Of a stretch of DNA of 33,899 nt, positions 1 through 33,899 are shown one piece after another. A program made the position numbers and the translations under genes. Source of the stretch: Candidatus Methanofilum arcanum. Lineage in GTDB: Archaea; Halobacteriota; Methanomicrobia; Methanomicrobiales; Methanospirillaceae. The stretch covers positions 1-33,899 of the forward strand of contig JAITWW010000007.1 of assembly GCA_031285085.1 (NCBI GenBank), given 5' to 3'. Each line of letters starts with the position of its first letter. Positions within the stretch are counted from its first letter, which is position 1. A model generated the notes under the pieces. That model was not told the origin of the DNA. It searched no databases and saw only the letters and a program-made list of their open reading frames with translations.

Positions 1-154
1 ATGCAAGAGCCCAGCAGTTAAATGCATCATCTCCTCCTCCGAGATCGGTACTGAGATGAAATACAGCAGGGTATGTAAGAACAGCAGCAAGCAGGGTAAA
101 TAAGAGGAATACCCCTAGATACTCTTTCATCATATTTTCTTCTTCACTGGTCAT
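1..154 (-). CDS. Membrane protein, N-terminal part only (runs off the window)
   Basis: The visible 51 residues read MTSEEENMMKEYLGVFLLF, then a hydrophobic helix (about residues 11-29), then a short outward segment with HLSTDLGGGDDAFNCW. A first helix followed by a D-rich loop containing a GD-type motif resembles multi-TM GT-C glycosyltransferases and related archaeal membrane proteins, but the fragment is too short to decide. ATG at 154 is preferred to the ATGs at 133 and 130 because a TATA box lies about 35 nt upstream, which would give a very short leader. It is divergent from the DUF362 gene. The coding call is fairly safe; the function is a guess. Confidence 0.6.
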   Translation of the reverse strand, partial: MTSEEENMMKEYLGVFLLFTLLAAVLTYPAVFHLSTDLGGGDDAFNCWALA

Positions 155-185
155 TTCGATCAATAATAAGTAATACACAATAATG

Positions 186-197
186 CCATATAAATAA
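186..197 (-). promoter_or_regulatory. TATA box for the leftmost minus-strand gene
   Basis: Read on the minus strand the site is TTATTTATATGG. An archaeal TATA box centred near 191 predicts transcription from about 165, some 10 nt before the ATG at 154, so the mRNA would be nearly leaderless. Confidence 0.5.
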
Positions 198-256
198 TTT
201 TATTCAATCGTTATCATTTTGTTTTCTCAAGTTATTCTTTTTTGTGACTCAAAACT

Positions 257-266
257 CCTATATACC
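257..266 (+). promoter_or_regulatory. TATA box for the DUF362/ferredoxin gene
   Basis: CCTATATACC is centred about 33 nt before the ATG at 295. The predicted start of transcription is near 286, and the short leader carries a GAAGGA ribosome site. Confidence 0.5.
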
Positions 267-294
267 ATTATAGTCTATAGAAGAAGGACCAGAT

Positions 295-1401
295 ATGACA
301 AGTGACGTATTCTTCATCAACCTTCGCACAAACGACTTCGAAAATACACAACAAAAAATTCGCCGAATTTTTGATGGAGCAGATCTTGCGGCGTGCATCT
401 CAAAGGACGATCTTTGTGCCATTAAACTCCATATGGGAGAACGAGGAAATGATGCATATATTAGACCTCAATATGCTCGACAGGTTGTTGATGCTGTGCG
501 TGATGCACAGGGAAAGCCATTTCTCACAGATACCAATACCCTGTATCTCTATAAACGCAGAAACGCAGTAGATCATCATGAAACTGCAATTCTTAATGGA
601 TTTTCCTATTCAACGGTACATGCCCCTGTTATCATTGCTGATGGTCTACACGGAGAGAATGAGACAGATGTTGTCATCAATCAAAAGCACTTCAAAAAAG
701 TACATATCGCAGGTGCTTTTACGCAAGCAGAGTCTATGATTGTGCTTTCTCATGTAAAAGGACATATTCTTGCAGGGTTTGGAGGAGCACTAAAAAATCT
801 TGCTATGGGCTGTGCAACAATTGCTGGTAAAAAAGATCAGCATCAGGGATGGACAGCAGTTGTAAACACAGAGGCCTGTGTTGGATGTGGCACATGTGTT
901 GACTTATGTCAGTTCAATATTATTACTATCAAAGATGGTATCGCACAGATTCCTGCTGATGAGTGTTATGGCTGTGCAGGCTGTCTTGAAGTCTGTGAAT
1001 CAAATGCAATTGATTTTGATTGGAAAAACGATTTTAAAATATTTGTTGAGAGAATGATGGAATATGCCTATGGATCAGTCCTTGGCCTGTCACAAAAAGT
1101 AGGATATATCAATCTTCTCACAAATATCAGCCCATTTTGTGACTGTGCATCCTTCTCAAATCCAGCTATCGTTCCTGATATTGGAATATTAGCATCCAAA
1201 GATCCAGTGGCTATTGATCAGGCAAGTATTGATCTGATTAATCAACAACATGGGGTGCATGATTCATTGCTTCATTCCCATTTTCATCCGGGAGAAGACA
1301 AGTTCACTGGACTCTGGCCAAAAGTTGATGGAAGATATCAGATTGAGTATGCTGAAAAAATAGGGATGGGTACGCGAGATTATCGTCTTATCACCCTTTA
1401 A
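295..1401 (+). CDS. DUF362 domain protein with a two-cluster ferredoxin domain
   Basis: A 368-aa protein. Residues about 1-185 and 270-350 look like the DUF362 family. Between them (about 190-240) is a bacterial-type 2[4Fe-4S] ferredoxin module with two CxxCxxCxxxC motifs, CVGCGTCVDLC and CYGCAGCLEVC, so all eight cluster ligands are present. There is no signal peptide, so it is probably a cytoplasmic electron-transfer protein. Members of this family are common in methanogens and anaerobes, but the reaction is not established. The start is supported by GAAGGA 9-14 nt upstream. It stands alone, convergent with the DUF3821 pair (15 nt between the gene ends). Confidence 0.85.
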   Translation: MTSDVFFINLRTNDFENTQQKIRRIFDGADLAACISKDDLCAIKLHMGERGNDAYIRPQYARQVVDAVRDAQGKPFLTDTNTLYLYKRRNAVDHHETAILNGFSYSTVHAPVIIADGLHGENETDVVINQKHFKKVHIAGAFTQAESMIVLSHVKGHILAGFGGALKNLAMGCATIAGKKDQHQGWTAVVNTEACVGCGTCVDLCQFNIITIKDGIAQIPADECYGCAGCLEVCESNAIDFDWKNDFKIFVERMMEYAYGSVLGLSQKVGYINLLTNISPFCDCASFSNPAIVPDIGILASKDPVAIDQASIDLINQQHGVHDSLLHSHFHPGEDKFTGLWPKVDGRYQIEYAEKIGMGTRDYRLITL

Positions 1402-1416
1402 TTCATTTTACATATA

Positions 1417-2136
1417 TTATCTGCTTAATGGATTTGTGCCTTGAAGGGTGATGGTGATCTTTTCAGACACTGCTTGTGGGTTATTATCTGCTAGGGAGTT
1501 TGCTTGTATTTCAGCCCACAGCATGTACGTCCCACTCTCATATGACCCCGTATTCCATACTCCACTAGAGAAATAGATCTGCTGAGTCATTGGAATATCT
1601 ATGAGTGAAAAACCATTGACTGCGGTTAATTCAGCTCCAGAAGGTGTTTGTATTTTGATAGTGACAGGAGCACCACTTCCTCGTGCACTCATTGGTGCGA
1701 GATTTGATATGATGCGAAACGCAGCGGTATGCCCTTTTGGAAACCATTTATTTGTTGCATCAAAATCAGATACGGTATCCCATACCTGTAATGTGAGAGA
1801 TGGCTGTGTAACAGTAAATGCAGGGTTTCGATCAGGGTATGTGTACCAGCGTCCTGTTGCATCAGTGAATGTTGTTGGCATGATATAGTATGAATGAGCA
1901 CTGGGAACTGTTTCAGTCAGAGTTGGTTCCCGAGACCTGCTACTTCCTGGAGCCCACCATGCGATCTGAGTGCCATCTGCAATACCACATGCAGAGATAT
2001 CAATCCCTTCTTCCCCAACGAATACAGTTCCCTCGGAGGGTATTTTTGATATCTCACCAGCACAAACGTGACTACCAAAGCATCCGATAATGATAGTGAG
2101 CAATACAAGGCACCGTGCTGTAGATAGTGTATGCAT
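1417..2136 (-). CDS. Secreted DUF3821-type protein without C-terminal anchor
   Basis: A 239-aa protein starting MHTLSTARCLVLLTIIIG, a classical signal peptide that ends near an AxA-like site (VCAG). The mature part matches its upstream neighbour: both begin with an xVFVGExGxD motif followed by GTxIAWWAxG, which I associate with the DUF3821 family of Methanomicrobiales surface proteins. The C-terminus looks like an Ig-like beta domain (GTYMLWAEIQANS...) and ends TNPLSR without a membrane helix, so it is probably released or held by its partner. A longer reading frame starts at 2250, but that overlaps the preceding gene and puts the signal peptide internally. The gap to the preceding gene is 44 nt, which suggests one transcript. 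Confidence 0.75.
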   Translation of the reverse strand: MHTLSTARCLVLLTIIIGCFGSHVCAGEISKIPSEGTVFVGEEGIDISACGIADGTQIAWWAPGSSRSREPTLTETVPSAHSYYIMPTTFTDATGRWYTYPDRNPAFTVTQPSLTLQVWDTVSDFDATNKWFPKGHTAAFRIISNLAPMSARGSGAPVTIKIQTPSGAELTAVNGFSLIDIPMTQQIYFSSGVWNTGSYESGTYMLWAEIQANSLADNNPQAVSEKITITLQGTNPLSR

Positions 2137-2180
2137 AATAGAGACTGGCAAGCAAAAGATAAATGTTTTTGTTTCTATGG

Positions 2181-3272
2181 TTAAGAGATGCGCCGAGATG
2201 TGAAAAATCCTATCAGTGACAAAACACTCAACACTCCAAGCAGAGACCATGACAATGGGGATGCTACTGGCTCGGTTGGCTCAGGTGTTGGAGGCACTCC
2301 TGCATCAGCTTCAGATGAGACAAGTTGAGATGAAGAGGAGGAGGGAGGAGAGGATTTTTGATTATTTGCACCCGGTGGGCGAGGAAGATCTGTTTTTTTA
2401 ACCACTACTGTTGTGCGAGGAGTGCGCACTGTTGTTTGGATCGTGATTGGTATAGTTGCTTCAGGTGTTGTTATCTCTCTTGTTGGCTCAGGCGTGGGCT
2501 TCGGGGTTGGTTTCGGAGTCTCTTCGACTTTTTTCTTTGGATCGGCAACAGAAAGGATAAATGTCTGCCACTCAGTTACTGTCATATCTGTCACTGGATA
2601 GTTTTCAGAAAGTCCATTTACCGTTGCAACCGCTCGAAATGAGTACTCTCCTTCTGGATAATCATCCAGCTTTGTGTCCCACACAACTCCGGTATCATAT
2701 GGAGTATAATATACAGGAATGTCTACAAGATTGAAAGGAGCGTTTCCAGAAAGACCAAGGGTTGTATAGATGGCATCATCTGGTCCTTTCATTTCGATGG
2801 TAATAGAGGCTCCAAAACACTCTGTTCTCTGTGCCATCTCAGCCATACTTGTGTAGATCTGAAATGAGACAAGATTTCCTTTTTTAATCCAGGTTTCATC
2901 ATGGTTAATCCCTGCTTCATTGACCTCAAGACGCAAGCTTGGTTCAATAAGATTGAAAATTTGCTCATTTTGCTGAAGATTATACCAGAATCCAATTTTG
3001 CCTGAAAAAATAGCAGGATCCACGAAAAAGTTATTTGAATCCATTACGTTATATCGAGCGTCTGGAAGATTTTGAGAAAAACCACTAGCCCACCAGGCGA
3101 TCTCTGTTCCTGCGCGAACACCTGCGCGAGTGAGATCGAGTCCACTCTCTCCTACAAAGACATAATCCGTTGATGAGGGAATGTGGCAGGCAGCAGCTAC
3201 TGGAGATATGCTTTCCATAAGCAAAATGAGAAAGAAACAAATGGAAAGTACTGCTAATAAGAATGACCTCAT
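2181..3272 (-). CDS. Surface-anchored DUF3821-type protein
   Basis: A 363-aa protein. Residues 1-28 are a signal peptide (MRSFLLAVLSICFFLILLME). Residues about 35-235 are the DUF3821-like region with VFVGESGLDLT and GTEIAWWASG. Residues about 245-330 are a Pro/Thr/Ser-rich stalk (PKPTPKPTPEPT, then SSPPSSSSS), probably glycosylated. Residues about 337-358 are a hydrophobic helix (LSWSLLGVLSVLSLIGFF) followed by TSRRIS, the usual layout of an archaeal cell-surface protein held by a C-terminal anchor. It is the first gene of a tandem pair of paralogues. No catalytic motif is visible, so a structural or adhesive role is inferred. Confidence 0.75.
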   Translation of the reverse strand: MRSFLLAVLSICFFLILLMESISPVAAACHIPSSTDYVFVGESGLDLTRAGVRAGTEIAWWASGFSQNLPDARYNVMDSNNFFVDPAIFSGKIGFWYNLQQNEQIFNLIEPSLRLEVNEAGINHDETWIKKGNLVSFQIYTSMAEMAQRTECFGASITIEMKGPDDAIYTTLGLSGNAPFNLVDIPVYYTPYDTGVVWDTKLDDYPEGEYSFRAVATVNGLSENYPVTDMTVTEWQTFILSVADPKKKVEETPKPTPKPTPEPTREITTPEATIPITIQTTVRTPRTTVVVKKTDLPRPPGANNQKSSPPSSSSSQLVSSEADAGVPPTPEPTEPVASPLSWSLLGVLSVLSLIGFFTSRRIS

Positions 3273-3379
3273 ATTGTTACGTATTTCGACATACTAGATG
3301 AAAACAGTTATTGAAAAAGATCTCTTCCTGATCCTTTTGTCGTAACCTTCATACTCCCTATGAGACAACATAACTCAAC

Positions 3380-4258
3380 ATGGCCTTGACAAAAAGAATC
3401 ATTCCCTGTCTTGATATAAAAGATGGACGGGTCGTGAAAGGTACAAAATTCATTGATTTAAGAGATGCAGGAGATCCTGTTGAACGAGCTGCTGTATATA
3501 ATGAACAGGGAGCAGATGAGGTCGTTTTTCTCGATATTACTGCATCAAAGGAGAAAAGAGGCGCCCTTTTGAGTGTGATTGGGAGAGCTGCTGATGAACT
3601 GTTCCTACCACTTACTGTTGGAGGTGGAATTCATGATACAAATGATATTACCGAACTTCTCCGTGCAGGGGCTGATAAGGTTTCGATCAATACAGGAGGT
3701 GTCAAGGATCCTGAGCTATACACAAAAGGTGCAGATATTTTTGGAAACCAGTGCATCGTTGCTGCAATTGATGTTCGAAGAAGATATGACATTGATGTAG
3801 AGATAAAGCTTGAAGCATTATCGAAAGAGAGGGGAGTTCGCTCTAAAGAAACACAGATTCCAATACCAGAAAAACCAAACCCAATTCGGCTACCAGATGG
3901 AACTGCATGTTGGTATGAGGTTGTGATATATGGAGGAAGTACTCCAACTGGCATTGATGCGGTGTGGTGGGCAAAAGAGGCTGAAGCACGAGGGGCGGGG
4001 GAGATCTTACTTACCAGTATGGAAACAGATGGGGAAAAAGATGGTTTCGATCTTGCAATTACAAAAGCAGTTGCAGATTCAGTGCATGTCCCCATTATTG
4101 CATCTGGTGGCGTTGGCACCCTTGAACACTTTTATGATGGATTTACAAAAGGGAATGCAGATGCTTGCCTTGCTGCATCAGTTTTTCACTATGGCACCTA
4201 CACTGTTCTTGATGTAAAGAGGTACTTGCACGATCGAGGGATAAACGTACGGTTATAA
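3380..4258 (+). CDS. hisF: Imidazole glycerol phosphate synthase subunit HisF, with a loop insertion
   Basis: The cyclase subunit of IGP synthase. With HisH-supplied ammonia it turns PRFAR into imidazole glycerol phosphate and AICAR in histidine synthesis. The (beta/alpha)8 barrel is complete: [16 protein letters not shown] at the start (catalytic D12), AIDVRR (catalytic D131), [23 protein letters not shown] and PIIASGGVG phosphate-binding loops, and LAASVFHYG near the end. At 292 aa it is longer than the usual 250-270; the excess is a charged insertion at about residues 136-175, directly after the second catalytic Asp. Transcription is followed by a long pyrimidine tract. No other his gene is in the window. 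Confidence 0.95.
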
Positions 4259-4286
4259 CTTAAAATGAAGTAATGCTACCATTTAT

Positions 4287-4334
4287 CTCTTTTTTCCCTT
4301 TTCCTCTCTTTTCCCTCTCTTTTTCCTCTCTTTT
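4287..4334 (+). terminator. 48-nt uninterrupted pyrimidine tract after hisF
   Basis: A run of only C and T, with several T4-T6 blocks, starts 28 nt after the hisF stop; one A then separates it from another T-rich block. Archaeal RNA polymerase terminates at U-rich tracts without a hairpin, so this is a plausible strong terminator insulating hisF from the next gene. Confidence 0.6.
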
Positions 4335-4413
4335 ATCTTCTTTTTTATACTTCCTTGCTTCTGTGTAATCGTACCCACAAACCTTAAACCCTAGAACCTC
4401 TCCTTATCTGTTG

Positions 4414-5700
4414 ATGAAACCATATCTCCAAGTTGCGCTTGATCTTGTGGAACTCGACCGCGCCATTGAAATTGCAGCTGAATCTCTTGCAGGTGGTGCA
4501 GACTGGCTTGAAATCGGAACTCCGCTCATTAAAAGTGAAGGAATGCGTGCAGTGAGTGAGATAAAGAAGCGCTTTCCAACTATTCAAATTATTGCAGATA
4601 TGAAGATAGCAGATACAGGAGCGATGGAAGTAGAGATGGCTGCAAAGTCTGGTGCCTCCATTATCTGTATTCTTGGAGCTTCTGATGATGCTGTGATAAT
4701 CGACGCACTTCGAGCAGCACAGAAGTATGGAGTGCAGCTCATGGCTGATCTTATTCATGTCCAAGATCCTGTCCTTCGAAGCAAGGAGCTCCAGCAGCTT
4801 GGAGTTCATATCATCAATGCCCATGTAGGTATTGATCAGCAGATGATGGGGAAGTCATCTCTTGATCTTATTACATCCATTGCCTCAGAGATTGATGTTC
4901 CACTTGCTATTGCAGGAGGGCTTGACAGCGAAAATGCCGCTCTTGCCGTAAAAGCTGGTGCATCAATTGTCATTGTTGGAGGGTGGATTACCCGTTCATC
5001 TGATGTTACCGGCGCAACTGCGCGCATTAGATCTGCCATTGATGATCCATCTTTGATATCACCAACCACAAAGACACGTGATGATGAGGTTCGTGAGATG
5101 TTTTCAACGCTTTCCACGCCACGTATCAGCGATGCGATGCACCGGAAAGGGGCTATGATTGGCATTACATCAATATGTGGAGATAATATCCGGGCAGCAG
5201 GGCAAGCAATAACTGTTCAGACCTTTGCAGGTGACTGGGCAAAGCCTGTGCAAGCCATTGAACTGGGAAAACAAGGGGATATGCTTGTTATTAATAATGA
5301 TGGAGGAACACATATTGCTCCATGGGGTGAGCTGGCAACTATTTCTGCAATAAATCGTGGTATTGCAGGGGTTATTATTGATGGCTCTGTTCGTGATGTT
5401 GATGATATTCGCACCATGCATTATCCCATATGGGCACGCGGGACCTGTCCAAATGCTGGTGAACCAAAAGGATTTGGAGAGATAAATGCTGAAATACAGT
5501 GCTGTGGGCAGACAGTGCGTGCGGGGGATTGGATTATCGCAGATGAAAATGGTGTTGTGGTTGTTCCAAAAGAGCGAGCATATGAGATAGCACGTCGTGC
5601 CCTTGAGGTTCAAAAAACAGAGGATAGAATTAGGGAGGAGCTTAAAAGGGGCAAAGGACTTGCAGAGGTTATGAATCTTCTCAGGTGGGAGAAACAATAA
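4414..5700 (+). CDS. Fusion of 3-hexulose-6-phosphate synthase and an RraA-like domain
   Basis: A 428-aa two-domain protein. Residues about 1-210 are a KGPDC/HPS barrel of the OMP-decarboxylase superfamily, with VALDLVELDRA, the catalytic ADMKIADTG (DxKxxD) and the phosphate loops AIAGGL and VGGWITRS. In archaea without the oxidative pentose pathway, HPS with its isomerase interconverts fructose-6-P and ribulose-5-P plus formaldehyde and so supplies pentoses. Residues about 225-405 are an RraA/demethylmenaquinone methyltransferase-like domain with DGSVRDVDDI and ENGVVVVP. Such proteins are annotated as bifunctional HPS/ribonuclease regulators in Methanomicrobiales; what the RraA part does there is unknown. 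ATG 4414 is preferred to the in-frame TTG just before it. Confidence 0.88.
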   Translation: MKPYLQVALDLVELDRAIEIAAESLAGGADWLEIGTPLIKSEGMRAVSEIKKRFPTIQIIADMKIADTGAMEVEMAAKSGASIICILGASDDAVIIDALRAAQKYGVQLMADLIHVQDPVLRSKELQQLGVHIINAHVGIDQQMMGKSSLDLITSIASEIDVPLAIAGGLDSENAALAVKAGASIVIVGGWITRSSDVTGATARIRSAIDDPSLISPTTKTRDDEVREMFSTLSTPRISDAMHRKGAMIGITSICGDNIRAAGQAITVQTFAGDWAKPVQAIELGKQGDMLVINNDGGTHIAPWGELATISAINRGIAGVIIDGSVRDVDDIRTMHYPIWARGTCPNAGEPKGFGEINAEIQCCGQTVRAGDWIIADENGVVVVPKERAYEIARRALEVQKTEDRIREELKRGKGLAEVMNLLRWEKQ

Positions 5701-5734
5701 TATCAAAAATATCAAAAAAGTGCTCTGTAACATT

Positions 5735-5757
5735 CACCAAATGTTCTATTTTTGGTG
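5735..5757. terminator. Hairpin between the convergent HPS and dgt genes
   Basis: CACCAAA (5735-5741) and TTTGGTG (5751-5757) form a perfect 7-bp stem with a 9-nt loop. It lies 34 nt after the HPS-RraA stop and is bounded by T-rich sequence. It would fold in transcripts from either strand and may end or protect both mRNAs. Confidence 0.4.
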
Positions 5758-5852
5758 GATTCTAGAGAATTGCAATTGCACTTTTGCTGGCTTTGTTTAT
5801 AAACGGGAGCATTTATGAGGCGATGAGACCTTGTCTTCTATCTTGTGATATC

Positions 5853-7058
5853 TCAGTTTCTTCCTGAAAAATGTTGCACGCGAACAGGAAGCACGATCTC
5901 TTTACACCGTGCTTCAAAATAATTATCTGTCATTCCTGCAAGAAAATCAAGGACGGCCTGTTCTGGAGTGACTTCTTCTCTATACCGTGGTGAAGTCGAT
6001 TCGTTATCTAAAAAGTCAGTAAAGATAGCAGAGTCATTTCGTTCATGCTCAAGATCATCAAGATAGTGCTCATAGAGATCAGAAAAAAGTCTCTCCATTC
6101 GTTTCTGATTTCCAAGAAGCACAGGAGATTCACAGATCGAGCTGAAGTTAAATCTCTTAAATGCACGTAGAAATGCCTGACCATCTTCTGAAAAAGAGAT
6201 CATGTCTTGATTATAACTGGTATAAAGGAGATCCTTGACTAAAAGATCAACTGTTTTCCTCTCTATTTTATTGCGATCTTCCCAAATATCATCTATTTCA
6301 AGCATTTCATAGCAAAGTTCTGGAAAGTTTTGGAGATCCTCTCTTGTCAACAGATTCACTGCCAGTGCATCGATTAGATCACGGGCAACATATGCTATAC
6401 TATCTGATAATCGCACAACACATCCTTCATAGGTTGATGGAAGGCTATCTCTCCCTGCAAGAGATCTCTCATATTTTTCCTGAATACTATCAATTGAAAG
6501 CTGTCTATCTGGGATCAGTTTATACTTGTCCTTCTCACCGTTATGCGATAAAATGCCATCTAAGACCTGAATCGTGAGATCACGATCCTCAATAATCTCA
6601 AGCCAACGATAGCTCTGTACATTATGAGCAAATCCAGGAATTTTCACCTTTTTTGCCAGAGCATTGAGAATTGTCTCTCCTTCATGCCCAAAAGGTGGAT
6701 GACCGATATCATGCCCAAGGGAGATGGCTTCGATGAGATCATCATTTAATGACAAAGCGCGTCCGATGGTTTGTGCAACTCTTGATACTATCTGCACATG
6801 CAAAGCGCGGTGGGCGATGTGCATATGATCAACAAGAAAAAAGACCTGTGTCTTGTCGATGTAGCGTGTGTACGCCATTGAGTTCAAGATTCGATCTGTA
6901 TCTCGAGCATAAGGGGGTCTGATCACTTCTTCTTCAGGAAAGCTAGAAAATATACGTATATATGCCGCATTCGGGCAAGCATGTGACGAACGACTTGCAT
7001 CAGAACGTTTGGATAGTTCTGCAAGATGTTGATAGAATGCACTATATTTTTCTTTCAT
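5853..7058 (-). CDS. dgt: HD-domain dGTPase-like triphosphohydrolase
   Basis: A 401-aa protein with the HD-superfamily metal site: H87 in ALHVQ, H116-D117 in SLGHDIGHPPFGHEG, and D219 in VRLSDSIAYVARD. The GHDxGHxPFGHxGE block is diagnostic of the dGTP triphosphohydrolase family, which hydrolyses dNTPs to nucleoside and triphosphate. The N-terminus has the RILNSMAYTRYIDKTQVF segment in place of the usual R(L)xxKTQVF motif. A TATA-like TTTTAAATAAAC on the minus strand about 35 nt before the ATG suggests its own promoter even though it lies 41 nt behind a small membrane gene. The exact substrate (dGTP or a broader dNTP range) cannot be read from the sequence. Confidence 0.88.
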   Translation of the reverse strand: MKEKYSAFYQHLAELSKRSDASRSSHACPNAAYIRIFSSFPEEEVIRPPYARDTDRILNSMAYTRYIDKTQVFFLVDHMHIAHRALHVQIVSRVAQTIGRALSLNDDLIEAISLGHDIGHPPFGHEGETILNALAKKVKIPGFAHNVQSYRWLEIIEDRDLTIQVLDGILSHNGEKDKYKLIPDRQLSIDSIQEKYERSLAGRDSLPSTYEGCVVRLSDSIAYVARDLIDALAVNLLTREDLQNFPELCYEMLEIDDIWEDRNKIERKTVDLLVKDLLYTSYNQDMISFSEDGQAFLRAFKRFNFSSICESPVLLGNQKRMERLFSDLYEHYLDDLEHERNDSAIFTDFLDNESTSPRYREEVTPEQAVLDFLAGMTDNYFEARCKEIVLPVRVQHFSGRN

Positions 7059-7099
7059 TCTATAACGCAGTTTTAATTGAATAATTTGTTTATTTAAAA

Positions 7100-7375
7100 T
7101 TATATGAGAAAGAAGTTGTTAGAATTAGAACGTACGAGCCCATCATTCTCAACGGGTCGGTTAAAACTAACAATAAGCCCTGAATTGATCATGCGTGTGA
7201 GATTATTCAATCCTACAAATCCATTTTCTTCGAGAAATTGATTATACTCACTTAGTAACCTTTCCTGTCTTTCAAATGAATACTGCTGATCCATAACGAA
7301 CGTAGCAGCTGCAATAAGAGCAGCGCTGATACACAAAAGTAACACAAAAATACTCACAATTTTTGATCTCGTCAC
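7100..7375 (-). CDS. Small single-pass membrane or secreted protein, unknown
   Basis: A 91-aa protein starting at GTG 7375, placed 9 nt after a strong GGAGGAGA ribosome site. Residues 5-27 are a hydrophobic helix (IVSIFVLLLCISAALIAAA) preceded by R/K, so it is a signal anchor or signal peptide. The rest is polar with no recognised motif. It follows the membrane-anchored regulator by 31 nt and is probably co-transcribed with it; a role linked to that regulator is inference only. Confidence 0.6.
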   Translation of the reverse strand: MTRSKIVSIFVLLLCISAALIAAATFVMDQQYSFERQERLLSEYNQFLEENGFVGLNNLTRMINSGLIVSFNRPVENDGLVRSNSNNFFLI

Positions 7376-7406
7376 CCTTATCTCCTCCTCTCACGTGAAG
7401 TACTTC

Positions 7407-8045
7407 TCACTTCAACATAATTAAGTTGCCCATGCCACGCCGTCGTTTTTCAACAAGCCCCATACTCTCAAGCACATCAAGTGTTCTACTGACATTGGAC
7501 TTTGAAAGGCCAGTTTTTTCTACGATATCACTCTGTGCCATCATACCATCCTCATCAAGTATTGTCTGGTACACAATCTGCTGATCTTCCTTGAGAGATG
7601 GAACAACTGCTTCCCAGCGTGCTTTTCGTTCTTCAAGTGGTGTTGGAATGGGCTGCTCTGGTAATTTTTGGTATGTATTTGTTCCTACTCCAACTTGCGC
7701 TCCAGAAGCTTCGAATGTTCCTGTATAAATGGGTTGATTTGATGATTGAACAGATGTTTGTTGAGTTTGTAGCATGGTTTCTTGCAGCACTTGCATACGA
7801 TCATACAGTAGCAGATACAAAGCACTCGCACTCACAACAAGAGAAGCAATGACGATCGTGGCAACATCAGCAAGTGTGAAAATATCTCCTAAATAAGTAG
7901 ATTGAATAAAATAATCTGTTCCTGTGCTCCAAATTACGAGTGGTGTTGGATTTAATAGCTTGATCCCTAAAAAGAAAGATCCACCAATAAACGCCAGGCC
8001 CGCAAATAAAAATTGCCCAGTCATATACGAATGTGTAGGTGTCAT
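7407..8045 (-). CDS. Membrane-anchored winged-helix transcription regulator
   Basis: A 212-aa protein with two hydrophobic helices (about residues 10-27 and 56-80), a Q/T/S-rich linker (about 88-145), and a C-terminal winged helix (about 150-212). The last contains the recognition block MAQSDIVEKTGLSKSNVSRT followed by LDVLESMGLVEKRRRG, typical of MarR/IclR-like archaeal regulators. It would bind DNA from the membrane, as known for several archaeal regulators with N-terminal TM helices. GGTGA lies just before the ATG. A TATA-like GGTATATATAGG about 75 nt upstream (8118-8129) suggests a leader of roughly 50 nt. Its target is unknown; the small gene behind it is a natural candidate. Confidence 0.75.
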   Translation of the reverse strand: MTPTHSYMTGQFLFAGLAFIGGSFFLGIKLLNPTPLVIWSTGTDYFIQSTYLGDIFTLADVATIVIASLVVSASALYLLLYDRMQVLQETMLQTQQTSVQSSNQPIYTGTFEASGAQVGVGTNTYQKLPEQPIPTPLEERKARWEAVVPSLKEDQQIVYQTILDEDGMMAQSDIVEKTGLSKSNVSRTLDVLESMGLVEKRRRGMGNLIMLK

Positions 8046-8117
8046 AGTAAATCACCAGTGCTGTCAGGTATAATCTGTTTATTCTCTCTACTTTCAATCA
8101 TCCTATACTTGTTCTTC

Positions 8118-8129
8118 CTATATATACCT
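8118..8129 (-). promoter_or_regulatory. TATA box for the regulator gene
   Basis: On the minus strand the site reads GGTATATATAGG, in an AT-rich gap between the regulator and the unknown gene ending at 8201. Predicted transcription start is near 8097. Confidence 0.45.
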
Positions 8130-8200
8130 ATCAGAACAGGTAAGAACTTGCTTAATGGAGATAATATATTTTGATAATGTATAATTATGAACACACCCTA

Positions 8201-8641
8201 TTAGAGTAATTCGTATGGCCAGCACTCATATGCTTCAAAGAGAGCAGGCATGGTTTTATCGAGGCATTCTTGTGCAACAACAGCAATACGCCCATCATCA
8301 AGCTTTGCCATTTCTGGATCGATAACAACTTCCCCTGAAAAAATACTTGGGCCACTTTCCTGCACGACGGCAGTATATCGAAGACCAAAGAGCACAAATG
8401 CCTGGCCATGTACCGCCTGCGTTAAATGGCAGAAAGTAGGTGAAATATGAGAAAGTGAATGATCAAGAATGGTTTGTGTGGTTTTAATTACCTGCTCAAG
8501 CAGTGCTGAAAACTGAGCATCTGGTTGTTCGACTGGAATACCTGCTTGGATATTTAGAGAGACTGCTTTTTTTCCAATTCCTGCTTTTTGTGGTGTTATT
8601 TGAATAATAAGGCGAAATGCTTCTCCTGTTTTCATTGTCAT
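8201..8641 (-). CDS. Unknown protein downstream of the core methionine synthase
   Basis: A 146-aa soluble protein I do not recognise. ATG 8641 is chosen because GGTGA lies 5 nt upstream; a longer frame from 8719 would overlap the preceding gene by 46 nt. It starts MTMKTGEAFRLIIQI and has a likely mixed alpha/beta fold. Polar residues include a PTFCHLTQAVHG segment (Cys and two His) and cysteines in AQECLD and YECWPYELL near the end. The gap to the preceding metE-like gene is 32 nt, so the two are probably one transcript. That link suggests, but does not show, a role in methyl or corrinoid handling. Confidence 0.65.
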   Translation of the reverse strand: MTMKTGEAFRLIIQITPQKAGIGKKAVSLNIQAGIPVEQPDAQFSALLEQVIKTTQTILDHSLSHISPTFCHLTQAVHGQAFVLFGLRYTAVVQESGPSIFSGEVVIDPEMAKLDDGRIAVVAQECLDKTMPALFEAYECWPYELL

Positions 8642-8673
8642 GACTGTCACCGTCTCACTTTTCTTCTTTTCTT

Positions 8674-9639
8674 CTATTCCCTTGATATCGATTCTCGAAC
8701 AGATTTTGCTGCAGTACATAAGCGTATGATTTTTTCATATGCAACCTCATGAGGAAGCATACGCATACCGCAGTCTGGATCAAGAAGGATCTTTTGTGGT
8801 GGTATGTACTCAAGTGCTTGTTCAATACGAAGGATGATTTCGTGTACTGACTCAAGAACAGGTTTTGTGGTATCTATGCATCCATACCCAATGTACTTAC
8901 CCATGAGTTCTTTTTGAGACAGGACAGAGAGATTTTCTGCCTCTTGTGTACCTTCAAAGTCTAAAATATCTACTGGCATACTGACATACTCATCAATAAT
9001 GGTATGGATGGGTCCACAGACATGGAGGCAGAGAGGGAGTGAGATCTCATCTCGAAATCGCTGTATTGTTTCTCTTCCAATGCTAAGATCACAAACTCCT
9101 GTTGAAAAAATTGGTTCATCGAGCTGAAGTATGCAGACACCTGCCTGAAGCAAGCCTTTTGCTTCATGTAAAAGAGAGGCTGTGATATCCGCAGTCAGCT
9201 CTTTTTTGTTCCGGTACGAAGATGTCTGAAGATGCAGGCCATATGTTAATGTAGAAGGGCCAGTTATAATGCCTTTTACAAATGGGTGCTTCGAAATCGC
9301 GTATTTTGTGTCAGCAGTTGTAATATAATGTGTCGCTGGTTTTACAGAACCAACTACATTTTTTTCACGAATGCCAGGGAGTTTAGATGAGAAGGTCTCG
9401 ATCATATCCCCTCTCACCTGTCCATCTGATATGATAGATATTCCAGCGCTTTTCTGGTCTTGCACTGCAATGCTGACAGAAGCTTTTTGTGGATCCATTA
9501 TATATCGTGCACGCTCATAGCGTGTCTGTGCGGGGACCACTGGATAGCTTCCAACAACAGTTGTTGGAAGAAGAGGAAGCTGTGAGAAAAGTGTGGTGAG
9601 ATGAGTTTTTCTCTTTACATCTATATCACTCGGAGTCAC
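8674..9639 (-). CDS. Core (C-terminal domain only) methionine synthase, MetE-like
   Basis: A 321-aa barrel corresponding only to the catalytic C-terminal half of MetE. It carries TTVVGSYP at the start, the ILQLDEP segment, the zinc ligands H206 and C208 (CLHVCGP) and C290 (LLDPDCGM), and an FEG segment for the acidic residue. Short archaeal enzymes of this type make methionine from homocysteine without folate polyglutamate, taking the methyl group from a methanogenesis corrinoid protein or an equivalent donor (family knowledge; the donor is not shown here). The start is GTG 9639, since no ATG lies further upstream in the 42-nt gap after aspS. Probable order of transcription is aspS, this gene, then the unknown gene at 8201. 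Confidence 0.85.
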   Translation of the reverse strand: MTPSDIDVKRKTHLTTLFSQLPLLPTTVVGSYPVVPAQTRYERARYIMDPQKASVSIAVQDQKSAGISIISDGQVRGDMIETFSSKLPGIREKNVVGSVKPATHYITTADTKYAISKHPFVKGIITGPSTLTYGLHLQTSSYRNKKELTADITASLLHEAKGLLQAGVCILQLDEPIFSTGVCDLSIGRETIQRFRDEISLPLCLHVCGPIHTIIDEYVSMPVDILDFEGTQEAENLSVLSQKELMGKYIGYGCIDTTKPVLESVHEIILRIEQALEYIPPQKILLDPDCGMRMLPHEVAYEKIIRLCTAAKSVRESISRE

Positions 9640-9681
9640 GTAGTACTCATATTTGGATGGATACAGTATTTGTGAGTATGG

Positions 9682-10974
9682 TTATGGGACAACTCTATGG
9701 CGATCGCGTGGGAAGAGAACAGCTTCTCTGATATTTGGAAGCTCAAGCATTGTTGTTATCAGCCGTTCGGCCCCAGTTCCCCACCCTGCATGTGGTGGCA
9801 TTCCATATCTGAAGGGTTTTAAGTAAAACTCAAAATTGTCTGGATTTAATCCTTTTGCACTGATCTGTTGGCGAAGAAGGTCGTGATTATGAATACGCTC
9901 TGCACCTGATGATAACTCCATTTTTGGATGCATGAGATCAAAAGCTTTACAGATCTCTGGTTCATTTTCATATGGCATGGCATAATATGGTTTAATCGCG
10001 GTTGGCCAGTCAGTTATGAAGTAATGACATCCCATCTCCTCCCCAATTGCCCGTTCTGCAGCAGTGCCCAGATCATCACCATATGCAATAGGTTCCTCCA
10101 TCTTTCGTGCTGCAATATCAATAGCATCTGCATATGAAAGGCGAGGAAACTGTTTTTTTGGAATGGAGAAATCGGTGAGTCCAAGAACTTCAAGTTGCCG
10201 CTCACAGTTCTCTGCTACGCATTGATAGGCTGTGCAGATGAGTTGTTCAAGCAAGTCCATGACATCTTCATGGGTTGCGAATGAGACCTCAATATCAATG
10301 GATGTCGCCTCATTGAGGTGTTTTGAGGTATTGTGTTCTTCTGCACGAAAAATTGGTCCGATTTCATAGACTTTTTCAAAGCCTGCTGCCATCATTATCT
10401 GTTTATAGAGCTGTGGACTTTGATTGAGAAAGGCCTCTTTTTCAAAGTACGCAATAGGAAAGAGCTCTGTTCCTCCTTCAGTTGCAGCGGCAACGATCTT
10501 TGAGGTTGTGATCTCAATAAAATCATGTTTATAGAAAAACTCTCTTAACGCATGCTGCACCGTGCTTCGAATCTGAAAGATAGAGGTGATCTTTGGACGG
10601 CGTCCATCGAGATATCGTGTATCAAGCCTGGTATCTATCTCTGCAGGAACTTTCTCAGAGACATCAAGAGGAAGAGGTGTCTCAGCTCTGCTTATCAGAG
10701 TCAGTGTCTCAGGAACTATCTCTCTTCCACCTGGGGCTTTATCTACACTCTTTACCTCCCCAGTTACTGAAATGATGGACTCGCGTGAGATCTCTTTAAA
10801 TGTTGTAAGGATATCTTCACTGACTTTTTTCTTTGGAATTGTTATTTGAACAATACCTGTTCTGTCTCGCAATAGAATGAAGGCAAGCCCTCCCAGATCT
10901 CGGATCTCGTGTGCCCAGCCAATTGCTGAGACACTGCCTTGTTCTGGTGTTATATGTACAATTGGTAATCGCAT
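9682..10974 (-). CDS. aspS: Aspartate-tRNA ligase, archaeal (probably Asp/Asn) type
   Basis: A class IIb synthetase of 430 aa, the normal archaeal length. An OB-fold anticodon-binding domain occupies residues about 14-100 ([20 protein letters not shown]). The catalytic core follows, with motif 2 at [20 protein letters not shown] and motif 3 at GWGTGAERL. It lacks the bacterial GAD insertion. Archaeal enzymes of this class often charge both tRNA-Asp and tRNA-Asn, leaving GatCAB to amidate the product; specificity cannot be settled from this window. A TTAAAT element on the minus strand near 11010 could be the TATA box, giving a short leader. Confidence 0.95.
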
Positions 10975-11156
10975 AAAAAACTATAGTACAGTACTCACTC
11001 TCTGATTTAAGTCTTTATTTGCTCATATTGTGATGTCAGATATTTTATTTTATATAATTATTTTATATTATGGGTGCTTATGAATTCCTGTTTGCTTGGG
11101 ACTCTTCTTTTTATTTTGCTGTATACATAAGAGCTCAAACACCAGAAAGCTCTTTT

Positions 11157-11738
11157 ATGGATCATTCATATGTTATGAGTATGAATCAGCGTGAGGTACT
11201 TATCATCTATTGCATGGGGTGTTTGTTGCTTTGTTCTCTTTTCACTCCTGCTCTTGGAGCTGATGAACTCATGTACTCAGCATCTGTTGGTACATCTCCC
11301 ATACTTGACCAGCAGTATACCGGTAATACAGATAGTGGTGAGTCTTTCCTTGTCACAAAAGAGGGAGGTGTACTTGCCATGATTCAACAACTGAAAGGAA
11401 TCTCCCCGGATGCTAACAAAAACAGTGCTGAGGTTGCTGATATAATAGAGCAACTTGACAGTGACAGTCTCGCTGCCAAGATACAGAACTTTGATGGCAC
11501 AGCAGTTAAGCTGGATGCAAATGGGAACTATATCCCTCAATTTCCCTCAAAAATGTATGCGCAGGGGATAGTTGGAACTTCATTTCATGCATCTGGTGTT
11601 GAAGGATACTCAGATGGAACCATAACTTCATCATATTCTATGTCTGACAGCACACGAGTTGCAGGGTACATATCTCAGTATGTGAAGCAGTATCACTATA
11701 CATCTGGTATAGATACATGTGCTGATGGAACATGCTGA
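11157..11738 (+). CDS. Secreted protein of unknown function
   Basis: A 193-aa protein from ATG 11157, with a signal peptide (EVLIIYCMGCLLLCSLF, then TPALGADE with an AxG/A-type cleavage site). The mature chain is acidic, Ser/Gly/Thr-rich and ends in CADGTC, where a disulfide could form. There is no C-terminal anchor. TGTATACATAAG centred about 31 nt upstream fits a TATA box for this start; a frame extended to 11070 would put the signal peptide 35 residues inside. It does not match any family I know. It is divergent from aspS and convergent with the GT4 gene (32 nt apart). Confidence 0.65.
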   Translation: MDHSYVMSMNQREVLIIYCMGCLLLCSLFTPALGADELMYSASVGTSPILDQQYTGNTDSGESFLVTKEGGVLAMIQQLKGISPDANKNSAEVADIIEQLDSDSLAAKIQNFDGTAVKLDANGNYIPQFPSKMYAQGIVGTSFHASGVEGYSDGTITSSYSMSDSTRVAGYISQYVKQYHYTSGIDTCADGTC

Positions 11739-11770
11739 TTGTTTTTCAATAATTGAAAAAGCACCACTCA

Positions 11771-12928
11771 TCACTTAGATGGGAGGATGCTTCTATATAC
11801 ATATACCATCCGATTCGCAATAAGGTCCCATGAATAGTGTTGTACCTCTGATTGGGCTTTCATCCCTATTTTTTTCATCTGATTTGGCTGGTTGAGATAC
11901 CAATTTACCCCCCAGGCAATTCCTTCTGGGGTGCAATCGACTTTTATCCCGGTAATGTAATCAGTTACATTTTCTGAAAGTCCCCCTACATTTGAGACAA
12001 CAACTGGTTTTGCAGCGCTCCACGCTTCCAGAAGTACAATTCCAAATGGTTCATTTCTGCTTGGAATAACCACAATATCTGCTGCATTTAGCAATCTAAT
12101 GTACTCACTATCTTGAATAAATCCTAGAAGCTGCACCGGCTTTCCATAGGAAAGATCTTTCAAATAGTCATACATTCCACCTCCACCTGCAACAATCGCC
12201 TGAATATCCCAGTGATTATCTCGAATCATTGGAATTGCCTGTACAAAGATATCAGGTCCTTTTTGATATGTAAGCCTGCCAATATATAAAATAAGAGGGG
12301 CGAGATAATGAATGCCATAATGATGCTTTACCTCTGCTGTGTCGATGCATACATCAAACTGTTCAATGATAATTCCATTTGGAATCATGTACAGTTTTTC
12401 AGGATCGATCTTGTAGAGATCCATGACTTCATGTTGTAATGTGTATGAGACAACGGTGCAGATCTTTGCAATGACACCACAGTACCATTCTTTACTTGAT
12501 ATCTCATGATATTCCCACCAGTCTCCATGTTTGTTTCCGTTTCTTCCATATTCAGTAGAATGATAGGAAAATACACAGTTTCTATGTTGCAGATGGTGAA
12601 ACGCCTCTACCAGATGCCAATCATTGAAATGAAGGATATCAAATGGTTTTTCATTATCATGTTCATAAAATCGAGAGAGGAGACCGTACGAGAGGTTGTT
12701 GCAGTACTCGATGATATTTGATCCTGATGGGTTCCAGGTATGGTAATGCACATTTGCTAATGTAAAATCAGTTCCTCCTCGAGTAAAAAAATGAACTTCA
12801 TGATATTTGGCAAGTGATTGAGCAAGATAGGTTGTTGCATTTGAAAGGCCACCTACTCGCTCAGTATAGATGCTTTCCCAGGAAAATATTGCAATTTTAA
12901 GGGGTTTAAAACGTCTTAGCACATCCAT
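11771..12928 (-). CDS. GT4-type glycosyltransferase, glycogen-synthase-like
   Basis: A 385-aa GT-B enzyme. The N-terminal domain carries ERVGGLSNATTYLAQSL, similar in position to the donor-loop region of archaeal glycogen-synthase-like enzymes. The C-terminal domain has APLILYIGRLTYQKG and the EPFGIVLLE (E-x7-E) motif that binds the sugar nucleotide. The start is ATG 12928, 10 nt after a strong GGAGGTG; the in-frame GTG at 12940 overlaps that ribosome site. It overlaps the end of the GH57 gene by 13 nt, so the two are translationally coupled. With that partner, building or remodelling of an alpha-glucan (glycogen-like) store is the simplest reading. Confidence 0.85.
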   Translation of the reverse strand: MDVLRRFKPLKIAIFSWESIYTERVGGLSNATTYLAQSLAKYHEVHFFTRGGTDFTLANVHYHTWNPSGSNIIEYCNNLSYGLLSRFYEHDNEKPFDILHFNDWHLVEAFHHLQHRNCVFSYHSTEYGRNGNKHGDWWEYHEISSKEWYCGVIAKICTVVSYTLQHEVMDLYKIDPEKLYMIPNGIIIEQFDVCIDTAEVKHHYGIHYLAPLILYIGRLTYQKGPDIFVQAIPMIRDNHWDIQAIVAGGGGMYDYLKDLSYGKPVQLLGFIQDSEYIRLLNAADIVVIPSRNEPFGIVLLEAWSAAKPVVVSNVGGLSENVTDYITGIKVDCTPEGIAWGVNWYLNQPNQMKKIGMKAQSEVQHYSWDLIANRMVYVYRSILPSK

Positions 12929-14388
12929 AACTCTTTGCACCTCCTCTCAACACATTCCATCATCTCTTCCCTGGATGTAAGATCTTTGATTTGGTCTGCA
13001 AGTACTGTATCTTGTACAATCTCTTGCAACCAATGAGTGTAGTCCTGGTTTTTGAGGTGGTATGCGAGTGAGTCTGAAGGAATGATAGCAATAAGATCAG
13101 AAAATTGATCTAAGTCAAATGCAACATGGCCTGTATATCCACCTTTTCCTGCAAAGTGAAATGCTTGATCTGATGAGAGTGTTCTGAGTTTATATTGTGC
13201 TTTGAGGTGTTCTCGCTCCTCTGGTGAGGAAGAGGCAGTGCATGCATTCTGTATGGCGTGTGCTTCGACGTTCGCCAAGGTATCCATATAGGTAATAAAT
13301 GCATCATGCTCACCTTGATGACTGAAGTAGTTATGCACCTCCCCACATGAACCATGTTTTGTAGACATATAGTAAAAGTGATCACTTGTCTGGAGCAATC
13401 GATAGAGGTGGCGATCAAGAGGAAAGTGAGCGGCTCGCTCGCAGGCGCGAAGTGCATTTTTTTGTTTTCTATTTTGAATCCAGGCAGTTTCATCTTTTTC
13501 TGCATCTGCCCACGAGATGGTATAATCGATATCAAATGTGTGCCTTATGGGGTACGCTAAGAGATCACGTGGTGTTACGCTTTTTACGCCCCGTTTTTCA
13601 AGTTCTTCTGGAAGATACTCTAAGAACTGAAATATTCCACTGTCTGCCCAAAAGTGTTCTCCAAGTGTCTCATAATCAATGAAGATCGAGACAAAATCCC
13701 CATATGCTTCTGCTACCCAACTTGCGTATTTATCTGCCGTGAGGGGGTACTCTTTCCAGTTATGCGTGCAAAATCGAAATGCAATATCATCAGAAAGGCC
13801 GAAGTTTCGAACAATTAATGGTATGTCTCTGCATTGGTACAGGAAGTTTGGACTTCTCCATCCGAGAAGCCTGTCTGCCCCTTCTGTAAAGCACCCTTTA
13901 AAGCCAAGATGAGCCATTGTGTCAGCAATGGCATTGTTAAATAGGAACTCAGTATTTTCACAGATTATGGGTTGTGTTCCTGAGAGTTCATGAATACGAT
14001 CTGCATGCATCATGAACTGATCAGCGAGTTCTGCATGATCAGTAAAGAAGGCAGCGATGCTGTGATAATATGTCTGGCAGAGCATCTCGCTGTTTGGATG
14101 GCGAGCGCATGTTGTGAGAAGATCAAGAGCATCGGGATCCCAGCGTTCAAGCTGTTCTAAGAGCGTTCCAGAAACACTGAATGCTGCATGGAACCCTTTG
14201 TCCATGAGGTCAATGAGAAGGGAGGTTGCAGGTTTATAACATTTATCACTGACTTTTTGGAGAATTTCTTTGTTTTCTGGTGCAAAGTACTGTTCATAGG
14301 GTTCATGGAAGGTTGTGCCAGGGGAAGGGGTTGATTTCCTCAGGCGGTACGGTTGATGTAGCTCAAATCCAAAACAAATTGTTTTCAC
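12916..14388 (-). CDS. GH57 alpha-glucan enzyme (alpha-amylase/glucanotransferase type)
   Basis: A 490-aa GH57 protein. HQPYR at residues 11-15 is conserved region 1. The nucleophile is probably E169 in GCFTEGADRLLGWRSP and the acid/base D238 in SIFIDYETLGEHFW. There is no signal peptide, so it acts on intracellular glucan. The start is GTG 14388, about 6 nt after GGAGG; an ATG two bases upstream is followed at once by TGA and cannot serve. GH57 members include amylases, 4-alpha-glucanotransferases and branching enzymes; motifs alone do not separate these, although pairing with a GT4 synthase is common in methanogens that store glycogen. Confidence 0.88.
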   Translation of the reverse strand: MKTICFGFELHQPYRLRKSTPSPGTTFHEPYEQYFAPENKEILQKVSDKCYKPATSLLIDLMDKGFHAAFSVSGTLLEQLERWDPDALDLLTTCARHPNSEMLCQTYYHSIAAFFTDHAELADQFMMHADRIHELSGTQPIICENTEFLFNNAIADTMAHLGFKGCFTEGADRLLGWRSPNFLYQCRDIPLIVRNFGLSDDIAFRFCTHNWKEYPLTADKYASWVAEAYGDFVSIFIDYETLGEHFWADSGIFQFLEYLPEELEKRGVKSVTPRDLLAYPIRHTFDIDYTISWADAEKDETAWIQNRKQKNALRACERAAHFPLDRHLYRLLQTSDHFYYMSTKHGSCGEVHNYFSHQGEHDAFITYMDTLANVEAHAIQNACTASSSPEEREHLKAQYKLRTLSSDQAFHFAGKGGYTGHVAFDLDQFSDLIAIIPSDSLAYHLKNQDYTHWLQEIVQDTVLADQIKDLTSREEMMECVERRCKELWMC

Positions 14389-14492
14389 ATCTTGCCTCCA
14401 GGTCAGGTTGCTTTATTTATCTCTGTAATTGTATTTAAATGTATCATTATCACGAGATCTCATTTTTTCTGTTTTGGATCTAAATCGATTTC

Positions 14493-14500
14493 TTTATATG
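14493..14500 (+). promoter_or_regulatory. TATA box for tRNA-Pro (and nth)
   Basis: TTTATATG is centred about 34 nt before the first base of tRNA-Pro, the expected position of an archaeal TATA box for a tRNA with a short 5' leader. Confidence 0.65.
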
Positions 14501-14529
14501 GTTGGATGATGAAGTCTTATGGCACAACA

Positions 14530-14604
14530 GGGGTAATAGGGTAGCCTGGTCCATCCTAGAGCGTTTGGGACGCTTTGACTGCAGTTCGAATCTGCGTTAC
14601 CCCA
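14530..14604 (+). tRNA. tRNA-Pro (anticodon UGG)
   Basis: A full cloverleaf can be drawn. The acceptor is GGGGTAA with TTACCCC plus discriminator A; the D stem is GGGT/ATCC; the anticodon stem is GAGCG/CGCTT around the loop TTTGGGA (anticodon TGG at positions 34-36); the T stem is TGCAG/CTGCG around TTCGAAT. No intron is present and the 3' CCA is not encoded. The nth start codon follows 10 nt later, so tRNA processing may create the 5' end of the nth mRNA. Confidence 0.95.
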
Positions 14605-14614
14605 TTCTTTTTCT

Positions 14615-15253
14615 ATGAATTCGTCATCTGCTGAAGAGATTTTTCGTATTCTTCAAAGTACATATCCACTTGCTGAGATGAGAGATGAGTTTTTGCACTT
14701 TCAGACTCCGTTTCAAAGTCTCATCGCAACGATTCTTTCTGCTCAGACTACTGATATTTCAGTGAATGCGGTAACTCCTGAGCTCTTTTCTCGCTATCCT
14801 ATTGCCACCGATCTTGCTCATGCAAAGCAGGAGGATGTTGAGGCGATTATTCGAAGAACTGGCTTTTACAGGAGCAAAGCAAAGAATATTATTGCGACTG
14901 CGCAGATGCTTACTCTGGAGTTTTCAGGAGAGGTCCCAGCAGACATGGAACAGCTTCAGCGTCTTCCTGGTGTTGGGAGAAAGACTGCAAATATCGTTAT
15001 GAGTCAGGCATTTTCACAAAATGAGGGCATTGCCGTAGATACTCACGTGAAGCGCATATCCATGCGACTTGGTTTGACGAGTCATTCGAATCCAGATTCC
15101 ATTGAGCAGGATCTATGCACTGTATTCCGTCGTGAATGGTGGGAGGAGATTAATGCTTTGTTTATTCTGCATGGTCGACGAGTCTGCAATGCACAGCGCC
15201 CGAAGTGTGAGATCTGTGTTTTATCTTCATATTGTGTGTATATGAGTAGGTAA
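14615..15253 (+). CDS. nth: Endonuclease III (DNA glycosylase/AP lyase)
   Basis: A 212-aa bifunctional base-excision enzyme that removes oxidised pyrimidines and cuts at the abasic site. It has the helix-hairpin-helix LPGVGRKTAN with catalytic K123 and the catalytic D142 in AVDTHVKR. The C-terminal [4Fe-4S] cluster loop has the exact C-x6-C-x2-C-x5-C spacing (CNAQRPKCEICVLSSYC). Length is typical. It lies immediately behind tRNA-Pro and probably shares its promoter. Confidence 0.95.
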   Translation: MNSSSAEEIFRILQSTYPLAEMRDEFLHFQTPFQSLIATILSAQTTDISVNAVTPELFSRYPIATDLAHAKQEDVEAIIRRTGFYRSKAKNIIATAQMLTLEFSGEVPADMEQLQRLPGVGRKTANIVMSQAFSQNEGIAVDTHVKRISMRLGLTSHSNPDSIEQDLCTVFRREWWEEINALFILHGRRVCNAQRPKCEICVLSSYCVYMSR

Positions 15254-15300
15254 GAGGCATCCTCATTTTCTAAAGGTTAGGGTATGAAGTATTTTTGATT

Positions 15301-15758
15301 TTATTTTTGAAGCGTTTTTTTCTTGATTGCAAGCAGTTTCATAACATCCGCCACTTCATCATCAGTTAAAACTCTGTAATGAACCCAGCCGCCATGTTCG
15401 CCGCAGGGATAGCGGCTTTCCCATACATCATTTGTTTTTTGTAATAAAGACGATAACTGGCTTTCCAGTTGTGGGACCTGCTTATCTCCGATTTGAAACA
15501 TGACAGTAAAGGCGTCTTTTTCAAAGAAAACATAACACAAATGAGTGAACTTATGGCTATATTTATAACCCCAACCGTAGTTTTATAACCCCAACCGTAG
15601 TTGTTTCCGAAAGGAAATTTCAACTCTCTGGATAGTTGATAATCCGCTTTCAATTGGTTTTCCAGAACGACAAGGCGTTTATGGCTTTGCTCTCCGACAT
15701 GTTTTTGAATTGTTGCCTCGTCAGGTATTACGTTTTTATCAAGCAGTCGTTCATACAT
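15301..15758 (-). pseudogene. DUF3788-family gene broken by a 20-bp tandem duplication
   Basis: The N-terminal part (MYERLLDKNVIPDEATIQKH ... FGNNYGWGYK) and the C-terminal part (HLCYVFFEKDAFTVMFQIGD ... CGEHGGWVHYRV) lie in different frames. The switch falls exactly at a 20-bp duplication (15561-15600). Removing one copy restores a single frame of 145 codons in which GWGYKYSHKFTHLCYVFF is continuous, as expected for DUF3788. As given, the first frame runs 130 aa with an unrelated tail. The gene begins inside the end of the GyrI-like gene (8-nt overlap), so the two were translationally coupled. DUF3788 function is unknown; relatives are mostly bacterial, which suggests transfer. Confidence 0.8.
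15561..15600. repeat. 20-bp tandem duplication, two copies
   Basis: Two adjacent 20-base units share TTTATAACCCCAACCGTAG and differ only in their first base. The period of 20 is not a multiple of three and breaks the DUF3788 frame. The near-identity shows the duplication is recent, or that it is an assembly artefact. Confidence 0.95.
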
Positions 15759-16221
15759 CAGCTCTCACCACAGGTGTCCAAAGTTCGTACTTTCCATTCA
15801 CACCATCTGGATAGTACTCGAAGAAAAACCCATGTTCATAGTTTGGTGCAAATCCTGCTTCTGGTATCTCTTCAAAAAAGAAATTCGTCCACGCTTTTAC
15901 TGCATCATATCCCTTTTCAAAGGTGGCAACTGCATAAAGTGTCGCTGGTATTTCTTTTACCTCTGCTCTAGCAGGAATCACAGATAGGTTAACCACTTCT
16001 TTTCCCAAAAGGTAGCGGTATCGTTTCTGTCCCTCTAAATACCACATCAACCCATAGTATCCTGCGGCTTTGTTTTTCGCCACATTATCAATCAATGCGG
16101 CTTTTTCGGTATTGAAATAATCGTTATATAAAACTGTCATGATCTGGTTTTCTTCTAATGAGGTTTCGATGGAGTAGCCGCAGACATGAAAACCTCCTTT
16201 TTCAACAAAGCGAATCTGCAT
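15751..16221 (-). CDS. GyrI-like / AraC effector-binding domain protein
   Basis: A 156-aa stand-alone effector-binding (GyrI-like, SOUL-fold) domain with no DNA-binding part. Typical features are the opening FVEKGGFHVCGYSIET, the central YGLMWYLE and AVATFEKGYDAVKAWTNFF, and a C-terminal FFEYYPDG with the acidic/aromatic residues that line the ligand pocket in this family. It probably binds a small hydrophobic or cationic molecule. The ribosome site GGAGTG lies about 8-13 nt before the ATG, and a TATA-like CATAAAAAA lies about 50 nt upstream. It is the first gene of a two-gene unit with the broken DUF3788 gene, an arrangement familiar from Firmicutes. Confidence 0.7.
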   Translation of the reverse strand: MQIRFVEKGGFHVCGYSIETSLEENQIMTVLYNDYFNTEKAALIDNVAKNKAAGYYGLMWYLEGQKRYRYLLGKEVVNLSVIPARAEVKEIPATLYAVATFEKGYDAVKAWTNFFFEEIPEAGFAPNYEHGFFFEYYPDGVNGKYELWTPVVRADV

Positions 16222-16403
16222 AATAATTATTCACTCCTTCAATTATGTAGCTGCACTGGCTTCGTTATGGCACATTTTTTATGGCGTCTCTATTTGGATA
16301 CACCAAATCCTCCAAAAGCGTTAAACTCAGCAGCACCATAGTTATAATAAGAGCTATAGGTAACTGAAGTAAAGCTACTACTCACCCCATCAGGAGGTAT
16401 TTC

Positions 16404-17573
16404 ATGGTGAAAGTACGTGTACATATTGAACCAACCGTCATAAATTGGGTTATTGGAGCTATTGCACACGATAAAGTACCTTCTGATGTTGTTGCTACTC
16501 TCGAAAAATGGAGAGAGGGTACTGTTCAGCCAACTTTTAGCCAAGTCGAGGATCTAAGCAATAGAATTCACATCCCCTTTGGGTACTTTTTTTTGAATTC
16601 CCCTCCAAAAGAAGAACTACCAATCTTAGAATACCGCACAGTTGACAGCAGCAAAGCAGAGATCCCCAGCCGCGAGCTTGTTGACACAATACACTATGCC
16701 GAAAATATACAACATTGGATGCGAAATCATGTAATCAGCAGTGGAATGCCTAAACTCCATTTTGTTGGCACCGGCAAAAACATACATTCTACGATCGAGT
16801 TTGCTGATAGGTTTCGAAAAGATATAGATTTAAAAACCGATTGGTACTCTGATTGTGCAAATGCAGCAAATTGTTTTACGTATCTAAGAAAGAGATTAGG
16901 AGACATTGGCATTCTCATTCTGATGAATGGCATTGTTGGTAACAACACTCATCGAAAATTGGATATTGATGAGTTTAGAGCTTTTACTCTTATTGATGAT
17001 TATGCTCCCCTCATCTTTTTGAACGGAAATGATTCTGATGGGGCTCGGTTGTTTTCCCTTGTCCACGAAGCAGTACACATTTGGTTGGGTGTTGCTAGTT
17101 TTTACCATGAAAGAGATGACAACGCTACGAGCACAAGCGATGTCGAACAATTCTGTAATGCGGTTACTGCTGAGATATTGGTTCCAAATCACATATTTAG
17201 AGATAAATGGAATAAATGTGGTCAAGAACTAGCTAAAGTGGATATAGTAGAAAAATTGGCAATTTTTTTTAGATGCAGTGGTACTGTTATTGCCAGACGT
17301 GCAAAAGACAATAACTATATAAACGCTGTTCAATATCAAGAGATCGCAGCTCTAGCCATAAATAGCTACAATAAACAAAAGGAGAAGCAGAAAGGCGGTG
17401 GAGGGGACTTTTATCGCACATCTATTTCTCGTCTAGACCCTCGATTTTTATTTGCATTAGACAACAGCATCAAGGAAGGAAAGACACAGTACACTGATGC
17501 TTATAGACTCACAAATCTTAATAGAACTTCTTTTGACAAGATATTAGAGCGAGTGAAAGGGATTAGTCAATGA
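16404..17573 (+). CDS. ImmA/IrrE-type zinc metallopeptidase with N-terminal HTH-like region (probable antitoxin)
   Basis: A 389-aa protein of the COG2856 type. Residues about 10-70 form an Xre-like helical region (TLEKWREGTVQPTFSQVEDL) and a linker that is typical of the family. The peptidase motif HEAVH has H221, E222 and H225, with the distal E/N/A helix EQFCNAVTAEILVP. GGAGGT lies 6 nt before the ATG. The stop overlaps the next start by 4 nt (ATGA), so the metallopeptidase and the PIN protein are made together. Pairing of COG2856 proteins with PIN-like toxins is a known toxin-antitoxin arrangement; the antitoxin label here is inferred from that. Confidence 0.82.
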   Translation: MVKVRVHIEPTVINWVIGAIAHDKVPSDVVATLEKWREGTVQPTFSQVEDLSNRIHIPFGYFFLNSPPKEELPILEYRTVDSSKAEIPSRELVDTIHYAENIQHWMRNHVISSGMPKLHFVGTGKNIHSTIEFADRFRKDIDLKTDWYSDCANAANCFTYLRKRLGDIGILILMNGIVGNNTHRKLDIDEFRAFTLIDDYAPLIFLNGNDSDGARLFSLVHEAVHIWLGVASFYHERDDNATSTSDVEQFCNAVTAEILVPNHIFRDKWNKCGQELAKVDIVEKLAIFFRCSGTVIARRAKDNNYINAVQYQEIAALAINSYNKQKEKQKGGGGDFYRTSISRLDPRFLFALDNSIKEGKTQYTDAYRLTNLNRTSFDKILERVKGISQ

Positions 17574-18109
17574 GTTTTGAGGGAAATAGGTTTCTCATTG
17601 ATACGAACTGTTTCATTGATCCATTCAAAAAATATTACTTTTTTGATTTGGTTCCCACATTTTGGCAAAGGATGGAGGAGGCAATTATCTTTGGCCACGT
17701 GATATTGTTAGATCTCGTAAAAAACGAAATTTTAAAGGGGCAGAAGGAAAAAGAAAAGAAAGATGAACTTACCATGTGGGTGGAGAGATTTGGCAATGAT
17801 CTCATTTTGAGCCGCAAAAATCCAGAAATAATGGATATGTACTTGAAGGTACTGGATTATATACAGAACTGCGATCTATACAAATCAAGTGCTCTCACTG
17901 AGTGGTCAAAGAAAGATGTTGCAGATGGATGGCTTATTGCTGCTGCATGTGTTGGTGAATATACAATCACTACGTTCGAAGAACGAAATAATGGCTTAAA
18001 TCCTCAGTATCCTTCTCCAGAGGCGAAGATTCCAAATATATGTGAACATTTCTCAGTGGAATGTGTAGATCTATTTGCTATGATGCGAAGACTACATTTC
18101 AGATTATAG
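17570..18109 (+). CDS. DUF4411 PIN-domain protein (probable RNase toxin)
   Basis: A 179-aa PIN-fold protein. The acidic metal-binding residues are visible: D in FLIDTNCFIDP near residue 11, E in LVKNEILKG near 50, D in KKDVADGWLIAAA near 118, and the acidic TTFEERN segment. The family features FDLVPTFW and KIPNICEHFSVECVDLF match DUF4411. PIN toxins cleave RNA, often tRNA or rRNA. It overlaps the ImmA/IrrE gene by ATGA. Its codon use is more A/T-rich than the ribosomal genes, in keeping with a mobile accessory module. Confidence 0.82.
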   Translation: MSFEGNRFLIDTNCFIDPFKKYYFFDLVPTFWQRMEEAIIFGHVILLDLVKNEILKGQKEKEKKDELTMWVERFGNDLILSRKNPEIMDMYLKVLDYIQNCDLYKSSALTEWSKKDVADGWLIAAACVGEYTITTFEERNNGLNPQYPSPEAKIPNICEHFSVECVDLFAMMRRLHFRL

Positions 18110-18232
18110 GTACTGCTTTTTTCGCCTATAAACTCCAGTGCACATGCGTGTTCGCACATTATGGTGTCCACAGGCGTATGGGGTGGCTTACCTGTGCGTT
18201 GAGATCATTTCGGTTTGAAACAAAAACGAGAC
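18110..18232. other. Non-coding gap after the PIN gene with small inverted repeats
   Basis: A T6 run lies 8 nt after the PIN stop (possible terminator). TGCG-TGTT-CGCA makes a 4-bp hairpin near 18146, and CACAGG/CCTGTG (about 18168-18196) can form a 6-bp stem. CCTATAAAC near 18125-18133 could be a TATA box. I see no gene here. Confidence 0.3.
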
Positions 18233-18379
18233 ATGCTCATGGTTTCTCCATTTAAAGAAATAACAGAAGAACCACACCAAACTGCAAGGGAAAGGATAGG
18301 AATAGATGATGTGTTTAAATGTGGGAAAGGAGTCGTCAAGCTTTGCACATTACGCAAATGTACACGAACTCTTTTTTGA
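18233..18379 (+). CDS. Possible small protein, 48 aa
   Basis: The frame starts MLMVSPFKEITEEPHQTARE and ends CTLRKCTRTLF. It has three cysteines in a C-x8-C-x4-C layout near the C-terminus and a charged, protein-like composition. An internal ATG at 18239 is an alternative start, and a TTG further upstream is in frame. No ribosome site is obvious, and a leaderless mRNA cannot be ruled out. The stop codon lies inside a perfect T/A palindrome that could be its terminator. I do not recognise the protein and it may be a chance frame. Confidence 0.3.
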   Translation: MLMVSPFKEITEEPHQTARERIGIDDVFKCGKGVVKLCTLRKCTRTLF

Positions 18380-18388
18380 AAAAAAGAG
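18369..18388 (+). terminator. CTCTTTTTT/AAAAAAGAG palindrome
   Basis: A 9-bp inverted repeat with almost no loop. The T6 run would itself stop archaeal RNA polymerase. It overlaps the stop codon of the possible 48-aa ORF and separates the accessory region from the ribosomal operon. Confidence 0.45.
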
Positions 18389-18438
18389 AACTGATACCCC
18401 TCACACCCTCTCCTTTTTCCCCCACATAGATCGATGTA

Positions 18439-18446
18439 TTTATAAC
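18439..18446 (+). promoter_or_regulatory. TATA box upstream of the ribosomal operon / structured RNA
   Basis: TTTATAAC is the best TATA element in the gap before rpl3. It predicts transcription from about 18466, which is the first base of the first hairpin of the structured segment. It therefore serves either a leader of about 330 nt for rpl3 or a separate small RNA. Confidence 0.55.
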
Positions 18447-18465
18447 TACCTTCTACGAATAATAA

Positions 18466-18718
18466 AGAGCCATGATCGAGCCGGAGCGGCTCTGATCTGC
18501 TAGTGAACGAAAAGACGTTCTTGGAGATGAATTCTCTCTGTGAGCAGAACTCATCGGGCTGAAAAAGTGGGATGTGAACGGGAAAGGGCCTCAATTCATG
18601 CACAAAGCTGCTGAAATGCCCGTCGTCAGGAGAGACGAAAACCCAAATGAAATCACAATCTCTTATGCGAGACCAGGGTAACCAGCGATATTACTGAAAT
18701 AATCAGCATAGCGCCTGG
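18466..18718 (+). ncRNA. Structured RNA segment before rpl3 (leader or independent RNA)
   Basis: Complementary segments follow one another with little sequence between them. These are AGAGCC/GGCTCT (18466/18488, competing with an inner GAGCC at 18478); a three-way junction closed by TCTGCT/AGCAGA (18496/18543) holding GAACG-AAAAGA-CGTTC and GGAGA/TCTCT; a long arm ACGGG/CCCGT (18578/18619) with an inner TTCA..TGAA stem; CGTC-AGGAGA-GACG (18624-18637); and CCAGG/CCTGG (18673/18714). No convincing plus-strand ORF covers it. Universal RNase P or SRP RNA motifs are absent. It could be an autoregulatory leader of the uL3/uL4 genes or a free RNA. Pairings were found by eye and are unproven. Confidence 0.4.
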
Positions 18719-18796
18719 CATCTAAATCTCTTTACCGTCAATTGCGCGAATCTCCTCGCCTTGACATCGTACAGAAACAGAAGGAAGATATAACAC

Positions 18797-19810
18797 ATGC
18801 CGAGAATACACAGACCACGCATGGGGTCACTGGCATACAGTCCACGCAAAAGGTCTAAAAGCCAGGTCCCAAAGTATCATGCATGGCCCTCATATGAAGG
18901 AGAACCTTCAATACAAGGCTTTGCAGGATACAAAGTTGGTATGACCCACCTCATCATGACAGATGATCATGCCAAGAGCCCAAACGAAGGCAAGGACGTC
19001 ATGGTCCCTGTCACCGTTATTGAGGTTCCAAGTATGAAAGTGGCAGCTGTTCGGGTATACCGGGCAGACACCTATGGGCGTCACCCCCTTACCGACATCT
19101 GGACTAACACCCTCGACTCTGAAATTTCACGTGCTTTAATCCCTCCCAAGAAGGATCAACGCACAGAAAGCGAAAAAACAGCACGTGAAGCATTAGAACT
19201 GGGAACCATCACAGACATCTACGTGCTTGCATACACCCGCCCCATTGTCCTCTCTGGAGTTCCTAAAAAAACCCCGGATCTCATGGAGATGCGTATCGCC
19301 GGTGGAAGCATCGAAGATCGATTCAACTATGCACTCTCTCTCCTTGGCACTGACGTCTCAGTACAAGACCTCTTCCAAATCGGTCAGTACACGGACATCA
19401 CCGCAGTTACCAAAGGAAAAGGTACACAAGGCCCCGTAAAACGCTGGGGAGTACATCTTCGAAAGCGCAAACACTCACGTGGTGGAAAAGAACGACACAT
19501 CGGAACACTTGGACCATGGGCTCCTCACCACGTTCGTTGGCAGGTTCCGATGATGGGTCAGCTTGGATATCAACAGCGCACCGAATTCAACAAACGCCTT
19601 CTCAAGATTGGCGACAATGGTGCTGAGATCACTCCAAAAGGTGGATTCCTCCATTATGGAGATGTAAGAAACCCATACATCCTCATCAAAGGCTCTATTC
19701 CAGGCCCTGCCAAGCGACTCGTTCGAATACGCCATGCAATGCGTATTGGAGATCATACGGTTCGTGAACCGGTAATCAGCTACATAAGCCAGGAAAGCAA
19801 GCAGGGATGA
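18797..19810 (+). CDS. rpl3: Ribosomal protein uL3
   Basis: A 337-aa archaeal-length uL3, an early-assembling 50S protein whose extension reaches the peptidyl-transferase centre. Recognised by [47 protein letters not shown] and the [11 protein letters not shown] end. GAAGGAAG lies about 11 nt before the ATG. It is the first gene of the S10-type cluster, behind a 687-nt gap. Codons are strongly C-ending (ATC, CTC, AAC), as expected for high expression. Confidence 0.97.
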
Positions 19811-19815
19811 TCTGA

Positions 19816-20568
19816 ATGAAAGCACAAGTATTATCACTGAGTGGGCAGATCATTCGAGAAATTGATCTTCCATCACAATTTGACACTGCATTCCGCCCAG
19901 ACCTCATTAAAAAAGCAGTCATCGCTCTTCAGAGCCTTCGCTACCAACCACATGGAGCAAACCCATTTGCAGGAATTACTGCATCAGCAGTAGGGTGGGG
20001 AAGTGGAAGAGGTGCTTCACATGTCCCTCGTCTCAAAAACAGCTCTCGTGCTGCAAAAGTCCCTCAGGCAAAAGGAGGCCGTGCTGCTCACCCTCCAAAA
20101 GTTGCGAAGATACTCATTCGCTCCATCAACAAAAAGGAAAAGCGAAAAGCACTCAACTCAGCCATCGCTGCAACTGCAAATGAAGAGATCGTCCGTTCCC
20201 GTGGCCACCAATTCATCGGAACAGTACCATTCATCCTCTCAAATGAGTTTGAAAACCTCAACCAGACTCGTGAAGTCGTAGCCTGCCTCAAAGCAATTGG
20301 AGTCTATGCTGACATCGAAAGATCTGCACGCAGCCACAAAGTCAAACCAGGCCGTGGAAAAATGCGTGGTCGACGATACAAACAGCGAAAAAGCCTCCTT
20401 ATTGTTACAGGATCAGATCCCCTTCGAGCGGCACGAAACCTTGCAGGTGTAGATGTCTGCTCAATTGCGAGCCTCAATGTCGAATACCTCGCACCAGGGA
20501 CACATGCCTCACGCCTCACGATCTGGACCGAAAATGCCATCACAAAACTCGCGGAGCGTGATCTGTAA
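19816..20568 (+). CDS. rpl4: Ribosomal protein uL4 (L1e)
   Basis: A 250-aa archaeal uL4 whose long loop lines the exit tunnel. Signatures are GRGASHVPRLKNSSRAAKVP (tunnel loop) and GRGKMRGRRYKQRKS. In bacteria L4 represses its own operon through the S10 leader, which makes the structured segment before rpl3 interesting, although no archaeal equivalent can be claimed from this sequence. It starts 5 nt after uL3 and its stop overlaps the uL23 start (TAATG). Confidence 0.97.
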   Translation: MKAQVLSLSGQIIREIDLPSQFDTAFRPDLIKKAVIALQSLRYQPHGANPFAGITASAVGWGSGRGASHVPRLKNSSRAAKVPQAKGGRAAHPPKVAKILIRSINKKEKRKALNSAIAATANEEIVRSRGHQFIGTVPFILSNEFENLNQTREVVACLKAIGVYADIERSARSHKVKPGRGKMRGRRYKQRKSLLIVTGSDPLRAARNLAGVDVCSIASLNVEYLAPGTHASRLTIWTENAITKLAERDL

Positions 20569-20822
20569 TGGAGATACTCATCTACCCCTACGCTACAGAA
20601 AAAGCAACAACACGTATTGTAGAAACATTTGGCCAACTCCAGTTCATCGTTGTCAAAGAAGCTACAAAGACGCAGATAAAAGGTGCAATTGAAAAAGCGT
20701 ATGGCTATGAAGTCACGAAGGTTCAGACCGCAATGACAAACAAGGGCACGAAAAAAGCAACCATCTCCTTTGAAAATCCAAAGGCCGCTGAAGAGATTCT
20801 CAGCAGACTTGGTATAATGTAG
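20568..20822 (+). CDS. rpl23: Ribosomal protein uL23
   Basis: An 84-aa protein at the tunnel exit, the docking site for SRP and other exit-site factors. Typical IYPYATEKATTRI start and QTAMTNKGTKKATISF core. The start overlaps the uL4 stop by one base, so translation is coupled. Confidence 0.96.
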   Translation: MEILIYPYATEKATTRIVETFGQLQFIVVKEATKTQIKGAIEKAYGYEVTKVQTAMTNKGTKKATISFENPKAAEEILSRLGIM

Positions 20823-20829
20823 GTGTAAC

Positions 20830-21540
20830 ATGGCCCATCGAATTACAACTCAAAGCCGTGGAAAAGGAGGCCCAACCTACCGGGCACCATCCCACCGATA
20901 TAAAGCTGCACTCAAGCACATTAAAACAGGTGATGCAATCATAAGCGGTGTCATCATTGACATCGAACATGACCCTGCCCGCCATGCACCAATCGCCCTC
21001 GTCAAGATCGAGACCGGTGAAAAAGTCTATGTCCTTGCAACTGAAGGAATGGCTGTTGGAGCTACTCTTACCTGGGGTCCAAAAGGCGAGATTCGCAGCG
21101 GAAACACCATGGCTCTTTCTGAAATCCCTGCCGGACTGTATGTCTGCAATATCGAAGCACGCCCATTAGATGGTGGTAAATTCGTACGTGCAAGTGGCGT
21201 TCAGGCAATGGTAACTGACCACACCGCAACACGCGTTGCCGTTCGCATGCCAAGCGGAAGAACCAAATGGTTCCATGCAGATTGTCGTGCTACCATTGGC
21301 GTCGTTTCTGGCGGTGGACGCAGTGAAAAACCATTTTGCAAGGCTGGAAAGAAATATCATAAAATGAAAAATACTGCCAGCAACTGGCCACGTGTCCGTG
21401 GTATGGCAATGAACGTCATTGACCACCCATTCGGTGGTGGAGGACATCAGCACACTGGTCGTCCAAAAACTGTCAGCCGAGGAACCTCACCAGGTCGAAA
21501 AGTTGGACACATTGCTGCAAGACGCACTGGAAGGAAGTGA
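20830..21540 (+). CDS. rpl2: Ribosomal protein uL2
   Basis: A 236-aa protein required for subunit joining and peptidyl transfer. It has the archaeal-type N-terminus RGKGGPTYRAPSHRYK and the conserved C-terminal block NVIDHPFGGGGHQHTGRP, which contains the functionally important histidine. GTGTAAC precedes the ATG, and the gap to uL23 is 7 nt. Confidence 0.97.
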   Translation: MAHRITTQSRGKGGPTYRAPSHRYKAALKHIKTGDAIISGVIIDIEHDPARHAPIALVKIETGEKVYVLATEGMAVGATLTWGPKGEIRSGNTMALSEIPAGLYVCNIEARPLDGGKFVRASGVQAMVTDHTATRVAVRMPSGRTKWFHADCRATIGVVSGGGRSEKPFCKAGKKYHKMKNTASNWPRVRGMAMNVIDHPFGGGGHQHTGRPKTVSRGTSPGRKVGHIAARRTGRK

Positions 21541-21545
21541 TCTGA

Positions 21546-21962
21546 ATGGCAAAGAAAATACAGAAGAGACTCCCACGACGAAAGGAGGAATTTACCTATC
21601 ATGGCTATAAGATCGACGAACTCAAGACAATGACACTTGAGGAGCTCCTTCCTATCATGCCAGCACGCCCTCGCCGAAAAGTGAAAAGAGGATGGAGAGA
21701 AATTGAAGAAAAATTCCTCGCTGATATCCGTGGTGGTCCAGAAAAGCGTGTTCGTACTCACCTTCGCGACATGATCATACTACCTGAAATGATTGGCCGC
21801 GAGATCGAGATCTACAATGGAAAAGACTTCGTAAAAGTTGAGCTTCAACCAGAAGCTGTCTTTCACTATCTCGGTGAATTTTCACCCACCCGTCGCAAAG
21901 TCTCTCACGGTTCTGCTGGTATTGGTGCAACGAGATCAAGTAAATTCGTACCTCTGAAGTGA
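21546..21962 (+). CDS. rps19: Ribosomal protein uS19
   Basis: A 138-aa archaeal uS19 (eukaryotic S15 type) with a longer N-terminus than bacteria. Conserved blocks are [30 protein letters not shown] and [20 protein letters not shown]. It sits in the head of the 30S near the A-site finger. ATG follows a GTGATCTGA junction 5 nt after uL2. Confidence 0.97.
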
Positions 21963-21967
21963 TTATC

Positions 21968-22432
21968 ATGGCACGCATTAACTATTCAAATGATCTTAAA
22001 GGAGCTCAATTCGCCCGAGGTATCATGAGTGAGGCTCCAATATCTCCAAAACATGCAATCGAGATTGCTAGGTTTATAAAAGGTATGAACCTCATTGATG
22101 CTGAACAGTATCTCAATAATGTTGTCGCTCTCAAAAAACCCATCCCATTCAAACGCTTTAACAGAAATGTTGCGCACAAACGCGGACTAGACAAGTGGGA
22201 TGCAGGAAGATACCCTGAGAAAGCAGCTCGTGTCTATCTGAAGCTATTAAACAGTATAAAGAAAAATGCAGAGTATGATGGTCTTGATACTGACGAGCTC
22301 ATTATCGTTCACACCTCTGCAAACCGTGGAATGAGGAGACGTGGATTCATGCCCCGTGCCATGGGTCGAGCTACTGCAAAAGACCGTGAATCTGTAAATA
22401 TCGAAATAATTGTTGAGGAGAGTGAAGAATAA
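21968..22432 (+). CDS. rpl22: Ribosomal protein uL22
   Basis: A 154-aa archaeal uL22 (L17e type). It opens [18 protein letters not shown] and contains [15 protein letters not shown] and the tunnel hairpin region [18 protein letters not shown]. The ATG at 21968 is preferred to an in-frame GTG three codons earlier that overlaps the uS19 stop. It ends in acidic residues and overlaps uS3 (TAATG). Confidence 0.96.
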
Positions 22433-23184
22433 TGGCAGTTGAGCGTAAATTTATCGCAGATGGTGTGAGAAAAATTCGCGTTGAAAAGCACCTTCTCAAA
22501 GAGCTCAAGCGTGCTGGATATGGAGGCATGGATCTTGTCCGAACCCCTCTTGGGACTCAGGTCACCATCTTTGCAGAAAAGCCAGGCATTGTCATTGGAA
22601 AAGCAGGAAAGGTTGTACGCCAACTGACCCAGGATCTCTCCTCTATCTATGGTGTTGAATCACCTCAGGTTGAGGTTCAGCAGGTTGAAAATCCAAACCT
22701 CAATGCACAGATCATGGCAGAACGTCTTGCCTCTGCAATCGAACGTGGTTGGTACTTCCGAAAAGCTGGAACCTCAACCCTTCGTCGTGTCATGGAGTCT
22801 GGAGCACTTGGTTGTGAAGTTGTTCTTTCCGGAAAACTGACAGGAGCACGTGGCCGTGTCCAAAAGTTTACAGAAGGATATGTCAAGCATGCTGGAGATC
22901 CAGTAAACACCATTGTTGATCATGGCTATGCTGTCGCCGTTAAAAAACTCGGTGTTATTGGCATTCAGGTTCGAATCATCCCACCAGGAGCTCATATCCC
23001 TGATCACTTTGAAATCACGGTTCCACCAGACAAAAAGATCTCAAAATCTGAGATTGACATGGTAAACAGTGAAAAAATAATAACTGACATCGAAGATGTG
23101 CTTGATGAGCAGTCTGATTACTATTCAGAGGAGGAGGCTTTTGATGCTGCACCTTATGAGAATACGTATGAGGAGGATATCTAA
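22432..23184 (+). CDS. rps3: Ribosomal protein uS3
   Basis: A 250-aa mRNA-entry-site protein. The type II KH domain (about residues 40-95) has [20 protein letters not shown], and the C-terminal domain carries [20 protein letters not shown] and [20 protein letters not shown]. The last 45 or so residues form a very acidic tail ([19 protein letters not shown]), longer than the core needs. It overlaps its neighbours by single bases at both ends. Confidence 0.96.
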
Positions 23185-23399
23185 TGGCAATCTATCGAGC
23201 AAAAGAAGTATCCCAGATGTCAGATACTGAAATTGTTGAAAACATTGACAAGCTCAGAACTGAGCTCATCGAGCAACGTGGGAAGGTCAGTGCTGGTGGT
23301 GCTCCAGACAACCCCGGACGCATCTGCCTTGTGAGAAGAACCATTGCACGAATGATGACTGAGCAGAACAAGCGAAAACAAGAAGAAAGCTCTGCATAA
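23184..23399 (+). CDS. rpl29: Ribosomal protein uL29
   Basis: A 71-aa helical-hairpin protein at the tunnel exit, with KLRTELIEQRGKVSAGG and PGRICLVRRTIARMMTEQ. One-base overlap with uS3. After it comes a 67-nt non-coding gap, where many archaeal clusters carry an eIF1/SUI1 gene; none is present here. Confidence 0.94.
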   Translation: MAIYRAKEVSQMSDTEIVENIDKLRTELIEQRGKVSAGGAPDNPGRICLVRRTIARMMTEQNKRKQEESSA

Positions 23400-23466
23400 C
23401 TTTTGTAGTGTCTTCTAAAAAGCAAAAAATCAGATATAGTCACTCCGACAGACAAAGGGAAAAAGC

Positions 23467-23775
23467 ATGATTACCGCACAAAATCTCATACACCATGAAT
23501 TTATCGGGCTTGAGATCGCGGTACTTGAAAGCAAAAATCCCTCTCTCATATCCATTTCTGGACGCATCATCGATGAAACAAAGCAGATGCTTGTAATACA
23601 ACCATTTGAACAATCAAGTTCTGAGAAAATGGTTGCAAAACAAGGATCTGTATTTCGATTCACCCTCCCAGATGGGGGATTAGTTGATGTGGATGGAGAT
23701 GCAATATGTACAGCACCCCATCGTCGAATTGGTATGAAAGGAGTCAAAAGCGGAGTTTCCTGTATTGGCTTATGA
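23467..23775 (+). CDS. rnp1: RNase P protein component 1 (Rpp29/Pop4)
   Basis: A 102-aa subunit of RNase P, which trims tRNA 5' leaders; Rnp1 pairs with Rnp4 (Rpp21) on the specificity domain of the RNA. The Sm-like barrel shows LIHHEFIGLEIAVLESK, ISGRIIDETKQMLVI and VDGDAICTAPHRRIGMKG. It is in its standard archaeal place between uL29 and uS17. An AAAGGGAAAAAG ribosome site lies just upstream. Confidence 0.93.
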   Translation: MITAQNLIHHEFIGLEIAVLESKNPSLISISGRIIDETKQMLVIQPFEQSSSEKMVAKQGSVFRFTLPDGGLVDVDGDAICTAPHRRIGMKGVKSGVSCIGL

Positions 23776-23793
23776 AAGATTTCGACACCTTTG

Positions 23794-23846
23794 GCATGAA
23801 AAAGCACGTAACCTCTGTTACACACCGTGGCATTATCATTTCATGC
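23794..23846 (+). promoter_or_regulatory. Long stem in the rnp1-rps17 gap
   Basis: GCATGAAA (23794-23801) and TTTCATGC (23839-23846) are perfect complements. They enclose CACG/CGTG (23805/23826) and TAAC-CTCT-GTTA (23809-23820), giving a three-tier stem in the 98-nt gap, which is large for this operon. A 19-codon frame (23796-23855, MKKHVTSVTHRG...) overlaps it. It could be a translational regulator of rps17, a processing site or a small RNA. Confidence 0.4.
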
Positions 23847-23873
23847 GGGGTTTGATTCAGGATAAGATTCATA

Positions 23874-24200
23874 ATGGCAAAAAATATTGGATTAAACGTC
23901 CCCACTCCAACAAAAGAGTGTGAGGACGCACAATGCCCGTTTCACGGCACTTTGCCTGTGCGCGGCCAGGTGATCACCGGCAAGGTCGTGAGCGATAAAA
24001 TGACAGGGACCGTTGTTGTTCGACGCGATTACCTGCATTTTGTACGCAAGTACAAGAGATATGAAAAACGTAGTTCAACGATTCATGCTCACAATCCTGC
24101 ATGCATGAATGCACGAACTGGAGATATGGTACGAATTGCTGAATGTCGTCCCCTCTCAAAGACGAAGAAATTCGTTATCGTGGAGGTGCAGGGAGCATGA
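23874..24200 (+). CDS. rps17: Ribosomal protein uS17
   Basis: A 108-aa archaeal uS17 (S11e type). Conserved [40 protein letters not shown] and [19 protein letters not shown]. It binds 16S rRNA helix 11. It is preceded by the only large gap inside the L29-S17 region besides that before rnp1, and overlaps uL14 by ATGA. Confidence 0.96.
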
Positions 24201-24595
24201 AGGCATTAGGCTCAAAGATCCCTCGTTCGATAAACACAGGAACACGTATGGTTTGCGCAGATAACACCGGCGCCAAAGTAGTGCAGGTTGTCTCTGTTTT
24301 TGGATATCACGGTGTTCGCCGCAGACAACCAAAGCTCGGACTTGGTGACCTTGCAACAGTCAGCGTGAAAAAAGGTACTCCAGACATGCGCCGCAAACTT
24401 CTTCGTGCTGTCGTCATTCGCCAGCGCAAAGAGTTTCGCCGACCAAGTGGACTTCGTGTCTCTTTTGAAGATAATGCAGTCGTCATTCTTGACGACAGAA
24501 ATGAACCTCGTGGAACTGACATCAAAGGCCCAGTTGCACGAGAGGTTGCAGTTCGATATCCACGTATCGGATCCATGGCAACAACAATTGTGTAG
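24197..24595 (+). CDS. rpl14: Ribosomal protein uL14
   Basis: A 132-aa protein that contacts 16S rRNA in an intersubunit bridge. [20 protein letters not shown] and [20 protein letters not shown] are diagnostic. The ATG at 24197 follows GGAGGTG and overlaps the uS17 stop by 4 nt; a longer frame from 24143 would lie inside uS17 and lacks family support. Confidence 0.96.
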
Positions 24596-24602
24596 GTGAA
24601 CA

Positions 24603-24965
24603 ATGGTTCGTATTGCAAGTAAACAGCCGCGAAAGCAGCGAAAAGCACGATACAATGCTCCACATCACCAACGCGGTTCATTAATGCATGCTTCGCTCGC
24701 AAAAAATCTTCGCGAGCAGTATCAAAAGCGCAGTACACGTGTTATCCATGGAGATACCGTGAAAGTTATGCGTGGATCATATGCTGGGCATGAGGGAGTC
24801 GTGAACATTGTTATGATGAAAAAACTCCAGATCGTTGTTGACGGAGTCATCGTCAAGAAAGCAGATGGTACAGAAGTTCCTCTCCCTGTCGATCCCTCAA
24901 ACGTAATGATTGTGAAATTAAATCTCGATGATGGATATCGAGAAAAGATATTAAAGCGTAAGTGA
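24603..24965 (+). CDS. rpl24: Ribosomal protein uL24
   Basis: A 120-aa archaeal uL24 (L26e type), an assembly initiator of the 50S subunit. It has an N-terminal basic stretch and a KOW motif at about residues 46-75 (GDTVKVMRGSYAGHEGVVNI). GTAGGTGAAC before the ATG provides the ribosome site. Confidence 0.95.
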   Translation: MVRIASKQPRKQRKARYNAPHHQRGSLMHASLAKNLREQYQKRSTRVIHGDTVKVMRGSYAGHEGVVNIVMMKKLQIVVDGVIVKKADGTEVPLPVDPSNVMIVKLNLDDGYREKILKRK

Positions 24966-24978
24966 GTGGTGATAGATA

Positions 24979-25704
24979 GTGTCAGAACATCTGAAACGAA
25001 TGGTTGCCCCAAAGTCATGGGGAATTTCAAGAAAAACCAATAAATTTATTACAAAACCATCTCCAGGCCCTCACAACTCCAATGCACTTCCAGCAGGCGT
25101 TTGGCTACGCGATCATATGTCATTTGCTCGCACAAAGAAAGAAGTAAAACAGATTCTTCGCCAGCGAGATATGATTGTAAATGGACGAGCTTGTCGACAT
25201 TTTGATATGGGTATTGGTATCTTTGACATCATTGCATTGCCAAAGATCAATAAGTACTACCGTATCGTTCGAGATCGCTCCGGCAGACACAAGACAATTG
25301 AGATAACAGAAACTGCATCTCAGTCACGCCTTGCAAAAATTACCAATAAAACTCTTCTCAAAGGTGGTAGAATGCAGTTAAACCTCCGTGACGGTTCCAA
25401 CCTCATTGGAGATAATACCTATAAAAGCCGTGATTCTATCGAAGTTTCCCTAAAAGAAGGAGAAGTAGGTAAAATTCTTGATCACTTCCCATTTGCAGTA
25501 GGAAATGTTGCAATGGTTGTTGATGGCCGCCACTCTGGTTCGGTTGGCAAGATCAAAGAGATCATCCCTGTCTTTGGTAGCGTTCCAAACCGGGTTATTC
25601 TCACAGATCTTGAGACTGAAAAGGAGTTTGAAACCATTGATCAGTATATTATCATGGTTGGCCGTGAGCAGCCAGCAGTTCTAGATTGGGGGATTGACGC
25701 ATGA
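24979..25704 (+). CDS. rps4e: Ribosomal protein eS4
   Basis: A 241-aa protein found only in archaea and eukaryotes. It has an S4-like RNA-binding region (MSFARTKKEVKQILRQRDMI), the central domain and a KOW-type segment (MVVDGRHSGSVGKIKEI). It starts with GTG at 24979, preceded by GGTGAT about 6 nt upstream. It overlaps uL5 by ATGA. Confidence 0.95.
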   Translation: MSEHLKRMVAPKSWGISRKTNKFITKPSPGPHNSNALPAGVWLRDHMSFARTKKEVKQILRQRDMIVNGRACRHFDMGIGIFDIIALPKINKYYRIVRDRSGRHKTIEITETASQSRLAKITNKTLLKGGRMQLNLRDGSNLIGDNTYKSRDSIEVSLKEGEVGKILDHFPFAVGNVAMVVDGRHSGSVGKIKEIIPVFGSVPNRVILTDLETEKEFETIDQYIIMVGREQPAVLDWGIDA

Positions 25705-26210
25705 GCAACCCAAATAGAGAACTTTCGCTAGATAAAGTTGTTGTGCATATGGGTGTTGGTGAAAGTGGTGAAAAACTGGTGAATGGTGAGAATATCATTC
25801 AGGAAATCACCAGCCTCACCCCGATCAGAAGTTTTGCAAAGCAAACGGTTCCAGGTTTTGGTATTCGAAAAGGAGCTCCAATTGGATGCAAAGTAACCCT
25901 GCGTAGCGACGCAGCAGAGCAGTTCTTAGAGACAACTCTTGCAATCGTTGATAAGCGTCTTTCACAAAGACAATTTGATAAGCATGGAAACTTTTCCTTT
26001 GGAATTGAAGAACACACTGATTTTCCAGGACAAAGCTACGATCCAAAAATCGGCATCTTTGGATTTGATGTCATTGTTGTGCTCAAACGAAATGGGTACC
26101 GTATTAGCCGCCGCAAAATTCAGCAGAAGAAACTGCCAAACAAGCAGCGTATTACTCCTGAGGATGCGATCTCGTTTATCACATCAAAGTATGGTGTGGA
26201 GGTAGTATGA
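25701..26210 (+). CDS. rpl5: Ribosomal protein uL5
   Basis: A 169-aa 5S rRNA-binding protein of the central protuberance. Conserved [29 protein letters not shown] and [20 protein letters not shown]. The stop TGA overlaps the uS14 start region (ATGATG). Confidence 0.96.
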
Positions 26211-26365
26211 TGGCAAAGGTAAGAACAAAAAATTTTGGACGTGGTGCAAACGAGTGTCGTCTGTGCGGAAGAAAGCAGGGTCTTGTTCGCAGATACAATA
26301 TCTATTTCTGCAGGCAGTGCTTTCGTGAGTGGGCTCCAAAAATGGGATTTAAAAAACTGAATTAA
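26210..26365 (+). CDS. rps14: Ribosomal protein uS14, zinc-binding type
   Basis: A 51-aa protein, [20 protein letters not shown] onward, with a zinc ribbon formed by C16-x2-C19 and C34-x2-C37 (CRLC, CRQC), ending [10 protein letters not shown]. It binds the 3' major domain of 16S rRNA. The ATG at 26210 lies 6 nt after GGAGGT; an ATG directly before it (26207) would add one Met. It is a small gene easily missed by length cut-offs. Confidence 0.95.
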
Positions 26366-26378
26366 GGAGGCTTAGCAG

Positions 26379-26771
26379 ATGGCAAGATTAAACACTGTTG
26401 CTGATGCGATGAGCACACTGAAAAATGCTGCAGATACTGGCAAGACGGTGTGCACGGTCCAGCCGGCAAGCAGGCTGATTGGTGAAATGCTGCGTATTAT
26501 GCAGGAGTCAAAATATATATACGATTATGAGTATATTGAAGACGGTCGTGGCGGGCGTTTCACTGTCAACCTTGCAGGGAAGATCAACAAGTGTGGTGTT
26601 ATCTCACCTCGATTCTCGGTGCAGAGCGGTGAGATGGAATACTGGGAAACCATGTACCTCCCTTCCAAAACAATGGGCATTTTGATTATTTCTACGTCAA
26701 AAGGTGTATTAAATCACAGACAAGCCCGTGAAAAGGGTGTTGGTGGAGAACTTCTTGGGTACGTGTACTAG
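26379..26771 (+). CDS. rps8: Ribosomal protein uS8
   Basis: A 130-aa 16S central-domain protein with [14 protein letters not shown] and the C-terminal signature [20 protein letters not shown] followed by [12 protein letters not shown] good ribosome site (TTAAGGAGGCTTAGCAG) lies upstream. Confidence 0.96.
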
Positions 26772-26788
26772 GGCTACGGAGATACATT

Positions 26789-27313
26789 ATGTTTAGTGAA
26801 AGTAAGGTTACTATTCCCTCCGGCGTGGATGTTTCTCTTGAAAATTCCATTCTCACGGTGAAAGGACCAAAGGGAACACTTGAGCGCAATGTCTGGTATC
26901 CAGGTATTGATATCGTCATCGATGGCGAAATTGTCACGATTAAAACCGAATTAACTCGTAAGAAAGTTACTTCAATGGTTGGTACGCTTGCAGCACACCT
27001 GAAAAATATGTGCAAAGGCACCTCAGAAGGGTATACCTATACCATGAAGGTTGTGTACAGTCACTTTCCCATTCAGACAAAGGTCGTTGGCGATAAATTT
27101 GAGATTGTGAACTTCCTTGGAGAAAAACACCCCAGATACGCTCGAATTATCGATGATACAAAAGTTCAGATCAATAATGAGCAGGTGGTCATTACCGGAA
27201 TCAACAAAGATGTGGTTGGAGCAACTGCTGCAAATATCGAACGTGCAACAAAGGTTCGCAACCGTGATCCACGAGTGTTCCAGGACGGTATATATATCGT
27301 ACATAAGGAGTGA
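26789..27313 (+). CDS. rpl6: Ribosomal protein uL6
   Basis: A 174-aa two-lobed protein near the GTPase centre (L9e type). It has IPSGVDVSLENSILTVKGPK, TSMVGTLAAHLKNMCKGTSE and the archaeal C-terminal signature NRDPRVFQDGIYIVHKE. The stop overlaps the region of the eL32 ribosome site (AAGGAG). Confidence 0.96.
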   Translation: MFSESKVTIPSGVDVSLENSILTVKGPKGTLERNVWYPGIDIVIDGEIVTIKTELTRKKVTSMVGTLAAHLKNMCKGTSEGYTYTMKVVYSHFPIQTKVVGDKFEIVNFLGEKHPRYARIIDDTKVQINNEQVVITGINKDVVGATAANIERATKVRNRDPRVFQDGIYIVHKE

Positions 27314-27318
27314 GAGAG

Positions 27319-27762
27319 ATGGTGGAAGATAAAAAAAGACTCCTTCGTGTCAGAAAATCAAAAGATGCCCGTTTTAAGCGTGATGGGGTTGGCAAGAAGG
27401 CAAAGCTTGCTGATTCCTGGAGACGTCCTCGTGGACTTCATAATAAACAGCGAAGGCATAAAAAAGCGAAAGGTAGACATCCAGGTCCAGGGTATGGCAG
27501 TCCCATCGCAGTACGTGGCATGCACCCCTGCGGTTTGTTTGAGATCCGTGTGTTTAATGTTTTGGGTCTTGATGATGCAGATCCTACTGTTCATGCAATC
27601 CGTATTGCAGCAACAGTTGGGAATAAAAAACGTGAACAGATCCAGATTGAAGCTGAAAAGCGTGGTCTTCGCGTTCTAAACTATAAGGATGCATCTCGAA
27701 AGGAGCGCGAGCTAATAGAGGAGCCAGAAGATGAAACACCTGATGAGGAGGATGAGGAATGA
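27319..27762 (+). CDS. rpl32e: Ribosomal protein eL32, with acidic tail
   Basis: A 147-aa archaeal/eukaryotic 50S protein. SWRRPRGLHNKQRRHKKAKG and GYGSPIAVRGMHPCGLFEI identify it. ATG 27319, 8 nt after AAGGAG, is preferred to a GTG three codons earlier overlapping the uL6 stop. The last 16 residues are almost purely acidic (EEPEDETPDEEDEE), an extension beyond the conserved fold. It overlaps eL19 by ATGA. Confidence 0.95.
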   Translation: MVEDKKRLLRVRKSKDARFKRDGVGKKAKLADSWRRPRGLHNKQRRHKKAKGRHPGPGYGSPIAVRGMHPCGLFEIRVFNVLGLDDADPTVHAIRIAATVGNKKREQIQIEAEKRGLRVLNYKDASRKERELIEEPEDETPDEEDEE

Positions 27763-28205
27763 CACATCTGAAAGGTCAAAAGCGACTGGCAGCCTCAATC
27801 TTGAAGTGTGGTGTAAATCGTATCTGGATAGATGATGCACAGGTCAGTGATGTCGATAAAGCAATCTCTCGCGAAGAAATCCGTGAATTAATTGGGGAGG
27901 GAGCGATTGCTGCCCATCAGAAGAAGGGTGTTTCACGTGGAAGAGCTCGTGCTCGTATGGCACGGCGTGCCTATGGTCATTGTAAAGGACCAGGTCGCAG
28001 AAAGGGTTCTTCAGGTGCTCGAACGCCATCAAAAAGACGCTGGATCCAAAAAATTCGTGCACAGCGAAAACTCCTGCGCGAGCTGCGTGAAAGTGGTGAG
28101 ATCGATCGTACAACCTACCGTATATTCTATCGTAAAGCAGCTGGTGGTCAGTTCAGGACGGTAGCACATTTGAAAGCTCAGATTGATATCGGGAGGGAGA
28201 AGTAA
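27759..28205 (+). CDS. rpl19e: Ribosomal protein eL19
   Basis: A 148-aa, very basic, mostly helical protein. LKGQKRLAASILKCGVNRIW opens it, with RGRARARMARRAYGHCKGPG and the helix ending AAGGQFRTVAHLKAQI. It forms intersubunit contacts and lies near the tunnel exit. Coupled to eL32 (ATGA) and to uL18 (TAATG). Confidence 0.96.
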   Translation: MTHLKGQKRLAASILKCGVNRIWIDDAQVSDVDKAISREEIRELIGEGAIAAHQKKGVSRGRARARMARRAYGHCKGPGRRKGSSGARTPSKRRWIQKIRAQRKLLRELRESGEIDRTTYRIFYRKAAGGQFRTVAHLKAQIDIGREK

Positions 28206-28729
28206 TGGCAACCGGTCCACGGTATTTTGTACCGTTTAGACGACGAAAAGAAGGTCGTACAAACTATCATGCACGAACAAAACTTGTCGTGTCAACGTCA
28301 CCCCGCATGGTTGTGCGTAAGACAAATCGTCACGTCATCTGTCAATTGGTTCGAGCAGAACTCATTGGAGACAAGACCTTTGCCTCTGCTCACTCAAGTG
28401 AGCTTCGAAAATATGGGTACACCGGCTCACTTTCGAGCACACCTTCTGCATATTTGACTGGTATGCTTTTTGCAGTGAGATGCTTAAACAATGGAGAAGG
28501 CAATGCAATTTTAGATATTGGCCTTCACCGAGCCTGCCAAGGTGCTCGTGTTTTTGCAGCTCTTAAGGGAGCTGCTGAAATAGGTATGGATATCCCTCAT
28601 GGAGAGGAGATTCTTCCCTCTGATGAACGGTGTATGGGACAGCATATTGCAGATTATGACGATAAGATGTCAGATCTGCCAGAAAATGTAAAAGTAGTCA
28701 TTGATGCTATCCGCAAGGAGCTGAACTGA
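28205..28729 (+). CDS. rpl18: Ribosomal protein uL18
   Basis: A 174-aa archaeal uL18 (L5e type), a 5S rRNA-binding protein of the central protuberance. [20 protein letters not shown] and [20 protein letters not shown] are characteristic, and the C-terminal [17 protein letters not shown] is typical of archaea. Confidence 0.95.
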
Positions 28730-28731
28730 CA

Positions 28732-29349
28732 ATGGCATATGAAAAATCAGAATGGGTACCTCTGACAGGTCTTGGACGGCAGGTATTAGCCGGTGAGATC
28801 AAAAGCATAGATGAGGTGCTAGCCAGCAGGAAACCCATCAAGGAACCTGAGATCGTCGACGCATTTCTCCCAGACCTCATTGACGAGGTGCTCGACATCA
28901 ATATGGTACAGCGTATGACTGACTCTGGACGTCGTGTAAAGTTCAGAGCAGTTGTTGTTGTCGGTAATAAGGATGGATATATTGGATACGGGCAAGCAAA
29001 AGATTCACAAGTTGGAGATGCTATAAAAAAGGCAATTATCGATGCCAAGATGAATCTGATTAAGGTAAAGCGTGGCTGTGGTTCTTGGGAATGTGGATGT
29101 TCAAAACAGCACTCCATCCCCATGCTTGTTGAAGGTTCCGCTGGAAGTGTTCGAGTTACCTTAAAACCAGCTCCACAGGGTATCGGCCTGGTAACTGGTG
29201 ATATTGGAAAGAAAGTACTTGATCTTGCAGGTATCCGTGATGTCTGGGTTCATACCCGTGGTCAGACTCGAACGACCATTAACTATGCAAAAGCCATCTA
29301 CAATGCATTAAATGCAACGAATTTGGCACGGTTCGGAGGAGAAGAGTAA
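28732..29349 (+). CDS. rps5: Ribosomal protein uS5
   Basis: A 205-aa protein (S2e type) near the mRNA entry and decoding site. It has the double-stranded RNA-binding-like N-domain ([37 protein letters not shown]) and the cysteine-containing [10 protein letters not shown] segment seen in archaea and eukaryotes. One-base overlap with uL30. Confidence 0.96.
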
Positions 29350-29810
29350 TGTTTGTGCTTGTTCAGATTCGCGGAACGGTAAATACCCGTGGCGATATTA
29401 AAGACACACTCAAGATGCTTCGACTTCACCACATTAATCACTGCGTGCTTATCCCTGATACTCCGGCATATATCGGTATGATTCGTAAGGTCAAGGATTA
29501 CATTGCATGGGGAGAGGTAGATGCAGAGGTACTTGCAGAACTCTTACGTAACCGTGGTCGCCTGACTGGAAATCTCCGCCTGACTGATGCATATATCAAG
29601 GAGAACTCTCAGTATACAGATATCAATGAGTTTGCTTTGTCACTTGCGAATGGAGAGGCTCGCCTGACTGATGTTCCAGGATTGAAGCCGGTGCTCCGAC
29701 TTCACCCACCCCGCAAAGGTCACAAGACAACAAAGCGTACCTATCAGCAGGGTGGTTCACTTGGGTATCACGGTGAAGCAATAAATGCACTATTATACAG
29801 AATGAGGTGA
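29349..29810 (+). CDS. rpl30: Ribosomal protein uL30
   Basis: A 153-aa archaeal long form (L7e type). [20 protein letters not shown] starts it and [19 protein letters not shown] ends the conserved part. Starts on the last base of the uS5 stop region (TAATG). Confidence 0.95.
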
Positions 29811-29813
29811 GAT

Positions 29814-30239
29814 ATGCCAGTAAATAAGCGTTCTAAGTATCGCGGTTCTCGAACCTGTGGTGGTGGAACACATAAAAATCGCCGTGGGGCAGGAAACCGT
29901 GGTGGTCGTGGAAATAGCGGTGGATGTAAGCATCACTTTGTCCGAGTCTACCTTGAGAAAGGCTATGTGTATCGTAAGATGGGCTTTAGATCTTTGAAAT
30001 CTCCTGTTGATGAGGTGCTTGACGTGTCAGCACTTGATCAGATGGCAGGTTATCTTGTGAAGCTTGGTATTGCACAAGAGTCTGATGGTTTGATTGTCAT
30101 TAACGCCACTGATTTGGGCATTGAGAAGGTCCTTGGTGGCGGTAAAGTGACACAGAAATTACAGATTACTGCAAAAGCATTCTCAAATCAGGCGGTTGCA
30201 AAGATTGAGGCACAGGGCGGAGAGGCTATCATCGCCTAA
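29814..30239 (+). CDS. rpl15: Ribosomal protein uL15
   Basis: A 141-aa late-assembly 50S protein (L27a type) with the glycine/arginine-rich N-terminus [20 protein letters not shown] and the [20 protein letters not shown] signature. GTGAGAT precedes the ATG. It is the last ribosomal gene before secY. Confidence 0.96.
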
Positions 30240-30265
30240 CTGCCTCTCTTTTTCAGGTGGGTATC

Positions 30266-31705
30266 ATGGGAGAATTATTAGATCGATGGGAGCCAATTCT
30301 GGCGAGGATGCCAGCTGTACGTGGTCCCGAAGGTCACATTCACTTTAAAAACAAGCTTGCATGGACCGCTGCAATTCTTGTTATTTATTTCATTTTAACA
30401 AACATCAATGTCTTTGGGCTTGATCCGTCATCTCAGGATATTTTTGAGTATTATCGTGCATTACTTGCAGGTGCAAGTGGTTCTATTATTCACCTCGGTA
30501 TCGGTCCGATTGTTACAGCCTCTATCGTATTACAGCTGTTAAAGGGTGCAGAACTGATTAAGATTGATACCAGTGATCCCCATGGTCAGATCCAGTACAT
30601 GGGTCTTCAGAAGGTCATGATCTTTGCTATGATCGTCATCGAGGCTATTCCCATGGTTCTTGGTGGTTTTCTTTTGCCTGATCCAGGCGTTGCCATGGCT
30701 ATCTTTGGCGGAAATACTGCGTTATTGTCCCTTTTGATCTTTATCCAAGTATGTATCGGTGGCCTTTTGATCGTATTTATGGATGAAGTAGTGACGAAAT
30801 GGGGTGTTGGATCTGGTGTTGGTCTTTTCATTATTGCTGGTATTTCACAGGCACTTGTGAATGGTTTCATTAACTGGGCACCAGTGAATGATATGTACCC
30901 TGTGGGTCTGATTCCGAGGTTTTTCGCTATTTTATTTGATGGGGCAAACTTCCTCCAGTATTATGGTTCTGAGCTGATTGCACTGATAACCACGATTACT
31001 ATCTTTCTTATCATTGTGTATTTTGAGTCTACCCGTGTTGAGATTCCTCTTGCACATACTCAAGTGCGTGGGGCTCGTGCTCGTTTCCCCGTGAAGCTGA
31101 TTTACGCAAGTGTCTTACCAATGATTTTGGTGCGTGTACTCCAGGCAAATGTTCAGATGGTAGGGTTGTTCCTCAACAATGTAGGTATCACGATCTTTGG
31201 TACATTTGATGGCTCAGCTCCTGTCAGTGGTTTGATGTGGTATCTTGCGCCGGTGAATACGCCTTCTGACTGGATGTGGTGGACCGCGAGTTATGTTAGT
31301 GGACATGTTCCCTGGCAGATTTTCCTTCGAATTGGTATTGATTGTTTTGTGATGATTGCTGGTGGTGCTCTGTTTGCGCTGTTTTGGGTAAAGACTGCGG
31401 GTCTTGACTCAGCGTCTGTTGCCCGTCAGATTCAACGTTCTGGGATGTCAATTCCAGGATATAGACGCAGTCCTCTTGTGCTTGAAAAGGTACTTGACAG
31501 ATATATTCCCCGTGTCACCGTGATTGGTGGTATCTTTGTTGGGTTAATGTCTGTGATTGCAAATCTCTTTGGTGTAGTTGGTGCGGTTTCTGGTACTGGA
31601 TTGCTTCTTACGGTCAGTATTACTTATCGATTGTATGAAGAAATTGCATCGCAACAGATTATGGAGATGTATCCGTTTATGCGCAGTTTCTTTGGAAAAG
31701 AGTAA
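30266..31705 (+). CDS. secY: Protein translocase subunit SecY
   Basis: A 479-aa channel subunit of the SecYEbeta translocon with about ten membrane helices (first at about residues 30-50). Conserved GPIVTASIVLQLLKGAEL, GVGSGVGLFIIAGISQ, YFESTRVEIPLAHTQVRG (cytoplasmic loop) and YEEIASQQIMEMYPFMRSF at the C-terminus. ATG 30266 follows AGGTGGG; an in-frame GTG at 30257 overlaps that ribosome site. It is co-transcribed with the ribosomal genes, as in most archaea and bacteria. Confidence 0.96.
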   Translation: MGELLDRWEPILARMPAVRGPEGHIHFKNKLAWTAAILVIYFILTNINVFGLDPSSQDIFEYYRALLAGASGSIIHLGIGPIVTASIVLQLLKGAELIKIDTSDPHGQIQYMGLQKVMIFAMIVIEAIPMVLGGFLLPDPGVAMAIFGGNTALLSLLIFIQVCIGGLLIVFMDEVVTKWGVGSGVGLFIIAGISQALVNGFINWAPVNDMYPVGLIPRFFAILFDGANFLQYYGSELIALITTITIFLIIVYFESTRVEIPLAHTQVRGARARFPVKLIYASVLPMILVRVLQANVQMVGLFLNNVGITIFGTFDGSAPVSGLMWYLAPVNTPSDWMWWTASYVSGHVPWQIFLRIGIDCFVMIAGGALFALFWVKTAGLDSASVARQIQRSGMSIPGYRRSPLVLEKVLDRYIPRVTVIGGIFVGLMSVIANLFGVVGAVSGTGLLLTVSITYRLYEEIASQQIMEMYPFMRSFFGKE

Positions 31706-31722
31706 ACCATTAATTGCAATTC

Positions 31723-31777
31723 GGAGTATACTATGTAGGGTTCCTACATAGGTTTCCATTTTCAAGACTCCACTTAT
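31723..31777 (+). promoter_or_regulatory. Perfect hairpin in the secY-adk gap
   Basis: CTATGTAGG (31731-31739) and CCTACATAG (31743-31751) pair perfectly around a 3-nt GTT loop. Flanking GGAGT (31723-31727) and ACTCC (about 31773-31777) can extend it as an outer stem. The gap of 88 nt is among the largest between genes of this operon. It may be a partial terminator, an RNase processing site, or a dimer-binding operator; a TATACTAT just before it could be an internal promoter for adk. Confidence 0.4.
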
Positions 31778-31793
31778 TTTTGGTGAGTTATAT

Positions 31794-32366
31794 ATGGCAG
31801 GCAAGAAAGTTATTATTACAGGTGTTCCTGGTGTTGGGAAGACGTCTGTGATTACTGATACGATTCAGAAGTTAGCAGATGATGGTGTACCGTATCAGAG
31901 TATCAATTTTGGAACATTCATGTTTGAGGTTGCCAAGGCGAAGGGTCTTGTGCAAGATCGTGATGAGATGCGAAAGCTTGGGAAGGATGAACAAAAGGCA
32001 TTGCAACGTGAGGCTTCCCAGCAGATTGCAAAGATTGATGGGAATGTCATTATTGATACCCATGCTTCAGTGAAGACTCCTTCTGGATTTTTGCCTGGGC
32101 TTCCTGAGTGGGTGCTTCGTGATCTGATGCCTGATGTTTTTGTTCTTGTAGAGGCTGATGATGATCAGATTCTGCGACGAAGGATGAGTGATGAATCACG
32201 TCTTCGTGATATCGAAGGTTCTCGGTCTATTCGGGAGCATCAGGAGTTTAATCGTGCAGCAGCGGCGTCATATGCGATGCTCACTGGGTGCACGGTGTTG
32301 TATATTGAGAACGCAGATTTTTTGTTGACTCTTTCTGTTGAGAGATTAGCAGCAGTGCTTCGGTGA
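31794..32366 (+). CDS. adkA: Archaeal adenylate kinase
   Basis: A 190-aa enzyme, 2 ADP = ATP + AMP, of the archaeal AdkA type. P-loop GVPGVGKTS near residues 9-17, the INFGTFMFEVAKAKG AMP-binding region, VIIDTHASVKTPSGFLPGLP, and RRRMSDESRLRD in the lid area. It has no zinc lid. The stop overlaps the next start (GTGA). Confidence 0.94.
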   Translation: MAGKKVIITGVPGVGKTSVITDTIQKLADDGVPYQSINFGTFMFEVAKAKGLVQDRDEMRKLGKDEQKALQREASQQIAKIDGNVIIDTHASVKTPSGFLPGLPEWVLRDLMPDVFVLVEADDDQILRRRMSDESRLRDIEGSRSIREHQEFNRAAAASYAMLTGCTVLYIENADFLLTLSVERLAAVLR

Positions 32367-32992
32367 TTGGTGTGGCTGGTTCTGAGCGTTCTTCTCCCTC
32401 TCTTGGGGCGGCAATGACTCCTATGTTGATTGCGATGGGACTTATGCTGATTGCATCAGTTGAAACGATTCGAGTTGGGATTGGTCAGACACTGGATCTT
32501 GTTTTAGGACCATTTGTTCTGTTTCTCGATGCTCCGTTTTATATTTTCATCATTGTCCTTTCTGCGTTTACTGGGTTGTATTCTTCAATTTTGCAAAAGT
32601 ACACGATTGATTATACTTTGATGAAAAGAATACAAGAGAAGACAAAGGGGTTTCAAAAGGAGTATCGAGAGGCAGCTCTTGCAAAAGATGAGAAGCAACT
32701 CAAAAAGCTTGAGGCAAGACGCGATGCGATGATGAAGGATCAGATGGAGATGACTCAGCAGCAGTTTAAGCCGATGGGATATATTATGGCAATTACGCTG
32801 CCGATTTTTTTCTGGTTGTATTATCATTTAACTCATTTTGATACCTTTATTACGTTTCCTTTTACTGGGACGGTACATCTGACGGATCCTATTCTTTTTG
32901 GTGTTGTTCCCGCATGGATTATCTGGTATATGCTTTGTTCTCTTGTGATGTCCCAGGTGATTCGAAAGGGTCTTGATATTGGAGGGTTGTAA
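32363..32992 (+). CDS. EMC3/TMCO1-family (DUF106) membrane protein, Oxa1 superfamily
   Basis: A 209-aa membrane protein with hydrophobic helices at about residues 18-40, 50-75, 135-155 and 178-200. A charged coiled coil sits at about residues 85-130 (KTKGFQKEYREAALAKDEKQ), rich in Met around MKDQMEMTQQQFKPMG. This layout matches archaeal DUF106 proteins, distant relatives of YidC/Oxa1/Get1 that insert membrane proteins. Its place behind secY agrees with this. The start is GTG 32363 overlapping the adk stop; an ATG at 32414 is an alternative. Its stop overlaps cmk (TAATG). Confidence 0.88.
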   Translation: MIGVAGSERSSPSLGAAMTPMLIAMGLMLIASVETIRVGIGQTLDLVLGPFVLFLDAPFYIFIIVLSAFTGLYSSILQKYTIDYTLMKRIQEKTKGFQKEYREAALAKDEKQLKKLEARRDAMMKDQMEMTQQQFKPMGYIMAITLPIFFWLYYHLTHFDTFITFPFTGTVHLTDPILFGVVPAWIIWYMLCSLVMSQVIRKGLDIGGL

Positions 32993-33675
32993 TGAGAATT
33001 ACGATGAGTGGGCTTCCTGGAAGTGGTACAACAACACTTGGCAGGATGCTTGCTGATCGATATCACTGTGAGTACATATCTGTTGGTGAGGTATTTCGAT
33101 CGATGGCAGCTGAGCGTTCTCTTTCTCTTGCTGCTTTTAGTTCTCTTTGTGAGAGTGATCCTGCAATCGATCGTCTGCTTGATGAGCGTCAACGGGATCT
33201 TGTTTTGAATTCGGATGCTATCATTGCAGAGGGAAGGTTGTCTGGGTGGATGATTCCTGAGGCTGATCTGAAGATCTGGTTGTTTGCTCCGATTTCATGC
33301 CGTGTTGCACGGGTGTATGACCGAGATAGGTGTGAGGATACAAAAGCTGCTGAGGATGAGACACTGGCACGTGAGGTAAGTGAGGCAACTCGGTATCTTG
33401 AGTATTATGGTATTGATATCTCTGTTCTTGATCCTTATGATCTGGTGTTGAATTCTGAGCGTTTTTCGCCAGAGCAGCTTGCAGCTATTGTTGATGTTGC
33501 GGTGCTCGCCAAACACGGCGAGGACGCGTTTCCCGTAGAACCACCCTCCTGCGTCGGATCAAACATCCGTTGTTGGTGTAACCCTGGGCGGGTGTGTGAG
33601 CACCTGCTTTTTTCCCATCATCTCTATTTCCTGGGGTATGCCGTCATTGTGATTGCATGCTGCATAATTTTGTGA
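32992..33675 (+). CDS. cmk: Cytidylate kinase with an anomalous C-terminal extension
   Basis: Residues 1-172 are a normal archaeal CMP kinase: P-loop GLPGSGTTTLGR, the ISVGEVFRSMA region, IIAEGRLSGWM, RVYDRDRCED and YYGIDISVLDPYDLVLNSER. Usual length is about 170-185 aa, but here the frame stays open to 227 aa. The extra 50 or so residues are encoded by the GC-rich structured element (33501-33613) and then a hydrophobic stretch (YFLGYAVIVIACCIIL). The extension is Cys-rich and looks like accidental translation of RNA-type sequence, probably after loss of the native stop by insertion. Enzymatic function (CMP to CDP) is probably intact. Confidence 0.85.
   Translation: MRITMSGLPGSGTTTLGRMLADRYHCEYISVGEVFRSMAAERSLSLAAFSSLCESDPAIDRLLDERQRDLVLNSDAIIAEGRLSGWMIPEADLKIWLFAPISCRVARVYDRDRCEDTKAAEDETLAREVSEATRYLEYYGIDISVLDPYDLVLNSERFSPEQLAAIVDVAVLAKHGEDAFPVEPPSCVGSNIRCWCNPGRVCEHLLFSHHLYFLGYAVIVIACCIIL
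33501..33613 (+). ncRNA. GC-rich structured element overlapping the cmk 3' end
   Basis: The local sequence is far richer in G+C than its flanks and is full of perfect stems: CTCGCC-AAACAC-GGCGAG (33505-33522), GACGC/GCGTC (33523/33551), CGGAT-CAAAC-ATCCG (33555-33569) and GCGGGTG-TGTGAG-CACCTGC (33588-33607) followed by T6. An alternative long-range stem GGTGCTC/GAGCACC (33501/33598) would break the first and last hairpins. It could be a small RNA gene, a switch-like 3' element or a dispersed palindromic repeat. No known RNA family is recognised. Confidence 0.45.
33588..33613 (+). terminator. Hairpin plus U6 after cmk
   Basis: A 7-bp stem (one G-T pair) with a 6-nt loop is followed directly by six T residues. 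Archaea need only the U tract; the whole has the look of a bacterial intrinsic terminator and would end either the ribosomal operon or the structured RNA. Confidence 0.5.
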
Positions 33676-33899
33676 TATTTTATTTCATTTTTCAATAATT
33701 TCTCCTGTGGAAAATGGTCTTCACTATCAAAACCGCTATTTTTCTCCCTAAATTATATTGAATCTGCCTATTTTCCAAATATTTTGTGCAGAATGAACAG
33801 CAACTTCTCCCTAAGATTTTGATTTTTTGTATAGAATGATCACTCCTGATTATCACTACAGTGCTACCTAGCACGGTTCAAAACCAATATTCTATGGTA
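33676..33899. other. AT-rich non-coding end of the window with imperfect direct repeats
   Basis: No convincing gene. TTCTCCCTAA occurs at 33742-33751 and 33805-33814, and TTTTGTGCAGAATGA (33782) is echoed by TTTTGTATAGAATGA (33825), in the same order. This makes two degenerate units of about 58 and 38 nt. The cbf5 gene often found after cmk in archaea does not begin here. Confidence 0.4.

Follow-up and report, generated by a model that had tools for sequence, protein, structure and literature searches.

The segment directly upstream of rpl3 in Candidatus Methanofilum arcanum is probably transcribed as the leader at the 5′ end of the rpl3-rpl4-rpl23... mRNA. It carries a three-way-junction RNA, predicted to act in cis, that is homologous to RF03135 and probably lay ancestrally inside the reading frame of a SPOUT methyltransferase gene (PF02598), of which the protein has been lost and the RNA kept. 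The leader lies in a 33,899-nt stretch of DNA (contig JAITWW010000007.1, forward strand), referred to here as the window. By sequence comparison, its element is a diverged form of RF03135 (“L4-Archaeoglobi”), itself a published candidate ribosomal protein leader (r-leader). The original prediction had placed a densely structured, untranslated RNA at 18466-18718, and proposed either an autoregulatory leader before uL3/uL4 or an independent small RNA. The leader part of that reading is well supported by a location upstream of rpl3 in every genome of the order examined, a TATA box at a fixed spacing in most of them, a conserved structure, the RF03135 homology, and natural experiments in which gene and RNA have been separated; there is no support for the stems it singled out, for its switch, or for its “ribosome site”. 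We take the order to be Methanomicrobiales and the phylum to be Halobacteriota.

On the same strand, no recognisable gene lies between the end of the upstream gene at 18109 and the start of rpl3 at 18797, in agreement with the description of the segment as untranslated. Downstream, rpl3 is followed by rpl4 and rpl23, as identified by protein profiles. The extent given for the element should be widened to about 18465-18796, and the features of the locus are as follows.

18439..18445, + strand: TATA box TTTATAA of the leader promoter (similarity in the congener; spacing in relatives)
18465..18562, + strand: 5′ domain, with a transcript start inferred from the TATA spacing, the pairing AGCC 18468-18471/GGCU 18557-18560, the hairpin GAGCC/GGCTC 18478-18492, and further genus-specific hairpins (minimum-free-energy fold; double changes in congener G001)
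18542..18673, + strand: conserved core, a relative of RF03135, matched by covariance model R1 (32.2 bits, E=6.6e-4)
18569..18577, + strand: 5′ strand of P1, GGGAUGUGA, family consensus GGAUCUGA (pairs with 18653-18662)
18579..18644, + strand: P2, GGG 18580-18582/CCC 18642-18644, around P3 and P4 (constrained fold)
18586..18621, + strand: P3, GGGC 18586-18589/GCCC 18618-18621, with an asymmetric internal loop and an inner stem UUCA.../...UGAA (constrained fold)
18624..18637, + strand: P4, CGUC-AGGAGA-GACG, the sequence-variable hairpin of the family (constrained fold)
18653..18662, + strand: 3′ strand of P1, UCAC-A-AUCUC with a one-base bulge, consensus UCA-G-GAUCU (anchored alignment, fold, and R1)
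18663..18673, + strand: conserved single-stranded tail UUAUGCGAGAC, UnUUCGCGAGAC in the family (read as S-R-D where copies within the order are coding)
18674..18796, + strand: remainder of the leader up to the rpl3 start, with a Shine-Dalgarno-like AAGGAAGAT (similar in the congener)
18797..19810, + strand: rpl3 (uL3), first gene of the operon (PF00297, E=4.6e-89)
19816..20568, + strand: rpl4 (uL4; PF00573, E=1.4e-36)

Directly 5′ of the leader are Peptidase_M78 (ImmA/IrrE-like) and DUF4411 genes (16404-18109, + strand) that overlap by 4 bases in a toxin-antitoxin-like arrangement; in the congener, the sequence just 5′ of the leader is unrelated to this region. Further upstream, a tRNA-Pro(TGG) gene (14530-14604, + strand) directly precedes an endonuclease III-like gene (14615-15253). 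At the other end of the leader, AGGATTGATnnAA before the rpl3 start is unusually uniform in most members of the order (L003-L066), seemingly beyond an ordinary Shine-Dalgarno site.

Folding strength alone does not single out this segment. The letters quoted in the original prediction are all in place (TATA at 18439, GAGCC at 18467 and 18478, GGCTC at 18488, TCTGCT at 18496, AGCAGA at 18543, and the loop AGGAGA at 18628-18633). However, dense structure did not prove to be a signal: the minimum free energy of 18466-18718 is ordinary (z=-1.2; 23 of 200 shuffles fold equally well) and the opposite strand folds better (z=-3.4), so the stems by themselves prove nothing. The three-way junction said to be closed by TCTGCT/AGCAGA is absent from the minimum-free-energy fold and falls within the genus-specific 5′ domain; it is unchanged in the one congener, G001, and thus gains no support from covariation. 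In the same fold, AGCC at 18468 pairs with the conserved GGGCTGA motif at 18556, and both GAAGCC and GGGCTGA of the 5′ domain recur in many relatives. For the two pairings supposed to compete for GGCTC, G001 favors one: GAGCC/GGCTC (18478/18488) has become TAGCT/AGCTA, the pairing being kept by two double changes, and the alternative at 18467 is unsupported. Lastly, AGGAGA, likened to a ribosome site, forms the loop of P4, the variable hairpin, and is not shared by relatives beyond the genus. The structure that exceeds chance is a different junction from the one first named, formed by P1-P4 at 18569-18662.

A DNA-level search of 61 genomes matched only the congener G001 (83% identity over query positions 1-364 of 371) and was dropped as a route to distant homologues. 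The similarity to G001 starts at about the TATA box, with unrelated sequence upstream, and includes a stretch of ~75 nt that is nearly invariant. We therefore gathered the regions upstream of rpl3 by means of the rpl3 protein from 58 genomes of the order, and found the core, located by the anchors GGATCTGA...TCAGGATCT (a few of them corrected by hand), before rpl3 in 58 of the 58 loci examined; in the window it reads GGGAUGUGA...UCAC-A-AUCUC. A TATA-like box is present in 46 of 56 non-coding relatives, and in 43 of these it lies 26-29 nt from a conserved GAAGCC/GAACC motif. Since this spacing is fixed (43/46), promoter and RNA appear to form one unit. A promoter of its own at fixed spacing, together with a compact folded core, might also be expected of an independent small RNA that acts in trans and is encoded before rpl3 by chance, but the element stands beside rpl3 in all 58 genomes, other lineages have it inside the reading frame that is paired with rpl3 on its 5′ side, and it is missing where that host gene does not adjoin rpl3 (see below). 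We consider an independent small RNA unlikely, and favor a leader of the rpl3 operon.

The structure of the core was assessed by constrained folding, in which P1 alone was enforced and the interior was shuffled with dinucleotides kept. All 56 non-coding cores form a three-way junction, vs. 12.4 +/- 3.0 expected from the shuffles, and so do all 22 coding cores, vs. 4.9 expected; the non-coding set is the fairer test because the Rfam model chose most of the coding set. The common layout consists of P1 with its one-base bulge, P2, the hairpin P3 with an asymmetric internal loop, and the variable hairpin P4. The folding energy of the window core is only slightly better than that of its own shuffles (z=-0.9), and the structural case rests on the whole set. 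P1 shows a compensatory change from CUGA/UCAG in the family to GUGA/UCAC in the window, and P2 is paired in all relatives despite differing sequence. Mapped on the L3 tree, the pairs of P2, the inner part of P3, and P4 are of many types with many two-sided changes (about 80 per helix in P2 and in P4 by parsimony); as these pairs come from the folds, the shuffle test serves as the control for such counts. A plain alignment in fixed register gave a covariation score of 0.239, vs. 0.158 when shuffled and at most 0.157 when slid. MAFFT with RNAalifold on the raw core alignment recovered P3 only, owing to the varying sequence and length of P2 and P4, and was replaced by the anchored constrained folds with shuffles and by a covariance model. 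This model (R1), built from 26 non-coding sequences with the genus of the window left out, has a single match in the whole genome of the window, namely the core listed above, and, although trained on non-coding relatives alone, it recovers the coding-gene copies as well.

In G065, a member of family f11, in which the methyltransferase gene was not found beside rpl3, GAATCTGAC...ATCAGAATCTTTTAGAG lies 119 nt before rpl3 (L119) and is possibly a reduced P1 remnant without P3 and P4.

No Rfam family matches the window at its cut-off, and RF03135 (cut-off 34.5 bits) does not match it even at E<=10. RF03135 does score above cut-off in the rpl3 leaders of relatives, reaching 58 bits at the same locus. 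Among 295 genomes of the phylum it has matches in 167, one in each, with Haloferax volcanii as the positive control for both the RF03135 and the PF02598 searches. The window and RF03135 share an outer stem (CUGA/UCAG in the family), an inner stem, a GGG../..CCC hairpin with an asymmetric internal loop, and a variable hairpin; the three-way junction of RF03135 is found in the window by both the constrained fold and the R1 alignment, and the two also agree in their location upstream of rpl3, rpl4, and rpl23. The window copy differs in that it scores below the cut-off, is non-coding, follows a TATA box, and is extended by an extra 5′ domain and by conserved flanks. Other RNA classes were rejected: the best sub-threshold match was the C/D-box sRNA sR7 (14.5 bits, E=0.78, vs. 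a cut-off of 37 bits), two eukaryotic lncRNA matches were likewise sub-threshold, and the RNase P RNA and SRP RNA of this genome are on other contigs (C127 and C92). In its original description, RF03135 is an archaeal r-leader candidate from Archaeoglobi only, is rated borderline, and has L4 assigned as its ligand by analogy (Eckert and Weinberg, 2020, PMC7247131); the main text of that paper does not mention the methyltransferase. The family is catalogued in Rfam 14 (PMC7779021). Compared with the published family as described there, in Archaeoglobi alone, the element found here is phylum-wide and is located inside a methyltransferase coding sequence in most lineages.

The host gene belongs to PF02598, the family of archaeal MTH1 (1k3r) and human C9orf114/SPOUT1 (4rg1, 8qsu). 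Outside the order, the element is inside the PF02598 reading frame in 20 of 20 loci checked, with the stop codon of the gene shortly before rpl3, and nine further loci have the same PF02598-rpl3 gene pair. Thus, the gene hosts the element in most of the phylum, whereas PF02598 was not found in the window's own genome (85% complete). In the coding copies the conserved letters are read as codons (GTC GGA TCT GAC ... GTC AGG ATC TNT TCG), and silent positions within them are constrained. The same-codon fraction in 30 Halobacteria-type genes is 0.80 inside the element vs. 0.685 outside (p=0.0016), and in 11 genes of family f9, presumably Archaeoglobi-like, it is 0.62 vs. 0.46 (p=0.002), the 5′ boundary of the element in the f9 comparison being set too far 3′. 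NCT (in NCT-GAN) is kept where the residue varies among Pro, Ser, and Ala, and AGG, TCT-TCG, and AAT are invariant in all 30 Halobacteria-type genes. Because the letters, and not the residues alone, are conserved, the coding copies appear to be under constraint at the RNA level.

In L067-L096 and related loci, silent-site constraint reaches ~18 nt upstream of P1 (GGA-ATC-GTG-ACC-SAG-GTC), and the RNA of the coding lineages is therefore probably larger than the Rfam model.

Within the order, PF02598 is present in two of 61 genomes and absent from 49 of 51 near-complete ones, although single absences may be gaps as some genomes are drafts. The gene survives in G043 and G052, two genomes from different families, and in both the element is in frame directly before rpl3; the remaining order genomes, about 50, keep the RNA without the gene. 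Remnants of the gene outside the core are recognisable in the non-coding leaders as GAGAAGGAGTTGTG...CACAACGGGCTGACA (codons R-E-G-V-V...H-N-G-L-T) with a common AATAnTTAGGAAnCCG 5′ end. These remnants are shared, and show the non-coding leaders of many genera to be descendants of the gene that have lost most of its 5′ coding part. Compared with the coding gene, the 5′ part GAGAAGGAGTTGTG...CACAACGGGCTGACA is clearly similar in many genera, and the 3′ parts of the leaders are mostly at shuffle level, except a CCGGTGCACRCCGG stretch; in the window's own genus the GAGAAGGAGTTGTG...CACAACGGGCTGACA remnant is not significant.

Gene remnants such as GAGAAGGAGTTGTG (R-E-G-V-V) would also be left if RF03135 and its conservation were a by-product of coding conservation, the non-coding copies being decaying, functionless pseudogene remains. 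Yet compensatory change maintains the structure in non-coding copies that have drifted in sequence and length, the coding copies show constraint at their silent sites, and most of the 5′ coding part of the gene is gone while core and promoter remain, making functionless decay a very improbable account. It is likely that a regulatory RNA arose inside the methyltransferase coding sequence, with selection at the RNA level acting through silent codon positions, and outlived the protein several times, leaving a gene-fossil leader that still serves the ribosomal operon. This origin in a methyltransferase gene was not part of the original prediction. A literature search on C9orf114/SPOUT1 in archaea and on RNA retention after gene loss returned nothing relevant.

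A separate loss is seen in G068, a complete genome of another family (genome and family both presumably Methanocella-like). It has no PF02598, and the element is intact 515 nt before rpl3 (L132), in a leader where the remnant codons E-G-I-V-T-R-V-G-A-D are followed by a stop; other genera of its family have an intact PF02598 gene. By parsimony on family membership, the gene was lost at least three times within the order and once more in the G068 lineage. The former number follows from the loss in the other members of the G043 and G052 families and from four further families without the gene, and, because the branches of the single-gene tree are short, family membership gives it as a minimum. 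A later regain by G043 and G052 would be a possible but less simple explanation, as the element in these two has order-specific letters in common with the non-coding copies. The converse case is provided by five genomes (G082, G131, G160, G184, and G191) in which PF02598 is present with no rpl3 within about 300 nt downstream: these have no RF03135 match, no R1 match, and a protein without the V-G-x-D stretch. As the RNA is kept after loss of the gene and absent where the gene lies away from rpl3, it appears to be tied to the rpl3 operon rather than to the enzyme. Families f8 (presumably Methanosarcinaceae-like), f10, and f12 have neither gene nor element before rpl3, suggesting that the element is dispensable over long time scales.

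The same genomes bear on whether the RNA could be a site at which the SPOUT methyltransferase binds and regulates its own mRNA. Across most of the phylum, that gene does contain the element, and the protein is RNA-modifying by family (PF02598). However, G068 and about 50 genomes of the order retain the RNA while having no PF02598 gene at all, and genes unlinked to rpl3 lack it, so that autoregulation by the enzyme seems hardly tenable. Retention after loss of the enzyme, here and in many species, is a strong sign that the RNA has a job of its own for the ribosomal genes.

Most likely, the element acts in cis as a leader through which the rpl3-rpl4 operon regulates itself. We propose that the PF02598 gene directly before rpl3 was the ancestral home of the element in the phylum. 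The protein was lost in the order of the window and independently in the G068 lineage, the RNA staying before rpl3 as a non-coding leader that, in the order, sits behind a TATA box. A ribosomal protein of the operon, most likely uL4, otherwise uL3, may bind the junction when it exceeds rRNA, and thereby lower expression of the operon via translation, transcript stability, or elongation. Here uL4 is a candidate ligand by analogy with bacteria, where the L4/S10-operon leader likewise precedes an operon encoding L3 and L4; the proposed logic, surplus r-protein binding its own mRNA, would also be the same. In contrast to this likeness of setting, the window matches no bacterial leader in Rfam. Across relatives, accessibility of the Shine-Dalgarno site is 0.38 vs. 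0.42 in shuffles (p=0.15), not significantly lower, so simple masking of this site is unsupported. A search for mimicry of 23S rRNA gave local alignments at shuffle level and no P3-like motif, and the candidate ligand therefore gains no support from rRNA mimicry. Both results are compatible with regulation, and neither excludes it.

Lying where a long operon begins, and with no Shine-Dalgarno masking detected, the RNA could also serve the processing or stability of the rpl3 operon mRNA as a structural element with no r-protein feedback. We regard this as rather unlikely, since the conserved unpaired flanks (GGGCUGACA and UUCGCGAGAC) suggest a specific partner, and the setting parallels that of other r-leaders (PMC7247131). 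Autoregulation by a protein of the operon remains our preferred reading.

The window element thus belongs with a known r-leader candidate, as a diverged relative that does not code for protein; its setting is new, in that the RNA would have originated within a methyltransferase gene and outlived it. A borderline candidate known from a single class thereby becomes phylum-wide and gains strong support from comparative data, in a field where, to our knowledge, little has been tested: the control of archaeal ribosomal operons through leader RNAs. Because the RNA overlaps a reading frame, gene-based annotation hides it in most genomes. The natural experiments, with protein lost and RNA kept, or gene moved and RNA absent, separate the role of the RNA from that of the protein, and provide a clear case of an RNA structure that overlaps a reading frame and survives the loss of that frame. 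Haloferax volcanii, where both RF03135 and PF02598 match, allows direct testing.
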